From Seleniivibrio woodruffii (GTDB lineage Bacteria > Chrysiogenota > Deferribacteres > Deferribacterales > Geovibrionaceae), in contig NZ_JAJUIS010000005.1 in assembly GCF_029267515.1 (NCBI RefSeq), positions 1 to 64,000 of the forward strand: a stretch of DNA of 64,000 nucleotides, read 5' to 3'. The notes below the pieces were generated by a model, which saw only the letters and a list, made by a program, of their open reading frames with translations, was not told the origin of the DNA and made no database searches. Below, one piece after another: positions 1-64,000 of the stretch (position 1 is its first letter; each line of letters opens with the position of its first letter). The position numbers were made by a program, and so were the translations under genes.

Positions 1-61
1 CGAAGAAATGTTTGGGATAGAGAATGATATGGGTAAAAAACAGCTATTTGCCGCAATATAA
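1..61 (+). CDS. 3' end of an unidentified gene (partial)
   Basis: The first bases read through an open frame (frame start at base 2) that ends in TAA at 59-61 and gives a short C-terminal peptide ending KKQLFAAI. The gene begins outside the window, so its product cannot be named. It converges on htpG, with the 97-128 hairpin between them. Only the orientation, the open frame and the fitting terminator support it as a real gene end. Confidence 0.4.
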   Translation, partial: EEMFGIENDMGKKQLFAAI

Positions 62-96
62 ATCAGAAAAAGAGAATAAAAAGATAAAGAGACAAA

Positions 97-128
97 AAAC
101 GCCGTACTTCTTTCGAAATACGGCGTTT
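97..128 (-). terminator. Rho-independent terminator of htpG, probably bidirectional
   Basis: A perfect 10-bp stem (AAACGCCGTA at 97-106 with TACGGCGTTT at 119-128) encloses a 12-nt loop. On the minus strand the stem runs straight into a T tract, so it ends htpG transcription. It can also act on the convergent gene from the left. Confidence 0.8.
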
Positions 129-172
129 GTCAGCAATCTGAGTGGGGCATCAGCCCCACTTTCAGTTACATA

Positions 173-2041
173 TTAAACAGTTTCAGCCATTATCTTCGTT
201 AACAATGAAGCGAATCTTGCGGTGTCCGCCGGCATGTTGCCTTCCAGTATAAGTGCCTGATTATAAAGGAGTTCGCTTATATCAGCCACTTTCCGGCTGT
301 CTGCATTTTTTTCAAACTCCGCGTTCAGTTTTTCTATAAGTGCGTGGGCGGGGTTCAGTTCAAGAATTTTACTTCTTTTAGGTACAGGCTGTCCCATCTG
401 TCTGAGCATTGCCTCAAGGTTCGGGTCGATGTCGGAATCGCCTGAAACAAGCACACAGGGTGAGTCTTTAAGTCTTGAGGAGAGCCTTACCTCGCTGACG
501 CTGTCGCCGAGAACAGACTTAACCTTTTCGGTAAGTTTTGCAAAGTGCTCTTTCGCTTCTTTCTTCTCCTCTTCCTTGCCAAGGTCTATGTCCCCTTTCA
601 GGATGGATTTGAATTTTTTGCCCTTATATTCCATCAGACCGGAAATTATTATGTCGTCCACCTCGTCCGTCATGAACAGCACTTCGAGTTCCTTCTCTTT
701 CAGAGCCTCAAGATAGGGGGATTTTTCCAGTTCTGCCCGGCTTTTGCCTGTGATATAGTATATCTCCTGCTGTTCGGTTTTCATGCGTGCAAGATAATCG
801 TCAAGACATGTTACTTTCCCGTTTTCCGTATCCGTTGACTCCATAACCATAAGAGACGCTATTTCCTCTTTACGTTTGAAATCAAAATGGACACCTTCTT
901 TCAGCACTCTGCCGAACTCTTTAAAAAATGCCAGATATTTGTCCGGTTCAGAAGACTTCATTTTCGCTAAAGTTTCCAGAACCTTTTTGGTGATGTTGTT
1001 TTTAATGGTTTCAACCTGTCTGTTGTTTTGCAGTATCTCGCGGGAAACGTTCAGCGGCAGGTCGGAAGAATCCACAACACCTACGATAAAACGCAGCCAG
1101 TTGGGTATAAGCTCACCGCAGTGCTCCATTATCTGCACACGGCGCACATAGAGCGCGGGACCGGATTTAAAATCTGCATAAAGAATGTTCATGGGCGCTT
1201 TTGAAGGGATGAAAAGCAGCGCCGCAAACTCGGAAGTACCCTCCGCCCTGAAATGTATTGTTGCAGCCGGATCCTGATAGTCGTGGGAAACGTGGCGGTA
1301 GAACTGGTTATACTCATCCGCCTGAACCTCGCTTTTATCCTTCAGCCAGACAGCTTTCATGGAGTTAAGCGCCTCTTCAGTGACAACATCTTTGTCGTCT
1401 TCTTTCTTTGTTGTGTCCATCACAACCGGATAGCTTATATAATCAGAATATTTCCTGACGATCTCTTTTATCTCCCATTCGTCGGCATATTCTTTGCAGT
1501 CGTCTTTCAGATGCAGAACTATCTTTGTTCCGCGTTCGTTCTTTTCATATGGTTCAACAGTGAAAGAACCGTCGGCTGTGGATTCCCATTTTATACCGAC
1601 GCTGGCATCTTCGCCCGCTTTTCTGGAATATACTGTGACTCTATCCGCCACCATGAACGAGGAATAAAAACCTACGCCGAACTGACCGATAAGCTCAGGG
1701 CTGTTCTCCTTTTTCTCAAGAAGCTGCATGAACTCTTTTGTACCGGAATGGGCAATGGTTCCGAGCGCTTTGACAGCTTCATCCTTTGTCATACCGATAC
1801 CGTTGTCAATAACTGTGAGTGTGTTTTTGTCCTTGTCGGCAATGAGCTTTATCCTGTAATCAGCGTCGCCCTCTATAAGAGAATCGTTTGTCAGCGCATG
1901 AAAGCGAAGTTTGTCGATTGCATCGGACGCGTTTGAGATAAGCTCCCTGAGAAAAATCTCTTTGTGCGAGTAGAGCGAATGAATCATCAGCTCAAGAAGT
2001 TTATTCACCTCGGTTTTGAACTGCATTCTCTCCTGTGACAT
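173..2041 (-). CDS. htpG: Molecular chaperone HtpG (Hsp90 family)
   Basis: Bacterial Hsp90, a cytoplasmic ATP-dependent dimeric chaperone that remodels late folding intermediates with DnaK. The 622-residue product has the usual family length. The N-terminal GHKL ATPase shows the ELISNASDAIDKLRF helix (catalytic Glu and Mg-binding Asn), the DNGIGM motif and the GQFGVGFYSSFMVAD lid/loop motif. The middle domain carries SSDLPLNVSRE, with the catalytic-loop Arg, and the C-terminal dimerisation region is complete. The start is fixed by an AGGAGG box 7 nt upstream on the minus strand. It is transcribed alone, between a minus-strand promoter near 2079-2106 and the terminator at 97-128. Confidence 0.97.
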   Translation of the reverse strand: MSQERMQFKTEVNKLLELMIHSLYSHKEIFLRELISNASDAIDKLRFHALTNDSLIEGDADYRIKLIADKDKNTLTVIDNGIGMTKDEAVKALGTIAHSGTKEFMQLLEKKENSPELIGQFGVGFYSSFMVADRVTVYSRKAGEDASVGIKWESTADGSFTVEPYEKNERGTKIVLHLKDDCKEYADEWEIKEIVRKYSDYISYPVVMDTTKKEDDKDVVTEEALNSMKAVWLKDKSEVQADEYNQFYRHVSHDYQDPAATIHFRAEGTSEFAALLFIPSKAPMNILYADFKSGPALYVRRVQIMEHCGELIPNWLRFIVGVVDSSDLPLNVSREILQNNRQVETIKNNITKKVLETLAKMKSSEPDKYLAFFKEFGRVLKEGVHFDFKRKEEIASLMVMESTDTENGKVTCLDDYLARMKTEQQEIYYITGKSRAELEKSPYLEALKEKELEVLFMTDEVDDIIISGLMEYKGKKFKSILKGDIDLGKEEEKKEAKEHFAKLTEKVKSVLGDSVSEVRLSSRLKDSPCVLVSGDSDIDPNLEAMLRQMGQPVPKRSKILELNPAHALIEKLNAEFEKNADSRKVADISELLYNQALILEGNMPADTARFASLLTKIMAETV

Positions 2042-2078
2042 CTGGAAACCTCCTGATAATAATTTTTTACGCTTCTGA

Positions 2079-2106
2079 ATATTATGTTTTTTATCAAAAA
2101 AATCAA
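2079..2106 (-). promoter_or_regulatory. Putative sigma-70 promoter of htpG
   Basis: On the minus strand TTGATT (2101-2106) and TAATAT (2079-2084) are separated by 16 nt, about 38 nt upstream of the htpG start codon. I saw no CIRCE-type repeat here. Confidence 0.5.
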
Positions 2107-2127
2107 GTTTGAGTTGAATAATTAAGA

Positions 2128-2162
2128 GAGATCGCCGCGTCGCTGTCGCTCCTCGCGAAGAC
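2128..2162. repeat. Short dispersed repeat, GAGATTGCCGCGTC family
   Basis: This ~35-bp stretch (GAGATCGCCGCGTCGC...CTCCTCGCGAAGAC) closely matches 31432-31465. It belongs to the widespread intergenic motif whose other strand reads GTCATTGCGAGGA...GCGGCAATCTC in many bacteria. It directly abuts the larger structured repeat at 2165. Confidence 0.7.
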
Positions 2163-2164
2163 AG

Positions 2165-2285
2165 TTGGCGGTCAGATGCAAGCAGAACAAGGAAAAACTT
2201 CCGAGCGGGCTGTGAGCATACAAGTAAGTATGTGAGCAGTTCCGAGGAAGGGGTGACACAGTTATGCGATGCATATCACCGCCAA
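2165..2285. repeat. Structured dispersed repeat, copy A (about 121 bp)
   Basis: It starts TTGGCGGTCAGATGC and ends GCATATCACCGCCAA, which are near-perfect terminal inverted repeats. A middle stem (CTTCC with GGAAG) and an apical stem (CATAC, 6-nt loop, GTATG) lie inside. Other copies are at 25355-25476, 34275-34396 and 45079-45194. The stems differ between copies in a compensatory way, so the fold is conserved. No credible gene lies inside. Confidence 0.85.
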
Positions 2286-2299
2286 CCGTAAAAAACAAA

Positions 2300-2380
2300 C
2301 GGGCACGGTGGTTAGTCGTGCCCGTGTTCCTCCAGTAATTAGGAGGGAGGAGGGTTATGTTTTACTGCCGGTTATTGCTA
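2300..2380 (-). ncRNA. Candidate small RNA (minus strand)
   Basis: A minus-strand promoter-like pair (TTGACA, 16 nt, TATATT at 2387-2414) lies just upstream. About 80 nt later comes a perfect 8-bp hairpin (CGGGCACG/CGTGCCCG, 2300-2324), followed on the minus strand by the T-rich run TTTGTTTTTT, which looks like an intrinsic terminator. Between them the RNA would have a second hairpin (CCTCC...GGAGG) preceded by a CCTCCTCC stretch able to pair with Shine-Dalgarno sequences. No protein frame fits. The existence of the transcript is inferred. Confidence 0.4.
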
Positions 2381-2386
2381 TGTATC

Positions 2387-2414
2387 AATATATAACCTGC
2401 CATTCTTGTGTCAA
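2387..2414 (-). promoter_or_regulatory. Putative sigma-70 promoter for the 2300-2380 RNA
   Basis: On the minus strand a perfect -35 box TTGACA (2409-2414) and TATATT (2387-2392) are spaced by 16 nt. They point away from the rqcH-like gene and towards the hairpin terminator at 2300-2324. Confidence 0.5.
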
Positions 2415-2472
2415 TGGTTTGTTTTATGTAAAAAATTAGTGTAGGATGTGTGTTTTACAGAGGAGAAGGATT

Positions 2473-4026
2473 CTGGACGGACTGACACTCACCAAAGCGG
2501 TGAACACTATAAAACAGAGATACGAAGGCGTACAGGTGACAAAAATCAACGTCACCGAGAACAGCGTCACCATCGGGCTGTTCGCGCCGGACAGAAAAAA
2601 CCTGCACGTTCGCATCACTGGCGGCGCTCCCGCGCTGTTCACATCCGACACTCAGGAAGGCGTACCAGACCCGTTTCTGGACAGACTTTCCGGCGGAAAG
2701 ATAGTCGAGATAGGCGGAAGACGCTACGACCGTCTTTTCTGGCTTTCCATAGCCAAGCGCAGACCAAGCGGCAAGATTGAGACCCATAAGCTGATATTCG
2801 AGCTTATAGGCAAGATGTCGAACGCCGCGCTGGTGAACGAAAACGGAAACATCATCTGGCTTTTTGCAAAGAACAACGCCGACCCCGACAGAAGTTTTTT
2901 TGTGGGCGACAGGTACCATGCGCCGAGGCTCAATAAGCGGGACACCCTTGAAAAGTATGCAGCAGGCAACTTTGCCGACCTGCTGGGGTTCTACCCTGTC
3001 ACGGTGAAACACGCGGAAACCTACACGGCGAACGGATACAGCTTTGCGGAGACCGCCGCGCTTATAAACGAAAGCCTCACCGACGGCATCTTCCATGAGG
3101 ATTCGCAGGGACGCGTAATCCCTTTTAAACCGTACGAAGACGGCGAAACCATCACCATAGACGACCTGAAAGACAGGATGTACAAGCCTGCTGTGAAAAA
3201 AGACGACGGCATCAGGATACGGCTCACCCGCTTTTTCGAGAAGCAGGCGGAAAAGTATATGGTGCTGAAAGACAAGCTGAAAGAAGAGTTTGCAGAGGCG
3301 GAAACTTTTCCTAAGGTTCGCACCAAGGCTGATTTGCTGAAAAGCAACCTGCATCTGCTGAAAGGCGGAAAAGGACGCGTCGAACTCACCAGCTACACCG
3401 AAAACGGCATAGAGACAGTGCCGTTTGACATACCGGAGCTTTTCGATCCTAACAAAGAGGTCAACAGACTGTACCGCCGCGCGGATAAGCTGGAACGCTC
3501 CGTGGCGCTCCTTACTTCACGCATGGGAGAAGTTGACAACATGATAGATTCCGCACTGGAACAGCTCTACTACATTGAGATATCGGCGAAGGAGGACGAA
3601 CTGCGCGAGCTTGCCCTTGAGATGAAAAAATCCGAGCCGAAACAGAAAAAACAGATAAAGGAAAAGCAGTTCATACGCCTTGAGATAGGCGGCGGAACGG
3701 CATACATAGGGCGAAACTCCGTCAGCAACCACAGGCTTGTCTTCCAGTTCGCAAACCCCGAAGACATGTGGTTCCACGCTCAGAAGATACCCTCTTCCCA
3801 CCTCATATTCCGCAAAAGCGGCGGCATAACGCAGGACGAGATCGGGCAGTGCGCCGCAATCGTAGCCGGAATGAGCAAAGCGAAGCAAAATCTGAAAGTT
3901 ACCGTTGACTACACACAGAAAAAAAACGTAAAAAAGCCTAAGAACACACCGCCCGGCTTCGTCATATACCACAGGTTCAGGTCGGTGACGGTCACACCCG
4001 TTCATATTGACGAAAACAATGATTGA
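2473..4026 (+). CDS. rqcH: NFACT family protein, RqcH-type ribosome quality control factor
   Basis: RqcH binds stalled 50S subunits carrying peptidyl-tRNA and recruits tRNA-Ala to add C-terminal alanine tails. From the N-terminus: NFACT-N/FbpA domain, with the conserved Asp-Arg pair (YDRLF, D86/R87); helix-hairpin-helix and coiled-coil middle (about 260-400); then NFACT-R (DUF814), with IGRNSVSNH and WFHAQKIPSSHLIF (W433). The 517 residues are slightly short for the family. Family N-termini read M-D-G-L-T-L, and here DGLTL follows a CTG at 2473 with AGGAGAAGG 4-12 nt upstream. I therefore take CTG (or the preceding ATT) as the start; the in-frame ATG at 2446 has no RBS. It heads an operon to about 6393. 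An RqcP homologue lies at 57609. Confidence 0.88.
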   Translation: MDGLTLTKAVNTIKQRYEGVQVTKINVTENSVTIGLFAPDRKNLHVRITGGAPALFTSDTQEGVPDPFLDRLSGGKIVEIGGRRYDRLFWLSIAKRRPSGKIETHKLIFELIGKMSNAALVNENGNIIWLFAKNNADPDRSFFVGDRYHAPRLNKRDTLEKYAAGNFADLLGFYPVTVKHAETYTANGYSFAETAALINESLTDGIFHEDSQGRVIPFKPYEDGETITIDDLKDRMYKPAVKKDDGIRIRLTRFFEKQAEKYMVLKDKLKEEFAEAETFPKVRTKADLLKSNLHLLKGGKGRVELTSYTENGIETVPFDIPELFDPNKEVNRLYRRADKLERSVALLTSRMGEVDNMIDSALEQLYYIEISAKEDELRELALEMKKSEPKQKKQIKEKQFIRLEIGGGTAYIGRNSVSNHRLVFQFANPEDMWFHAQKIPSSHLIFRKSGGITQDEIGQCAAIVAGMSKAKQNLKVTVDYTQKKNVKKPKNTPPGFVIYHRFRSVTVTPVHIDENND

Positions 4027-4051
4027 TATATATTGCTAAACGGAGACACAC

Positions 4052-4360
4052 ATGGAAAGAATGGAAGCACTCAGGAAAAAAGCTATTTTTCAGGCGGCGC
4101 GCCGCGCGATACTGGAAAATGAGATGTTCCTTCGTGATTATGTCACAAATCACCTGCCCGAAAGCTACACAGAGGAAGACCTTGAAAACTTCATAGCCAT
4201 GCTGGTGAGGATGTTTGACAACGATCTGTTCGACCTTGTGATGGGCGTTAAATCTGCGGAAGACCTTCAGCATCTTTATGACTACAGATTCATCAAAGAT
4301 ATACAGGACTTCGCCGAACAGCGCCGTACTGAAATTAAAAAAGCGAAGGGACTTATATAA
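4052..4360 (+). CDS. SdhE/Sdh5-like flavinylation factor
   Basis: This 102-residue all-helical protein matches the SdhE (YgfY, PF03937) pattern along its length: RRAILENEMFLRDYV..., an acidic turn (YTEEDLENFIAML), then DNDLFDLVMG, which aligns with the DPDLFNWLM block of SdhE. SdhE promotes covalent FAD attachment to succinate dehydrogenase or fumarate reductase. The signature RGxxE motif appears here as RAILE, with Ala in place of the conserved Gly, so activity may be altered. GGAGA lies 7 nt before the ATG. No sdhA is in the window; it sits between the RqcH gene and an unknown gene. The assignment rests on pattern similarity only. Confidence 0.6.
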   Translation: MERMEALRKKAIFQAARRAILENEMFLRDYVTNHLPESYTEEDLENFIAMLVRMFDNDLFDLVMGVKSAEDLQHLYDYRFIKDIQDFAEQRRTEIKKAKGLI

Positions 4361-4361
4361 A

Positions 4362-4664
4362 ATGAACGAACGCTGGATGGCTGTTTTCGAAGATATGACA
4401 TGGTACGACGCAAAACTCGACTGTGAAGGCGATGCCTGCGAACTGTACATCTATAACAAAAAACAGAAAATCAAAACAAAAAAGCTGAAAGAAAACGACT
4501 TCACAAAGGTTATCCGCCTTCAGGACAGAATGAGCGGCGACACCATCGACCTTGTGGATTTCAACGAAATGGACAGGTTCTTTGAACAGAATATGGTGAT
4601 TTTTAAAAACAGACAGGGTCTGCACAAAGAAGTACGCAGATATATAGATTTCAGTCTTAAATAA
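4362..4664 (+). CDS. Hypothetical protein, 100 aa, operonic
   Basis: I do not recognise this family. The start at 4362 follows an AAGGGA box and lies one base after the preceding stop codon; the frame stays open further upstream, but only inside the previous gene. The protein is highly charged with no signal peptide or membrane segment, so it is probably cytoplasmic. It has an aromatic N-terminus (MNERWMAVFEDMTWYDAK), a Lys-rich centre (KKQKIKTKKLKE) and a basic C-terminus (RRYIDFSLK). Its stop TAA overlaps the next ATG (TAATG), which implies translational coupling with the iron-sulfur dehydratase-type protein. Confidence 0.75.
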   Translation: MNERWMAVFEDMTWYDAKLDCEGDACELYIYNKKQKIKTKKLKENDFTKVIRLQDRMSGDTIDLVDFNEMDRFFEQNMVIFKNRQGLHKEVRRYIDFSLK

Positions 4665-5653
4665 TGTCGAAAGTAGGATTCACAACAACAATTCCGGTTG
4701 AAATTGTTCTGGCGGCGGGGAAAACACCCGTTGACCTCAACAACGTGTTCATTACCGACGAAGACCCCGTTAAAATGGCGGAGGCGGCGGAGGATGAAGG
4801 TCTGCCCAGAAACCTCTGCGCGTGGATAAAAGGCATATACACCGCCGTTAAACAGGCGGAGATAGACGAGGTTGTCGCCGTTACTCAGGGCGATTGCAGC
4901 AACTCACACGCTCTGGCGGAGCTCTTTATCAGCGCCGGAATAAAAGTGCACTCGTTCAGCTATCCCTTTGAAAAAGAGAACAGATACGACCAGCTCAGGA
5001 CAGAGATGGAGCGTTTCGCAAAATCTCTGGGAACCACACTGGATGCGGCTGTGGAATATACAAAAGTCACTGACCCTGTGCGCGAAAAACTGCGCAGACT
5101 GGACAGAATGACCACGGAAGGTCAGGTGACAGGCTTTGAAAACCACCTCTGGCTGGTAAGCTCCACCGATTTCAATACCTGCCTTCAAACATACGAAAAA
5201 GACCTCGACGACTTCCTTTCAATGACCGAAGGACGGTTTCTTGAGGAAGATGGTTTACGAATAGGCTTCATAGGCGTTCCGACTATATTTTCAGATATAT
5301 ACCAGTTCATAGAGTCAAAGGGTGCGCGGGTGGTCTATAACGAAATCCAACGGCAGTTCGCTATCCCGTCAGACGATCCGGACTACGTTCAGCGCTATGC
5401 AGACTACACCTACCCATATGACGTTTTCGGCAGGGTTGAAGACATACAGAAGGCTGTGGAAGAGCGGCAACTGGACGGTATAGTCCATTACGTTCAGTCA
5501 TTCTGCTATCGCCAAATGCAGGATATCACCATCCGAAGGAACATCAAATGCCCAATCCTCACCATTGAGGGCGACGCACCGGGTGGCATAGACGCGCGCA
5601 CGAAAATACGCATCGAATCGTTCCTTGAGATGCTTGAGGCGAGGAAAAAATGA
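4664..5653 (+). CDS. 2-hydroxyacyl-CoA dehydratase D-component family protein (HgdB/YjiM; double-cubane-cluster type)
   Basis: A 329-residue member of PF06050, whose proteins bind Fe-S clusters and perform low-potential reductions. Cysteines at 52 (RNLCAW), 78 (QGDCSNS), 173, 281 (SFCYRQ) and 296 are candidate cluster ligands. The partner activator overlaps its end by 4 nt. No second dehydratase subunit (HgdA-like) is present. This lone-subunit-plus-activator layout is typical of YjiM/YjiL and of the double-cubane-cluster protein system with its reductase, rather than of fermentative hydroxyacyl-CoA dehydratases. The substrate is unknown; a CoA substrate should not be assumed. Confidence 0.85.
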   Translation: MSKVGFTTTIPVEIVLAAGKTPVDLNNVFITDEDPVKMAEAAEDEGLPRNLCAWIKGIYTAVKQAEIDEVVAVTQGDCSNSHALAELFISAGIKVHSFSYPFEKENRYDQLRTEMERFAKSLGTTLDAAVEYTKVTDPVREKLRRLDRMTTEGQVTGFENHLWLVSSTDFNTCLQTYEKDLDDFLSMTEGRFLEEDGLRIGFIGVPTIFSDIYQFIESKGARVVYNEIQRQFAIPSDDPDYVQRYADYTYPYDVFGRVEDIQKAVEERQLDGIVHYVQSFCYRQMQDITIRRNIKCPILTIEGDAPGGIDARTKIRIESFLEMLEARKK

Positions 5654-6393
5654 AACTCGGCATAGACCTTGGCAGCAGATTCGTTAAAATTGCAGTGCAA
5701 AATGGCGAAACCGTCGAATTTCACCGTGAAGATACGGTGTTTTTCTATAAAAACCGCGTAAAACGGGATGAAAAAGGCGTAAAAATAGATCTTTCAGCAT
5801 ACGGAGCGGACGAAAATACCGTCATAACTGCAACCGGATACGGACGGAATATGCTGACGTTTGCGAACGCAAATGTGATATCCGAGATAAAAGCCCACTA
5901 TCAGGGGGCATTGCAATCCACCGGCGAAAACGAGTTCATCCTCGTTGACGTTGGCGGGCAGGACAGCAAGGTAATCTATGTGCGGGACGGCTACATCGAA
6001 GATTTCGTCATGAACGATAAATGCGCAGCCAGCACAGGCAGATTCCTTGAAAACGCCTGCCGCATACTGGACATCACCCTTGAAGAGCTTTCCGGCATGA
6101 CCGAAAACCCCGTTAAAATGAACTCCACCTGTGCGGTGTTCTCCGAAAGCGAGCTTGTGGGCAAAATAGCCGAGGGCATCCCCATGGAGCATATCGGCGC
6201 AGGGGTCAACGAGAGCATAGCCCGCCGACTGTTTCCGCTTATCCGCAAATACCGCCATAAGAAGCTGTATGCAGCGGGCGGTGTCGCAGAAAACAGAGGA
6301 CTCATCCGCCTGCTTTCAGAGATGGCGGAGAGCGAGATTCAGGTCATCAAAAACCCGCAGTTCAACGGCTGTTTCGGGTGTTTATATTATTAA
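5650..6393 (+). CDS. ATP-dependent activator/reductase of the BadF/BcrA/HgdC family
   Basis: A 247-residue ASKHA-fold ATPase that passes electrons to the neighbouring Fe-S protein while hydrolysing ATP. The phosphate-binding loops are GIDLGSRFVKI (N-terminus) and VDVGGQDSKVI (about 99-109). The two Cys that bridge a [4Fe-4S] cluster across the homodimer in HgdC are present: C125 in NDKCAASTGRFLE and C161 in NSTCAVFSESE. Its start overlaps the upstream stop by 4 nt, so the pair is made together. Length and order match the YjiL or DCCP-reductase type. Confidence 0.9.
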   Translation: MKLGIDLGSRFVKIAVQNGETVEFHREDTVFFYKNRVKRDEKGVKIDLSAYGADENTVITATGYGRNMLTFANANVISEIKAHYQGALQSTGENEFILVDVGGQDSKVIYVRDGYIEDFVMNDKCAASTGRFLENACRILDITLEELSGMTENPVKMNSTCAVFSESELVGKIAEGIPMEHIGAGVNESIARRLFPLIRKYRHKKLYAAGGVAENRGLIRLLSEMAESEIQVIKNPQFNGCFGCLYY

Positions 6394-6407
6394 TTGAGAG
6401 GTTTTAG

Positions 6408-6989
6408 ATGTGTGACAAAACATCTGATACTAAAAATAGCCTTTATCAAGAACACTACAACAAGTGTTACACAAATATCAGAGAATCTGAAATGTTGATA
6501 GATAAAAATATTTTGTATTTATCATCAGGTGCTTTGGCAGTAACACTGGGAACGGTATCTCAATTGTCTGACAATTCGCATAAATACTTAATCATTTCTG
6601 CTTGGGTACTGTTTGTTTTAGCAATTTTGCTAACTTTTTTCTCTTTTTTCACAAGCATAGAAGCACATCAAAAATCAATAATTGATGCCGAAAATATATT
6701 AACTAAGGACAAAGAAACTGATACTGCAAAAACATATAATATAGCTACAAAAATTTTATCAATCTTAAGCTTTATGATTTTTGTTGCAGGTCTCATATGT
6801 ACAGGGATATACTATACAATAAATCTCAAAGAGGGCACTCAAATGCCTAATACCAAAACTACTCAATTAACAGAAGGTTTTTCAGCGCCTAAAATTCAAG
6901 CAACCTCTATCGATAAAGGGCTATCTACTCCTAAAGTTCCATCAACATCAGGAACATCATCTGATAATAGTAATGGTGGTAAAAAGTAA
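6408..6989 (+). CDS. Hypothetical AT-rich membrane protein
   Basis: A 193-residue protein I cannot assign. GAGAGG precedes the ATG. After a soluble N-terminus with several Cys, there are two hydrophobic segments near 37-75 (ILYLSSGALAVTLG; YLIISAWVLFVLAILL) and one near 110-135 (ILSILSFMIFVAGLI). A Ser/Thr/Pro-rich tail (from about 145) contains a weak duplication, FSAPKIQATS / LSTPKVPSTS. Base composition is clearly more AT-rich than the operon before it, despite only a 14-nt gap, which suggests later acquisition. The topology resembles small 3-4 TM proteins of mobile regions, but no function is visible. Confidence 0.75.
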   Translation: MCDKTSDTKNSLYQEHYNKCYTNIRESEMLIDKNILYLSSGALAVTLGTVSQLSDNSHKYLIISAWVLFVLAILLTFFSFFTSIEAHQKSIIDAENILTKDKETDTAKTYNIATKILSILSFMIFVAGLICTGIYYTINLKEGTQMPNTKTTQLTEGFSAPKIQATSIDKGLSTPKVPSTSGTSSDNSNGGKK

Positions 6990-7109
6990 TACATTTTTAA
7001 TTGGAAACCCTTTTTCTGTTATCTTGCATACCTTAATGTAAGTCTTAGTAACTCCAAATTAACAATAATGCAGCAACCGTAAAAACTCCTTTAACTTTAA
7101 AATTTAACA

Positions 7110-7138
7110 CTTTATTTCCGATTCGTTTCCCGTATAAT
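7110..7138 (+). promoter_or_regulatory. Putative promoter for a leaderless MFS transcript
   Basis: A perfect TATAAT (7133-7138) ends only 5 nt before the ATG at 7144. The -35 region (CTTTAT at 7110-7115) is weak. No Shine-Dalgarno sequence lies between, so transcription would start at or next to the start codon. Confidence 0.4.
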
Positions 7139-7143
7139 CCTAT

Positions 7144-8292
7144 ATGGAACTTATTCGCATAATTACGGCGGGGATAGCGTCCATGGCGATGGCGATGGGC
7201 ATTGCGCGGTTCGCATACACCCCCATGATACAGATAATGACGGAAAGCGGCGTACTCACCGTTGCACAGGCGGGCGGTATCGCCTCGCTCAATTATCTGG
7301 GCTATCTCGCCGGCTCAATCTTCTTCATGGTTAAACCGATACGCAGCAAAAACGTATGGTTTGCCGCCATGTATTTCATAAACGCCACCACCCTCGGTCT
7401 TTTCGCACTCACTCAGGACATATACATATGGTCGGTTCTGCGCACGGTATCGGGCTTTGCCAGCGCCGGGATGTTCCTGCTCATGTCCGTTATTGTTTCA
7501 GAAGCCCTTGCAGCGAAAGGGCATTTACGCTTAGCCGGACTTATCTTCACAGGCATCGGCATCGGTATACTTATTTCCGGATTCACTGTGCTGGTGTTCG
7601 GCAATTTCATGGGATGGAAAGGGCTTTGGATAGTATTTTTCATCGGGATGCTGCTTACATCCCCCCTCTGTTTTTTTAAACAGGCAAATCCGCACGCAAA
7701 TACTCAAACGGCTTCCGCACAGGAAGAGCCTATGCACCCGTTCATCTATTTCCTGTCCGCCGCATACTTCCTCATGGGCACGGCATACATAGTTTCCGGC
7801 ACTTTTCTGGTACTTATCATCGGACGCGCCGGATTCAGCGGCTATTGGGCATGGATGATAACCGGACTGTGCGCCGTACCGGGCATAATATATTTCACCC
7901 TGAACGCCGGACGCACAGGATTTATTAAAAATCTCATTCCGGCATACGTCTTTCTGGGTCTGAGCTGCGCCCTGCCCGCACTTTACAGCTCTGCGCCAGC
8001 GCTGTTTCTCGCGGCGGGGATATACGGCGCAACCTTTCTCGGCATTGTGGCGCTCACTGTGGGATTTGCAAAAAAACTTGCAGGCTCCCACACCGCATAC
8101 GCCATAGGGCTTGTAACGGTTGCATTCAGCATAGGACAGGTCATAGGTCCCGCTGCGGCTGGCTGGTCGGCGGAAAAGACGGGTAATTTCTCATATTCCC
8201 TGATGGCGGCATCCATACTCTGTGCCGCGGCGATTCTGATACTTCTGGCAGGATGCTTTATATATAGAAGGAGGTCAATATGCCGTATGTAA
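7144..8292 (+). CDS. MFS transporter, YbfB/YjiJ family
   Basis: A 382-residue inner-membrane permease of the major facilitator superfamily (MFS_4, PF06779). About 11-12 hydrophobic helices are visible. The N-terminal signature ASMAMAMGIARFAYTPMIQIM is the typical YbfB start and supports the ATG at 7144. The family includes putative exporters of small metabolites; the substrate is not known. The last 13 nt overlap the start of the tautomerase gene, so the two form one transcript. No SD is visible before the ATG. Confidence 0.85.
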   Translation: MELIRIITAGIASMAMAMGIARFAYTPMIQIMTESGVLTVAQAGGIASLNYLGYLAGSIFFMVKPIRSKNVWFAAMYFINATTLGLFALTQDIYIWSVLRTVSGFASAGMFLLMSVIVSEALAAKGHLRLAGLIFTGIGIGILISGFTVLVFGNFMGWKGLWIVFFIGMLLTSPLCFFKQANPHANTQTASAQEEPMHPFIYFLSAAYFLMGTAYIVSGTFLVLIIGRAGFSGYWAWMITGLCAVPGIIYFTLNAGRTGFIKNLIPAYVFLGLSCALPALYSSAPALFLAAGIYGATFLGIVALTVGFAKKLAGSHTAYAIGLVTVAFSIGQVIGPAAAGWSAEKTGNFSYSLMAASILCAAAILILLAGCFIYRRRSICRM

Positions 8293-8483
8293 ATATCAAG
8301 ATAACAAAGGAAGGCGTTACGAAGGAGCAGAAGGACGAGCTTATCAAACGCGCCACACAAATGCTCGTGGACGTTCTGAACAAGAACCCCGAAACCACCG
8401 TGGTAGTCATTGACGAAGTTGATACGGACAACTGGGGAATCGGCGGAATAGCCGTTACGGAGCGGCGCAAGGCTGCGAAGTAA
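8280..8483 (+). CDS. 4-oxalocrotonate tautomerase family protein
   Basis: A 67-residue protein of the 4-OT family, small oligomeric keto-enol tautomerases that use the N-terminal proline as general base. Pro follows Met (MPYVNIKITKEG), and the family segment ETTVVVIDEVDTDNWGIGG is intact. AGGAGG lies 5 nt before the ATG, inside the 3' end of the MFS gene. Family members act in aromatic catabolism or on unknown dienols. No other aromatic-degradation gene adjoins it, so the substrate is open. Confidence 0.85.
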   Translation: MPYVNIKITKEGVTKEQKDELIKRATQMLVDVLNKNPETTVVVIDEVDTDNWGIGGIAVTERRKAAK

Positions 8484-8486
8484 AAA

Positions 8487-8510
8487 GACCCCGCCTAAGC
8501 AAGCGGGGTC
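8487..8510 (-). terminator. Terminator between convergent tautomerase and MCP genes
   Basis: GACCCCGC and GCGGGGTC form an 8-bp stem with an 8-nt loop. On the minus strand it is followed by TTTTT, so it serves the chemoreceptor gene; it may also stop plus-strand transcripts. Confidence 0.8.
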
Positions 8511-8561
8511 CGCACCGGAGAACTGCACCGTTTTTGTGTGTGTTTAATATAAGGCACAGTC

Positions 8562-10412
8562 TCAATTTATCCTGAACATTCGGGTAACGCTCATCTGGTC
8601 GTCCGCCTGCTTCTGCAGGTCGGCAACAGTCGCCGAGACCTGACTCAGCGCCGCCGAGCTTTGTTCCAGACCGGATGAGATTACCTGTGTATTGTCGTTT
8701 ATGTTGTTAATTGCAGCAGTCTGTTCCTGCACCGCAGTGGTAATCATAAGGCTTGCGCTGCTGATTTCCTCGACAGCGCGCACTATCTTTTCGAAGATCT
8801 CATCCGTTGTGGCGAGTCTTTCCACGCCCTCGTTCACCCATGTTCCGGCAAGCTGCATGTCCTCGTTGGTCTTGTTGGTTTCAACCACAAAGGACGAAAT
8901 AATCCGTTCAATTTCCGAAATGGACTGCTGTGTACGCTCCGCCAGTTTGCGTACTTCATCGGCAACAACGGCGAAACCTCTGCCGTGTTCCCCAGCTCTA
9001 GCCGCTTCTATTGCTGCGTTAAGCGCCAGCAGGTTCGTCTGGTCTGCGATATCGTTTATGACAAGCAGTATACTGCCTATCTCCTGCGATGATTTTGAAA
9101 GCCCTTCGACAGTGCTGCTCAGTGTGCTGACATTCTGCTGAATGTTGCTCATCACACTGTTCGCCATGACTATGCACTCCTTACCCTCGTCGGTAAGCTC
9201 TTTCGCCGCCTGAGATTTCTTTGTGACGTCGTTGATGGAAACAAGCACATGAGCGGATGTTGCGCTTATCTCCTCCACAGCGGATGCAACACCGCTGACC
9301 TGCCCCGTCTGCTCTGTAAAGGTGCTTGACAGCTCCTCTGTTGTGCTTGCAAGTTCAGTGCTGCCGGATGCCAGAGTGTTCGATGAGTTCACGATTCCCT
9401 CTATCACCTCATGGAGCTTCCCTTTCATATTTTCAAGGGAGCGGGCAAACTGCCCTATCTCGTCCTTCTGGTCTATATCCATCCTGACGGTAAAATCTCC
9501 ATCTGAAAGCCTGTCTGCAAACCCAACAGCCTTTGCCATGGGCACAGTAACCGACTTCGTGATTATAATTCCGATGATTATTCCGCACACTATAGCTATA
9601 ACAGAGAACACCCCCACAAACATCAGAGCAACTTTTATGGACGAATCCATGGCAGTGCGCTCCTGTGCGGAAACATCGCCGCATATCTTCTGGGCCGCCA
9701 TGGCACTTTCCATCATGACCGTCTGATATTCAGCGCGCTTTCCAAGGCTTCCAGCGAGATTATGGAAATCAGCATCATAGCTTTTAAGCGATATTGTGAG
9801 TTTACCGATGTCCGTTGATGCGTCCTGCGACATGGGGTTTGCAGTTGCAGCGGTAAATGCCTTTTCATAGCTTTTCTGCTGCGAATCGAACAGATCCTGT
9901 TTCTGATACATTATATATCTGAACGCAAACAGACGCATCTGAAGCAGATGCTTTATTATATCGTCGGAACCTATCCTGTCGGCAATAGCAAAAACATTCT
10001 CAGCAGAGGCGTTCAGCCTTTCTCTCAGCCTGACTTCTTCTTTCGATTCATCAACATATCTGTTGAAATTATCTTTATATTGGTTAATACGCGCAGTAAT
10101 CTCAGTTAACTTTTCCGCGTCATTTCCGGTTGCGTATTTCGCAAGGTCAATGCGGGCAATATTAACGGCGTCGTCCAGATTGTTAAGGACGGCGGAAATG
10201 TACTGTTCATCGTCAAACATTGTGAATTTTACCTGATTCAATCTTGCGTCATATATTAGCTTTTCAATATGTGTAAACATATCTCTCTTTTCAACCCGCT
10301 TGGAAACAGAGTACATTCTGCTGAAACTCAACAGACTTATAGCCGTTAGCAATGCCAGAACAAGCCCAAAGCCGACAAACAGCTTTCCTGAAAGTTTCAT
10401 ATTTTTCAACAC
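8562..10412 (-). CDS. Methyl-accepting chemotaxis protein with 4-helix-bundle-type sensor
   Basis: A 616-residue inner-membrane chemoreceptor. TM1 is near 8-28 ([18 protein letters not shown]). A helical periplasmic sensor (about 30-255) follows, then TM2 near 265-285 ([24 protein letters not shown]), a HAMP domain and the cytoplasmic signalling helices. The hairpin tip that binds CheA/CheW ([21 protein letters not shown]) is intact. I take GTG at 10410-10412 as start: CAGGAG lies 6 nt upstream, and the resulting N-terminus M-L-K-N-M-K-L-S matches M-L-N-N-V-K-L-S of the paralogue at 31516-33330. No C-terminal CheR/CheB pentapeptide is present. The ligand is unknown. Confidence 0.93.
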
Positions 10413-10646
10413 ATCTAACTCCTGAAAATACATACACAAAAGAACAATATAACACAGTGAATTTTAAGCTGTAACCGTAATACCCGTCATAATATTTTTT
10501 ACACATAGCAAACACCATACCCCCAAGTGAAACTGCATTGCGTAAACTAAAACGTGATTTACTTTATCTCTGCAATATGATATAAGCGTTATGAAAGGAT
10601 ATAAATTAATTTTCTTACACCCTTATACATGGTCATTGAATTTATA

Positions 10647-10703
10647 GTGAACCTATTCACATGCTAGCCTCAAAAAAAGGACATACGTTGACCATAAACG
10701 TAT
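10647..10703. promoter_or_regulatory. Inverted repeats upstream of the XRE regulator
   Basis: Two perfect palindromes lie in the otherwise gene-free 10413-10817 region: GTGAA-N4-TTCAC (10647-10660) and ATACGTT-N7-AACGTAT (10683-10703). A third is listed at 10735-10752. Such symmetry suits a dimeric helix-turn-helix regulator, but their sequences differ, so different proteins may bind. Nothing else is evident in this gap apart from the upstream regions of the two divergent genes. Confidence 0.4.
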
Positions 10704-10734
10704 AGACAATTAATTTGCATATTTAAGTTATTAT

Positions 10735-10752
10735 CATAGGTTAAACCCTATG
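10735..10752. promoter_or_regulatory. Inverted repeat near the XRE gene start
   Basis: CATAGG-N6-CCTATG is symmetric and lies 66 nt upstream of the preferred XRE start. It is a possible autoregulatory operator. Confidence 0.35.
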
Positions 10753-10817
10753 TCAAACCAAATATGACTCATTTTATCCTATTGGATATATCCCAGATAA
10801 CGCTTATACATAGTGTC

Positions 10818-11207
10818 ATGAGCAAACAAAATATACAAAACTCAACTCTTTTAATTTCAATCGGGGAGACCGTCAGAATGCTCAGAAAACAAAAAGGGTA
10901 TTCACAGGAAAAACTTGCAGAAATGGCAGACCTGCACACGACCACCATCTCCGAAATTGAATGCGGAAAGAGCAACCTTACTATTATCAGTCTTGAGCGT
11001 ATCGCACATGCGCTTGATTGTACTATTATTGCATTCTTCCCCAGTATTCAGGCGGAAGAGGACTCTGATTTTAACGAACAGATAAAAAGGCTGGTTTTAA
11101 ACCATAGGCGTATGAAAGAAAGGGACAGACCCATCCACCAGAACGTTATTAAGGCGATAGCCGATGCATTCGACTGCCAGAAAGAGGCAAAAAAAAACCT
11201 GTCTTAA
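10818..11207 (+). CDS. XRE-family transcriptional regulator
   Basis: A helix-turn-helix protein of the HTH_3 (XRE/Cro) family, about 129 residues from the ATG at 10818. An in-frame ATG at 10764 would add 18 residues, and no clear SD decides between them. The HTH spans IGETVRMLRKQKGYSQEKLAEMADLHTTTISEIECGKSNLTIISLERIAHALD, with the recognition helix around TTISEIE. A short helical C-terminus rich in charged residues follows. The stop codon lies within the 11194-11219 terminator. Inverted repeats upstream suggest autoregulation. It borders the accessory stretch, as such regulators often do, but no phage genes accompany it. Confidence 0.88.
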   Translation: MSKQNIQNSTLLISIGETVRMLRKQKGYSQEKLAEMADLHTTTISEIECGKSNLTIISLERIAHALDCTIIAFFPSIQAEEDSDFNEQIKRLVLNHRRMKERDRPIHQNVIKAIADAFDCQKEAKKNLS

Positions 11208-11219
11208 AGACAGGTTTTT
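11194..11219. terminator. Bidirectional terminator between XRE gene and tRNA-Gly
   Basis: AAAACCTGT and ACAGGTTTT pair around a 7-nt loop, with A and T runs on both sides, so it works on either strand. It contains the XRE stop codon and lies 8 nt from the 3' end of the tRNA. Confidence 0.85.
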
Positions 11220-11226
11220 CGAAAAG

Positions 11227-11299
11227 AGCGGGTAGCCGGACTCGAACCGGTGACCTCAACCTTGGCAAGGTCGCGCTCTACCAACTGAGCTATACCCGC
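11227..11299 (-). tRNA. tRNA-Gly (anticodon GCC), copy 1
   Basis: The minus strand folds as a standard 73-nt tRNA: acceptor GCGGGTA/TACCCGC with U discriminator, D arm (GCTCAGTTGGTAGAGC), anticodon stem CGACC/GGTTG around TTGCCAA (anticodon GCC), and T arm with GGTTCGAGTCC. CCA is not encoded. It is identical to the copy at 17602-17674. Confidence 0.97.
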
Positions 11300-11311
11300 G
11301 GGCGAGGTATT

Positions 11312-11340
11312 TTTATATTAGAATCTGCCCCGTGTGTCAA
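11312..11340 (-). promoter_or_regulatory. Sigma-70 promoter of tRNA-Gly copy 1
   Basis: TTGACA (11335-11340), a 17-nt spacer and TATAAA (11312-11317) on the minus strand, 12 nt before the tRNA 5' end. The second tRNA-Gly gene has the same boxes at the same spacing. Confidence 0.8.
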
Positions 11341-11353
11341 CAACATTTTTAAG

Positions 11354-11929
11354 TTATTTGATAAGATTCTTAAATGTCGGCTTATAAAGGGAAAAGCCCG
11401 TCTTTGCCTTTCTCCTCATATCAACAACGGCAGAACCGTTTAGAACTCTGAAATACTGCGATTTCAGAGAATCACTTATCTTCATGAAGTCAAACCGCTC
11501 GGAACACGTTACACCTGATCCGGCGGGAACATTGCTGTAGTTTACCCTGAAATTATACGGGTCAATCTGTGTTACGGTCGTTGCATAAACATCCGTTTCA
11601 ACAGTTTCAGCAACCATTTCTCCCTCGTCCAGAACAACCTGACCGCCATACTCAAAATAGAGGTCGTAATAGCTGTAATTACCGTCGTAAGCGTAATATG
11701 ATGTGAACTCGGTGGTAAGAACGTCCGTGGACTTAACATCAACACCGTTAGTACAGGTCACGCTGGCATATACAATCTTATAAGTACCTTTAAGCGTGGC
11801 ATCGTTGTCGAAATCGATTGCTGTCATGTTTGCATCCTGCTCAACAGCATCACCGGAACCACCGCCGGATCCGCAACCATAGAGAACAGCCATCAAACAA
11901 ACTATCAGCAGTATCACATACTTTTTCAT
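11354..11929 (-). CDS. Putative lipoprotein, unknown function
   Basis: The start at 11929 is set by an AGGGGGTG box and gives a clean lipoprotein signal: MKKYVILLIVCLMAVLYGC, with the lipobox Cys at 19, then a Gly/Ser linker. The 191-residue protein is otherwise beta-rich and aromatic (SYYAYDGNYSYYDLYFEYGG) with two Cys far apart (CTNG and CSERF) that could form a disulfide. I do not recognise the family. It is probably anchored to the outer membrane. It diverges from the RTX-like repeat gene, sharing a 161-nt intergenic region. Confidence 0.8.
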   Translation of the reverse strand: MKKYVILLIVCLMAVLYGCGSGGGSGDAVEQDANMTAIDFDNDATLKGTYKIVYASVTCTNGVDVKSTDVLTTEFTSYYAYDGNYSYYDLYFEYGGQVVLDEGEMVAETVETDVYATTVTQIDPYNFRVNYSNVPAGSGVTCSERFDFMKISDSLKSQYFRVLNGSAVVDMRRKAKTGFSLYKPTFKNLIK

Positions 11930-11956
11930 CTTGCACCCCCTGCATACCTTGTCCAT

Positions 11957-11986
11957 ATTATCTTCACATTTTTGGACAAATGTCAA
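11957..11986 (-). promoter_or_regulatory. Putative promoter of the lipoprotein gene
   Basis: On the minus strand TTGACA (11981-11986) and GATAAT (11957-11962) are separated by 18 nt, 27 nt upstream of the start codon. Confidence 0.5.
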
Positions 11987-12090
11987 ATCAGTTTCAGATT
12001 GCAATCCGTTTATGGATTTATCTAAAGGAAATAAACATCCGTTCGATATGACCAATATGTCTTCATAATTTCTTCATATTGAGGCTTCAT

Positions 12091-13617
12091 ATGAAAATAT
12101 CCGGTTCCGAAATATTCAATCATGTGAATCAGCCGGAAATCCAACTGACAAACAGCAGAAAGATATCTGCCAACCTGGTGCAGTCTGTGGGGCTTGAAAC
12201 CGATATGATGCGCTCTGTCCGCCAGATGGTGGATAAGGTGGAGATAACCGCCATCCAGAAGATGAGGGCTGATTACAACACAGTAATTGTTGACGGCGGC
12301 GACGGGGACAATACGTTTAACGTATCAGATATAAAAAACTCATCGATTAAAAGCGGTAAAGGTGATGATACCTTCAATCTCTCCAACGTTCACAGTTCAG
12401 TCATTAACGGAGGGGACGGTGATAATGTTTTCAATGCATCCGACATACACAGTTCCAGCCTAAGAGGCGGAGACGGAAACGACACTTTTAACATTTCATC
12501 AGGACACAGCTCTGTTGTCAGAGGCGGAGATGGAGAAAATAATTTTTCTTCATCAAATACACAATCTTCTGTTTTTTTAGGCGGAAATGATAACGATACC
12601 TTTTCCCTTAAAAACCTGAGAAGTTCATCAGTAAATGGAGGAGAAGGCGATAACACATACACCGCATCCAATATGGAGTCTTCAGTTTTTATCGGTGGAA
12701 ATGGCAGCGACACATTCGCATTATCAAAACTGGACAGTGTTGTCGTAAAAGGTGGAAACGGTGAGAACACTTACACCGGATCAAACTTTGAATACTCATC
12801 ATTTAAAGGCGGAGAAGATGTCGATATTTATAATCTTTCAAAAGTATATGGGAGTGTTATAGACGGCGGTAACGGAAACAACACATACAATATTTCAAAT
12901 ACCAAAAGCACTGTATTTAAAGGCGGTAATGATGTTGATACATATACACTTTCAGATACAAGCTATTCAATTCTCAGAAGCGGTGACGGAAACGATATCA
13001 TAAATGCCATAAATACAAATAGCTCCACTTTTGAAGTCGGCTCCGGGGACGACACCGTTCATCTCACAAATGTATCGGAGACTTCGGTTAAAGCAGATGA
13101 GGGAGACGATACGGTCATAATTGAAAATGCTGCAAACACAAGTATTTATGGAGGGGCTGGCAACGACTATCTGTCTTTGAGCGGATCTAATACGTCAATT
13201 GACGGCGGAGCAGGCGACGACACTATTATCGGTTCCGGCATGATCACAGGCGGCACAGGAAATGATTATATAACACTTGTATCAGCTTTAAGAAACGGTT
13301 CCGAAATACAAACATCAAACATGGTACGTTATGCAAAAGGCGATGGACACGACATATTGAATGCCGGAAGTCAGAACTTCGTCATGGATATGAGAAGTAT
13401 GTCCAGGGATGATGTCGAAATCACAAATTCATTTAATGAAGAAACAGGAATGAACGAAACAATAATAAACATGAAAGACGGTAGCGGAAGTTTAACAGTA
13501 ATATCTGACCCCAACAAGGATGCATTGAACGGTACTTCAACATTTCTCTTTTCGGAAAATATCAGAGCGACGGGAAACGGCACTCAAGATATTTTACTCA
13601 CTAAACTCGCTATGTAA
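12091..13617 (+). CDS. RTX-like repeat protein with alternating Asn/Asp repeats
   Basis: From the ATG at 12091 (GAGG 6 nt upstream) this is 508 residues. A helical N-terminus (about 1-65) has no classical signal peptide. Then come about 18 repeats of 18-21 residues with the form SSxxxGGxGxDTFxLSN, related to the calcium-binding GGxGxD nonapeptide of RTX beta-rolls. The first 12 alternate strictly: Asn-type turns (GDNTF, GDNVF, GENNF, GDNTY, GENTY, GNNTY) with Asp-type turns (DDTF, NDTF, NDTF, SDTF, VDIY, VDTY). The last repeats are canonical (GGAGNDYL, GGAGDDTI, GGTGNDYI). A non-repeat tail of about 100 residues follows, as in type I-secreted RTX proteins. No ABC exporter is nearby. Function unknown; secretion is inferred. 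Confidence 0.85.
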   Translation: MKISGSEIFNHVNQPEIQLTNSRKISANLVQSVGLETDMMRSVRQMVDKVEITAIQKMRADYNTVIVDGGDGDNTFNVSDIKNSSIKSGKGDDTFNLSNVHSSVINGGDGDNVFNASDIHSSSLRGGDGNDTFNISSGHSSVVRGGDGENNFSSSNTQSSVFLGGNDNDTFSLKNLRSSSVNGGEGDNTYTASNMESSVFIGGNGSDTFALSKLDSVVVKGGNGENTYTGSNFEYSSFKGGEDVDIYNLSKVYGSVIDGGNGNNTYNISNTKSTVFKGGNDVDTYTLSDTSYSILRSGDGNDIINAINTNSSTFEVGSGDDTVHLTNVSETSVKADEGDDTVIIENAANTSIYGGAGNDYLSLSGSNTSIDGGAGDDTIIGSGMITGGTGNDYITLVSALRNGSEIQTSNMVRYAKGDGHDILNAGSQNFVMDMRSMSRDDVEITNSFNEETGMNETIINMKDGSGSLTVISDPNKDALNGTSTFLFSENIRATGNGTQDILLTKLAM

Positions 13618-13629
13618 TAAAAGAGGTCT

Positions 13630-13785
13630 ATGGAAGCAAAAAATGATATGCTTTACGCAAACGCAGCCAAAGTAAGGAACGCACTTGAGGAACAGGGACT
13701 TATACCTGAAACACCGGATAAACCCGTTACCTTTATACCGGAATATATTCACTTCTCAGATGGTGTCGTTACGCTTGAGCGCTGA
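13630..13785 (+). CDS. Small hypothetical protein (51 aa)
   Basis: Twelve bases after the RTX-like gene, AAGAGG precedes an ATG that opens a 51-residue frame. It starts MEAKNDMLYANAAKVRNALEE and has a Pro-rich centre (IPETPDKPVTFIPEYIHF). It has no signal peptide or membrane helix. The tight spacing suggests one transcript with the repeat protein, so it may be an accessory or immunity-like partner, but this is inference only. Confidence 0.6.
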   Translation: MEAKNDMLYANAAKVRNALEEQGLIPETPDKPVTFIPEYIHFSDGVVTLER

Positions 13786-13801
13786 AAAGCTGACTTTAAA
13801 A

Positions 13802-13835
13802 AACTCCTTATTTACTGTATAGTGGATAAGGAGTT
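13802..13835 (+). promoter_or_regulatory. SD-sequestering inverted repeat upstream of hepT-like gene
   Basis: AACTCCTTAT and ATAAGGAGTT form a perfect 10-bp inverted repeat with a 14-nt spacer. The right arm contains the AAGGAG ribosome-binding site of the gene at 13842, and the spacer contains TATAGT. It could be a DNA operator or an RNA hairpin hiding the RBS. Confidence 0.55.
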
Positions 13836-13841
13836 CATATT

Positions 13842-14267
13842 ATGACTAACGATATCAGATGGATTCAACGTTTTTCAAACTTTAAAAAAGCTATGGAACA
13901 GCTCAGCGATGCTGTCGCCCTCTCCGAGCAGAGAGAACTCTCCCGACTTGAAAAACAAGGGATGATTCAGGCGTTTGAATTCACACATGAACTCGCATGG
14001 AAAACGATAAAAGATTTTCTCGTCAGCAGAGGGACAACATCTATTTTCGGCTCTAAAGATGCTACCAGAGAGGCGTTTAAACTTGAGCTTATCGAAGATG
14101 GTGAAGTCTGGATGAATATGATTAAAAGCCGCAACCTCACAGCACATACCTATGACGAAGCCACAGCAGACGAAATCGTCAAAGAAATTATATCCTCATA
14201 CGCAGAAGCATTTGAAAAGATGCTGACGCGATTTTCCGAACTTGAAAAAGAAGAGAACGGACAATAA
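13842..14267 (+). CDS. HEPN-domain toxin, HepT/HI0074 family
   Basis: A 141-residue helical HEPN protein of the nucleotidyltransferase-substrate-binding type (PF08780). The RNase/modification motif RX4HXY is exact: R97-NLTA-H102-T-Y104. In type VII toxin-antitoxin pairs HepT is an RNase and the partner MntA neutralises it by adding AMP to the tyrosine of this motif. Its stop overlaps the start of the nucleotidyltransferase gene (TAATG), the standard order for this pair. A perfect inverted repeat covers its RBS. It lies in the tRNA-flanked accessory stretch. Confidence 0.88.
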   Translation: MTNDIRWIQRFSNFKKAMEQLSDAVALSEQRELSRLEKQGMIQAFEFTHELAWKTIKDFLVSRGTTSIFGSKDATREAFKLELIEDGEVWMNMIKSRNLTAHTYDEATADEIVKEIISSYAEAFEKMLTRFSELEKEENGQ

Positions 14268-14563
14268 TGCGTTTCGGACTGAAAGAAGAAACCATCAAAG
14301 CAATTAATGATGTTTTTGCGCAGTATCCGCAGATAAAAAAAGCTGTGGTGTTCGGTTCACGGGCAAAAGGTAACTACAGAGACGGTTCCGATATCGACAT
14401 CTGCCTCTTCGGAGACATCGAACTGTCGCTTCTGCACCGCATAGAAGAATCATTGGACGAACTCTACCTGCCATATACCGTTGATTTGGTGGTCTACGAC
14501 CGCATCCAGAATCAGGATTTGAAAGAGCATATTGATAGGGTCGGAGTCGGATTTTCATATTAA
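14267..14563 (+). CDS. MntA-like nucleotidyltransferase antitoxin
   Basis: A 98-residue minimal nucleotidyltransferase of the HI0073/MNT type. The catalytic motif GSX10DXD is exact: G30-S31, ten residues, D42-I-D44. A third acidic residue lies in TVDLVVYD (near 83-90). In known pairs this enzyme AMPylates HepT and so acts as antitoxin. Its start codon overlaps the hepT-like stop by one base, so translation is coupled. Confidence 0.88.
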   Translation: MRFGLKEETIKAINDVFAQYPQIKKAVVFGSRAKGNYRDGSDIDICLFGDIELSLLHRIEESLDELYLPYTVDLVVYDRIQNQDLKEHIDRVGVGFSY

Positions 14564-14640
14564 GTAGCACACTCCGCTAAAATCACGCATATTTATCCGT
14601 CATTTATCCATCATATCCGTCACCTATCCGTCAAAAATGA

Positions 14641-15954
14641 CTAAATGAGCCTGTATATGGAGTTCTTTTTGTCTCCACTTCTAGTGATAAAGCCTTTATT
14701 CACAAGCTCTTCCAAGTCTCTTAGTGCTGTGCTGGGGGATACTTCATGTAATGAGCGATAAACAGAGTTGGTTAATTGCCCATTAGTTTTTAGATACAGC
14801 ATAGCTGTGATTTGTCTTTGATTTAATCCTTTGTCTTTTAGTGACTGCTCGTTAAGTTGATCTTTGAATATAGTTATCTGAAAGCCGCCGAAAGCCTCAA
14901 TAATTTCCGGTTCAGGCAAACCAGCTTCTTTACATGCATCAATGATTCTGGGGATCCCTGTTCCCCATGCTTCGATATAGCCAGCCTTAAGGCAAGCATC
15001 GGCTATCAGCCTGTTTCTTGGTCTGGAAGGGTGGCTCAGTTTGAGTGATTCTATAGTGAGTCCTTCAACAAGTTTGCCGTCATTCCAAATTTGTAATTTA
15101 TCGTCATAAATACGAATTTGTGTCATGTTGCCCATGTAGTCTCTGTGTATCAAAGCGTTTAGAATTGCTTCACGAAGAGCAGGGAAGGGGAATTCAGGGG
15201 TTTCGATGCGGTGTACTCCTTCATAGGATATATTTTTTACAATGAATTTGGTCTCTATAATCTCAAACACTTTTTGTTGAAGAGTAATAATGTTACCTTC
15301 GATGATTTCATGGAATCTTGGGGATACTTCATTACCAACAAAACGCCCGATTTTGACATGGGAATGCGTATAAAAACTTTCAGGATTCTTGCCAAAAAGC
15401 ATAATTGCGGCTCGCTTCAATTTGCCGTCTTTAAGCAGATTCAGTTGTGAAAAAAGCTCTTCAGTTGTGAGCTTGCCAGCATCGGGAATTCTTTTTGAAC
15501 GTTCTGCATCTTTGAGATACAAAGCAACGCTTTCATTATCGATGTCATCGAATGTGGCGTTCTCTTCGATAACATCTCCCCATGTAATGCCTGATTTCTT
15601 AAGAAGGAATTCAGTCAAGGAATTGCCTGTAAGCTCTTTTGTGGTACTACCTGTTCTTTGGTAATACTGACCGCTAAGAGAGATCGCCATGTTGGACGGA
15701 GAAACCAGTATTTTTATATAATGCTTGTTATCAGATTCAAGCAATTCAACTTCCGCAAATATGCCGAGCTTGCTTTGAATCTTGTTTGGCAGGTCTTCCA
15801 TCAGCTTTGCATAATTATCGACACCGATGATGTCGCCGTCGTCATTAATACCTATGAACATAGTGCCGCCTTGAGCATTGGCAAAACTACACAGTTGCTT
15901 CAGGTATTTATCATCCCAGCTGGCTTTATATTCGATGTTGATGTTTTCTGTCAT
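14641..15954 (-). CDS. AlbA_2/Schlafen-type ATPase with winged-helix C-terminus (COG2865)
   Basis: A putative transcriptional regulator or RecG-like ATP-binding protein, 437 residues from the ATG at 15954. It has an N-terminal AlbA_2 (Schlafen) domain, NIEYKASWDDKYLKQLCSFANAQGG and the IGINDDG turn, then a GHKL-like HATPase_c_4 domain (about 235-365, with FPALREAILNALIHRDY and GTGIPRI), then a winged-helix region (about 375-437). The family's usual N-terminus is M-T-x-x-x-N-I-E-[FY]-K, so this Met is preferred to the in-frame ATG at 16008. Such genes are common in accessory and defence-rich regions; the exact role is not established. It diverges from the HExxH gene. Confidence 0.85.
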   Translation of the reverse strand: MTENINIEYKASWDDKYLKQLCSFANAQGGTMFIGINDDGDIIGVDNYAKLMEDLPNKIQSKLGIFAEVELLESDNKHYIKILVSPSNMAISLSGQYYQRTGSTTKELTGNSLTEFLLKKSGITWGDVIEENATFDDIDNESVALYLKDAERSKRIPDAGKLTTEELFSQLNLLKDGKLKRAAIMLFGKNPESFYTHSHVKIGRFVGNEVSPRFHEIIEGNIITLQQKVFEIIETKFIVKNISYEGVHRIETPEFPFPALREAILNALIHRDYMGNMTQIRIYDDKLQIWNDGKLVEGLTIESLKLSHPSRPRNRLIADACLKAGYIEAWGTGIPRIIDACKEAGLPEPEIIEAFGGFQITIFKDQLNEQSLKDKGLNQRQITAMLYLKTNGQLTNSVYRSLHEVSPSTALRDLEELVNKGFITRSGDKKNSIYRLI

Positions 15955-15999
15955 AATGTACTTTTTATATCCAATGGCATAATTAATCAAACTAAAAAA

Positions 16000-16028
16000 A
16001 TGACGCATATTTGATTTATGTGTATAAT
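16000..16028 (+). promoter_or_regulatory. Putative promoter of the HExxH protein gene
   Basis: ATGACG (16000-16005), a 17-nt spacer and a perfect TATAAT (16023-16028) lie 43 nt before the start codon at 16072. Confidence 0.45.
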
Positions 16029-16071
16029 ATTATAAGTTCGTGATAAGGATGATGGAGTAAAAGGAGCGACC

Positions 16072-17403
16072 ATGTCAAAACATTATATAGGTAACAAAAT
16101 TTCAGGTAAAGTAGGTTATGATAATAAGTTGTTTAAACCAAATAAGATGATATTTCCAAACACTAAAGCATTGGCATACTATAATTTCTATTCTCAAACA
16201 ATCATGCTTAATTCCATAGAACAAAAAGATGTGATACTTCTAAATAATGCAGCAAATAATTATAATAAATTTGAAGCGGAAAAAAATATTTATACTCTTT
16301 ACTATCATGAAGCATCACATTGGCTTGACCATACTTCAACTTATTGGGGAGTTAGACTTTTGGGAGAAATATATAGTATGAGTGAAAACCTTTTGAGAAT
16401 ACAAAAAGGACTTTTGAAAGAAAAAGAGTTTCATGATATAAAGAAATTTATAAACAAAATTGAGCTGATACATTTTCCTAAGTATTATTCAACAGTCCAG
16501 CAAAAAAGTATTAAAGATAATGTCTGGGGAATGAAAGAGACAGTTGGTCGGCTTTATGATGTGCATGGTCAAATATCAGAGCATCCTATTTTTTTTATAA
16601 ATTTTAATAACACAGCTGGAAATATTGCAAGACAACCTTTTTCTCTTGCATCTATATTGGAGATGTCTGCAGTTGCTCAAGAAATCTCTTTTACAGAGTT
16701 AAAACTTAAATCTCTTTTGACTCCAGATGAACAACTTATTGAAGCAAAGCTATATAAAAAAGAGATAGAAAAAATATTATTATCACCAGAATTAACGACA
16801 TATAGTGTGTCTGCACATTATACGGCCAATTATTTTAATTTAACGGATGCATTCGAAACTTATAAAATATGTGCTGTCTTAGGACGATTTGTATTAAATT
16901 TTCCTAATGACTTTTTTGATAAACTCAACGTTACCGATGTTGCACAAGTATATAGAGAACATTATAAAAAAGCATTTACATATAAGGATAGAGGGGCACT
17001 ATTTAATTTTTTAGTGAGGGTTATAGCATCAAAAGCTGAAAAAAGAGTGACTTATAAAGATATTGTAGATTTAGTTTCAGATTACTTTCAACAATCAAAT
17101 ATAAGTCTGACTGAGATGTATGATGTTGTTCTTCATGAAATTAAGACAGTCTATAGTTCTCCTACAATGAAATATTATAATGGTCATATAGAGAACATAA
17201 GCATAAATAATTTTGAAATTCTTGGTTTATTTGGTAGTGCAGAATATCACTCGTTTGATGTGATCCTTCCTGATTGTATTCTTGGTGATGATTATATTTT
17301 ATCGCCGTATGGACTCACAGATCCTTTCTTAGAAATTAGGCATTCAAAAATGTGTGACATTGAAATGATGATGAAAGAGTTTTCCGAAGCTTGCATAGTT
17401 TAA
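16072..17403 (+). CDS. AT-rich protein with HExxH metalloprotease-like motif, unknown family
   Basis: A 443-residue protein I do not recognise. AAGGAG lies 7 nt before the ATG. The segment YYHEASHWLDH (H79-E80-x-x-H83, with D86/H87) is a zinc-protease-like HExxH motif in a helical context. ILEMSAVAQE (E197 or E204) could provide the third ligand as in gluzincins. No signal peptide or transmembrane helix is seen, so it should be cytoplasmic. Base composition is far more AT-rich than the surroundings and codon choice is skewed to A/T, which signals recent transfer. It lies between the AlbA-type gene and the tRNA-Cys/tRNA-Gly pair. Protease activity is a hypothesis from one motif. Confidence 0.75.
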   Translation: MSKHYIGNKISGKVGYDNKLFKPNKMIFPNTKALAYYNFYSQTIMLNSIEQKDVILLNNAANNYNKFEAEKNIYTLYYHEASHWLDHTSTYWGVRLLGEIYSMSENLLRIQKGLLKEKEFHDIKKFINKIELIHFPKYYSTVQQKSIKDNVWGMKETVGRLYDVHGQISEHPIFFINFNNTAGNIARQPFSLASILEMSAVAQEISFTELKLKSLLTPDEQLIEAKLYKKEIEKILLSPELTTYSVSAHYTANYFNLTDAFETYKICAVLGRFVLNFPNDFFDKLNVTDVAQVYREHYKKAFTYKDRGALFNFLVRVIASKAEKRVTYKDIVDLVSDYFQQSNISLTEMYDVVLHEIKTVYSSPTMKYYNGHIENISINNFEILGLFGSAEYHSFDVILPDCILGDDYILSPYGLTDPFLEIRHSKMCDIEMMMKEFSEACIV

Positions 17404-17482
17404 TTGAATACTGGTTAGAAAAAAGGTTAGAAAAGTTGAAATAGAGATCTTCTAAGTCTTGTAACTTATTGATGTTTATGAA

Positions 17483-17553
17483 AGGCGACGCCCAGAATCG
17501 AACTGGGGTACGCGGATTTGCAGTCCGATGCCTAACCACTCGGCCACGTCGCC
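17483..17553 (-). tRNA. tRNA-Cys (anticodon GCA)
   Basis: The minus strand folds as a 71-nt tRNA: acceptor GGCGACG/CGTCGCC with U discriminator, D arm with GAGTGGTTAGGC, anticodon stem CGGAC/ATCCG region around CTGCAAA (GCA), and T arm with GTTCGATTC. CCA is not encoded. It lies downstream of tRNA-Gly copy 2 with a terminator hairpin between them. Confidence 0.95.
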
Positions 17554-17561
17554 TTAAAAGG

Positions 17562-17590
17562 AAAAAAAAGACCGGTAAATCGAACCGGTC
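17562..17590 (-). terminator. Terminator after tRNA-Gly copy 2
   Basis: GACCGGT/ACCGGTC (17570-17590) with a 7-nt loop is followed on the minus strand by eight T. It separates tRNA-Gly from tRNA-Cys, so tRNA-Cys must use read-through or its own promoter. Confidence 0.8.
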
Positions 17591-17601
17591 TCTTATGAAA
17601 A

Positions 17602-17674
17602 AGCGGGTAGCCGGACTCGAACCGGTGACCTCAACCTTGGCAAGGTCGCGCTCTACCAACTGAGCTATACCCGC
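17602..17674 (-). tRNA. tRNA-Gly (anticodon GCC), copy 2
   Basis: This 73-nt gene is base-for-base identical to 11227-11299, in the same orientation: acceptor GCGGGTA/TACCCGC, anticodon GCC, U discriminator, no encoded CCA. It is served by its own promoter at 17686-17714. Confidence 0.97.
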
Positions 17675-17685
17675 GTGAGGTAGCT

Positions 17686-17714
17686 TTTATAACTTATCAC
17701 AAACCTGTTGTCAA
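17686..17714 (-). promoter_or_regulatory. Sigma-70 promoter of tRNA-Gly copy 2
   Basis: TTGACA (17709-17714), a 17-nt spacer and TATAAA (17686-17691) on the minus strand, 11 nt before the tRNA 5' end. The spacer sequence differs from that of copy 1, while the boxes are the same. Confidence 0.8.
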
Positions 17715-17761
17715 CATCTTATTTCAAATTTTCTTTATTTTTGTCAGAACATAAAGCACGG

Positions 17762-18445
17762 TCAGACCTTATAAAAAACCGTACCCTCCTGAAAAGCGCC
17801 CTCCGGCTTAGGCGTCACCGTATACCGGAAACCCGCACGCACAAAGTCCTCCCTTATCTCCCTGCCGGAAGAGTAGGTAGCCGCCCTGCCAATGTCCGTG
17901 CAAAGCCGATAAACGTCTCTGAAAACAGCCTCCGTCCACATTTCAGGATTTTTCCGTTTGCCGAACGGGTCAAAGTAAACCACGTCAAATTTCAGCGGCA
18001 TGTCGCGTATTATATTCCGCGCGTCGCCGATGGCGATATCAAGCCGCACATTCTCCGCCTGCCCATCACTGATAAGCCTTCTCAGAAGCTCATAGCCTCT
18101 GTACGGCCACATAAATCTGTTCTGTCTGATTGTATCAAAGAGCGATGATTGTCGCTCCACAGTGACGATATGGAGTCTGTGGCGGTGTTCAACGGACAGA
18201 AGGCGGTCAAGGGTAACGGCAAGGTTGCTGCCGCCTCCGAGGCAAATATCCAAAAGGCGCACGTCCTGCACCTGCAGAAGCTGCTCTATGCCGCTGGCGG
18301 TATAGAATTTGTGCAGGCTTTCGGTGAACGCGCCCACGCTTTTGGCTCTATACCCCTCGTTATAGTCCATACTATAGAGGGATATAGAGCCATCCGCTGT
18401 AATTAATGGTTTGTTCTTACTTTTTAACGGGATTAAATTCGGCAT
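17762..18445 (-). CDS. MnmC-like SAM-dependent methyltransferase (Methyltransf_30)
   Basis: A Rossmann-fold methyltransferase of about 227 residues, related to the methylating domain of MnmC, which completes mnm5 modification of tRNA wobble uridine. Seen: the SAM loop LLDICLGGGSNL, the acidic strand HIVTVE, and the family signature YFDPFGKRKNPEMWT. The FAD oxidase half of MnmC is absent, as in many MnmD-type enzymes. The start is placed at 18445 (MPNLIPLKSKNKPLITADGS); the frame stays open 5' within nadB. It overlaps the end of nadB by 29 nt and is the last gene of the minus-strand operon. The tRNA substrate is inferred from family membership. Confidence 0.75.
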   Translation of the reverse strand: MPNLIPLKSKNKPLITADGSISLYSMDYNEGYRAKSVGAFTESLHKFYTASGIEQLLQVQDVRLLDICLGGGSNLAVTLDRLLSVEHRHRLHIVTVERQSSLFDTIRQNRFMWPYRGYELLRRLISDGQAENVRLDIAIGDARNIIRDMPLKFDVVYFDPFGKRKNPEMWTEAVFRDVYRLCTDIGRAATYSSGREIREDFVRAGFRYTVTPKPEGAFQEGTVFYKV

Positions 18446-19979
18446 TATGGAAATAGATGTGCCAGTTGTCGGATATCCTGTCGGGATAGTCGTCTCTGTA
18501 GTGTCCACCTCTGCTGCCTTTGCGTTCGTCTGCAGCGGTCGCCATGAGCAGACCGACTGTCAGCATATTGCGTATCTCGGCTGTGGTTCTGTCTCTGGGT
18601 ACATAGTTTTTGTATTTGGTAAGGTGCCCGCTCAGATATTCTTTCGCAATGGCAAGCCCTGCGGCATTGCGTGAAACGCTCACGCCATCCCACATACTCT
18701 CCTGAATCTCGCCAACCATGCCTTCGCCCTGCTCTTCGCTGACGGTTTCAAACTGAGGCATATCCACGGCTTTAACAACCCGGTCTTTGTTGTCAGCAGC
18801 GGCCGCGTCTGCGCTTCTTCCGCCGTATACCACGCCTTCGAGAAGGGAGTTGCTGGCGAGTCTGTTTGCGCCGTGAACGCCGTTGCAAGCCGCTTCGCCG
18901 CACGCATAAAGTCCTTTAAGACTGCTGCGTCCGAACTCGTCGGTGTATATTCCGCCCATATAATAGTGGGCGGCGGGGCTTACGGGTATGGGATTAACCG
19001 TGATGTCTATGTTATATTCCAGACATGTAGTGTAAATTTTCGGGAATCTGTTGCGCACAAAGTCTTTTTCAAGATGTGTCAGATCGAGGAAGACATGATC
19101 TGCATCTGTCTGCTTCATCTCGAAGAAAATAGCGCGGCTGACAACATCTCTTGGCGCAAGTTCGCCATCGGGGTGATACTTAGTTGCAAAGCGCTCCATA
19201 TTTACGTTGCGCAGAATGCCGCCCTCGCCTCTCATAGCCTCGCTTAAAAGGAACGCAGGCGCGCCCTTAACGGAGAGTCCTGTGGGGTGGAACTGATAAA
19301 ATTCCATATCGCGCATATCAGCACCCGCGCGGAAAGCCATGGCCATTCCGTCGCCTGTAACGACAGCGGGGTTTGTGGTGCGTCTGAAAAGTCTGCCCGC
19401 GCCGCCTGTGGCGACTATGACAGCCTTGGCGTAGTAGCATTTGAACTCGCCCGTTTTCTCGTCCAGAGCAAAAACACCGCATACGCTGTCAGGTGCATCT
19501 TTGATAAAATCAATGGCATAGGTATATTCAACTTTTTCTATATTGCTGAAATTTTTGGAATATTCTTTCAGAGTGCGCACAATCTCATGTCCGGTAGCGT
19601 CGCCTTTAGCGTGGATGATACGGTTGACGCTGTGCGCCGCCTCCCGTGAGAATTCCAGAACGCCTCCGTGCATGTCGAACTTCGCACCCCAAGAGATAAG
19701 CTGTTTGATATATTTGGGTCCTTCCTCAACCAGCGTCGAAACGGCTTTAAGATCGCAAAGCCCATCTCCTGCACGCAAAGTATCTTCAATGTGCAGAGTA
19801 ATATCGTCGTCATCGGAAAGGGCGACTGCGACGCCGCCCTGTGCATACTCGGAGGAGCTTTCCCCCAGAAAACATTTTGTAACAACTGCAACGCTGCCGT
19901 ATTCGGCAAGTTCAATCGCCGCACGGAGTCCGGCAACGCCGCTGCCAAGAACTATGTAATCGTAAAAGTAATTTTTCAT
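18417..19979 (-). CDS. nadB: L-aspartate oxidase
   Basis: NadB oxidises L-aspartate to iminoaspartate with FAD, using O2 or fumarate as acceptor; it is the first step of de novo NAD synthesis. The 520 residues match the family. The N-terminal dinucleotide-binding motif VLGSGVAGLRAAIELA, the segment GESSSEYAQGGVAVAL, the substrate-site block FHPTGL, and HGANRLASNSLLEGVVYG near the C-terminal helical domain are all present. It starts immediately after the stop of the outer-membrane protein gene. nadA and nadC are not in the window. Confidence 0.95.
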   Translation of the reverse strand: MKNYFYDYIVLGSGVAGLRAAIELAEYGSVAVVTKCFLGESSSEYAQGGVAVALSDDDDITLHIEDTLRAGDGLCDLKAVSTLVEEGPKYIKQLISWGAKFDMHGGVLEFSREAAHSVNRIIHAKGDATGHEIVRTLKEYSKNFSNIEKVEYTYAIDFIKDAPDSVCGVFALDEKTGEFKCYYAKAVIVATGGAGRLFRRTTNPAVVTGDGMAMAFRAGADMRDMEFYQFHPTGLSVKGAPAFLLSEAMRGEGGILRNVNMERFATKYHPDGELAPRDVVSRAIFFEMKQTDADHVFLDLTHLEKDFVRNRFPKIYTTCLEYNIDITVNPIPVSPAAHYYMGGIYTDEFGRSSLKGLYACGEAACNGVHGANRLASNSLLEGVVYGGRSADAAAADNKDRVVKAVDMPQFETVSEEQGEGMVGEIQESMWDGVSVSRNAAGLAIAKEYLSGHLTKYKNYVPRDRTTAEIRNMLTVGLLMATAADERKGSRGGHYRDDYPDRISDNWHIYFHNAEFNPVKK

Positions 19980-20702
19980 TTAGAACCTGATGGCTGCTTT
20001 AAGCCCGTATTGGTTGACATCACCACCTCTTGCGGCTTCAATGTTAAGCACAATGAAGGGGAAGGGGCAGACCTGAAGACCGACCATACCTCTGACAGCA
20101 TTAACGTTTTCGTCGTCAAGGTCAACGTTGTCGGAATCTTCGCTTGCCATTGTATAAACGTCCTCAACACCGGCATAGGGTGTCAGGATGAGAAAGCCCT
20201 TGCTGATGTATATTCCCACAAGACCGGACTGGAGGTCAACATCTTCCAGATCGAGAACTTTTGTATAGGCGGCTTTAACACTGACTGCGGGAGTCAGGAC
20301 TGAACCCTCAAGGAGTGCGTACTTCGCTTCAAGGGTTACAGCAGTGAAGTCTATATTCGCGCCTTTCGTGATGCTCGCGCCAAGGTCAACTCCAAATGGC
20401 AGCCCCTTTTGGATATGTACTCTGTTCGCCCATATAGCGCTGTCGGGGTCGCCGTTGTCCCATGCGTTCTTCCATTTAGCGGAGTCTTCATCAATGTTTG
20501 TAAGCTGAGATTCGAGTGCAATGTCAAAGCCAAGACTACCGAGAGGTTCCGCAGGGCTGTTAGGCGTTGGTGTTGCAGCAAGGCTGATATCTTTCATAAG
20601 GTCGCTGAAATCATCCTGCGAAAGACCTGGCATCAGCTTAAAATCACCTGCAAATGCCGTCGCGCAGAGAAGTGTAAATACAATAACTAAAACCTTCTTC
20701 AT
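19980..20702 (-). CDS. Putative outer-membrane beta-barrel protein
   Basis: A 240-residue exported protein. The signal peptide MKKVLVIVFTLLCATAFA ends in a clear AFA|G cleavage site. The rest alternates short amphipathic strands (VHIQKGLPFGVDLGASI; AVRGMVGLQV) and ends in Phe (GLKAAIRF), the usual C-terminal signature recognised by the BAM machinery. I cannot name the family. It lies between the radical SAM gene (4-nt overlap) and nadB (no gap), an odd place for a porin-like gene. Confidence 0.75.
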   Translation of the reverse strand: MKKVLVIVFTLLCATAFAGDFKLMPGLSQDDFSDLMKDISLAATPTPNSPAEPLGSLGFDIALESQLTNIDEDSAKWKNAWDNGDPDSAIWANRVHIQKGLPFGVDLGASITKGANIDFTAVTLEAKYALLEGSVLTPAVSVKAAYTKVLDLEDVDLQSGLVGIYISKGFLILTPYAGVEDVYTMASEDSDNVDLDDENVNAVRGMVGLQVCPFPFIVLNIEAARGGDVNQYGLKAAIRF

Positions 20703-21994
20703 TTAGTCCTCCTTTTCAGATCCGGCAGCCCGAAGTCCTTCTGAAAGTTCTCGCGGGTCCTGTTGAAATAGCCGAATTTCATATTTTTATGTTTCTTTTT
20801 TATCAGTTTCAGAAGATTTTTAAGTCCTAAAATCTCCTCTTTTTTGAATTTCATTCCGGCGAAAAGGAAATCCGGATCAATGTTCAGGTTGCGCAGTTGG
20901 ATAAGGTCTATCCTGTACGCATCCAGAAAATCTATCAGTGTGTTCGCCTCGCTCTCCCTGTCGTTTATACCGGGCATAGTGAGGAAGTTCAGCGAGGTAT
21001 ACACGTTGTATCTGTTGGCAAGTTCAATGCTTTTCAGAACGTCGTCAAGTGTATAGCCCACAGGATTGTAATATGCGTCATATGTTGATTGTACCACTGA
21101 ATTAAGGCTGACCCTAATACTATCTACACCAGCGTCGAAAATCATCTTCATTTTTTCAGGACTGGAGCAGTTCGAGTTGAAATTCACCGTGAGTTCCGGT
21201 GCCTGCGCCTTGATGATTTTTATAGCCTTTGCGATGGTGTCCGCAACGGTTATTGGGTCACCCTCACAACCCTGTCCGAAGCTGACGATTGGTTCCTCAG
21301 CCACCTCATAGTGGTTAAGAGCTACCTGAGCTATCTCCTCCGGTGTGGGTACGAATTTTATCCTGTCCTGCGGTGCGGTTATACGCTTGTCATCCTGCTT
21401 TGAAATACAGCCCATGCACCTGCTGTTGCAGGTGGGCGCTGTGGGCAGGGGGCATTCCCATCTGCCTATAAAGGCGTTCTTCGCCGCCGTGCAGTGGTAT
21501 TCCAACGCGCAGGTGGAAAGCTGACCGTAAAGCCTGTTGTCCGGATACTTTTCAAGCATCCTGTCAACGGTGGGTTTGAAAGCGTCGGTATAGTCGAAGT
21601 TTGCGGGGTTCCATTTGCTGTCGTCGTCAACTTTTATGGCGGGAACAACGAACTTGTCGTTCAGCCAGCCAACGGCTGTGTATGCGTAAAGAGGGAGCAC
21701 CTCTTCCGTGTTTTTTACATATGCGGGCAGAAACAGTCGGAGAAATCCGGGATCGAGGAACGCGCTCACCGCATAGCCGCCTGTGAAGGTCTCCATGCCC
21801 GCTGTCAGCGGGTTATATGCTACCGGATGGGTGTTCGGAACAAAATAAAGTCTTGAACATGGCGGCAGCTCAATAAGCTCCACCTCATAAGGAACGAAAT
21901 TATAGTTCTCGCTCCTTACAGTCATTTTAAGATGCGGGTGATCATATATATTGCCCTGCCTGTCGGCAAAGAGAAGATTCGGAATAGCGTACAT
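20699..21994 (-). CDS. Radical SAM protein, unknown substrate
   Basis: A 431-residue radical SAM enzyme. The [4Fe-4S]/SAM motif CNSRCMGC (C-x3-C-x2-C) lies near residue 190, after an unusually long N-terminal region of about 185 residues that includes extra Cys (CALEYHCTAAK). Barrel features follow: FGQGCEGDP in the SAM-binding GGE-like position, then VNFNSNCSS and IRVSLNS. It resembles the SPASM/MoaA-like superfamily, but I cannot assign a reaction. GGAG lies 9 nt before the start. It is the first gene of the operon with the porin-like gene, nadB and the methyltransferase. Confidence 0.85.
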   Translation of the reverse strand: MYAIPNLLFADRQGNIYDHPHLKMTVRSENYNFVPYEVELIELPPCSRLYFVPNTHPVAYNPLTAGMETFTGGYAVSAFLDPGFLRLFLPAYVKNTEEVLPLYAYTAVGWLNDKFVVPAIKVDDDSKWNPANFDYTDAFKPTVDRMLEKYPDNRLYGQLSTCALEYHCTAAKNAFIGRWECPLPTAPTCNSRCMGCISKQDDKRITAPQDRIKFVPTPEEIAQVALNHYEVAEEPIVSFGQGCEGDPITVADTIAKAIKIIKAQAPELTVNFNSNCSSPEKMKMIFDAGVDSIRVSLNSVVQSTYDAYYNPVGYTLDDVLKSIELANRYNVYTSLNFLTMPGINDRESEANTLIDFLDAYRIDLIQLRNLNIDPDFLFAGMKFKKEEILGLKNLLKLIKKKHKNMKFGYFNRTRENFQKDFGLPDLKRRTK

Positions 21995-22020
21995 TGGCTG
22001 ATGCTCCGTAGTTTTGAAAA

Positions 22021-22049
22021 ATAATAGTTTTAGCGCGATGCAAAGTCAA
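22021..22049 (-). promoter_or_regulatory. Sigma-70 promoter of the radical SAM-nadB operon
   Basis: On the minus strand TTGACT (22044-22049), a 17-nt spacer and TATTAT (22021-22026), 26 nt before the start codon. Confidence 0.65.
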
Positions 22050-22111
22050 GGTCATATAAACGGTTTTTTCATGGAGAAACACGCAAACTATAGGACGAAT
22101 CTGATTTGATG

Positions 22112-22141
22112 TTGTTATTTTTCTTACTTTGTGCCTATAAT
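22112..22141 (+). promoter_or_regulatory. Putative sigma-70 promoter of eno
   Basis: TTGTTA (22112-22117), an 18-nt spacer and a perfect TATAAT (22136-22141). The leader to the eno start codon is about 75 nt; I found no recognisable riboswitch in it. Confidence 0.55.
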
Positions 22142-22183
22142 TTATGGTTGAACATAGGGTGACACATAGTTCATTCCCCATAA

Positions 22184-23905
<1,722 letters not shown>

Positions 23906-23932
23906 ATGCAAAGTTTATAAACTATAACAAAG

Positions 23933-23958
23933 AGGCGGGGTTCAGCACCCGCCTTTTT
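23933..23958 (+). terminator. Terminator downstream of eno and its repeats
   Basis: GGCGGG and CCCGCC pair around a 9-nt loop and are followed by TTTTTC. It comes after all three copies of the eno tail, so transcription would cross the repeat array. Confidence 0.8.
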
Positions 23959-24024
23959 CTTGTCTTGCATACCTGATAAAAATTATTATATAAATACTTA
24001 ATCAATCTTATTACGGAGAATCAT

Positions 24025-25122
24025 ATGCAGTTAGAAAAAAAGATGGCAGACCTTATATGCGAATATTCCCTCAATCTGAAAGAGGATGACATATTTCTTA
24101 TCCGCGCCGAAACGGTATCGGAGCCTCTGGTTAAAGCACTTATGGTGAAGGCGTTACAAATGGGCGCGCACCCTGTTCTGCGCATGGCGATTGCTGAGCA
24201 GCAGGCGGCATTTTACAGCCATGCCAACAACAAACAGCTTGAGTTCATAGCTCCAAGCATCATGGCAGACGCACACAATATCACCGCGCAGGTTTACATC
24301 GACAGCACAAGCAACACAAAACAGCTTACAAGAGCGGATAAATCGAAGATAGCACTTGCCAGCAAAACAATGCGCCAGGTACGCGACGTTCTCATGGAAC
24401 GTGAGCAGAAAGGTGAATTCCGCTGGTCGCTCTGCCCCTACCCATCGCAGGCAATGGCGCAGGACGCTGAAATGTCGCTGGACGAATACACTGAGTTTGT
24501 CTACAACGCTTGCAAGCTGAACGAATCGGATCCAGTTGCGGCATGGCGCAAGGTGGACGAGTTCCAGAAAAAAGTTGTGGATATCCTCACAGGCACAAAA
24601 GAACTGCGCATCGTCGGCGAAAAGACCGACCTTACATATAACGTCGAGGGACGCAAATGGATAAACTGTAACGGTCACCACAACATGCCCGACGGTGAGG
24701 TTTTCACAAGCCCCGTTGAGGACGGCGTGAACGGTCAGATTTACTTTGACCTGCCCACATCATACATGGGTGTGGAAGCTGGCGGTATCCTGCTTAAAAT
24801 TGAGAAGGGACGCATTGTTGAGGCATCCGCCGAGAAGGGCAATGACTTCCTGCAAAGCGTTCTGGAGACAGATGAAGGCTCAAGATTTATCGGTGAATGT
24901 GCTTTCGGTCTTAACGACAACATAGATAAACCCACGAAGAACATTCTGTTTGACGAAAAGATAGGACGCACAATCCACATGGCTGTGGGCGCAAGCTATC
25001 CCGAAGCAGGCGGAAAGAACAAATCCGGCATCCACTGGGATATGATAAAGTCCATGCAGGACGGAAAGGCATATGCAGACGGAAAGCTGATATACAGCGA
25101 AGGAAGATTTTTAGGTTTATAA
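24025..25122 (+). CDS. Aminopeptidase, M29 family
   Basis: A 365-residue two-metal aminopeptidase of family M29 (AmpS/PepS/T type), which releases N-terminal residues from cytoplasmic peptides. Predicted metal ligands are the Glu in NMPDGEVFTSP, the Glu in GECAFGLN, and the His/His/Asp set in IHMAVGASYPEAGG and SGIHWDMI. The length is slightly below the ~370-410 of characterised members. GGAG precedes the ATG. It is a single gene between the eno array and repeat-rich DNA. Confidence 0.9.
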   Translation: MQLEKKMADLICEYSLNLKEDDIFLIRAETVSEPLVKALMVKALQMGAHPVLRMAIAEQQAAFYSHANNKQLEFIAPSIMADAHNITAQVYIDSTSNTKQLTRADKSKIALASKTMRQVRDVLMEREQKGEFRWSLCPYPSQAMAQDAEMSLDEYTEFVYNACKLNESDPVAAWRKVDEFQKKVVDILTGTKELRIVGEKTDLTYNVEGRKWINCNGHHNMPDGEVFTSPVEDGVNGQIYFDLPTSYMGVEAGGILLKIEKGRIVEASAEKGNDFLQSVLETDEGSRFIGECAFGLNDNIDKPTKNILFDEKIGRTIHMAVGASYPEAGGKNKSGIHWDMIKSMQDGKAYADGKLIYSEGRFLGL

Positions 25123-25124
25123 GA

Positions 25125-25345
25125 GAGACTGCCGCGGGCTACGCCCTCTCAGGTACGAGAATGGTTTCAGGATGAAACCCGCTTGCGTAAGCGGAGTGAG
25201 GCTTCTGCCGAGCGGAGCGTTGGCGGAATTTCTCCAAGGACGGAAGAAGTTCCGTGGCGAATTGAGACTGCCGCGGGCTTTATTCGACAATTAATTAAAA
25301 GCGGACTCATTCAGCCTTCGGCTAGTGCCCCTCGCAGGGACGATG
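25125..25345. repeat. Composite intergenic repeat block
   Basis: The 16-bp sequence GAGACTGCCGCGGGCT occurs at 25125-25140 and again at 25264-25279. The DNA between (25180-25260, GTGAGGCT...GTTGGCGGAATTTCTCC...) resembles the hairpin-bearing part of the eno tandem unit. CCCCTCGCAGGGACGATG at the right edge resembles the end of the 31432 repeat. No coding potential was found; the remainder of the 25123-25481 gap is copy B of the structured repeat. Confidence 0.6.
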
Positions 25346-25354
25346 TATTAAAAT

Positions 25355-25476
25355 TTGGCGGTTAGATGCGAGCAGAACAAGAAAGACCTTTTGAGCGGGC
25401 TGCGAGCATACTAAAGGTGTATGTGAGCAGTTCCGAAAAGGGTCTGACGCCGTAATGCGACGCATATAACCGCCAA
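25355..25476. repeat. Structured dispersed repeat, copy B (122 bp)
   Basis: Terminal stem TTGGCGGTTA/TAACCGCCAA is perfect. The middle stem is CCTTTT/AAAAGG, where copy A has CTTCC/GGAAG. The apical stem is CATAC/GTATG. It ends 5 bp before the upp stop codon, so it may shape the 3' end of upp transcripts. Confidence 0.88.
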
Positions 25477-25481
25477 TAAAG

Positions 25482-26117
25482 TTATTTCGTTCCGAACAGC
25501 CTGTCGCCAGCGTCCCCAAGCCCGGGTACGATGTATCCGTTTTCATTGAGCCGCTCGTCAAGCCCTGCGGCAAACACCTTAACGTCAGGATACGCCTCAC
25601 AGAACGCCTTAACACCTTCCGGTGCTGCTATCAGGCACATAAACTTGATGTTTTTAACACCCGCCTCTTTCAGCTTCGTAACGGCGGCAATAGCCGAACC
25701 GCCTGTGGCAAGCATCGGATCGATAAGTATAAAATCTCTGTCCTCGCTCTGGGGCGGTATTTTGAAATAGTAAGAAACAGGCTGGAGCGTTTCATGATCC
25801 CTGTAAAGACCGATATGCCCGACCCGTGCGGAAGGGATGAGCTTTAATATTCCGTCAACCATGCCGAGACCTGCGCGCAGGATAGGCACAAGAACAACCT
25901 TTTTGCCTGAAACTATCTTGGTTTTGGTTTTGCATATTGGAGTTTCGATTTCCACCTCTTCCAGAGGAAAATCCTTTGTTATCTCATACGCCATAAGCAT
26001 GGCAACCTCATCCACAAGCTCCTTAAAGCCTTTTTTTGGGGTGGTCAGATCGCGTATGAAGGTAAGTTTATGCTCGATGAGCGGGTGGCTGATAACCTGA
26101 AAATTAGGGTAGTTCAT
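25482..26117 (-). CDS. upp: Uracil phosphoribosyltransferase
   Basis: Upp makes UMP from uracil and PRPP for pyrimidine salvage in the cytoplasm. The 211 residues match the family. Seen: the N-terminal [26 protein letters not shown], the PRPP loop [16 protein letters not shown], and the uracil-binding tail [19 protein letters not shown]. Its start codon overlaps the stop of the upstream uracil permease gene by one base, the usual uraA-upp arrangement. Confidence 0.97.
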
Positions 26118-27346
26118 TATTTATCCCTCGGAATTACAAGATTGAGCAGAATGCCCACGATACCGGAAAGACCGATGCCGCCAAGCGTCACGGAACCGAA
26201 AGTTATACTCATGTTTCCGATTCCGACAACAAGAACGACTGAAACTATGATAAGGTTGCGTGCTTTGGACATATCAAGGCGTTCACGGACTATTGTTCCG
26301 ATACCTATTGCGGCAATCATGCCGAAAAGGAGTATCATGATACCGCCCATAACTGGAACAGGGATGGTTTTAAGCACTGCGCCCAGCTTGCCCACAAACG
26401 CAAGGATAATGGCCGTACATGCGGCGATGGTCATATAAACCACTCTGTATGCTTTCGTAAGAGCCACTGCGCCCGTAACTTCGGCATAAGTGGTATTGGG
26501 AGGACCGCCGCAAAGGCTGGCAAATGAGGTTGCAAGACCGTCGCCGATAAGGCTTCTGTGCAGTCCGGGTTCTTTTATGAAGTTTTTCCCTGCAACGTTA
26601 GAAATGGCGAGGATACCGCCAACGTGCTCAATAACCGGGGCTATAGCTACAGGCATAATATAAAGTATTGCCGCGATATCGAAAACGGGAAACGCGTATG
26701 TGCCGTGTTTAACAGCCTCAACCCACGGAATGGAAAACCATGCAGCGTCTTTTATGGGCTGAAAATTCACAACGCCGGCTGCAAGCGAAACAATGTAACC
26801 GACAATAACACCCATAAGTATTGGAATAAGACTGAGGAGTTTTTTTCCAAACATAACCGTTATGATTGCGGTTGCAAGGGATATCATTGCGATTATCATA
26901 GCTTTCCCGTCATAATTGCCTGAACCGTCGAAGCTCTTTGCCATGTTTACAGCAACCGGAGCAAGGTTAAGACCTATAACCATGATAACGGGACCTGTAA
27001 CCACGGCGGGAATGTATCTGTCGATTATCTCAACCCCGCCCGCTTTAACTATGATTGCAAAAATGATATAAACAAGTCCTGCGCTTGCAAGACCGCCGAG
27101 TGTGGCGCCTATGCCGAACTGTTTGATACCGAACTGGATTGGAGCAATAAACGCGAAAGAACTTGCCAGAAAAACGGGAACCATCCGTTTTGTAACAACC
27201 TGATAAATCAGTGTTCCTGCGCCTGCCGTGAAAAGTGCAAGCGACGGATCCATACCTGTCAGCAGTGGTACAAGAACCAGCGCTCCGAAAGCGACGAACA
27301 GCATCTGCACACCGATAATAACGGTTTTCAGCTTGCTTTCTTCCAT
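26117..27346 (-). CDS. uraA: Uracil permease (NCS2 family)
   Basis: A 409-residue inner-membrane nucleobase:cation symporter (NCS2/UraA). About 12-14 hydrophobic segments are visible. The family motif region [18 protein letters not shown] carries the conserved Glu-His. The second functional loop [22 protein letters not shown] is typical of uracil-type members. CGGAGG precedes the ATG. Pairing with upp supports uracil as the substrate. Confidence 0.95.
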
Positions 27347-27471
27347 ATAAAAACCCTCCGAAATATTAATTCAAACAATCAAGTTTAAAGGTTTTTCATA
27401 TAGTTGTAAAGCCAAAACAGCACAGCACAAGATGCTGACAAATATAGTCTTTTTATGACCAAACTAATCCG

Positions 27472-27500
27472 TTGCCAATATTAACCGTTAATGCTATTAT
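27472..27500 (+). promoter_or_regulatory. Sigma-70 promoter of the threonine aldolase gene
   Basis: TTGCCA (27472-27477), a 17-nt spacer and TATTAT (27495-27500), 34 nt before the ATG. Transcription would begin near 27507, which rules out the in-frame TTG inside the -35 box as a start codon. Confidence 0.65.
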
Positions 27501-27534
27501 ACCTCTTTTAAAACAAAACACAGGCATTATAAAC

Positions 27535-28536
27535 ATGGATATTTTATTTCTGAGCGACAACACAGCGCCCGCCGACCATAGAATTGTGCAGGCAGTGGCT
27601 GAAGCCGGTATTGGATATGCAAAATCATACGGCAGCGACAAATGGACAGACGAAGCGGACGAACTCTTTAAAAGAGAGTTCGGCGAACATACACTCTATT
27701 TCCCCGTGCTTACAGGCACAGGCGCAAACGTAATTTCTCTTGCGAGCGCTCTTTCGACATACCAGTCCATTCTCTGCGCGGAAACCGCACATATCGCCTG
27801 CGACGAATGCGGCGCAGTAGAGCGGTTCACCGGAAGCAAGCTGGTACCCATAAAAACACCGGACGGCAAGCTGACGCCGGAGATGCTGAAACCCTGTCTG
27901 GCACACATCGGTTTCGAACACCAGAGCCAGCCGAAGGTCGTTTCCATCAGCCAGACCACGGAAACCGGCGCAGCATACTCAACAGAAGAGCTCAAAGCAT
28001 TATCTGATTTCACAAAGGAAAATAACCTTATACTACACATAGACGGTTCAAGAATCGCCAACGCAGCGGCAGGAATGTCACTTAGTCTTAATCAGGTCTG
28101 CGAAGGGGCGGATATCGTCAGCTTCGGCGGCACAAAGAACGGACTGATGATGGGAGAAGCAGTTCTTTTTCTGAACCCAAAACTCGCTGAAAGCGCAAAA
28201 TACGTCAGGAAACAGTACGGACAGCTTTTTTCAAAAATGCGCTACGTCTCCGCGCAGTTCATCCCATACCTGCGTGAGAGCATATGGCTTGAAAACGCCC
28301 ACCGTGCAAACACTGTTGCCGGCAGACTTGCAGAGGGCTTCACAGACAAAGGCATCACAATTAAATATCCGGTGGACGGAAATGCGGTTTTCGCACATCT
28401 TTCAGATGAACAGATAAAAAGACTGTCTGAAAAATACCTTTTTTATGTATGGGACAAAACGGAAAACCTTTGCAGGTTTGTCTGCCCATACACAGCGGAC
28501 GAGTCCGACACAGAAAGGCTTCTGGCGCTTTTATAA
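27535..28536 (+). CDS. Low-specificity L-threonine aldolase family protein
   Basis: A 333-residue PLP enzyme of the beta-eliminating lyase family, which cleaves threonine or allo-threonine to glycine and acetaldehyde. The start MDILFLSDNTAPADHRIVQA is the standard family N-terminus. The PLP-binding Lys lies in SFGGTKNGLMMGEA. The cofactor pocket is seen in HIDGSRIANAA, and the tetramer-type substrate loop in FGEHTLYFPVLTGTGANV. No strong SD is present, only AGG 9 nt upstream. It is a single gene. Confidence 0.9.
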   Translation: MDILFLSDNTAPADHRIVQAVAEAGIGYAKSYGSDKWTDEADELFKREFGEHTLYFPVLTGTGANVISLASALSTYQSILCAETAHIACDECGAVERFTGSKLVPIKTPDGKLTPEMLKPCLAHIGFEHQSQPKVVSISQTTETGAAYSTEELKALSDFTKENNLILHIDGSRIANAAAGMSLSLNQVCEGADIVSFGGTKNGLMMGEAVLFLNPKLAESAKYVRKQYGQLFSKMRYVSAQFIPYLRESIWLENAHRANTVAGRLAEGFTDKGITIKYPVDGNAVFAHLSDEQIKRLSEKYLFYVWDKTENLCRFVCPYTADESDTERLLALL

Positions 28537-28627
28537 GCAGAACAGGTCAGTTTTAAACATTTTCGCTTTATTTTTTAGCGGTTTTTTCTGTATAATTGAA
28601 GTTTAGAGCTACAATAAGGAGGCAGGA

Positions 28628-28786
28628 ATGGCGGAAAAAGAAAAGGTTACCACCGTGGAAGTCAAGTGTCCACTCTGCGACCATACCCAGATAGTCTACA
28701 TCCCTAAAGAGGAAATCCCCCTCTGCCCCATTCATAAAAAGAAAATGATAATTAAAGAAGTGCTTGAAGAAGGTAAATCTTGCTAA
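28628..28786 (+). CDS. Small zinc-ribbon-like protein (52 aa)
   Basis: AAGGAGG lies just before an ATG opening a 52-residue frame with C14-P-L-C17 and C33-P-I-H36, a possible zinc-binding CxxC/CxxH knuckle. The rest is charged (MAEKEKVTTVEV; KKKMIIKEVLEEG). It is cytoplasmic and ends 10 nt before the ABC transporter lipoprotein gene, so it is the first gene of that operon. I do not recognise a named family; a nucleic-acid-binding or redox-sensing role is conceivable. Confidence 0.7.
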   Translation: MAEKEKVTTVEVKCPLCDHTQIVYIPKEEIPLCPIHKKKMIIKEVLEEGKSC

Positions 28787-28796
28787 GGAGGCATAT

Positions 28797-29666
28797 ATGA
28801 AGAAATTCATCGTATCAGTGTTTTACGCTGCCGTGCTTATGCTGGCTCTGCTGGTTGCCGGTTGCGGTTCCGAAAAGAAAGACGCTGCAGCAACTGCCGC
28901 TCCCGCTGAAGGCGGCGCATCGTCAGGTATCTGGGAGCAGTCCACTCTCAACAAAATTCTGAAGAACAAAGTTCTCAGGGTCGGTCTTGAAGCAGGCTAC
29001 ATGCCCTTCGAACTGAAAAGCAAAAGCGGCGACATCGTAGGTTTCGACGTTGACATCGCAAAAATGATGGCTGAAGACATGGGCGTTAAGCTCGAACTTG
29101 TCAACACTGCATGGGACGGTATCATCCCCGCTCTGCTCACAGACAAATTCGACATCATTATGTCCGGTATGACAATCACACCCCAGAGAAACCTTCAGGT
29201 TAACTTCTGCGACCCCTACATCGTTGTAGGACAGACAATCTTCATCAGAAAAGACCTTGAAGGCAAAGTTAAGTCTTACAAAGACCTTGACGACCCCAAA
29301 TACAACATTGCGACAAAACTCGGCGTAACTGCTGACTACGCTTCAAAAAAGTTTATGGGCAAAGCGAACATCAAACTTTATGAAACAGAGCAGGAAGGCG
29401 CCATGGAAGTTCTTAACGGCAAAGCAGACGCTTTCGTTTATGACCTTCCCTACAACGCTATTTTCTTCGCTCAGAACAAAGACAAACTCGTTTTCCTTGA
29501 CCAGCCTTTCACATTCGAGCCTCTGGCTTGGGCTGTCCGCAAAGGCGACCCCGACTTTGTTAACTTCCTGAACAATTACCTTGCTCAGATCAAAGGCGAT
29601 GGCAGATATCAGGCAGCTTACGACAAGTGGTTCGGCACCACAGACTGGCTGGCTGATATCCAGTAA
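28797..29666 (+). CDS. Amino-acid ABC transporter substrate-binding lipoprotein
   Basis: The 289-residue periplasmic receptor of a polar amino-acid ABC transporter (SBP_bac_3 family). The start follows AAGGAGG and gives a lipoprotein signal with lipobox LVAGC (C23). The two-lobe domain begins near 55 (LRVGLEAGYMPFELK), with the family signature GFDVDIAKMMAEDMGVKLE and the ligand contact region FDIIMSGMTITPQR. The ligand is probably glutamine, glutamate or another polar amino acid. Permease and ATPase genes follow. Confidence 0.93.
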   Translation: MKKFIVSVFYAAVLMLALLVAGCGSEKKDAAATAAPAEGGASSGIWEQSTLNKILKNKVLRVGLEAGYMPFELKSKSGDIVGFDVDIAKMMAEDMGVKLELVNTAWDGIIPALLTDKFDIIMSGMTITPQRNLQVNFCDPYIVVGQTIFIRKDLEGKVKSYKDLDDPKYNIATKLGVTADYASKKFMGKANIKLYETEQEGAMEVLNGKADAFVYDLPYNAIFFAQNKDKLVFLDQPFTFEPLAWAVRKGDPDFVNFLNNYLAQIKGDGRYQAAYDKWFGTTDWLADIQ

Positions 29667-29689
29667 TTTAAACTCAGGAGTGCTTTCAA

Positions 29690-30637
29690 GTGACAGCGAA
29701 AACTAAAAACCTAATCTGGAACGGACTGCTTGCTGTTTTCCTATTCCTTGTCGGATTCGGAATTTACGGAGCATCCGTTAAAATCGATTATACTTGGCGT
29801 TGGGAGAGACTTCCTAAGTATATTTTCTATACGGAAACTCAGACCACTGCCGCACCTGTTGACGGAACTGTGACGATAGAAGGTTCGAAACTCAGCATCG
29901 TACCCTCCGGAAGGGGAGACGCGGCCAGCTTTGACAACCTTGAAGGAATCACCGTTAAAAACGGCGACACTGTCACGAAAGGAAGCACCATTGCTGAAAC
30001 AAGTACAACGGAAGCAGGCCCGCTTGTGGTGGGCCTGTTTACCACTCTTTATATTTCGTTCTTTTCAATAATTTTTGCAATACTGCTCGGTATCCTTACA
30101 GGTCTTGCAAGGGTGTCCGGCAATCCGTTCTTTAAAAAACTTTCCGTCATATACATTGAACTCATCAGAGGCACCCCTCTTCTGGTGCAGATTTTTATCT
30201 TCTATTTCTTTATAGGAACAATCCTTAACCTTGACAGGGTTACGGCGGGAATAGCCGCTCTGTCGGTTTTCACGGGGGCATACATTGCTGAAATCGTCCG
30301 CGCGGGCATACAGTCCATCTCACGAGGACAGATGGAGGCGGCACGAAGCCTTGGTATGAGCTATACACAGGCAATGGCGCTGGTTATCCTGCCGCAGGCG
30401 TTCAAACGTACCCTCCCCCCCATGGCAGGTCAGTTTATATCTCTTATCAAAGATTCATCGCTGGTTTCCGTTATATCTATCACAGACCTTACGAAGGCAG
30501 GAAGAGAGGTTGTCGCCTCAACATTCAGCCCGTTCGAAGTCTGGTTCACGGTTGCTGCGCTCTATCTCATTCTGACATCCGGTCTGTCGTTCCTTGTCCA
30601 GCTTCTGGAAAAGAGAATGGCTGCGCAGGACAGGTAA
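29690..30637 (+). CDS. Amino-acid ABC transporter permease with extra N-terminal beta-rich insert
   Basis: The C-terminal ~220 residues are a normal HisM/GlnP-type permease: GLFTTLYISFFSIIFA, FIELIRGTPLLVQIF-like (YIELIRGTPLLVQIF), and the ATPase-coupling loop EAARSLGMSYTQAMALVILPQAF. Before it lies about 105 extra residues: one TM helix (about 10-28), then an external beta-rich segment (55-110) with DGTVTIEGSKLSIVPSG and VKNGDTVTKGSTIAET. The latter looks like a lipoyl/biotinyl-type barrel-sandwich hairpin without the modified Lys. The start is GTG at 29690, with CAGGAG upstream. At 315 residues it is about 90 longer than typical. Confidence 0.9.
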   Translation: MTAKTKNLIWNGLLAVFLFLVGFGIYGASVKIDYTWRWERLPKYIFYTETQTTAAPVDGTVTIEGSKLSIVPSGRGDAASFDNLEGITVKNGDTVTKGSTIAETSTTEAGPLVVGLFTTLYISFFSIIFAILLGILTGLARVSGNPFFKKLSVIYIELIRGTPLLVQIFIFYFFIGTILNLDRVTAGIAALSVFTGAYIAEIVRAGIQSISRGQMEAARSLGMSYTQAMALVILPQAFKRTLPPMAGQFISLIKDSSLVSVISITDLTKAGREVVASTFSPFEVWFTVAALYLILTSGLSFLVQLLEKRMAAQDR

Positions 30638-30649
30638 GGAGGCTGTAAC

Positions 30650-31375
30650 ATGATTAAAGCGGAAAACGTAGTTAAAATATATCCCAACGGAGTGAAGGCG
30701 CTGAAAGGTGTTTCTCTGGACGTAGCAAAGAGCGAGGTTCTTGTTATCATCGGACCATCCGGTTCCGGCAAATCCACGATGCTTCGCACGCTGAACCTTC
30801 TGGAAGAGGTGCAGGAGGGTGAAATAGCCATCGACGGACAGTCGCTCACCCATCCGAAAACGAATATCAACCATCTGCGCGAAAACGTGGGCATGGTGTT
30901 TCAGGCGTTCAACCTGTTTCCCCACAAAACGGTTCTGCAGAATATCACCCTTGCCCCCATCAAGGTTAAAAAGCTGAAAAAGGAAGAAGCTGAAAACATA
31001 GCAACCGAACTTCTGAAAAAAGTCGGTCTATCCGACAAACGCGACTGCTATCCCAGCCAGCTTTCAGGCGGACAGCAGCAGAGGGTGGCAATTGCGCGCG
31101 CACTTGCAATGCGCCCAAAGGTAATGCTTTTCGATGAACCTACATCGGCACTTGACCCGGAGATGATAGGTGAGGTTCTGGACGTTATGAAGACCCTTGC
31201 AAAAGAGGGTATGACGATGGTGGTTGTTACTCACGAAATGGGCTTCGCCCGTGAAATGGCGGACAAGGTCATATTTATGGACGACGGTCTGAAGGTTGAG
31301 GAGGGAACGCCCTCCGAGGTGTTCAACAGCCCCAAGAGCGACAGGCTGAAACTGTTTTTAAGTCAGGTACTTTAA
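30650..31375 (+). CDS. Amino-acid ABC transporter ATP-binding protein (GlnQ-like)
   Basis: The 241-residue ATPase of the transporter. Walker [11 protein letters not shown]-loop ([10 protein letters not shown]), signature LSGGQQQR, Walker B VMLFDEP and the H-loop (VVTHEMGFA) are all intact and spaced as in GlnQ/HisP. AAGGAGG precedes the ATG. It ends the operon, followed by a strong terminator. Confidence 0.97.
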
Positions 31376-31379
31376 ATAA

Positions 31380-31409
31380 TAAAGGCGGTTCAAGCGAACC
31401 GCCTTTTTT
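31380..31409 (+). terminator. Terminator of the ABC transporter operon
   Basis: AAAGGCGGTTC and GAACCGCCTTT form a perfect 11-bp stem with a 4-nt loop, followed by a T run. Confidence 0.92.
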
Positions 31410-31431
31410 GTTTGCAAAAGTTTACATTGAT

Positions 31432-31465
31432 GAGATTGCCGCGTCACTTTGTTCCTCGCAATGAC
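31432..31465. repeat. Short dispersed repeat, GAGATTGCCGCGTC family
   Basis: GAGATTGCCGCGTCAC...TTCCTCGCAATGAC is the closest match here to the common bacterial intergenic repeat (GTCATTGCGAGGA on the other strand). It shares most positions with 2128-2162. Confidence 0.75.
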
Positions 31466-31515
31466 GGATGCAACTGTCACTGCGGGCGAATCGTGGTTCT
31501 CATTTTATTTATCTG

Positions 31516-33330
31516 TTATATCTTGAATACCCGTGTCCCGTCCATCTGATCATCCGCCTGCTTCTGCAGGTCGGCAACGGTATGGGAAACCTGCGTAATG
31601 GCTGCCGTGCTCTGCTCAAGTCCGCTGGAGATAACCTGCGCGTTATCGTTTATATTGGTTATAGCCTGCGACTGTTCGCTGACCGCAGTTGTTATCATAG
31701 CGCTTGAGTTCGAAATCTCATTTACGGAATCCACTATCTTTTCGAATATCTGATCGACAGCATTGAGCTTTTCGGCACCATTCTGTACCTTTTTGCCTGC
31801 CTCTATCATTTCAGTATTGGTTCTGGCGGTTTCCTTAATGAACTGGGAAATGATGTTGCGTATCTCCTCTGTGGACTGCTGGGTGCGTTCCGCCAGCTTG
31901 CGTACTTCGTCGGCAACAACTGCGAAACCGCGTCCGTGGTCGCCTGCTCTTGCTGCTTCAATAGCTGCATTCAGCGCCAGAAGGTTTGTCTGATCGGCAA
32001 TATCGTTTATAACCAGCAGTATACTGCCGATGTCCTCGGATGATTTCGCAAGACCGGCAACTGTCGTGCTCAGCTCCGTAACGTTTCTGCGTATGTCGTC
32101 CATAACGACGTTGGCAGATTCGATATGTCTCTGTCCTTCCGCAGTAAGATTTTTCGCGGAAGCTGATTTATCTGAAACTTCATGTATAGACTGCATAACG
32201 AGGGCTGATGAGGTGCTTATCTCTTCAACGGCTGACGCAACTGAAGAAACCTGCTGCGACTGCTCGGAGAATGTACTTGCAAGCTCCTCTGTGGTACTTG
32301 CAAGCTCTGTGCTGCCGGATGCAAGTGAGCCTGCTGACATTATTATTCCTTCTATAATCTCTTTCAGTCTCAGCCTCATGTCTTCCAGAGCGGCTGCAAG
32401 ATGTCCTATCTCATCTGTCTGCTTTATCTCAAGGGGTTTGGAGAAGTCGCCTTTTGAAAGGTTGCTGGCGAAATCCATTGCCTTACTCATGGGAACAACA
32501 AGTGAGCGTGTTATCAGTATTGATATCAGTATGCCCAAAGCAAGCGACACCATTGAGAATATAATTATAACAGCCACAGCAACTGTTATGCTGGAATCCA
32601 TCGTTTCTTTTTCATGGTTAACAACAACGATTGTAAGATCCTGCGCACCACTTGCACTCTTCGCCAGTTCGTTTTGAAGATTGTTCTGTTCGCTGACAGC
32701 AACAGCCCACTTGTCGAAAGCCTGCTTATATTTTTCAATCAGCCCTGCCACAGCGGCAATATCTCCAGATGATGCCCGTGTCTTTACAAACTGTTTTGAG
32801 ACTTCTTCTGTGCCGGAGTTTCTGCTGTTCATGAATCTGAGAACTTCAATACGCAGCAAAAGGAGATTTTTATATACGTTGTCGGCACCTGCAGCAGTCG
32901 CAGCATCCATAGCTTTCGAAGCCTCTTCGGTCATCTCATTCAGAAGCTGTTTCTTGGTTTTTTCCGCTTCAACAAATTTTTCAAAATTTGCTTTGTATTC
33001 ACCGACAGCCTTCAGAATACTCTGAATATTCTGATCGTCCTTCATTTCAGGAAAATCAGTATAAGCGTCTTCAATCAGCTTATATGCAAGGCTCAGACTG
33101 TCTTCGGCTTTTCGAACATATGCTTCGTCGCCTGAGCTTGAATACATATATCTGGCAAGACGTGCCTCGTAAATTGCATTCTGCACGTTTGAAATTGTGT
33201 CCATTTTTCTGGACTGCGAAGCTATACCCGTTATTTTGGAATAGCTGATGACTCCCATCACAATAAGGAATAACAAGACGATTCCGAATCCGAATGTGAG
33301 CTTACGGGATAATTTGACGTTATTTAACAT
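31516..33330 (-). CDS. Methyl-accepting chemotaxis protein with 4-helix-bundle-type sensor
   Basis: A 604-residue chemoreceptor and paralogue of the one at 8562-10412. The start at 33330 follows a GAGGTG box. TM1 is near 10-30 (LTFGFGIVLLFLIVMGVI), then comes a helical periplasmic sensor rich in Ala/Lys/Glu, TM2 near 255-280 (ITVAVAVIIIFSMVSLALGILISILI), HAMP (VPMSKAMDFASNLSKGDF) and the signalling domain with the intact [21 protein letters not shown] tip. There is no terminal pentapeptide. The sensor sequence differs from its paralogue, so the ligand probably differs. Confidence 0.94.
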   Translation of the reverse strand: MLNNVKLSRKLTFGFGIVLLFLIVMGVISYSKITGIASQSRKMDTISNVQNAIYEARLARYMYSSSGDEAYVRKAEDSLSLAYKLIEDAYTDFPEMKDDQNIQSILKAVGEYKANFEKFVEAEKTKKQLLNEMTEEASKAMDAATAAGADNVYKNLLLLRIEVLRFMNSRNSGTEEVSKQFVKTRASSGDIAAVAGLIEKYKQAFDKWAVAVSEQNNLQNELAKSASGAQDLTIVVVNHEKETMDSSITVAVAVIIIFSMVSLALGILISILITRSLVVPMSKAMDFASNLSKGDFSKPLEIKQTDEIGHLAAALEDMRLRLKEIIEGIIMSAGSLASGSTELASTTEELASTFSEQSQQVSSVASAVEEISTSSALVMQSIHEVSDKSASAKNLTAEGQRHIESANVVMDDIRRNVTELSTTVAGLAKSSEDIGSILLVINDIADQTNLLALNAAIEAARAGDHGRGFAVVADEVRKLAERTQQSTEEIRNIISQFIKETARTNTEMIEAGKKVQNGAEKLNAVDQIFEKIVDSVNEISNSSAMITTAVSEQSQAITNINDNAQVISSGLEQSTAAITQVSHTVADLQKQADDQMDGTRVFKI

Positions 33331-33431
33331 AACACACCTCAATAATAATGAGACCAATATTGTATATTTACGAATATGAGACTTTTTTTCTTTTCGTCAA
33401 CGATAAAATTTATTTACTTAATTATACAGTA

Positions 33432-34124
33432 TTAATCGGAACAATACTCAACAAATTTACTTAAAATTGTATTTGCAGCAGTAGTTTCACCGATTGAGCA
33501 CAAAGTTGACTCTAAATTAATTATCTTGTCTTTCTGGGACAAAACATACTCTCTGCTGATAATGGTATCATACTCAGGATGGAACTGCACTCCCCACGCA
33601 TTTTTGCCGAGTCGGTATGCGTGGTGCGGCTCGTAATCATTTTCAGCCAGAAGAACAGCACCCTCCGGAAGGGTAAGAACAGATTGAGTGTGGGAAACAT
33701 GTACGCTGAACGTTTTCGGCATTGATTTGAATATCGGGTCTTTTTTCGCCTCGTCAGTAAGCGAGATGTCAACTGTTCCGATTTCGGGACCTTTGGGATG
33801 GTTGCCCACAACTCCGCCCATAGCGTGGGCAAGAAGCTGATGCCCGTAGCATACGCCGATGGTAGGCACTTCTTTTTCCACAGCGCCGCGCAGCCATTTT
33901 GCTGTGTTTTCGCTCCATTCATGACCATCAGTAACCATTTCGTGTGCGCCGGAGACAAGTATCCCGTCGAAATCATAATTATCAGGCAGAGGTTCTTTCT
34001 GAACATCAACAATCTTAACGTATTGACGCATTATCTCCATATACCTTATCATCCAGTCTTCAAAATCCCCGTAGTGTACGCAGAAGTCTTTCATAGTGCT
34101 GCCTGTTTTCAGTATCAGAAACAT
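33432..34124 (-). CDS. Class I glutamine amidotransferase-like protein
   Basis: A 230-residue stand-alone GATase1 domain of the GMP-synthase-like group (COG0518). The triad is visible: nucleophile C92 in GVCYGHQLL, and H182/E184 in FHPEY. The start is the ATG at 34122-34124, with AGGAGG 5 nt upstream; an in-frame GTG at 34130 lies within the SD itself. The family includes gamma-glutamyl hydrolases and amidotransferases that supply ammonia to partner enzymes. No partner is adjacent, so the substrate is unknown. Confidence 0.88.
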   Translation of the reverse strand: MFLILKTGSTMKDFCVHYGDFEDWMIRYMEIMRQYVKIVDVQKEPLPDNYDFDGILVSGAHEMVTDGHEWSENTAKWLRGAVEKEVPTIGVCYGHQLLAHAMGGVVGNHPKGPEIGTVDISLTDEAKKDPIFKSMPKTFSVHVSHTQSVLTLPEGAVLLAENDYEPHHAYRLGKNAWGVQFHPEYDTIISREYVLSQKDKIINLESTLCSIGETTAANTILSKFVEYCSD

Positions 34125-34224
34125 AGGCACCTCCTAAATAACTATTATTCCGTTTCATTATAGACGTTTTTGGTCAAAATAAAACAAAAAAGGTATGGAG
34201 ATTCCTGGAGCAGAAAAAAGGGAA

Positions 34225-34260
34225 AGCAGTTCCGAGGAGTGGCTGACGCCGTAATGCGAC
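34225..34260. repeat. Right-half fragment of the structured dispersed repeat
   Basis: AGCAGTTCCGAGGAGTGGCT...GTAATGCGAC matches the right half of the full copy that starts 15 bp later, so a partial copy lies in tandem with copy C. Confidence 0.8.
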
Positions 34261-34274
34261 ACTGCAATTGACAG

Positions 34275-34396
34275 TTGGCGCTTAGATGCGAGCAGTACAA
34301 GGAAGGCTCTCCGAGAAGGCTGCGAGCATACATACGAAGTATGTGAGCAGACCCGAGGAGTGGCTGACGCCGTAATGCGACGCATATAAGCGCCAA
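34275..34396. repeat. Structured dispersed repeat, copy C (122 bp)
   Basis: Terminal stem TTGGCGCTTA/TAAGCGCCAA is perfect and differs from copy B by a compensating G-C to C-G swap. The apical stem is CATAC/GTATG. It lies between the GATase gene and the aconitase terminator. Confidence 0.88.
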
Positions 34397-34400
34397 AAAG

Positions 34401-34424
34401 AAAAGGCGGGGTAAAAACCCCGCC
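34401..34424 (-). terminator. Terminator of acnA
   Basis: GGCGGGG and CCCCGCC pair around TAAAAA; on the minus strand the stem is followed by TTTTC and more T. It ends 4 bp from the acnA stop. Confidence 0.9.
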
Positions 34425-34428
34425 CCGC

Positions 34429-37077
34429 TTACTTAGCCATATTCCTTAAAACATAGGGCAATATGCCGCCATGCTTAAAGTATTCTATCTCTATCTCCGT
34501 ATCCAGACGGCACATAGCGTCGAATTTAATCTGTTTGCCGTCGGGTTTCGTCGCTGTGACGCTCATGGTGCATCTTGGCGTAACCCTGTCAACACCTGTG
34601 ATGTCGAAGGTTTCAGTTCCGTCCAGACCGAGTGTTTTCCAGCCGTCGCCGTTTGTAAACACCAGCGGCAGAACACCCATTCCAGCGAGGTTGCTTCTGT
34701 GGATACGCTCGAAACTCTCCGCAATAACGGCTTTCACCCCAAGAAGAACGGTACCCTTGGCAGCCCAGTCGCGTGATGAGCCGGAACCGTATTCTTTTCC
34801 GCCGAGGATTATTGTCGGAACGCCCTCCGCAATATATTTCATTGCGGCGTCATAGATATACATCTCTTCGCCGTCGGGCATATGCCGTGTGAGACCGCCC
34901 TCTTTCGGTTCCGCAAGTTTGTTCGCAATGCGCACGTTTGCCAGCGTTCCGCGCATCATGACCTCGTGGTTACCGCGTCGGGAACCGTATGAGTTGAAAT
35001 CTGCTGGTTTAACGCCGTTCTCCTGCAGATATCTGCCTGCTGGGTAGTCAACCGGAATTGTTCCTGCGGGTGATATGTGGTCGGTTGTTATGGTGTCGCC
35101 AAGCATACAGAGGGGTTTCGCACCCTTGATGTCGCATGGTGCGACTGGTGTCAGGCTGAAATTTTCGAAGAACGGTGGTCTTCTGATGTATGTTGATTTT
35201 GAGTCCCAATCGTATATGCTGCCCTTGACAGAGGGAAGAGCACGCCAGTTCTCGTCGCCGTCCAGTATCTCGCTGTAGCGTCTTTTATACTGATCGTTGC
35301 TGACACACTTGCTGACCAGCGCCCACACTTCGTCGTTTGACGGGAAAACATCTTTCATATAAACGTCTTTACCGTCTTTTGACTTACCGATGGGATCTTT
35401 GTAAAGGTCAATGTCCATCGTGCCCGCAAGTGCATAAACTACAACGAGCATGGGCGACGCAAGATAGTTCTGACGAACGAGAGGGTGTATCCTCGCCTCA
35501 AAGTTTCTGTTGCCGGAAAGCACCGACGCAACGTTGAGCTTGTTCTCTTTTATAACTTTTTCAAGTTCGGGTTTCAGGGGTCCCGCGTTCCCGATACAGG
35601 TTGTGCAGCCGTATGCAGCAAGGTTAAAGCCTAGCTGATTGAAATACACATCAACACCAGCCTCGCGCAGATAGTCTGTAACAACCTGAGAACCGGGAGC
35701 AAGACTGGTCTTCACATAAGGCTTAACGGTGAGACCCAGCTCAACCGCTTTTTTAGCAACCAGTCCGGCACCAATCATTACATAGGGGTTTGATGTGTTT
35801 GTGCAGGAGGTGATGGCGGCTATGACCACATCGCTCTCTCTGAGAGTGAATTTTTTGCCGTCCATTTCAACATCAAATGTTCTGGGAGCCGCAACCTCGT
35901 TGGCAACAGTCGCCTTAACAGAGTCCAGCGGAACGTGCTGGTGGGGTTTTTTGGGACCTGCTATGCACTTTTTGACTGTGGAGAGGTCAAGTTCAAGCAC
36001 CTGTGTATATTCAGGCTCCTGTGAATAGTCGTTGAACAGCAGGTTAGCTTTTGTATAGTTTTCAACAAAGTCCGCTACGTCGCTTCTGTTCGTATTGCGC
36101 AGATATCGCAGCGTTTCGTCGTCAACAGCAAAAAAGCCCATTGTGGAACCGAACTCAGGGGACATGTTGGATATAGTGGCTCTGTCGGGCAGAGTGAGTG
36201 ATTTCAGTCCGGGTCCGAACACTTCCACGAATTTTTCAACAACCTTAGCCTTGCGCAGAAGCTCCGTGATGGAGAGCACCACGTCCGTACCTGTGATGCC
36301 TTCGGCTATTTTGCCTGTGAGTCGCAGACCGATAACCTCAGGAATAGGCATATAGTACGGCTGACCAAGCATAACCGCTTCCGCCTCAATACCGCCCACA
36401 CCCCAGCCCAGAACTCCGATGGCGTTTATCATGGTGGTATGGGAGTCCGTACCCACGAGGGTATCGCAGAAGGCTGTTTTTTCGCCGTGTACGTCACCTT
36501 TCAGAACTACCTGACCGAGGTATTCAAGGTTAACCTGATGGCAGATACCGGATTTCGGGGGGACTATGCGCATGTTGTTAAAGCTCGCCTGAGCCCATTT
36601 AAGGAATGCGTAGCGTTCGCCGTTGCGTTCATATTCTTTTACAACGTTCTTATCCAGCGAATCAGGCGTCCCGTAATAGTCCACCTGAACTGAGTGGTCA
36701 ACAATAAGGTCAACGGGCACAAGGGGATTAATGAAAGAAGCGTCTTTTCCCTTTTCAACAAGAGCATCACGCATCGCGGCAAGGTCAACAACGCCGGGAA
36801 CGCCCGTGTAGTCCTGCATAATAACCCTTGCAGGGTGATATGGTATTTCATAAGGAACCGCATAGGACTTTTTCCACTTTCCAAGTTCCTTAACGGCGTC
36901 CTCCTTAACAATCCTTCCGTCGAAATTTCTCACAAGGTTTTCAAGCAACACTCTGATGGAAAAGGGCAGTTTCTGTATATCCGCAATTCCTGCGTCGCGC
37001 ACTTTTTTCAGGTCGTAATAGGCGTAAATCTGACCGCCAAATTCAAAATGACTTCTGAATTGCTCTCTGTTCATCAT
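34429..37077 (-). CDS. acnA: Aconitate hydratase A
   Basis: An 882-residue aconitase of the AcnA/IRP1 type, isomerising citrate and isocitrate in the TCA cycle (either direction) with a [4Fe-4S] cluster. The cluster ligands are in TSCTNTSNP and CTTCIGNAGPL. Substrate blocks GTDSHTTMINAIGVLGWGVGGIEAEA, GDTITTDHISPAG and the swivelling C-terminal domain (GGKEYGSGSSRDWAAKGT; AESFERIHRSNLAGMGVLPL) are intact. AAGGAG lies just before tandem ATGs at 37077 and 37074, either of which can start it. Together with KorAB at 50-53 kb it fits a complete TCA-type cycle. Confidence 0.97.
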   Translation of the reverse strand: MMNREQFRSHFEFGGQIYAYYDLKKVRDAGIADIQKLPFSIRVLLENLVRNFDGRIVKEDAVKELGKWKKSYAVPYEIPYHPARVIMQDYTGVPGVVDLAAMRDALVEKGKDASFINPLVPVDLIVDHSVQVDYYGTPDSLDKNVVKEYERNGERYAFLKWAQASFNNMRIVPPKSGICHQVNLEYLGQVVLKGDVHGEKTAFCDTLVGTDSHTTMINAIGVLGWGVGGIEAEAVMLGQPYYMPIPEVIGLRLTGKIAEGITGTDVVLSITELLRKAKVVEKFVEVFGPGLKSLTLPDRATISNMSPEFGSTMGFFAVDDETLRYLRNTNRSDVADFVENYTKANLLFNDYSQEPEYTQVLELDLSTVKKCIAGPKKPHQHVPLDSVKATVANEVAAPRTFDVEMDGKKFTLRESDVVIAAITSCTNTSNPYVMIGAGLVAKKAVELGLTVKPYVKTSLAPGSQVVTDYLREAGVDVYFNQLGFNLAAYGCTTCIGNAGPLKPELEKVIKENKLNVASVLSGNRNFEARIHPLVRQNYLASPMLVVVYALAGTMDIDLYKDPIGKSKDGKDVYMKDVFPSNDEVWALVSKCVSNDQYKRRYSEILDGDENWRALPSVKGSIYDWDSKSTYIRRPPFFENFSLTPVAPCDIKGAKPLCMLGDTITTDHISPAGTIPVDYPAGRYLQENGVKPADFNSYGSRRGNHEVMMRGTLANVRIANKLAEPKEGGLTRHMPDGEEMYIYDAAMKYIAEGVPTIILGGKEYGSGSSRDWAAKGTVLLGVKAVIAESFERIHRSNLAGMGVLPLVFTNGDGWKTLGLDGTETFDITGVDRVTPRCTMSVTATKPDGKQIKFDAMCRLDTEIEIEYFKHGGILPYVLRNMAK

Positions 37078-37173
37078 TCGTCTCCTTGTTTTTTAATCAA
37101 CCATGTATAATTTTACTCTTATTATTCTCAGACGCAAATAAATTAAATAAGTTTAAGGAAAAAAGGTATTAAA

Positions 37174-37629
37174 TTGAAAGCACAGAAACTGCAAAGAACG
37201 CAAAAACTGAACATATCCATTGAAATGGCATGGGATTTTTTCTCATCCCCGATGAATCTGGCGGACATCACCCCGCCGTGGCTTGATTTCAGAGTAATGT
37301 CAGAAGTTCCGGACAGAATGTATGAAGGGATGATGGTACAGTATAAGGTTCACCCTTTCGCCGGACTGCCGGTTTGGTGGGTAACTGAAATAACCCATGT
37401 TAAAGAGCCGTTTTTCTTTGTGGACGAACAGCGGAAGGGACCTTATGCCCTCTGGCACCACGAGCACCATTTCAAAGAGACCGACGGAGGAGTGCTCATG
37501 ACGGATACGGTACACTATATCCTGCCTTTCTCTGCTGCAGCACAGCCGCTTATGGGCCGGTACGTCGCGCGGAAGCTGGACGACATTTTCAATTACAGGG
37601 CGGAAACGCTTAAACATCTGTTTTTATAA
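37174..37629 (+). CDS. SRPBCC-fold ligand-binding protein
   Basis: A 151-residue START/polyketide-cyclase-like protein. The family N-terminal region is clear: FFSSPMNLADITPPWLDFRV, and the C-terminal helix (FNYRAETLKHLF) closes the cavity. These small cytoplasmic proteins bind hydrophobic ligands; close relatives are annotated only as SRPBCC or CDP-paratose-epimerase-fused domains. The start is TTG at 37174, with AAAGG upstream; no ATG fits. It diverges from acnA. Confidence 0.8.
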   Translation: MKAQKLQRTQKLNISIEMAWDFFSSPMNLADITPPWLDFRVMSEVPDRMYEGMMVQYKVHPFAGLPVWWVTEITHVKEPFFFVDEQRKGPYALWHHEHHFKETDGGVLMTDTVHYILPFSAAAQPLMGRYVARKLDDIFNYRAETLKHLFL

Positions 37630-37683
37630 TTTATTTAATATTGCCTGACAATTTTATGACATATACCTACTATTTAGAGTGGT

Positions 37684-39522
37684 ATGTTAAAAACAATGGA
37701 ACTGCCCCTTGCATGGCAGAAAAGACTTATTCATCTTGAACATGCTTTTCAGCCCATAATAAACCCGCTGAGCGGGCGGCTTTTTGCCGTTGAGGCGCTT
37801 CTGCGAGGATGGGACAAAGCCGGATTCAGCAGTATCTTCGACCTTTTCGACGCGGCGTTTGAAGACGGAATACTTCTCCCGCTGGATCTTGAACTGAGGC
37901 GCAAGGCAGTCGAAAAATTCACCAAAATACCACACCACAAAAAGATAAAGCTCTTCTATAATTTCGACGTGCGCATCACTGACATGTGCGACTATCAGCC
38001 CGGAATGTCCGGACGCATAATGCAGGACATAGGACTTGACCCCGGCGTCTTCTGCTTCGAGATAAGCGAACGTCACAAGATGAACGACAAGAACATGAAC
38101 TGCCTGCTGAACAGTGCAAAGACCTCCGGCTGCCGCATAGCCATAGACGATTTCGGTTCCGGATTCGCAAATTTTGAACTGTTCTATTTCAGTGAGCCGG
38201 ACTACATAAAGCTGGACCGCTTCCTTGTCTCCGACATCCACAAGGATGTTCGCAAGCGTAAGTTCTGCACACATATAATAAACCTTGCACACTTTTTCGG
38301 AATCAGCATCATAGCCGAAGGCATAGAGACCGAGCGGGAGTTTCTCTCCTGCCGCGACATGGGCGTTGACCTGATACAGGGCTATTTCGTCGCCCGCCCC
38401 TCGCTGGAAACATCAGACATGCTGCCTGTTTTCGGGCACGTCGAATCGCTTTTTGCAAACAACAGACGGATGAACACTCAGGATGCGCACCTTGTCAGCA
38501 ACGAAATGGTCTACATAGACCCCATAGACGTCAATGGTTCCGTTGAGGAGCTTCTGCAAAAGATAAGCGCAAAGCCCGACCTCAGCTTCGTACCGGTCGT
38601 TGACGCTAACAACATCCCGGTGGGGATAATCAGCGAAAACAACCTTAAACAATACCTTTACAAACCATACGGCAAAGAACTGCTCTTTAACCGCAGCCAC
38701 ACCCCCTCCATAAAAAAATTCATGAAGAAATGCCCAATAATAGAGATAACCATTCCGCTTGAGCAGATGCTTGAGATATATGTTGCTAACCCCGAATCTG
38801 AAGGCATAATCATCACAAAAGACCTTAAATATCATGGTTTTATGACAGCTCAATCACTGCTTAACACTCTTAACGAAAAGAATCTTGCCTTTGCGCGCGA
38901 CATGAACCCTCTCACAAAACTGCCCGGCAACAGCCTTATCAACAACTATCTGAACAAAGCATACAAGGACGAGGACAGTTCCTACGTCTTCATATATTTT
39001 GACTTCGACAACTTCAAGCCGTTCAACGACCGCTTCGGATTCCGCCAGGGCGACCGCGCTATCATGATGTTCACGGAGATAATGCGCGAAAGGATAACCG
39101 AGGCAAACACATTCATAGGACACATAGGGGGCGACGATTTCTTCTGCGGTGTCTCGTTCAGCAGCAGCAACCCTGAAAGCGGTATAAACGTCATGGCGGT
39201 TATAAACAAAGTAATTTATGACTTTACAGACACAGCCGCTTCATTTTATGATCCCAACGAGGTTGAAGCAAAATGCTACAGCGCGAAGGACAGGGACGGC
39301 ATCGAAAAACTCTTCCCGCTGCTCTCCGTCAGCGCCGCCATAATCAGGCTGCCCGAAGGAAAAAGGGACTACACATCCGACGACCTCAGCAACACCCTTG
39401 CGCTTTTGAAAAAAGAGGCGAAAAAATCAAAAACAAAAACAGCTTTCATTGATCTCGGTTCGGACACAAAGGCTGACACCCGCATCAATCTGCTGCTGAA
39501 ACATGCGATAAATACTATTTAG
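37684..39522 (+). CDS. Cyclic-di-GMP protein: EAL - CBS pair - GGDEF
   Basis: A 612-residue cytoplasmic signalling protein. The EAL phosphodiesterase domain (about 15-245) keeps its catalytic residues: E37-A-L, YNFDVR, the Glu of EISERHK, AIDDFGSG, the Lys of IKLDRF and AEGIETE. A CBS-domain pair (about 275-395) follows, likely binding adenine nucleotides. The GGDEF domain (about 410-605) has GGDDF in place of GGDEF and no RxxD inhibitory site. It is probably an active c-di-GMP phosphodiesterase with a weak or regulatory cyclase domain, gated by energy state. No transmembrane region or strong SD is seen. Confidence 0.92.
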   Translation: MLKTMELPLAWQKRLIHLEHAFQPIINPLSGRLFAVEALLRGWDKAGFSSIFDLFDAAFEDGILLPLDLELRRKAVEKFTKIPHHKKIKLFYNFDVRITDMCDYQPGMSGRIMQDIGLDPGVFCFEISERHKMNDKNMNCLLNSAKTSGCRIAIDDFGSGFANFELFYFSEPDYIKLDRFLVSDIHKDVRKRKFCTHIINLAHFFGISIIAEGIETEREFLSCRDMGVDLIQGYFVARPSLETSDMLPVFGHVESLFANNRRMNTQDAHLVSNEMVYIDPIDVNGSVEELLQKISAKPDLSFVPVVDANNIPVGIISENNLKQYLYKPYGKELLFNRSHTPSIKKFMKKCPIIEITIPLEQMLEIYVANPESEGIIITKDLKYHGFMTAQSLLNTLNEKNLAFARDMNPLTKLPGNSLINNYLNKAYKDEDSSYVFIYFDFDNFKPFNDRFGFRQGDRAIMMFTEIMRERITEANTFIGHIGGDDFFCGVSFSSSNPESGINVMAVINKVIYDFTDTAASFYDPNEVEAKCYSAKDRDGIEKLFPLLSVSAAIIRLPEGKRDYTSDDLSNTLALLKKEAKKSKTKTAFIDLGSDTKADTRINLLLKHAINTI

Positions 39523-39536
39523 TTGAACCCGACCCC

Positions 39537-39565
39537 TTGACATCCTGCGCCGTTCATCTTATAAA
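39537..39565 (+). promoter_or_regulatory. Sigma-70 promoter of the CBS-pyrophosphatase gene
   Basis: TTGACA (39537-39542), a 17-nt spacer and TATAAA (39560-39565), near consensus, 39 nt before the ATG. Confidence 0.8.
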
Positions 39566-39604
39566 ATCACACCAATCCGGTATCCTATCCGCCATGAGGT
39601 CAAT

Positions 39605-41245
39605 ATGTCAGAAGTAATCATCGTAGGACACAAAAACCCCGACAGCGACTCCGTCTGCTCTGCATACGCCTATGCACAGCTTAAAAACCGCATGAACGAC
39701 GGCAACAGATATACTCCGGCCAGATGCGGCAACATAAACAAACAGACAAGGTTCATCTTCGAACGTTTCGGCGCAGACGTGCCGAAATTCATCAGCGACG
39801 TCTACCCGAAAGTTAAAGACGTTATGACCCACAAGGTCATAGCCATAGATGAAAACGACCCCATAAAGGGAGTTCTGCGCAATATCGAGGAACTCAAGAT
39901 ACGCATTACCCCTGTGACAACAGGCGGGGTAAAACTCTGCGGAGTGATAAGCATCCTCGAAATAGCGCATTTCTTCACTCCGGAAGATCCGTCAAAACGC
40001 CCTGAATACCTTTTCCGCGGTTCGAATTTTGAAAAATCAGTCAAAGGCTACACACACATCCGAGGCGAAAGAGAGGAGTTCACAGCAGGCTTTATGGTGG
40101 GAGCAATGCCATATGACCGCTTTGTGGAGCGCATGGAATCCGTTGACAAGGAACGTACCGTTCTGATAGTAGGCAAACGCCGCGACATAGTTGAATATGC
40201 AGTGGAAAACCAGCTCCCCGCAATCGTCCTCACAGGGATGCGCGGAGAACAGGACATAGATTTCGATTTTACTGACTTCAAAGGCTGGGTATACGTTTCA
40301 GAACTGGACACAGCGGAAACACTCCGCAACCTCCAGCTAAGTATACCGGCAAAGGCGTTCATGACCACCGACATACCTGAACTTTCCGCCGAAGATTACC
40401 TGGAAGCGGCCAGCACAACCCTCATGAGCGTTGACCACAAAGGTCTTCCTGTCACAAACGACGGAAGACTGACAGGCATACTCACCCGCTCCGATATCAT
40501 CAAAAAAGCCCAGAAAGAGCTTATCCTTATGGATCACAACGAGCTTTCGCAGGCTGTTGACGGAGCAGAATCGGCACGCATAGTTGAAATCATAGACCAC
40601 CACAGACTCGGTACGATAAAAACTAAAACCCCCATTCACTTTTTCGCAAAACCGGTGGGCAGCACCTGCACACTGGTCTATCAGCTCTTTAAAATCAACG
40701 GCGAAGCACCTGACAGGCTCACCGCTTCCATACTGCTTTCCGGTATACTTTCGGATACGGTTATCCTGAAATCACCAACTACAACACCGCAGGATGAACA
40801 GGCTGTCAGAGAGCTTGCGGAACTGGCGGAGCTTGAATACATGTCCTACGGAGTGGAGATGTTCTCATCCACCGACAGTCTGAAATCCAGAGAACCCAGA
40901 GATATCCTCGGAACGGATTTCAAAGTGTTCAACGAATACGAAATGTCCGTTGGAATAGGTCAGGTGGAGGTGGTAAACCTTGAAGAACTTGGCGACACTC
41001 AGGACGCTCTCTTCAAAGTTATCGACGAAGTTAAAAATGAAAAGGGGCTTAACTGGTGTATGCTCCTTGTTACGGACATAATAAAAGAGGAATCCGTGCT
41101 TCTGACCAGCGGTCACGAGGCGGCGGAAAAACTGCTCGCATACAAGCCCACGGCGGCAAAAAGATTTTTCCTGCCAGGCGTGCTTTCCAGAAAGAAACAG
41201 CTTCTGCCTGAGATACTCAGGGTTCTTGAAGAGCTCACCGCCTAA
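39605..41245 (+). CDS. Family II inorganic pyrophosphatase with CBS-DRTGG regulatory insert
   Basis: A 546-residue Mn/Co-dependent pyrophosphatase of the DHH superfamily, hydrolysing PPi in the cytoplasm. The order is: N-terminal catalytic part (GHKNPDSDS metal motif, 8-16), CBS1 (about 75-130, VKDVMTHKVIAI), DRTGG domain (about 150-235), CBS2 (about 250-300, TGILTRSDII), then the rest of the DHH domain (IIDHHRLG) and the DHHA2 tail. In characterised CBS-PPases AMP/ADP inhibit, and ATP or diadenosine polyphosphates activate. GAGGTC precedes the ATG. Its stop overlaps by 4 nt the stop of the convergent kinase gene. Confidence 0.93.
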   Translation: MSEVIIVGHKNPDSDSVCSAYAYAQLKNRMNDGNRYTPARCGNINKQTRFIFERFGADVPKFISDVYPKVKDVMTHKVIAIDENDPIKGVLRNIEELKIRITPVTTGGVKLCGVISILEIAHFFTPEDPSKRPEYLFRGSNFEKSVKGYTHIRGEREEFTAGFMVGAMPYDRFVERMESVDKERTVLIVGKRRDIVEYAVENQLPAIVLTGMRGEQDIDFDFTDFKGWVYVSELDTAETLRNLQLSIPAKAFMTTDIPELSAEDYLEAASTTLMSVDHKGLPVTNDGRLTGILTRSDIIKKAQKELILMDHNELSQAVDGAESARIVEIIDHHRLGTIKTKTPIHFFAKPVGSTCTLVYQLFKINGEAPDRLTASILLSGILSDTVILKSPTTTPQDEQAVRELAELAELEYMSYGVEMFSSTDSLKSREPRDILGTDFKVFNEYEMSVGIGQVEVVNLEELGDTQDALFKVIDEVKNEKGLNWCMLLVTDIIKEESVLLTSGHEAAEKLLAYKPTAAKRFFLPGVLSRKKQLLPEILRVLEELTA

Positions 41246-42852
41246 GATTTCTGATACGGCAGGCTTACGGTCATAACGGTGCCGACAGGCATTGATGCGG
41301 CCGTAAGTCTGCCGTTCATATGTTGTTCCACGATAACTTTCGACATATACAGACCGATACCGGATCCGCCTGTTTTCGTCGTAAAATAAGGGTCGAACAT
41401 CTTTTCCGCAATGTCGCTGTTTATTCCGCATCCGTTGTCGGTTATATAGATATTCAGCGTATCGCCCGCCTCTTCCACCTTGATTGATATTCTGCCGTCG
41501 TTGGAGTTCTTTTCTATAATAGCATCAACCGCGTTGTTGATTATGTTAATGACAACCTGTTTAAACTCCGCCGGAACGCCTTTCAAGCGGATAAAATCGT
41601 TATTTTCGAGAGCCTGCTGAATGTTGGTCTCGTCCGCATGAAGAGTTCTTTCCGCTGCGAAACAACAGAAATTTATTGCCACATTGCTGTTCTTCATCCG
41701 AGCGCTTTGCAGTGAAATAACCTCAGCAAGCATCCTGAACATTGAAAAATTCTCTTCGTCCTGACCGGAACGGAAAAAGCTGCTGAGATCATCCATTGTC
41801 TTTGAAATGGTCTTTATGAGCGCCATGGAATCTTTTGTAAGATCCTTTATGTACGCCTCGTCCAGTTCGCCCGCGTTGTACGCATCCTCAAGGTCTTCGA
41901 TATTTATACCCAGAGCAGAAAGGGGCTGCCTCCATTGATGAGCAATGGCGCTTATCATCTGTCCCATTGCGAGAAAGCGTGACTGTTCGAAAATTATCTG
42001 CTCATTCTTCTTCCGTTTGTCCGTTTCCTCAACAACTGCCTTCGCAAGCTCAAGGTTAACCGTTTCAAGCTCTTTCTGCTTGTCCATCAACTGTTTTTCA
42101 GCTTCCATCTTCTCCGTTATGTCGTGGAAGATGTGGACGATGCTGCCGGAGGGAAGCCTGTACAGATAGCTGTTGAACCAGCCGCGGATCATATCGTCTT
42201 CATAGAACATTTTGTCGGCTTTAAGGGGCTGTCCGGTCTGCTGCACCTGATTTATCGACTCAAGAAAGCCGTATTTCAGGGCGTTTTTGTAGATTGCTGT
42301 TATGGGTCTTGACACGAGATCGGTTCTCTCCCTTTTCAAAAGGGTACAGGCAGTGTTATTGACATCAGTGAAGATATATTTGCTGCCGAACTCTATCAGA
42401 TCGTAAATTGCAACGCCGCTGGACATATTATTGAATAGTTCCCGGTATTTAAGCTCGCTCTCTTTAACAGAGGTGTCATTCTTGAACTTATGCAGTGCAA
42501 GCTCTATGGTGGTCTGCAGAGTGGATTCGTCTATGGGGGCATATATATAGCCGTAGTGATTGGTTTTCATGGTCTGATACAGCGTGCGGCTGTTTATCGC
42601 TTCGGTGTAATAGATAACAGGTACACCGAACTCCGCCTGAACCAGAGATGCTTTGGCGATTATATTCTTGTCCGCATTAACAGTCATATCGACAATGAGA
42701 ATATCCGGCATGTATGATTTCACAGCGGCATTGAGATCGTCCGTTCTGAAATTAACTGTTTTAACGGCGTACATAAGCCCTTTCAGGGCGTTCTCAAGTG
42801 TTCCTGTGGAGCCGGATTTCGCCTCCACGATAATAACGTTCCTGCTTTTCAT
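41242..42852 (-). CDS. Sensor histidine kinase with degenerate receiver and PAS domains
   Basis: A 536-residue cytoplasmic kinase. An N-terminal receiver-like domain (1-120) keeps the central Asp (PDILIVDMTV) but lacks the paired acidic residues (IIVEAKSG) and has Ala where the conserved Lys sits (YIYAPID). A PAS domain (about 135-255) and a coiled coil follow. The kinase core has H-box AIAHQWRQPLSALG, N-box (QVVINIINNAVDAI), DNGCGI and GSGIGLYM. No transmembrane segment is seen, so it senses an internal signal or a partner. It is downstream of the STAS gene on the same strand (59-nt gap). No dedicated DNA-binding response regulator is nearby. Confidence 0.93.
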   Translation of the reverse strand: MKSRNVIIVEAKSGSTGTLENALKGLMYAVKTVNFRTDDLNAAVKSYMPDILIVDMTVNADKNIIAKASLVQAEFGVPVIYYTEAINSRTLYQTMKTNHYGYIYAPIDESTLQTTIELALHKFKNDTSVKESELKYRELFNNMSSGVAIYDLIEFGSKYIFTDVNNTACTLLKRERTDLVSRPITAIYKNALKYGFLESINQVQQTGQPLKADKMFYEDDMIRGWFNSYLYRLPSGSIVHIFHDITEKMEAEKQLMDKQKELETVNLELAKAVVEETDKRKKNEQIIFEQSRFLAMGQMISAIAHQWRQPLSALGINIEDLEDAYNAGELDEAYIKDLTKDSMALIKTISKTMDDLSSFFRSGQDEENFSMFRMLAEVISLQSARMKNSNVAINFCCFAAERTLHADETNIQQALENNDFIRLKGVPAEFKQVVINIINNAVDAIIEKNSNDGRISIKVEEAGDTLNIYITDNGCGINSDIAEKMFDPYFTTKTGGSGIGLYMSKVIVEQHMNGRLTAASMPVGTVMTVSLPYQKS

Positions 42853-42911
42853 ATCACCCCGGTTTAGCCTATAACAGCGCCAATAACAATAACAAAATGA
42901 GAATCCCCGGT

Positions 42912-43214
42912 TTACAGACCGTCTGTGTTGCGCACATTGAACAGTTTTATCAGGTTCAGATCCTCAAGCAGACTGTAAAGCCTGTTGTCATGCACCAGAA
43001 GCGACAGGTTTATGCCGTCTCTGTGGATTATCTTTGTAAAAAAGCCGATTATGGCTGACGTGATTGTCATGGAATCGGTTATCTCTATAATAAGCACCTT
43101 CTCGCCTGTGGCGATGAAGCTAAGCACAGCATTTTTAATATCGGTGTAGTTCTCGATGGTCTTGACCTCGCCGCTCAGCAGCATTGTGTTTTTGTTTGGA
43201 AAATCTATGTGCAT
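42912..43214 (-). CDS. STAS-domain protein (anti-anti-sigma factor type)
   Basis: A 100-residue single STAS domain. The strand-turn VLIIEITDSMTITSAIIGFF matches the SpoIIAA phosphorylation site region (D-S-x-x-[IL]-x-S), with S68 and S73 as candidate phospho-serines. Such proteins switch partners between a serine kinase and its target and are reset by a PP2C phosphatase. Divergently across a 113-nt gap lies a gene with both PP2C and GHKL-ATPase domains, the expected partner. Confidence 0.72.
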   Translation of the reverse strand: MHIDFPNKNTMLLSGEVKTIENYTDIKNAVLSFIATGEKVLIIEITDSMTITSAIIGFFTKIIHRDGINLSLLVHDNRLYSLLEDLNLIKLFNVRNTDGL

Positions 43215-43327
43215 ACTCTGCCCCTGAAAAACTGAGAACCATTTTATTTTGATTTTTTCTCTTTGTTATTATAAACTGAAACTGACAGAAATTCATCAAA
43301 ATAAAATTGTCAGCCCGACGGATATTT

Positions 43328-45016
43328 ATGAACGAAATAAACATTATGAACGACCTTATGCGGGAACTGGTGGTTCTCTGCGTTGACGATGAACCCCTTG
43401 CTCTCGAATATCTCGGAGCAAAACTTGCGCGAAAGTTCAAATCCGTCTTAAAGGCTTCCGACGGTACAGAGGGACTTGAAATGTTCCTCGCATACCAGCC
43501 TGATCTTGTGATAACCGACAACAGAATGGGTTTCATGGACGGTATCGATATGATAAAAGAGATACGCAAGTCCAATCCGGACGTACCGATTATCCTCGTT
43601 ACGGCTTATACGGAAAAAGACGCCCTTGTCGAAGCCATAAACAACAACGTAACCCAGTTTCTTTCCAAACCTATAGACACAAAAAAACTGAATCAGGCTA
43701 TAGAAAAATCCATGCAGTCCTTCGTTAACCAGAGACTGCAGGAAAAGAACCTAAAACAGGAACTCGAACTTCTTAAATATCAGGAAAAATACCATTCCCA
43801 GCAAGAGCTTAACGCTTTTAAAAAAGAGCTGAGTCTGATACAGAACGATCTTTTCCTTGAAAAATTCGGACTGAAAAACACTTACGGCGACGAATACAGC
43901 GTTTATCTGAATATCTTTTACAAACCTCTGGACATCCTCAGCGGCGATATATATTCCATACGCAGACTGGACGACGGTTCGCTGTTCATTTTCCTTGCGG
44001 ATTCCATGGGAAAGGGTCTCTCAGCATCGGTAACGTCGATTCTGACCTCCGCATATATGAACCACATCATAGACACGGAGCGGGAGGTCATCACAGGTCC
44101 GCTGAAGAACTCAGTACAGATATTCAACAACTATATCAGAGGTATACTTCTCGACGACGAGATACTTTCCATCACATTTCTGCGCATAAATTTTATTATG
44201 GAGACGATGGAGATAGCAAGTTTCAGCTCTCCACCTGTCTATGCGAAATACAGAGACGGCAAGGTTGAAACTATAAAATGCAACAACCCCCCGCTTACGA
44301 AATATATGACCGACTTCCGCACGGATGAATACAACATAAAGGACGTTCTGGGTATAATGGCCATCACCGACGGACTTTACGAGTGTAAAAGCCACGAGGG
44401 CGAAACCATGGTGGACAAAGTGACGGAAGGATACGAAGTGTGCGCCATGAAGACCGACTTCCACAAATACGTCGGCAGCTTCATGGAAACGCCGGAAGAC
44501 GATATCTCCTGTATACATATTCTCAAGATAGACGAGAATATAGAGGATGCGCGGGAGTTCAGATTTCGTTCCTGTCTGAAAAACGTGGGAAAAGCTATCG
44601 AATGGGCGGAAGAGTGTTTCACAGAGATGCAGAGCGATTTTGAAACGATGAATATGCTCACTCTCGCATTTACCGAAATGGTCATGAACTCCTTTGAACA
44701 CTCCGTTCTGGAACTGGACAACAGACAAAAATATATGATGATAAATCAGGGCGTTTACGACGACTTCATCGCCGCCGCCGATTCCGATAAAATGATAAAG
44801 ACCACAATCGGCATCCAGAAACTCTGGAACAAAAAGGCAATCATGATACGCATTGAGGACGAGGGCACAGGCTTTAACCCGCATATTCTTAAAACATGGA
44901 TGTACGACCGCGAAAAGAGCGACGGCAAAGGCATCAAGATATCACGCCGTATTACGGACGAGATATATTACGCCAAAGGCGGCAGAGAATCCATTATCAT
45001 AAGAGTTCTCGACTGA
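43328..45016 (+). CDS. Response regulator with PP2C (SpoIIE/RsbU) phosphatase and GHKL anti-sigma-type ATPase
   Basis: A 562-residue three-domain protein. A receiver (about 10-130) shows CVDDEPLALEYL, phospho-acceptor Asp in LVITDNRMGFMDGID, T in LVTAYTEKD and K in LSKPID. A coiled linker, then a PP2C/SpoIIE phosphatase (about 190-390) with SGDIYSI, LADSMGKGLSASV and MAITDGLYE metal-site motifs. The C-terminal HATPase_c_2 (about 410-560) has EMVMNSFEHSV and RIEDEGTGFNP. Having phosphatase and kinase-like domains in one protein implies that phosphorylation of the receiver sets the state of a STAS protein, most likely the one at 42912. The start is the ATG at 43328; the SD is weak. Confidence 0.92.
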   Translation: MNEINIMNDLMRELVVLCVDDEPLALEYLGAKLARKFKSVLKASDGTEGLEMFLAYQPDLVITDNRMGFMDGIDMIKEIRKSNPDVPIILVTAYTEKDALVEAINNNVTQFLSKPIDTKKLNQAIEKSMQSFVNQRLQEKNLKQELELLKYQEKYHSQQELNAFKKELSLIQNDLFLEKFGLKNTYGDEYSVYLNIFYKPLDILSGDIYSIRRLDDGSLFIFLADSMGKGLSASVTSILTSAYMNHIIDTEREVITGPLKNSVQIFNNYIRGILLDDEILSITFLRINFIMETMEIASFSSPPVYAKYRDGKVETIKCNNPPLTKYMTDFRTDEYNIKDVLGIMAITDGLYECKSHEGETMVDKVTEGYEVCAMKTDFHKYVGSFMETPEDDISCIHILKIDENIEDAREFRFRSCLKNVGKAIEWAEECFTEMQSDFETMNMLTLAFTEMVMNSFEHSVLELDNRQKYMMINQGVYDDFIAAADSDKMIKTTIGIQKLWNKKAIMIRIEDEGTGFNPHILKTWMYDREKSDGKGIKISRRITDEIYYAKGGRESIIIRVLD

Positions 45017-45078
45017 CATTCAAAAACAGACTGCTTCACCCAGTGAATGGGTTCGCAGAGACGGATATTTCTTTTTGC

Positions 45079-45194
45079 CTTCGCGAGAATGCGAGCTATG
45101 CAAGGAAGACGGCCAAGATGGCTGCGGACATACATATTAGTATGCGAGAAGTTTCGAGGGAGAACTGACGAAGCAGAGCGACGCATCTAAACGC
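45079..45194. repeat. Structured dispersed repeat, copy D (divergent)
   Basis: The core GCGAGC...GCAAGGAAGAC...GGCTGCGGACATACATATTAGTATG...CTGACG...GCGACGCATCTAAACGCC aligns with the other copies. The left terminal stem has decayed, while the apical stem CATAC/GTATG is kept. It lies downstream of the REC-PP2C gene. Confidence 0.75.
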
Positions 45195-45207
45195 CGGAAT
45201 AAAGAGA

Positions 45208-45292
45208 ATGGCCGCTTGCTCCGGCGGCCATCAACATAAGGGGACTGTGAGATTAAAACGTAAACCCTGCTGCTCAATTCAGGGCTTACGCC
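45208..45292 (-). ncRNA. Candidate small RNA (minus strand), two-hairpin
   Basis: Downstream of a minus-strand promoter-like pair (45300-45327) the strand folds into a 10-bp hairpin (GTAAACCCTG/CAGGGCTTAC on the plus strand, 45260-45289) and then an 8-bp hairpin (ATGGCCGC/GCGGCCAT, 45208-45231) followed by TCTCTTTATT. No reading frame is evident. The layout mirrors the candidate at 2300-2380, also beside a structured repeat. Transcription is inferred. Confidence 0.3.
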
Positions 45293-45299
45293 TGTAACT

Positions 45300-45327
45300 A
45301 TAATATACCTGCCTAATAATAAAACAA
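45300..45327 (-). promoter_or_regulatory. Putative promoter for the 45208-45292 RNA
   Basis: On the minus strand TTGTTT (45322-45327), a 16-nt spacer and TATTAT (45300-45305). The spacer ends GGCAGGTA; the 2387-2414 promoter has GGCAGGTTA in the same place. Confidence 0.4.
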
Positions 45328-45390
45328 GTCATTTCTTTGTTTCATTTTTATCGTGTTCCAATATCCGGCGGTCTCATGTATAAAGGATTC

Positions 45391-46065
45391 ATGAAAAAAA
45401 ATATACTATTTGATCTCGACGGCACCCTCACCGACCCTTCCGAGGGCATAACAAGCTGCATAGCCTATGCGCTTGAAAAACTGAAAGTCCCCTGCCCGCC
45501 TAAACAGCAGCTAATCAAATACATCGGTCCCCCTCTGTGGCAGAGTTTTGCGGAACTTCTGAACACATCAGACAAAGGCGAAGCACTGGCTGCGGTCGCC
45601 TTGTACCGTGAAAGATTCTCAACTGCTGGGCTGTTTGAAAACAAGCCGTATGAAGGAATAACCGAAGCGCTGGAGCGTATATCCTCATGCGGGTATGAGC
45701 TTTATGTCTGTACTTCGAAACCGGAAGTATTTGCTGCAAAAATTGTTGATCATTTCGGGCTGAGCGGCTTTTTCAGAAAGATATACGGAAGCGGTCTGGA
45801 CGGAACCCACGTTGAGAAGAATGAACTGATAGCGCATCTTATCTCGGCGGAGGGGCTTGACTCTGCACATACGGTTATGATAGGCGACAGAATATACGAC
45901 ATATCCGGTGCCCGTGCGAACGGGATAAAGGGATATGGGGTATCTTACGGATTCGGTGAAAAGTCGGAGTTTGAAGGAGCTGAAACCGTTTTCGGATGCC
46001 CTTCAGAAATAGCAGACCATTTCACTGCACAAAACCGCTCTGCACCGGAACACGGACGGGAGTGA
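45391..46065 (+). CDS. HAD-superfamily hydrolase, phosphoglycolate phosphatase-like
   Basis: A 224-residue HAD phosphatase. Motif I is DLDGTLTDPSEG, with the nucleophile Asp. A helical C1 cap follows (about 18-85), then motif II in VCTSKP, the motif III Lys in HVEKNELI, and motif IV in MIGDRIYDISGARANG. This resembles Gph/PpaX-type enzymes that dephosphorylate 2-phosphoglycolate or related small phosphates. AAAGGA lies 5 nt before the ATG at 45391; an ATG 15 nt upstream is in frame but has a poorer SD. Confidence 0.88.
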   Translation: MKKNILFDLDGTLTDPSEGITSCIAYALEKLKVPCPPKQQLIKYIGPPLWQSFAELLNTSDKGEALAAVALYRERFSTAGLFENKPYEGITEALERISSCGYELYVCTSKPEVFAAKIVDHFGLSGFFRKIYGSGLDGTHVEKNELIAHLISAEGLDSAHTVMIGDRIYDISGARANGIKGYGVSYGFGEKSEFEGAETVFGCPSEIADHFTAQNRSAPEHGRE

Positions 46066-46086
46066 ATCATCCGGAGCGGTGCAGAG
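46038..46086. terminator. Hairpin between convergent HAD and hypothetical genes
   Basis: CTCTGCACCG and CGGTGCAGAG form a perfect 10-bp stem with a 29-nt loop. It covers the HAD stop codon and has no clear T tract, so termination function is uncertain. Confidence 0.4.
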
Positions 46087-46126
46087 AAGTTATATCAATG
46101 CCCTCAGGCGGGCAGTGAAATCAGTT

Positions 46127-46450
46127 TCAGACGGCTCTGGTGATCGTGAACTTGTCGTTTATAAAGGCGGCAAGGTCGGCAGCTATCATATTTATGTTGC
46201 CGACGTATGTCAGCGAATCCTCGCCGGAGAGGTAGAGTATCTCCTCTCTGGAAAGTCTTGTTTTTTCAAACTGGTTCACATAAGCCAGCTCTCTGTCTGT
46301 CCAGCGCTCAAATGTGGAAAGGCTCAGAAGAGTGAAGTGCTCCTTCTCAATGATGAATCTGGCAAGGACAACGAGCTTTTCTTTTTGCAGTCCCCTGTCA
46401 AAAACCCTGAAAATGTCTCCAACGCAGTACATTGCTTGACTGTGCATCAT
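46127..46450 (-). CDS. Hypothetical protein (107 aa)
   Basis: I do not recognise this protein. GAGGTT precedes tandem ATG codons at 46450 and 46447, and a good promoter lies 53 nt upstream. It is soluble and mixed alpha/beta, with no signal peptide: MYCVGDIFRVF, an aromatic turn STFERWTDRELAYVNQFEK, and NMIAADLAAFIND near the end. It stands alone between convergent and divergent neighbours. The segment VVLARFIIEKEHFTLLSL could be a beta strand pair. No functional hint. Confidence 0.65.
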   Translation of the reverse strand: MMHSQAMYCVGDIFRVFDRGLQKEKLVVLARFIIEKEHFTLLSLSTFERWTDRELAYVNQFEKTRLSREEILYLSGEDSLTYVGNINMIAADLAAFINDKFTITRAV

Positions 46451-46502
46451 AACCTCATAGCCGGGTGTATCCCCGATATTCTTGTATAGCTTTACAATAT
46501 GA

Positions 46503-46530
46503 ATTATAAAGACTGTATCTATTTCTGCAA
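46503..46530 (-). promoter_or_regulatory. Putative promoter of the 107-aa gene
   Basis: On the minus strand TTGCAG (46525-46530), a 16-nt spacer and a perfect TATAAT (46503-46508). The rest of the 46531-46900 gap is AT-rich and I see no gene in it. Confidence 0.6.
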
Positions 46531-46909
46531 GCGAAAGTTTTTTCTAAATTAATAACCTCTTTATGAAATTGACCAATGCTTTCACTATGAATGTACATGA
46601 GCTTAAAACGGCTGAATGTTCAATATCTTCCGCAGGCGTATGAGAGAAAAGACGTTTTATTCAGAGAAAATCTGCATTAAAAAAAATTATAGACATGTGC
46701 TTTTTTAACTTTTGTCGAACAGATTATTTATTCCCGATAATGATATCCGTAATGGAAATGATCAATGTTCATATTATAAACACCCTCCGCTTATTTTTTG
46801 AACACCTATTTAATTATTATGAAACAATAACTTTTATTTTTAAGATTAAAACGCCCGTATATGTGCGCATACAGAAAATTGTTAGAAACATGACACTCCC
46901 CGCCTGTTT

Positions 46910-46925
46910 TGGCACAACGATTGCA
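46910..46925 (+). promoter_or_regulatory. Sigma-54 (-24/-12) promoter
   Basis: TGGCAC-N5-TTGCA matches the RpoN consensus exactly at the invariant GG and GC, with correct spacing. The predicted start site is near 46937, just ahead of the GAGGAGG ribosome-binding site (46939-46945) and ATG at 46951. An activator-binding site should lie in the AT-rich upstream DNA, but I could not identify it. Confidence 0.8.
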
Positions 46926-46950
46926 AAACTACCAGAATGAGGAGGCGTAC

Positions 46951-48357
46951 ATGTGGGGAACGTCAGTAAATAAATTTAACAAATTATTATCATCGCTCGA
47001 AAAAATGATTTCAGGCAATCTCGATCTGAACACAAGATTTGAAGATTCTAAGAATGGTCAGTGCGCAGAAGCTGGCGGTCTTCTGAACAAGCTGTTCGAA
47101 AAGATACAATCGTCAGTGTTCGACATCTCTGCGGCATCCGTAAAACTTTCTAAAACTGCACCGGTGCTGGATTCAGCGGCGAAAACACTTAAAAGCGGCT
47201 CTGTTTCCCAGGCGGAACAGGTTATGCAGATAGCAGCGGCATCGAGGCAGCTCTCGGCAACTGTTGAAAGTGTCACCAACAGCACCGTGGAGGCAACGGA
47301 GTTTTCCGCAAGCATCATAAAGTCCGCCGATGCGGCCATGACAAAGAGCAAAAACTCATCAGACACCATGCAGGAAGTGAAAAAAAAGGTGGACGAGCTT
47401 CAGGCGCAGATGAAGTCCATGGAGGAATACTCCAAGAGCATCGGTTCGATCATGGAGATGATTAAAAAAATAGCAGACCAGACAAACCTGCTCTCCCTTA
47501 ACGCCTCCATCGAAGCAGCAAGGGCGGGTGAAATGGGAAGAGGCTTCGCTGTGGTCGCCACAGAGGTGCGCAAGCTGGCGGAACAATCCATGGAAGCGAC
47601 AAACGGTGTGGAAAAAATCCTTAACAGCATAAAATCCAGCATAACGACATCCGGCAGATCTGTGAACGAGGTGCTGAAATCCGTTGACGAAAGCGCGGAG
47701 ATAAGCAGCGAAGCGGTGGTGCTGCTGGAAAGCGTCACCATGAGCATAGAGCAGCTTGACGAAAGACTTAAAGCCATAGCCCTTTCCGGCAAAGAACAGG
47801 AGGAAACCGTTCACAGTGTAGCGGATTCCATTGAGCATATCGCTGTTCAGGCGGACGAGCAGTCCGACCTTGCGGGCAGACTGGAGGAGATTGTTCACAC
47901 CATAAATTCAGGCTGCGACGAACTGCTTCTTGGTGTTGGCAGATTCCGTCTCAAAGCTCACGAAAGATCAGCGCACACGGCAGAAACCGCCGCAAGGGAG
48001 CTTAAATCCATGGATTCCGGCTTTCTGGAATCGTTCCTTAACGGTTTCATATCCCGCAACAGTTTCATAGAGCTGGCATATGTTACCGACAGCCGCGGCA
48101 GACAGGTTTCTCCCAACGTGTGGAACAAATCCGTCAAACATGACAACGACCGCACAACCCTCGGCTCCGACTGGTCAACCCGCGACTGGTACAGGGTTCC
48201 GGCACGCACGGGGGAAACTTATACAAGCGACATATATCGCTCTTCGGCATCAGGCAGCTTCTGTTTCACAGTTTCCGTACCCGTTAAGGGGGATAACGGA
48301 GATTTAAAGGGTGTTTTTGCAGTGGATATTAACTTTTCCGCCATGATTGACATCTGA
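46951..48357 (+). CDS. Soluble chemoreceptor: MCP signalling domain followed by C-terminal Cache-like domain
   Basis: A 468-residue methyl-accepting protein with no transmembrane segment. Helical signalling region about 1-340, with the CheA/CheW tip variant [21 protein letters not shown]. Residues about 350-468 resemble a Cache/PDC sensor: [23 protein letters not shown], then [13 protein letters not shown], and a strand-rich end ([22 protein letters not shown]). Cache domains are normally periplasmic and N-terminal; here the domain is C-terminal and cytoplasmic. The ATG at 46951 has an optimal GAGGAGG box and lies 14 nt from the predicted sigma-54 start site. Confidence 0.9.
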
Positions 48358-48442
48358 AATTAAATTTTTGACACATCTCAATTGAAACTGACGGAAAATA
48401 GTGCCATAACTTTGTTATAAACTATTTCCGAGGTTTTTATTC

Positions 48443-49120
48443 ATGGATTTTTACAGAATGCTGTCGGAAGGTTACGATGAGATTTTCCCGTATTCAGCCG
48501 ATGCGGGTTCACTGGTGAAGAGTTTTGCGCCGTCCGGAGGTTTTATTCTCGATGTGGGCAGCGCAACCGGACAATATGTCAAAAGATACACCAGAAGCGG
48601 CTATAAGGCATACGGACTGGAATATGTACCGGAACTGGTGCATTTCCGTGAGAATACCGCTGTGGGCGATATGACCGACCTGCCGTTTTCACCCGTTTTC
48701 GACGTTGTGTCGTGCATGGGTAACACCCTTGCCCACTGCCGCAACTACACACATGCGGAAAACATTGTCCGCGGGTTTTACGACGTTCTGAAACCACAGG
48801 GAACTGCTGTTGTGCAGATCCTTAACTATCACAGGATACTCACTGTCAAACCTGCATCACTCCCGGAAATACGCACTGAACATTATGTTTTCAGAAGGAA
48901 TTACGAATATATTAAAAACCATATATCTTTCAAAGGTGTGCTGAAAGGCGGCAGACAGTCGAGAACATCGACTGTCACACTTTATCCGCTTACACCGCGT
49001 GAGCTTCTGGATGCCGGCATGGCGGCAGGGTTCCGTTTCATCGAATACATGGGAACATTCAAAGGCGCGGGATTTGACATGGCAGAAGATTTTATGCTGG
49101 TGGCGGTGCTTAAAAAATGA
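48443..49120 (+). CDS. Class I SAM-dependent methyltransferase
   Basis: A 225-residue small-molecule-type methyltransferase. Motif I ILDVGSATGQYVKRY (about 34-48), motif II YGLEYVPEL, motif post-II VGDMTDLPF and motif IV FDVVSCMGNTLAH are in order. The C-terminal FMLVAVLKK strand closes the fold. The substrate is unknown. Its stop overlaps by 4 nt the start of the LigB-family dioxygenase gene, so the two are probably translated together. Confidence 0.88.
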   Translation: MDFYRMLSEGYDEIFPYSADAGSLVKSFAPSGGFILDVGSATGQYVKRYTRSGYKAYGLEYVPELVHFRENTAVGDMTDLPFSPVFDVVSCMGNTLAHCRNYTHAENIVRGFYDVLKPQGTAVVQILNYHRILTVKPASLPEIRTEHYVFRRNYEYIKNHISFKGVLKGGRQSRTSTVTLYPLTPRELLDAGMAAGFRFIEYMGTFKGAGFDMAEDFMLVAVLKK

Positions 49121-49881
49121 AAACTCCGGTTCTTTTCATAGGTCATGGTTCACCCATGAACATCATACAAAAGAATAAATTCACAATTAGCCTTGAAAAG
49201 CTGGGGCAGACCGTTCCCAAACCCAAGGCAATATGCGTTTTTTCAGCCCACTGGCAGACGCAGGGACTGAAAATCCACTGCGGGGACAGGGCAAAACAGA
49301 TCTACGACTTTTTCGGATTTCCCGACGAGCTTTACAGGGTGAGCTATAACCCTGCCGGAGCACCAGCATATGCGAAAAAGGCGGCGGAGCTGACAGGCGA
49401 AAAATGCGACAGTTCATGGGGAAACGACCATGCGGCATGGAGCGTTCTTCACCACATGTACCCCGAAGCGGATATACCCGTTTTTTATATGAGCAGTGAC
49501 ATGACAGCGGATTACCGCACAATATTCGACACGGCGGCAAAGCTGAAGCCGCTGCGGGAGAGCGGTGTTCTGTTCATCGGCAGCGGAAACATCGTACACA
49601 ACCTGCGCAACGCCGACTTTAACAACGAAAATGCCGAACCGAATTACCGAGGCGTGGAATTTGACAGCGCGATAAAGGGTGCAGTTATGGGCGCTAACGC
49701 CGACAGGATTTGCGACCCTATGAAGCTGGGTGAAAGCGCCAAATTTGCAATTCCAACCCGCGACCACTACATCCCCTTCGTGATGGCGTGCGGGCTGAGA
49801 GAGAAGAACGATACGGTCAGCTTTCCATGTGAAATATTCCAGAATGCAAGCGTATCCATGCGTTCGGTAATGTTCGCCTGA
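49117..49881 (+). CDS. DODA-type extradiol ring-cleavage dioxygenase (LigB family, YgiD-like)
   Basis: A 254-residue class III extradiol dioxygenase homologue. Metal ligands are suggested by FIGHGSPMN (His13 region), VFSAHWQTQG and a later H in NIVHNLR, with a catalytic His in RDHYIPFV. YgiD of E. coli is a 4,5-DOPA extradiol dioxygenase, and eukaryotic/archaeal Memo shares the fold. The aromatic substrate is not apparent here. It lies between a methyltransferase and an AMMECR1 gene. Confidence 0.9.
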   Translation: MKTPVLFIGHGSPMNIIQKNKFTISLEKLGQTVPKPKAICVFSAHWQTQGLKIHCGDRAKQIYDFFGFPDELYRVSYNPAGAPAYAKKAAELTGEKCDSSWGNDHAAWSVLHHMYPEADIPVFYMSSDMTADYRTIFDTAAKLKPLRESGVLFIGSGNIVHNLRNADFNNENAEPNYRGVEFDSAIKGAVMGANADRICDPMKLGESAKFAIPTRDHYIPFVMACGLREKNDTVSFPCEIFQNASVSMRSVMFA

Positions 49882-49960
49882 TAATATCGTTTCTTGCAGT
49901 TGACAAATCTTTTCCAAGCCGTTTTAATTAAGGTAACAATATTTTATTTTCCGGTGAAAC

Positions 49961-50527
49961 ATGGATTTTAAAATCAGCCGAGAAGGAAAACTGTTTCTCC
50001 TGAAAGCAGCGAGAAACAGCATCAAGGACAAGCTCTACGGCTCCGTCACAGATAACGGCGACGCACCCGCCGATCTGGACTTTAAGAGCGGATGTTTCGT
50101 TACTCTGCATCTGCGAAAGCGCCTCAGAGGCTGCATTGGCAATTTCCGCAACGACATCGCCATTGCAGATAACGTGAAAGAAATGGCACGTCAGGCAGCA
50201 TTCGCAGATCCGCGTTTCGGTCCCGTTTCAAGGGACGAATTTGCCATGTGCGAAATCGAAATTTCAGTTCTCTCTCCAATGATTCCCGCCACGGCGGAAG
50301 ACATCACCGTCGGCAGGGACGGAATCTACATAATCAACGGTTACAGCAGAGGCGTCCTTCTGCCGCAGGTGGCAAAGGAACACTACTGGGACAGAGAAAC
50401 ATTTCTGGAGCAAACCTGCGTTAAGGCGGGACTGCCGCAGAATGCCTATAAAGACAAAGACACAACGATATTCAGGTTTGAAGCGCTGGTTTTCGGCGAT
50501 GGCGACCTGTACCGTTCAGAGGAATGA
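49961..50527 (+). CDS. AMMECR1-domain protein
   Basis: A 188-residue AMMECR1 protein (PF01871). The hallmark LRGCIG is present as KRLRGCIGNFRND, followed by VKEMARQAAFADPRFGPV and the EIEISVLSPM strand. The family co-occurs with Memo/LigB-like and radical SAM proteins (AmmeMemoRadiSam); a LigB-fold protein directly precedes it. The biochemical role remains unknown in bacteria, with a link to RNA or nucleotide modification proposed. It ends 2 nt before korA, so it is probably cotranscribed with it. Confidence 0.92.
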   Translation: MDFKISREGKLFLLKAARNSIKDKLYGSVTDNGDAPADLDFKSGCFVTLHLRKRLRGCIGNFRNDIAIADNVKEMARQAAFADPRFGPVSRDEFAMCEIEISVLSPMIPATAEDITVGRDGIYIINGYSRGVLLPQVAKEHYWDRETFLEQTCVKAGLPQNAYKDKDTTIFRFEALVFGDGDLYRSEE

Positions 50528-50529
50528 AC

Positions 50530-52218
50530 ATGGAAAAAACTTTTGTCTGGAAAGTGGGCGGACCGGCCGGATTCGGCATAACCACCCTCGGACCCGTATT
50601 CGCAAAAATACTTAAAGACTGCGGATATTTTATTCACGGATATCTGGAATACCCCTCGCTTATCCGCGGCGGATACAACAGCTATCAGATGGTTTTCGGT
50701 AAAACACCAGTAACCGCGCCGAAAAAACGCATCGACCTTTACATCGCACTTGACGACGTATGTTTCGAAAGGGAGACCTTCGACGACGACACCGTAGTTA
50801 TAGGCGATTTCGACAACCTGAAAAAAGCCGACGGCATAAAAGGCATTAAGGTCAACGTGCCGCTGAAAAAGATAGTCGAAGACCTCAGCGGCAAAGATAT
50901 AATGCGTAACACAGCAGCGCTGGGCGCTTCCGTTGCGGCGCTCGGTCTGCCGGAAGAGGTTATGACATCCGTTGTTGCGGCAAGCTACCCCGGCAAGATA
51001 TCAAAACCCAACGTTGACGCTGCGCAGGCAGGCTTTTCTCACTGTAAGCCTATGATAAAACTGGAAAAGACAGATAATGCCTCCTGCAAAAAGGCACCCG
51101 TAATGACTGGTAACGAAGCCGTTTCCATAGGCGCCATCCGCGCTGGAGTGTCCTTTTTCAGCACCTATCCAATGACCCCCGCATCATCTATTCTGCACTA
51201 TCTTGCAAAAGAGGCGCGGGACTACCACGTTACGGTTAAACACGCAGAGGACGAAATCGCGGGCATCCTCATGGCTATCGGCGCGGCACACGCAGGCGCA
51301 AGAGCCATGACGGGAACGTCAGGCGGCGGTTTCGCACTGATGAACGAGGGCTTCGGTCTGGCGGCTATCACAGAGATACCGCTGGTTGTGGCGCTTTCAC
51401 AGCGTCCGGGACCCGCAACCGGTATGCCCACATGGACGGAACAGGCAGACCTGCAATACGCACTCCATGCGTCACAGGGTGAGTTCCTGAGAGCCATCTA
51501 CTCCCCCGCGGACCTCGACGAGGCATACAAATTCACAATTGACGCATTCAATCTCGCGGAAAAATATCAGATACCCGTCATCGTACTTCTGGACAAATTC
51601 CTCTCCGAATCGCACTTCATGGCGCACGACATGGACACGAACTACGGAAATATGGACAGAGGACTGATTTTCAAAGGAAATCCCGAAAAGCCATACGAGC
51701 ATTTCAAACGATATGAAGAGACGGAGAACGGCGTGCCCACAAGGAGCATACCCGGAACACCCGGCGGTCTTTTCGTCGCCGGCAGCAACGAGCATGACAA
51801 GACAGGTTTCGTCACGGATGCCGCCGACAACAGGGTATATCAGACTGACAGACGCTTTAAAAAGCAGCCTTTCGTAGCGGTTGAAATGCCCCACCCGTAT
51901 CTCATAGGCAAAGAGGATGCACCCCTGACCTTCGTCTGCTTCGGTTCCATGAAACAGGTTCTGCTTGAGGCGATGAAATATGACGACAGGTTTAACTTCA
52001 TCTATTTCCCGGCAGTACATCCGCTGGAGTGGGAGAAAGTGGCAGAGCTTTTCAAAGGCAGAAACCTCGTGGCTTTCGAAAACAACAGAACAGCACAGCT
52101 TCGCGCACTTATCGCGGAGAATACCGGCATATACATTCAGAAGACTTTTCTGAAATACGACGGACGCCCTTTCTTCACCGAAGAAGTAATCGAATACGTC
52201 GGGGAGGCGCTCAAATGA
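50530..52218 (+). CDS. korA: 2-oxoacid:ferredoxin oxidoreductase, alpha subunit with fused gamma domain
   Basis: A 562-residue subunit of a two-subunit CoA-dependent 2-oxoacid:ferredoxin oxidoreductase, most likely the 2-oxoglutarate enzyme. The gamma-type domain (1-190) shows GGPAGFGITTLGPVFAKIL and SLIRGGYNSYQM. The alpha domain follows (AVSIGAIRAGVSFFSTYPMTPAS; HAEDEIAGILMAIGAAHAG; GTSGGGFALMNEGFGLA), with the C-terminal transketolase-like part. The ATG at 50530 has AGAGGA 6 nt upstream; the ATG at 50524 abuts that SD and is rejected. It overlaps korB by 4 nt. Confidence 0.93.
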   Translation: MEKTFVWKVGGPAGFGITTLGPVFAKILKDCGYFIHGYLEYPSLIRGGYNSYQMVFGKTPVTAPKKRIDLYIALDDVCFERETFDDDTVVIGDFDNLKKADGIKGIKVNVPLKKIVEDLSGKDIMRNTAALGASVAALGLPEEVMTSVVAASYPGKISKPNVDAAQAGFSHCKPMIKLEKTDNASCKKAPVMTGNEAVSIGAIRAGVSFFSTYPMTPASSILHYLAKEARDYHVTVKHAEDEIAGILMAIGAAHAGARAMTGTSGGGFALMNEGFGLAAITEIPLVVALSQRPGPATGMPTWTEQADLQYALHASQGEFLRAIYSPADLDEAYKFTIDAFNLAEKYQIPVIVLLDKFLSESHFMAHDMDTNYGNMDRGLIFKGNPEKPYEHFKRYEETENGVPTRSIPGTPGGLFVAGSNEHDKTGFVTDAADNRVYQTDRRFKKQPFVAVEMPHPYLIGKEDAPLTFVCFGSMKQVLLEAMKYDDRFNFIYFPAVHPLEWEKVAELFKGRNLVAFENNRTAQLRALIAENTGIYIQKTFLKYDGRPFFTEEVIEYVGEALK

Positions 52219-53036
52219 AACCCGTTGAATATAACACCGGAAAAGTTCCTAACTGGTGCCCAGGATGCGGCAACTTCGCCATCTGGAACAGCATTAAGAA
52301 AGCGCTCTCAAACCTTGAGATAGAGCCGCATAAACTGGCTCTGGTCTCCGGAATCGGCTGTTCAGGCAAAATGGTAAACTACGTCCGAAGCTATGCGCTG
52401 CAAACGCTGCACGGCAGAACAATGCCCATCGCGACTGGTATCAAGCTGGCAAACCCTGATATGACCGTTCTGGTTAACGGCGGCGACGGCGACGGATACG
52501 GTATGGGCGTCGGGCATCTAATCCACGCCATCAGACGCAATATAAACGTCACATACATAGTGCACCACAACAAGGTATACGGACTGACCACAGGTCAGGC
52601 GGCTCCTACCTCCCCGGAAGGCACCATAACAAAATCCACCCCCTTCGGAGTAGTGGACGCAACCATAAACCCGCTGATTATGGCTATGGCTGCTGGCGCA
52701 ACCTTCGTTGCAAGGGGCTATTCCGGCGAGTCCGAGCATCTTACAGACCTTATCATGCAGGGAATAAACCATCAGGGATTCGCTCTCATCGACGTTTTCC
52801 AACCCTGCGTTACGTTCGGCGGTCAGTACAAGTACGAATATTACGACGAGCGCGTTGTTAAGATGGACAAAATGCCCTCCCACGACGAAGCTGTGGCGCT
52901 GGCAGCCGATCAGGAAAAGCTGTCCATCGGCGTATATTCGCAGTATGAACGCGCACCCTATGAGGCGCGCCACCCTGAAATAAGCCGTACGGTGGAGATG
53001 AAGGATATTTCAAAACTTATAGATGCTTATATCTAA
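52215..53036 (+). CDS. korB: 2-oxoacid:ferredoxin oxidoreductase, beta subunit
   Basis: The 273-residue thiamine diphosphate- and Fe-S-binding subunit. Cluster ligands include NWCPGCGN, SGIGCSG and the later Cys in FQPCVTFG. The TPP/Mg motif is GDGDGYGMGVGH...N. The product VYGLTTGQAAPTS block is typical. The start codon overlaps the korA stop (ATGA). KorAB oxidises 2-oxoglutarate to succinyl-CoA with ferredoxin, or reverses this in reductive cycles. The substrate is inferred from family resemblance; a branched-chain 2-oxoacid role is not excluded. Confidence 0.93.
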   Translation: MKPVEYNTGKVPNWCPGCGNFAIWNSIKKALSNLEIEPHKLALVSGIGCSGKMVNYVRSYALQTLHGRTMPIATGIKLANPDMTVLVNGGDGDGYGMGVGHLIHAIRRNINVTYIVHHNKVYGLTTGQAAPTSPEGTITKSTPFGVVDATINPLIMAMAAGATFVARGYSGESEHLTDLIMQGINHQGFALIDVFQPCVTFGGQYKYEYYDERVVKMDKMPSHDEAVALAADQEKLSIGVYSQYERAPYEARHPEISRTVEMKDISKLIDAYI

Positions 53037-53047
53037 ATAATAACTGG

Positions 53048-53071
53048 GCGGCACTCAGGTGCCGCTTTTTT
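53048..53071 (+). terminator. Terminator of the korAB operon
   Basis: GCGGCAC and GTGCCGC pair around TCAG and are followed by TTTTTT. Confidence 0.92.
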
Positions 53072-53243
53072 ATTCCCGGACACAACAGGTCGTTATTTAA
53101 AAACATATCAAATCACATATCCTTTCTCATCAAACATTTCCGTAAATTTTTTTTAACACGGCCCTGCCTCTGTTTTATAAAATCACATCAGATATTTAAA
53201 TCCGGTTAATTATAAACTATATTTTTTGATAATAATATTCGGC

Positions 53244-53272
53244 TTGACAAAAGCCAGATAAAGTGGAATTAT
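53244..53272 (+). promoter_or_regulatory. Sigma-70 promoter of the cytochrome c peroxidase gene
   Basis: TTGACA (53244-53249), a 17-nt spacer and AATTAT (53267-53272). A weak FNR-like half-palindrome TTGAT-N4-ATATT lies at about 53226-53239. The remainder of the 53037-53323 gap is AT-rich without a gene. Confidence 0.6.
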
Positions 53273-53279
53273 TTGTTAA

Positions 53280-53294
53280 CGATAATTTTTATCG
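53280..53294. promoter_or_regulatory. Palindrome in the peroxidase leader
   Basis: CGATAA-TTT-TTATCG is a perfect inverted repeat located at or just after the predicted transcription start and about 20 nt before the RBS. It is a plausible repressor operator. Confidence 0.4.
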
Positions 53295-53323
53295 CAAAAA
53301 CCAACTAATCTAAGAGGTGGAAC

Positions 53324-54388
53324 ATGAAAGTTATTTCCATGGGTAAATGGGCTGATTTACTCACTCTCGCTTCATTTTTCGCGCTCGTTCTGAGCTTCGG
53401 AACAGCGAACGCAGCGGATGCACTTATGAAAGAGGCACAAGGCACATTTAAACCTATTCCTGCCAAGGCTCCTGCTATAAAAGGCAACGCGGCAACCCCG
53501 GAAAAAGTTGAACTCGGTAAAATGCTTTTCTTTGATCCCAGACTTTCAAAAAGCGGCTTCATAAGCTGTAACTCCTGCCACAACGTTGGCATGGGCGGAG
53601 GGGACTACCAGCCTACATCAACCGGACACGGCTGGAAACAGGGTCCCAGAAACGCTCCCACAGTGCTTAACTCTGTTTTCAACGTTGCACAGTTCTGGGA
53701 CGGACGTGCGAAAGACCTTGCAGAACAGGCTAAAGGTCCCGTTCAGGCCGGCGTTGAAATGAACAACACTCCCGCAAACGTTGTTAAAACTCTTAACAGT
53801 ATGCCCGAATACGTTGCTCTTTTCAAAAAATCTTTCCCCGGCGAGAAGGATCCTGTAACTTTCGACAACATGGCTAAGGCTATAGAAGTTTTTGAAGCAA
53901 CTCTTATCACACCCGATTCGAGATTTGACAAATATCTGAAAGGTGATGCAAAAGCTCTGACAAAAGTTGAAAAAGAAGGTCTGAAACTCTTCATGGACAA
54001 CGGATGCGCAGGCTGCCACTCAGGTGTTAACATGGGCGGCGACGACTATTACACAATGGGCGTTGTTGAAAAACCTTCAGACAGCATCATGAAAGGTGAC
54101 AAAGGAAGGGTTGCGGTTACTCACGCTGAGGCTGATGAATTTGCATTCAAATCACCCTCTCTGAGAAACATTGATCTGACAGCTCCCTATTTCCACTCCG
54201 GCGCGGTTTACAGCCTTCTGGAAGCTATCGAGGTTATGAACGTTTCCCAGCTTGGCTCTAAAATGTCTAAAGAAGACATGGCTAAAGTTGAAGCGTTCCT
54301 TAAATCCGCAACAGGCAAACAGCCCAAGGTTGTTTACCCGATACTTCCCGCTCCCACCGACGCAACGCTGAAACCCGCTCTCGACTGA
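53324..54388 (+). CDS. Periplasmic di-heme cytochrome c peroxidase (CcpA/MacA family)
   Basis: A 354-residue exported di-heme c-type protein that reduces hydrogen peroxide, or acts as a redox partner in MacA-like members. The signal peptide ends near residue 30 (SFGTANA|AD). Heme motifs are C82-NS-C-H86 and C228-AG-C-H232. The peroxidase-family blocks GKMLFFDPRLS, GPRNAPTVLNS, FWDGRAKDLAEQA and FKSPSLRNIDLTAPYFHSG are intact. Electrons would come from periplasmic cytochromes. AGAGGTGG precedes the ATG. It is monocistronic, with its own promoter and terminator. Confidence 0.95.
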   Translation: MKVISMGKWADLLTLASFFALVLSFGTANAADALMKEAQGTFKPIPAKAPAIKGNAATPEKVELGKMLFFDPRLSKSGFISCNSCHNVGMGGGDYQPTSTGHGWKQGPRNAPTVLNSVFNVAQFWDGRAKDLAEQAKGPVQAGVEMNNTPANVVKTLNSMPEYVALFKKSFPGEKDPVTFDNMAKAIEVFEATLITPDSRFDKYLKGDAKALTKVEKEGLKLFMDNGCAGCHSGVNMGGDDYYTMGVVEKPSDSIMKGDKGRVAVTHAEADEFAFKSPSLRNIDLTAPYFHSGAVYSLLEAIEVMNVSQLGSKMSKEDMAKVEAFLKSATGKQPKVVYPILPAPTDATLKPALD

Positions 54389-54410
54389 TAACAACAAGAA
54401 GTATCTTATG

Positions 54411-54442
54411 AAAAGGAGCAGGCAACCCTGCTCCTTTTTTTT
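54411..54442 (+). terminator. Terminator of the cytochrome c peroxidase gene
   Basis: AAAAGGAGCAGG and CCTGCTCCTTTT form a strong stem with a very short loop and an eight-T tail. Confidence 0.93.
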
Positions 54443-54548
54443 GTAAAGCGCCTTTTTAGTGTTCAAATTACCATTTTCATCCTTTTTCAACTGTCAACAA
54501 TATGATAAACTTATGTCAGTAATTATTCGCTTTCTCAGGGGGTTTTTT

Positions 54549-56168
54549 ATGAACATCAGGACCAAGCTAATCGGCGTTGTTATCGCAGTAAATATCATTA
54601 TCATTGCGATATATGTATTTTATGCTGCATCAATAAAAAAAGACGCTGTTTATCAGAAAATTGACTCAACGTTGATATCTGCGGCGTATTCTCTTTCACC
54701 ATATCTCAGAGAATATCATGAACAGACAGCAAAACGTCAGCCCACGGAGGAAGAATATAAACAGCTTATTTTCACTCTCGGCAAACCGGCAGAGGAGATA
54801 GGCGTCAAATATCTTTACTCTGTTATTGAAAAGGATGGAAAATTCTATTTCACTTCGGATTCGGGAACACCGGAGGAATATGCCTCCGGCGACTACAGCC
54901 CCTATATGAGCGAATATACGGACGCAAGCCCCAAGATTTCCGAAGCTGTCAGCACCGGAAAGATACAGTTTGACGAATACACGGACGAATGGGGGACTTT
55001 CCGCTCGGTATTTCTGCCTCTCGGCACAATAGGAGGAAATCCGGCGGTAATCTGCGTTGACTACTCCATGGAAGCTCTGAAGACAGAGGTTAACTCCGCT
55101 ATTTTCGGCGCACTGTGGCGCGGAGGCATCCTTTTCGTACTCTCCACCTGCATTTTCATCCTGCTGCTGAACCCCATCATAAAAAATGCGCAGAAGATAA
55201 TAGACAGGCTGGAAAATATGTCCAGCGGCGGACTGGATCTCAGAACAAAGGTGGATGTGGCGTCTACGGACGAGTTCGGACGTATAGCCGATCATTTCAA
55301 CCTTTTCATAGATACCACGCGTGCGGCACTTTCCGACATCCTGTCGCAGGTGGATATAATAACAAAATCCGGTGAAAGACTAAAAACCAGTGTCAGTGAC
55401 ATATCCGGTGGTATTTCATCGCAGGGAAACGAAGTCGAAATGCTTATGCTGTCGCTGAACGAACTTAACCAGAGCATAGGACAGATAGCGGAAAACGCTG
55501 TGGAAACCTCTCACAAATCCTCCGATACACTGAACATCACCAACGAAAGCAAAAAATCTGTTGATATCACCGTGCAGCAGATAGAAGAGATATCCAAAAG
55601 CGTTGAACAGAATAAACAGTTCATAGAAAACCTGAGAGCATCTGCGGAGGCGATAGGTTCCATAAGCAGTGTTATCAACGATATAGCCGACCAGACAAAC
55701 CTATTGGCACTTAATGCAGCCATCGAGGCGGCAAGAGCGGGAGAACACGGGCGCGGGTTTGCCGTTGTTGCGGACGAAGTGCGCAAGCTGGCGGAAAAAA
55801 CTCAAAGCTCCACCAAGGAGATCGACAGCATGATAGCCTCTCTGCGCGGCGAGATGCAGGGTATCGTTGAGAATTTCTCTGAAACAACAAAGAAATCTGC
55901 ACAAGGGAAAGAGATAGCCTCTGTGATAGGCTACAGCATCAGCACCATAACAGAACATACCACAGTGACCTCAGACATGATAACTCAGATAGCTGCGGCG
56001 GCTGAACAGCAGTCAAGCTCTACCGGAGAGATAACGGACAAGGTAGCCAACATAAACAGCATATCCCACAAGAACACCGAAGACCTCGAAGAGATAAACC
56101 ATTCCGCAGAAGAACTTAACAACGTTGTAACGGAACTTAAAAGAGCCGTTTCGGTTTTCAGAATTTAA
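54549..56168 (+). CDS. Methyl-accepting chemotaxis protein with periplasmic Cache sensor
   Basis: A 539-residue chemoreceptor from the ATG at 54549 (AGGGGG upstream). TM1 is about 7-30 ([21 protein letters not shown]). The periplasmic single-Cache-like domain (about 32-185) includes [19 protein letters not shown] and a [13 protein letters not shown] strand pair. TM2 is near 192-213 ([14 protein letters not shown]), followed by HAMP and a signalling region with the intact [21 protein letters not shown] tip. It has no CheR pentapeptide. Cache domains of this form bind small organic acids or amino acids, but the ligand is not predictable. The in-frame codons upstream of 54549 lie in the previous terminator. 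Confidence 0.94.
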
Positions 56169-56172
56169 AGGT

Positions 56173-56266
56173 ACGGGATATATTGCAACTGCCTTTGACC
56201 AGCGGAGCAAAGACGGTTTTCTCCCCGTCTCTGCAAGCTCCAAAGGGGGAAGCAGTCCCGTTTTTC
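56173..56266 (+). terminator. Extended stem-loop after the MCP gene
   Basis: ACGGGA near 56173 pairs with TCCCGT near 56260, and CTGCCTTTG pairs imperfectly with CAAAG...GCAG inside; TTTTTC follows. It is a plausible long terminator. Confidence 0.45.
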
Positions 56267-56305
56267 AATATGCGTCACTAATCATAAGAAATAATCTGAT
56301 GAAAA

Positions 56306-56340
56306 AAAGACCCCGCTGCGCTCAGGCAAACGGGGTCTTT
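56306..56340. terminator. Bidirectional terminator between MCP and OmpA-family genes
   Basis: AAAGACCCCG and CGGGGTCTTT form a 10-bp stem with a 15-nt loop and A/T runs on both sides, serving both convergent genes. Confidence 0.85.
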
Positions 56341-56363
56341 CCAATTTTATAAGTCTGTTATGC

Positions 56364-57479
56364 TTATTTAACTACAGTTTCTATTCTGCGGTTTTTAAGC
56401 ATGTTTTCAGGAGTGTCGTTGGGAGCGATAGGCTGAGATTCGCCGTAGCCGACTGCTGTCAGTGTGGAAGAATCAACGCCGTATTTGTTTACAAGTTCGC
56501 TTACAATAGACTCAGCTCTTTTCTGAGAGAGTTTCTGATTGTATTTGTCTGAACCTGCGCTGTCGGTGTGACCCTGAATTTCAACTTTAACAGAGGGGTT
56601 AGCTTTCAGGAATGCTGCGAAATCGCTGATTTCCTGATCATATCCATCCGCGATAACTGCGCTGTTAGTTTTGAAGTTTACATTCAGAGTTGCAGCAATG
56701 AAGCATCCCTCAGCATTAACTTTGTAGCCTTTTTTGGTACCGGGGCATTTGTCGAGATAGTCGTAAACGCCGTCGCCGTCGGAATCAAGAGGGCAGCCCA
56801 TAGAATCAACAGGAGCGCCTGCGGGTGTTCCGGGGCATTTGTCAGCGTCATCGATAACGCCGTCTTTGTCGCTGTCAGCGGGAGCAACTGCAACAGCCGC
56901 GGGAGCGGGTGCTTTTTCAACAACTGCGGGAGCAGGTGCCGGCTCTTCTTTAACAGGTGCCGGAGCGGGTGCAGCCTTAGCAACGGGTGCGGGTTTGCCG
57001 AAAGCAACTGTAAGGGCGACAGAGGGAACGATATCATTGCGTGTGTCTGTCATGAACATATCTTTAACGCGAAGGTCAAGACCGACTGTGTCGTTAAAGG
57101 GAACTTTCGCACCGACACCGCCGATAACGCCTGCGTGGTTGTCGTCATAGAACATACCGCCTACGCCAAGCAGAAGGTAAGGTCTTACAGCACCGTTAAG
57201 GTTGAAGTGGATAAGAGAGTTAAGGCTGAGTGTGGTCGCGCTGACCTCTCCGCCGTTGTCTTTGTCTGCATCAGCATACGCAAACTCCCCTTCGAGTGCG
57301 TATCTTTCGGAAAGAAACTTTCCGAATCTGAACGCAGGTTCCGCCGCATCGTCAAGATCGTGCTCGGAATCAAAGAAGTGATACCCCAGTGCAGGTGCAA
57401 TGTACATTTCGCCTTTATCATAGGCAAACGCCGTCGTCATACATGATGCGGCAAGGACAGATATAAGAAATTTTTTCAT
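56364..57479 (-). CDS. OmpA-family outer-membrane protein with thrombospondin type 3 repeats
   Basis: A 371-residue envelope protein linking the outer membrane to peptidoglycan. The signal peptide MKKFLISVLAASCMTTAFA is followed by a beta-barrel domain (about 20-165, IAPALGYHFFDSEHDLDDA...). Next come a Pro/Ala-rich linker (about 165-200) and two calcium-binding TSP3 repeats (DSDKDGVIDDADKCPGT and DSDGDGVYDYLDKCPGT). The C-terminal OmpA domain (about 265-371) has the GHTDSAG...N...LSQKRAES peptidoglycan-binding motif. AGGAGG lies 11 nt before the ATG. Confidence 0.95.
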   Translation of the reverse strand: MKKFLISVLAASCMTTAFAYDKGEMYIAPALGYHFFDSEHDLDDAAEPAFRFGKFLSERYALEGEFAYADADKDNGGEVSATTLSLNSLIHFNLNGAVRPYLLLGVGGMFYDDNHAGVIGGVGAKVPFNDTVGLDLRVKDMFMTDTRNDIVPSVALTVAFGKPAPVAKAAPAPAPVKEEPAPAPAVVEKAPAPAAVAVAPADSDKDGVIDDADKCPGTPAGAPVDSMGCPLDSDGDGVYDYLDKCPGTKKGYKVNAEGCFIAATLNVNFKTNSAVIADGYDQEISDFAAFLKANPSVKVEIQGHTDSAGSDKYNQKLSQKRAESIVSELVNKYGVDSSTLTAVGYGESQPIAPNDTPENMLKNRRIETVVK

Positions 57480-57514
57480 TGTCCTGAATTCCTCCTATAT
57501 GATTGATGAAAAAA

Positions 57515-57542
57515 ATATTACCACATATAAGAAAATCTTCAA
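57515..57542 (-). promoter_or_regulatory. Putative promoter of the OmpA-family gene
   Basis: On the minus strand TTGAAG (57537-57542), a 16-nt spacer and TAATAT (57515-57520), 36 nt before the ATG. Confidence 0.55.
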
Positions 57543-57583
57543 ACAATCATTTACGGTAGGTAGGTGCTTTTTCACAATAATGA

Positions 57584-57605
57584 AAGCCCCGAAATGTCGG
57601 GGCTT
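57584..57605 (-). terminator. Terminator of the RqcP-to-GmhA gene cluster
   Basis: AAGCCCCGA and TCGGGGCTT pair around AATG; on the minus strand a T-rich tail (TTTCATTATT) follows. It is 4 bp past the rqcP stop. Confidence 0.85.
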
Positions 57606-57608
57606 AAC

Positions 57609-57878
57609 TCAGATATCTTCTTTCGCTTTATACTCAATCACTTGGACATATTTATCAACGTCCTGTTTTGGAACACTGCCCTTATCCGGCAGAGCGGTTA
57701 TTTCCAGCTTTTTATACATGTTCCATGTGTCAATTTCAAGAATATCGCCTGTTTTAAGCTGAGCAGAGGGCTTTGCGATGCGTCCGTTGAGCTTAACAAA
57801 CCCCTCGTCCGCCATCTCGTTTGCCACAGAGCGGCGCTTTATAAGCATCATCACCTTGAGAAACTTATCAACCCGCAT
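57609..57878 (-). CDS. S4-domain RNA-binding protein, RqcP/Hsp15-like
   Basis: An 89-residue S4 protein. MRVDKFLKVMMLIKRRSVANEMADEG aligns closely with the N-terminus of RqcP (YabO), which binds the 50S P-site tRNA and cooperates with RqcH in alanine tailing; Hsp15 of proteobacteria is the same family. The second half (VKLNGRIAKPSAQLKTGDILEI) completes the S4 fold, followed by a short tail. It overlaps the end of the SurA-like gene by 11 nt. With the RqcH gene at 2473 the strain has both main bacterial RQC factors. Confidence 0.85.
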   Translation of the reverse strand: MRVDKFLKVMMLIKRRSVANEMADEGFVKLNGRIAKPSAQLKTGDILEIDTWNMYKKLEITALPDKGSVPKQDVDKYVQVIEYKAKEDI

Positions 57879-58809
57879 ATTTCCTCTGTATGAAAATCTC
57901 GTCTTTTTTATCAGCGAGCCACTGTTCGAAAGCCTCTTTAGCTTTCTTATCTTTCATTGCTTTGATGATGTTCTCTTTTTTATCGCTTTCAACTTCGGAT
58001 TTGTCTCTGTATCCCTCAACGTAAAAAACTCTGAAGCCGTCCACGTCCTCTATGGGTTTTGTGATTCCCTGTTTCATATCGCCGATAAGCCCGCGTATCT
58101 TGGGGTCAAGGAAACCGAGTTCAACCCAGCCCAGATAGCCGCCGTTTTCAGCCAGCTTGTCCTCTGAATATTTCATAGCTGTATCACGGAAGCTCTTGTG
58201 TTCTTCATAATCCTTCATAGCCTCGTCCAGCTTCTCCTTTGATGTGAATTTCATCATGCGAAGCTCGTACATATCGGACAGATCAAGAGTTTTTTCGTGT
58301 TCTGCAACATAGTTCTTAAAATCATCATCAGTAACGACAACTTTCGGACGGAAAACAGAGGACATCAGTCTTGTTGTAAGGATATCCACTTTGATTTTCC
58401 ATTTATACTGCTCATATGTCTGGTGCTGAGCAGCGAGAAGTTCTTCCAGTTGCTCTTTGTTGACGTTGTTTCTGTGCATGATATCCTGAAGCGCGCCTTC
58501 AACCTCCGCATCGGAAACCCGAACGCCCTCTTCTGCGGCGGCAATTTCAACAACGTAGTTATCGATGAGATTTTCCAGATTATCGCGGTAGAAATCGTTG
58601 AGCTGCTGCTTTCTCTCGTCACCTTTAAACTTGGTGTAGATGAGTTTAAGACGCTGAGGGTTCAGCGATTCAACATCGTACTGTGTGATTGCCTTATCTC
58701 CGACAACTGCGAAGACGCGGTTTATGACCTCCGCGCTTGCGCTACTGTAAGCCAGAACCGAGAGAAGAGCCGTCAGCAAAAACAATTTCAGATTTTTCAT
58801 ATAAGCCAT
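57868..58809 (-). CDS. SurA-like periplasmic chaperone / peptidyl-prolyl isomerase
   Basis: A 313-residue exported protein. The signal peptide ends at SSASA|EV. A SurA_N domain (about 27-150: INRVFAVVGDKAITQYDVESL, then helices) is followed by one parvulin-like domain (about 175-270; AENGGYLGWVELG, GFRVFYVEGYRD) and a Lys-rich C-terminal helix. It helps outer-membrane proteins fold. Only one parvulin domain is present, unlike the two in E. coli SurA. AAAGGA lies 8 nt before the ATG at 58809; its first 68 nt overlap the upstream PPIase gene. Confidence 0.87.
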   Translation of the reverse strand: MAYMKNLKLFLLTALLSVLAYSSASAEVINRVFAVVGDKAITQYDVESLNPQRLKLIYTKFKGDERKQQLNDFYRDNLENLIDNYVVEIAAAEEGVRVSDAEVEGALQDIMHRNNVNKEQLEELLAAQHQTYEQYKWKIKVDILTTRLMSSVFRPKVVVTDDDFKNYVAEHEKTLDLSDMYELRMMKFTSKEKLDEAMKDYEEHKSFRDTAMKYSEDKLAENGGYLGWVELGFLDPKIRGLIGDMKQGITKPIEDVDGFRVFYVEGYRDKSEVESDKKENIIKAMKDKKAKEAFEQWLADKKDEIFIQRKYAG

Positions 58810-59713
58810 CGATATAGTCCTTTAATTTTTTTTCCTGTTTTATTCCGTAAAGCTCGTCTTTCAACTGAGCCTTATAATAGTCGAACGAATTTACCTTTCC
58901 TTTAATATCAACCAGGCGGAAGATATGGTATCCGAACTCGGATTTAAGAACGCCGCTGGTCTGCCCCGGTTTCAGTTTAAGCGCCTCGGAAAAGACATCC
59001 GGATAGGAAGAAACGTCAATATACCCAAGATCGCCGCCCTGTTCCGCTTCCGGTGCGATGGAATATTTCTGCGCAACCTCCGCAAAACTTATACCTTTAT
59101 TCATCATAGTGAGGGCTTCGCGTGCTTTCTTCTCATCTGCGGTAACTATATGGAGTATATGAGCAAGCGCGACATCCGAAAGTTCACTTTTGCGTTTTTC
59201 ATAGTATTCTTTCAGTTCCCTGTCGGAAACGGTTATATTGCCGGTTTCGTCGCTGAGCAGTTCCGTAACGATAACCCTCTGACGCAGCAGTTCCTCAATT
59301 TTGCCGAAATCAAGGTCATACTGTTTCTGCATCTCTGTTATGGTCTGTTCGCCCTGTTCTTTTTTAAAAGTATCAAGAAGCTCTTTGAATTTCTTTTCGT
59401 CAATCTTTACGCCCTCTTTCTTCGCCTGCTGCAAAAGAAGCCTGTGGCGTATGAAATCTTCTTTAAGAGAATCCAGCACAGCCTTATTGTCTCTGTTTTC
59501 AGGATCCATCATGGCGTTTGTATAGGATATGAAATCTTTGAAATCCCCTTTGGTAAAAACCTCTTTATTGATTGTTACGAAGGGTTTTGAAAGGTCTTCA
59601 GTGTCCTCTGTCTTTGTGTCCTGTTCCCGCGCATTCTCTTTCTCTTTCTTTCCGCATCCTGCGAAAATAATCAGCGAGGCAATTATAAGGATAATGAAAG
59701 GTAGTCTCTTCAT
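58742..59713 (-). CDS. PrsA/PpiC-type peptidyl-prolyl isomerase lipoprotein
   Basis: A 323-residue lipoprotein with lipobox IFAGC (C20) and a charged linker, then SurA_N-like helices (about 45-170). A parvulin domain follows (about 180-275): ALAHILHIVTADEKKAREAL, FAEVAQKYS, GGDLGYIDVSSYPDVF and GQTSGVLKSEFGYHIFRLVD. It is a probable periplasmic folding factor acting with the SurA-like protein encoded next. The C-terminus extends 68 nt into the start of that gene, longer than usual for operon overlaps. Confidence 0.9.
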   Translation of the reverse strand: MKRLPFIILIIASLIIFAGCGKKEKENAREQDTKTEDTEDLSKPFVTINKEVFTKGDFKDFISYTNAMMDPENRDNKAVLDSLKEDFIRHRLLLQQAKKEGVKIDEKKFKELLDTFKKEQGEQTITEMQKQYDLDFGKIEELLRQRVIVTELLSDETGNITVSDRELKEYYEKRKSELSDVALAHILHIVTADEKKAREALTMMNKGISFAEVAQKYSIAPEAEQGGDLGYIDVSSYPDVFSEALKLKPGQTSGVLKSEFGYHIFRLVDIKGKVNSFDYYKAQLKDELYGIKQEKKLKDYIDGLYEKSEIVFADGSSLGSGLQ

Positions 59714-59754
59714 AGCAACAGATTACTTAATAGCTAACCAATTTGCAATAGTCT

Positions 59755-62700
59755 TTATTCCCGTACCGGAGCTATGAGTGAGAGGAACACAGCGGCTGAC
59801 GGAAGCGTTTTCTCTGCCTTTTCAAAAAGCAGCGACAGGGTAAATTCATCGTCAAATTTAAGCATACCGCCGCATTGTGAAGCGCTGTCCATAAGAACAG
59901 GAGGCGAAACAAGGCTGTTTTTCGTAAATTTCATTTTAATGCGGTTGGAATAGATAAATATTTTTTCGATATTCGCCCTTCCGGCAAGGTTTTTCAGAAG
60001 CATTATACGGGCAAAGTTTTTTGTCTGCTCGCCTGTCCCTCCGAACATCCCCTCCATCTCCTCAAGAAGTCCCGCCACCTCTTCCTCTGTGACGACATAT
60101 GAAAACTTGCGGTAGTAATCAAGCCTGAGCCGCGTATCCTCAATGTAGTCGGCTGGAATATAATGCGGAACGGCTGTGATTATCTCGGTGTCCGTAAAGA
60201 TATCCGTTATTCCTTTAAGTTCTTTCACAGCCTCATCTATCATGGCGATGAAAAGTTCATAGCCAACCTTCACCACAAAGCCGGACTGATCAGCCCCCAG
60301 CAGGTCGCCTGCACCACGGAGCTGCAGGTCATAGAAAGCAATCTTAACCCCGCTGCCGAGGTCTGAAAGCTGCTGGATGATTTTAAGACGCTTCTGGGCA
60401 ACCTGTGAAAGACCGGAGAAGTTCGGCACCACAAGATAGCAGTAGCCGCGGCGCACGGAACGCCCGACCCTTCCTTTAAGCTGATAAATCTGCGCCAGCC
60501 CCAGATGGGCGGCATCGTTTATCACTATTGTATTAACGTTGGGGATGTCTATCCCGTTCTCGATAATAGCTGTGCAAACCAGAATATCCGTCTCTCCGGC
60601 ATAAAAGTCCATCAGTATCTTTTCCAGCGTCTGCGCGTCCATCTGCCCGTGGGCAAACGTTACGCGGGCACCGGGAAGCATACTGCGCACGCCGGCAGTT
60701 ACCTGTTCAATATCTTCAACCTTGTTATGCAGATAGAAAACCTGCCCTCCGCGCTCAAGCTCGCGCTGAATTGCGGTCTTAATCTCCTCGTCCTTCTTGA
60801 CAACCTTAGTTATAACGGGCAGCCTGTCCACAGGCGGAGTATCTATAACGGAGATGTCACGTATTCCGGAAAGCGAAAGCTGTAATGTCCTGGGAATAGG
60901 CGTAGCGGAAAGATATAGAACATCCACATTGGTTTTCATGGCTTTAATCTTCTCCTTGTGGGAGACGCCGAACCGCTGTTCCTCATCGATGATGAGCAGA
61001 CCGAGGTCGGAAAACTCAACCTCTTTGCCCAGCATTTTGTGGGTGCCGACAAGGATGTCCACCTGTCCTTTGGAAAGCCTTTCCAGAATGTCACGAACCT
61101 CTTTCGCAGTGCGGAAACGGCTTATGTATTCAACGTTTATAGGCATTTCGCCGAAACGCTTTTTAAATGTCAGATAGTGCTGACGGGCAAGAACCGTTGT
61201 CGGAACCAGCACCGCAACCTGTTTGCCGCCCGCCACAGCCTTACATGCGGCGCGCATGGCAACCTCAGTCTTTCCGAAACCGACGTCGCCGCAGACCAGT
61301 CTCTCCATTGGGAGTTGGTTCTCCATGTCGTTGTATACGTCGTGTATTGCGGTAAGCTGGTCGTCGGTCTCATCAAATTCGAACAACTGCTCAAACTCCT
61401 CCGTCATCTTCCCGTCATCATGAAAAGCAAAACCTTTTTCCAGTTTTCGCTTGGCATAAAGCTGGAGAAGGTCAAAGGCTATCTTCTTGGCGCGTGTGCG
61501 CGCCTGCGCTTTCAGCTTTTTCCACGTCTGTGTCTGGAGCGAGCTTATGCGGGGTCTGCCCCCTTCGGAGCCGATGTATTTCTGCAACTGCCCTATGGAT
61601 GACAAAGGCACATACAGAAATTCACCGTTCTCGTATTCAAGCTGTAAGAAATCCCCCTCAACACCGCCGATGCTCTGATGCACCAGCCCCTTGTATATGC
61701 CGATACCGTAGTCTACGTGGACGACGTAATCGCCGCTTTCAAGGTCTGATATGGAGGTCGAATAAACCTCTTTCCTGCCACGTTTCGGTTTTTTGCGGGC
61801 AACGCCGAAAATGTCCTCGTCGCTGAACACTGCCAGCAGCCGTTTTTCGTCTATGAAACCGCCCCGAAGTTTCTCATTAAGGACATAAAGCCCGGCGTGG
61901 GTCACTTCGGCATGAACGGAAATTTTCTGTGCGCTGTAGCCGTAGTCCACGGAAAAATTCGTGAACAGTTCAAGCAGTCTGCCGCTCTCTATGGCACAGA
62001 CAACCCTGTACCCTTTCTCCGTATGGTTCCTTATGGTGTCCATAGCCGCCGCCATGGACTGATATACGTTCCCTTTTTTTCCTCCGAGAAGCATTGCACT
62101 GCTCTTATAAGGCACTGTCACCGCGCCCTCGGTAACGATATCCGCCAGAACAAGCCGTTCGTGTTCGTCGTATTCCGGATAGATTATAGAGGGGTTTATA
62201 AAGTTATGTGTGAAAAATTCGCCTTCAGGTCTGCGTCTGTCCGCCAAAGAAAGCATATCTGTGAAGTGAGTTTTGTAATCCTCTGTAAAGAAAACGAAAT
62301 TATAGCTGTTGCCTGCATATTCGAGAATATTGGACATCCGCCCGTAAATGGCCGGAGCTAACCAGTGACACCCGGCATATTTGCCGTAAAGCTCTGTTTT
62401 ATCCAATATGTCTTTGTCGGTTATATGCTTTTTGATATCTTCCGCATCGAAAAGCGCCTCTGACGCAGGGAGCAGGGTCGCGTGCTTCATGGTCTTTACC
62501 GGTCGGCGGGTACTTTTGTCCACAACGGAGATGCGCTCCGCTTCATCACCGAAAAATTCTATCAGGCATGGATTTTCAAAATCAGCCGGAAAAACTTCAA
62601 GGATATCTCCTCGGAAGGCATACTCTCCCTGACCGTCAACAAGCTCCACATGAACGTAGCCGGCGTAGTTCAGAAGGTATTCAAGCTCCTGTCTGTCATA

Positions 62701-63063
62701 GTCCTGTCCCACATTGATATTTATAACTGCACTTTTAAATACTTCCGCAGGTGGCAGACCTTTCAGAAGGGCATACGGAGTCGTAACCACGATGCAGGGC
62801 GCATCGGAGTTAAGCAGTGTATTCAGTGTCGCGGCACGTGAGGATATTATCTCCGGAAGAACCCTCGCCTCTTCAAAAGGTTCCTGAGTGTATTCCGGAA
62901 ATCCTATTACAGCGGAACGGGAAAAGAAATATCTGGTCTCCTGAAGGACTAACTCGTATTCCCTCCGGTTTGCCGCCACAAAGAAAGTAACCCGCCCCTC
63001 CGGTCTTTTGTTATAAAAGTACCAGACTGAGGAGCATCCCCAGAGACCGCAAAACTTCTGCAT
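59755..63063 (-). CDS. mfd: Transcription-repair coupling factor Mfd
   Basis: A 1102-residue translocase that removes RNA polymerase stalled at DNA lesions and recruits UvrA. It has an N-terminal UvrB-homology region (about 1-350), an RNA polymerase-interacting domain (about 440-510: LESGDYVVHVDYGIGIYKGL), and a RecG-like motor with Walker A GDVGFGKTEVAMRA, DEEQ box (LIIDEEQRFGV), SATPIPRTLQLSL, and the TRG region (GRVGRSVRRGYCYL; LQLRGAGDLLGADQSG). A C-terminal autoinhibitory domain completes it. The length is close to the E. coli protein. Its ATG overlaps the gmhA stop (ATGA). Confidence 0.97.
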   Translation of the reverse strand: MQKFCGLWGCSSVWYFYNKRPEGRVTFFVAANRREYELVLQETRYFFSRSAVIGFPEYTQEPFEEARVLPEIISSRAATLNTLLNSDAPCIVVTTPYALLKGLPPAEVFKSAVININVGQDYDRQELEYLLNYAGYVHVELVDGQGEYAFRGDILEVFPADFENPCLIEFFGDEAERISVVDKSTRRPVKTMKHATLLPASEALFDAEDIKKHITDKDILDKTELYGKYAGCHWLAPAIYGRMSNILEYAGNSYNFVFFTEDYKTHFTDMLSLADRRRPEGEFFTHNFINPSIIYPEYDEHERLVLADIVTEGAVTVPYKSSAMLLGGKKGNVYQSMAAAMDTIRNHTEKGYRVVCAIESGRLLELFTNFSVDYGYSAQKISVHAEVTHAGLYVLNEKLRGGFIDEKRLLAVFSDEDIFGVARKKPKRGRKEVYSTSISDLESGDYVVHVDYGIGIYKGLVHQSIGGVEGDFLQLEYENGEFLYVPLSSIGQLQKYIGSEGGRPRISSLQTQTWKKLKAQARTRAKKIAFDLLQLYAKRKLEKGFAFHDDGKMTEEFEQLFEFDETDDQLTAIHDVYNDMENQLPMERLVCGDVGFGKTEVAMRAACKAVAGGKQVAVLVPTTVLARQHYLTFKKRFGEMPINVEYISRFRTAKEVRDILERLSKGQVDILVGTHKMLGKEVEFSDLGLLIIDEEQRFGVSHKEKIKAMKTNVDVLYLSATPIPRTLQLSLSGIRDISVIDTPPVDRLPVITKVVKKDEEIKTAIQRELERGGQVFYLHNKVEDIEQVTAGVRSMLPGARVTFAHGQMDAQTLEKILMDFYAGETDILVCTAIIENGIDIPNVNTIVINDAAHLGLAQIYQLKGRVGRSVRRGYCYLVVPNFSGLSQVAQKRLKIIQQLSDLGSGVKIAFYDLQLRGAGDLLGADQSGFVVKVGYELFIAMIDEAVKELKGITDIFTDTEIITAVPHYIPADYIEDTRLRLDYYRKFSYVVTEEEVAGLLEEMEGMFGGTGEQTKNFARIMLLKNLAGRANIEKIFIYSNRIKMKFTKNSLVSPPVLMDSASQCGGMLKFDDEFTLSLLFEKAEKTLPSAAVFLSLIAPVRE

Positions 63064-63641
63064 CAGGCAAATTTGCCGAACATCATCTCATCCACAAGCT
63101 GACAGATTATATGTGCCGCCGCTATGTGGATTTCCTGTATTCTTGCGGTGTTGTCCGTGGGCGACTGGAAAAGGATGTCGCAGAGACCTTTCATCTTTCC
63201 GCCGTCTCGTCCTGTGAAACCGATTATGCGGACTTTCATCCTGTCCGCCTCGCGCAGAGCTCTTACGACGTTTTCAGAGTTGCCGCTGGTGGATATACCC
63301 CAGAGGATGTCCTTTTCGCTGCCGAGCGCACTGACCTGTTTCAGAAATATATCGTTGAACTCGTAATCGTTCCCTATTGATGTGATGATGGAGGTGTCCG
63401 TTGTAAGGGCTATCGCCGGAAGTGGCGGGCGCTCCATCTTAAACCTGTTCACAAACTCCGCTGCAATATGCTGCGCATCCGCCGCAGAACCTCCGTTTCC
63501 GCAGATAAGCAGTTTCCCGCCGTTCTCGAAACACTGGGTTATTTCCGTTGCAATGGCTATCAGAACAGGGGTGCTCTCGGTGATAAACCTCGTCTGCACC
63601 TCTTTCATCTCTTCAAAAATCGACGCAATATATTTATCCAT
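63063..63641 (-). CDS. gmhA: Phosphoheptose isomerase
   Basis: GmhA converts sedoheptulose 7-phosphate to D-glycero-D-manno-heptose 7-phosphate, the first step of ADP-heptose synthesis for LPS inner core. The 192 residues carry the SIS fold with LLICGNGGSAADAQHIAAEFVNRF, the active-site Glu in that helix, ISTSGNSENVVRAL, and the C-terminal catalytic His in IQEIHIAAAHIICQLVD. AGGGACGG precedes the ATG. It is cotranscribed with mfd. Confidence 0.96.
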   Translation of the reverse strand: MDKYIASIFEEMKEVQTRFITESTPVLIAIATEITQCFENGGKLLICGNGGSAADAQHIAAEFVNRFKMERPPLPAIALTTDTSIITSIGNDYEFNDIFLKQVSALGSEKDILWGISTSGNSENVVRALREADRMKVRIIGFTGRDGGKMKGLCDILFQSPTDNTARIQEIHIAAAHIICQLVDEMMFGKFA

Positions 63642-63711
63642 ATGCCGTCCCTGTTAAAGCATTTACACAATTAATATATGCCTGACGAAAAGATAGCAAT
63701 AGAAATCGTGT

Positions 63712-64000
63712 TTATCTTATTATAAGAGCGTCTTTTCCATATTTAACTTTTGCTATGAGATAGTACATGCCATGCGGGTCAAGTCCGCATCCGCCATCTT
63801 CAACAGGATCTGTGAGGTCATAGAACATCTCTTCCGCACGGGGACCGAACGGGCAAACGAAGATTATCTTTTTGCCTTCAGGAAGCTGAGGAACTATTTT
63901 TTCACACGCTCCGTCCTCTTCAAAAAGGGCAACGGGGATGTTGGGCATACCGTCGGTATGCTTCTTCTCATATTCCTGCGGGGTTCTGACATCTACGACA
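63712..64000 (-). CDS. Rhodanese-like domain protein (5' end outside window)
   Basis: The visible C-terminal ~95 residues read VVDVRTPQEYEKKHTDGMPNIP, the standard rhodanese DVR-x-x-x-E-[YF] block. IIFVCPFGPRAEEM follows, where the Cys lies in a CxxGxR-like active loop that in rhodaneses carries persulfide. The last ~40 residues (DPVEDGGCGLDPHGMYYLIAK) depart from the usual helix. The N-terminus is cut by the window edge, so any export signal cannot be judged. Confidence 0.75.
   Translation of the reverse strand, partial: VVDVRTPQEYEKKHTDGMPNIPVALFEEDGACEKIVPQLPEGKKIIFVCPFGPRAEEMFYDLTDPVEDGGCGLDPHGMYYLIAKVKYGKDALIIR

Follow-up and report, generated by a model that had tools for sequence, protein, structure and literature searches.

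ERIC repeats have been used in typing for decades; to our knowledge their movement and function are unknown, and the general descriptions of them are limited to enterobacteria and vibrios. Also named IRU or RU-1, they are 127-bp enterobacterial repeats (PMC2229807, PMC2759123) with a 7-bp terminal repeat, TA ends and a TA target duplication (PMC2229807). Whereas ERIC belongs to enterobacteria and vibrios, the host of the elements analysed here is a member of the Deferribacterales, in the family of Denitrovibrio acetiphilus. These elements resemble ERIC in length, in forming an imperfect palindrome over the whole length and in being intergenic, often between the genes of operons. They also have the apical core in common (GGAGCTTAC..GTAAGTGAC against GCGAGCATAC..GTATGTGAG), with the same G.T pair. 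However, the sequence outside the apex cannot be aligned by BLAST and the outer stem varies from copy to copy. The core of the ERIC1R/ERIC2 primer sites is absent, only the apex GAGCNTAC/GTANGTGA being held in common while the stems differ, and neither fixed TA ends nor a 7-bp terminal repeat were seen; outer stems vary between copies and no empty site could be aligned. In the Deferribacterota elements, moreover, orientation is tied to replication, and the copies are anchored, in antisense, at the 3′ ends of genes.

Other described repeats share some of these properties. REP/REPIN sequences moved by RAYT (PMC3733652, PMC3116915) are also palindromic, intergenic and present in many copies, but they measure 20-40 nt against about 122 nt here, the carrier genomes examined here lack RAYT, and the element alignment shows no palindrome of 20-40 nt with a GTAG or CGTC tag. 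YPAL/RU-2, RU-3 and the Correia/NEMIS MITEs (PMC2229807) are likewise non-coding, intergenic long stem-loops of 100-200 bp, but a common terminal repeat or target duplication was not detected in our elements. An attC-like site was rejected, since a conserved R box is lacking and the elements are dispersed instead of arrayed, and so was a known RNA family, as no element gave an Rfam match above the gathering score.

Structure of the element and its copies

The window, that is, the whole stretch of 64,000 nucleotides analysed, corresponds to C10:1-64000 of a genome (G000) of 2,830,823 bases (2.83 Mb) in 35 contigs. A sequence-only reading had described four copies of a repeat, A to D, with one common fold. 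All four are present at about the positions that it gave (Table 1), and the fold holds for A, B and C: as RNA, each forms a single unbranched hairpin of about 122 nt (-55.7, -61.3 and -58.2 kcal/mol, respectively), with z scores of -7.3, -8.5 and -6.9 against dinucleotide shuffles, none of 200 shuffles being equally stable. It does not extend to copy D, which belongs to the family by covariance model yet folds no better than shuffles (z -0.96) and is a degenerate, decayed member. The outer-stem changes are as had been described (GGCGGT in A, GGCGGTTA in B and GGCGCTTA in C, each with a matching 3′ arm), and the expectation of many copies per genome was borne out by 46 covariance-model matches in G000, or 39 places when tandems are merged.

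Table 1. Positions of the elements and of associated features, in window coordinates unless a contig is named
Feature	Position	Strand	Remarks
Copy A, full element	2165..2285	+	covariance-model span 2160-2289, 128.6 bits
Copy A neighbours			htpG/HSP90 (-) and NFACT-family gene (+) on its two sides
Copy B, full element	25355..25476	+	137.7 bits
Copy B 3′ end			5 nt from stop codon of uracil phosphoribosyltransferase gene (25482-26117, -)
Copy C, full element	34275..34396	+	135.2 bits
Copy C neighbour			terminator of minus-strand 882-aa gene 34429-37077
Copy D, degenerate element	45079..45194	+	70.9 bits; flanked by two plus-strand genes
Partial copy (element 3′ half)	34225..34260	+	tandem, directly upstream of C; missed by the sequence-only reading
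Terminator-like hairpin and T-run	2290..2324	-	copy A starts directly after the T-run
Terminator-like hairpin and T-run	34395..34424	-	directly adjoins copy C
CTGCTTCGTCGC...CTCGCGAAGACG-type repeat	2128-2163, about 45042-45066; C13:90700-90850, C26:77160-77260, C13:150-200
Places without opposing gene	A, D, C11:221309, C13:240393, C14:232417, C27, C29		all follow replication

The folded strand, written as plus, gives a long unbranched hairpin in which the spacing of helices and loops is fixed. Its apical stem, G[C/T][A/G]TAC-loop-GTA[C/T][A/G]T, is closed by an invariant G.T pair. Internal loops, some of which are tandem G.A, separate the helices, and there is a conserved CAAGG / (T)GACG loop. 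That pairing is preserved through paired changes had been proposed from the four copies, and whether covariation exceeds expectation was examined, with an outcome that favours structure. In an alignment of 16 copies, compensated change was seen at 23 of 44 pairs; the covariation score was 0.286, compared with 0.132 for shuffles and 0.04-0.11 for slid pairings. In an alignment of 80 copies, which was fitted to the covariance model and is hence biased towards it, 41 of the 44 pairs change on both sides (score 0.520 vs 0.175; 664 compensated cells vs 181 in shuffles), and among 49 cross-phylum members, also aligned by fitting to the model, 43 of 44 pairs covary. At those pairs that are mostly Watson-Crick, G.T/U combinations outnumber A.C (87 vs 49), and it is therefore the plus-strand fold that has been preserved. 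Covariation alone cannot tell selection from arm-to-arm copying during replication, but constraint is indicated by the closing G.T of the apical stem, found in 76 of the 80 copies while neighbouring pairs covary, by the purine-rich internal loops and by conservation of the elements where sites are orthologous.

Some copies lie in larger repeat assemblies. Contig C13 carries two tandem arrays of three units, at 90851-91218 (period about 119) and 240393-240753 (period about 116). Except for the last, the units of these arrays lack the 3′ outer arm and have an identical spacer. A second dispersed repeat, of the CTGCTTCGTCGC...CTCGCGAAGACG type, adjoins many element copies (Table 1), and a third common segment, TTTATTCGACAA...GCGGACTCATTCAGCCTTCGGCTAGTGC, is found beside copies at 25280-25330 of the window and at about 90800 of C13, in opposite orientations, which suggests mosaic repeat clusters.

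Distribution, position and orientation

A covariance model built from 16 copies (R1) was used to search G000 and a set of 51 genomes of the phylum. Within the genus, G000 (46 matches), G001 (35-36), G003 (42-47) and G004 (46) are rich in copies and G002 has only 2. Elsewhere in the family there are 12 copies in G011, 2 in G009 and none in the others, and elsewhere in the order 2 in G028 and 2 weak ones in G023; the remaining genomes of the set gave no match. In G011 and in G009 one element (L139 and L140, respectively) lies just behind a gene with a groEL-like end (GGM repeats); outside the genus of G000, this would appear to be an orthologous site.

All six copies on C10 occupy the same sites in the sister species G003. 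Over eight orthologous elements the two genomes are 97.5% identical (947/971), as against about 89% (89.0%) for aligned segments longer than 1 kb, and the 5′ flanks are often unalignable despite the identity of the elements. Copy A is identical at 121/121 positions and copy B at 121/122, the latter with an unalignable 5′ flank; the site of copy C holds a diverged element (85% identical), and the partial tandem neighbour of C has changed in concert with the adjoining element in each genome. Compensated changes were found at orthologous sites, and one copy of G003 corresponds to a decayed remnant in G000. With the more distant G004, G000 has four C11 sites in common; one site common to the two has acquired a second element, and a young G000 copy at C11:359022 is missing in G004 although the preceding terminator is conserved. 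Taken over both relatives, these site comparisons indicate that copies are gained, duplicated, maintained and lost. Copies within G000 are about 80% alike, that is, older, and no clean empty site with a target duplication was found in comparisons of G000 with its relatives, the far flank being unalignable at the available divergences.

At 17 of the 39 places of G000 an opposing gene has its stop codon no more than 12 nt from the 3′ end of the element, and at 27 no more than 70 nt away, whereas the 5′ end is within 12 nt of a stop codon at none. At many of the remaining places a terminator T-run intervenes between element and gene, and the T-run arrangement seen at copy A recurs at many other copies. 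Several housekeeping genes are among those that anchor the 17 closest copies.

Orientation follows replication, whose direction was read from GC skew values that are themselves small: the strand of the element agrees with local skew at 38 of the 39 places (Fisher 1e-9), all 24 plus-strand places lying in negative skew and 14 of the 15 minus-strand places in positive skew. The plus strand therefore has the lagging-strand sequence. The switch in polarity falls between C11:221309 (+) and C11:288643 (-), and cumulative skew reaches its minimum at about 248 kb; a flip is also found at the matching place on the collinear contig 3 of G004; in G001, G003 and G004 the strands are nearly uniform within contigs, with few exceptions. 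Gene direction alone was rejected as the cause of this polarity, since 27/27 anchored genes are leading-strand against a background of 57% (p 3e-7), and seven places where the 3′ end faces no opposing gene likewise follow replication (Table 1). The sole place of G000 at odds with local skew (-0.079), C26:77033-77162, is possibly in an inverted or foreign region.

Members in other phyla and in phages

A second covariance model (R2), trained solely on Deferribacterota copies, was run on nine ERIC elements. It recovered the eight that come from Salmonella, E. coli, Pantoea and Klebsiella, with E values of 4e-9 to 4e-4 for the 12 kb searched, whereas the ninth, from a Serratia plasmid, scored weakly; all nine have G.T at the same pair. 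Applied to 36 further genomes from several phyla, the same model found matches at E<=1e-3 in six and none in the other 30. The matches include a Desulfobacterales MAG, Modicisalibacter of the Halomonadaceae (12 copies) and Alicyclobacillus (3), whose elements are in the 16S-23S rRNA spacer (for example, Alicyclobacillus sp. ALC3 at L428:8749-8875, minus strand, in sense orientation). Viral contigs scanned for the exact apex also proved to contain this architecture. The element is directly behind the portal gene, and in opposite orientation, in several contigs of P22-like podoviruses; P2-like phages carry related elements, in sense orientation in one, and in Yersinia phage vB_YenM_42.18 the element is located between the terminase endonuclease and head-completion genes. 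Two viral contigs, L370 and L383, have three family members apiece and so represent either multi-copy phages or mis-binned bacterial contigs. Copy B gave no match by BLAST against phages and plasmids, and neither did ERIC as a DNA query against 229 Gammaproteobacteria genomes, a set that contained no positive control.

A BLAST search started from a near-identical viral element led to a second repeat of E. coli and Salmonella, which may be the RSA repeat; 5,375 of 5,426 E. coli genomes carry it, at a median of 5 places, for example pyrH-frr. It shares the architecture (apex GGAGCGTAC..GTACGTGAGG), but it scores weakly with R2 (25.8 bits), has other stems and is in sense orientation at pyrH-frr. 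By covariance model, homology extends to ERIC and to the phage-borne elements, and a distant kinship appears to link the Deferribacterota elements with the ERIC repeats known from E. coli and Salmonella. In the papers searched, a partial literature, ERIC-like elements outside gammaproteobacteria, a model that joins them and a replication-locked orientation were all unreported.

Modicisalibacter shows a feature of MITEs in general, namely dispersed near-identical copies (L418, L420, L425) at different sites and with different flanks; no parent element was found. Another copy, L416 (C35:14466), has a 9-bp direct repeat, CTCTAACAG, outside GGTGTTTAC...GTAAACACC, absent at the sister copies, which is a possible target duplication. 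Of the 12 copies in this host, 10 match the replication polarity seen in Deferribacterota (p 0.02). Because elements elsewhere differ in gene orientation, being opposing in P22-like phages and in sense in a P2-like phage, at pyrH-frr of E. coli and in the rRNA spacer, replication polarity may be a property of the Deferribacterota lineage only.

Mode of spread and alternative explanations

The best reading of our results is that the Deferribacterota elements are a new branch of the ERIC-like palindromic class and probably mobile. The sequence-only reading is thus supported in part: a dispersed, multi-copy family of mobile, MITE-like character is upheld, its suggested RAYT link is not, and the kinship with ERIC, the replication polarity and the stop-codon anchoring are additional to it. 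On balance we favour the view that the copies, as a Deferribacterota branch of the ERIC/IRU structural class, spread via fork DNA, a mode of movement that we infer together with the reason for the locked orientation. The element would be non-autonomous, and a process acting at replication forks would propagate it by reading its folded strand. Its target would be single-stranded DNA of the lagging-strand template just past a stop codon or a terminator T-run, and it is proposed that orientation is therefore fixed relative to replication. Once inserted, copies would be kept, change slowly by compensated mutation, give rise to tandem duplicates and in the end decay, like copy D.

The chief rival to insertion at the fork is that the element is a host functional 3′-end element, not mobile or no longer so, with an effect on the leading-strand genes next to it; it might, for instance, block head-on antisense transcription, serve in RNase III/RNase E processing or protect the 3′ ends of mRNAs. 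We regard this as rather unlikely, though it deserves weight: orthologous elements are more alike in G000 and G003 than longer aligned segments of these genomes, compensated changes occur at orthologous sites, and 17 of 39 copies are within 12 nt of a stop codon, several of them at housekeeping genes. However, the sister species G002 has two copies and most of the family none, the seven places with no gene opposing the 3′ end are still oriented by replication, members elsewhere are found in both orientations relative to transcription, and the element has neither a conserved promoter nor a T-run of its own. Conservation above the genome average does tell against a purely mobile element, as it exceeds what is expected of a decaying MITE, and some copies may for this reason have a host function. 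Orientation bias could also arise through loss, if copies with the stabler hairpin strand on the lagging-strand template were deleted. The plus strand does fold better as RNA (-61 vs -49 kcal/mol in B), slightly so as DNA, and at 38 of 39 places it avoids the lagging-strand template, but the difference in DNA folding energy, 0.8 to 5 kcal/mol, is little to account for a near-perfect bias that includes high-scoring, presumably young copies, and we consider this explanation improbable.

Paired changes could appear without selection if one arm templated the other during replication (quasipalindrome correction). At the TTAGATGC/GCATATAA loop the upp copy of G004 has T where copy B has G, a difference that renders the stretch perfectly palindromic, and tandem copies change in concert, as such template switching would have it. 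Arm copying would nevertheless erase both the G.T at the apical base, kept in 76/80, 46/48 and 9/9 sequences of the Deferribacterota, cross-phylum and ERIC sets while its neighbours covary, and the GA internal loops, which are retained; as the general source of the paired changes it is very unlikely. Mobilization as REP/REPIN-type repeats by a RAYT (Y1 transposase) is scarcely credible. Palindromic, intergenic and numerous as the elements are, and although RAYT genes occur in four relatives, these carry only 0-12 copies, PF01797 is absent from all four copy-rich genomes (G000, G001, G003 and G004, with 35-47 copies each), the RAYT loci examined contain no element and there is no GTAG-tagged unit of 20-40 nt. 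Spread by a group II intron or retron was also rejected, as RVT_1 is absent from G000, G001 and G003 and shows no correlation. For spread through fork DNA, the moving enzyme would be neither RAYT nor a reverse transcriptase of these genomes.

More tentatively, and with more doubt than belief, we suggest that ERIC could be one enterobacterial twig of an ancient, cross-phylum, phage-carried class of hairpins that acts or propagates at the replication fork, of which the orientation and stop-codon placement in Deferribacterota would be the signature. By linking ERIC with elements of at least four phyla and of phages, the covariance model offers a route to the machinery by co-occurrence, and the replication polarity supplies a concrete and testable mechanism, namely insertion into, or selection at, replication-fork DNA.
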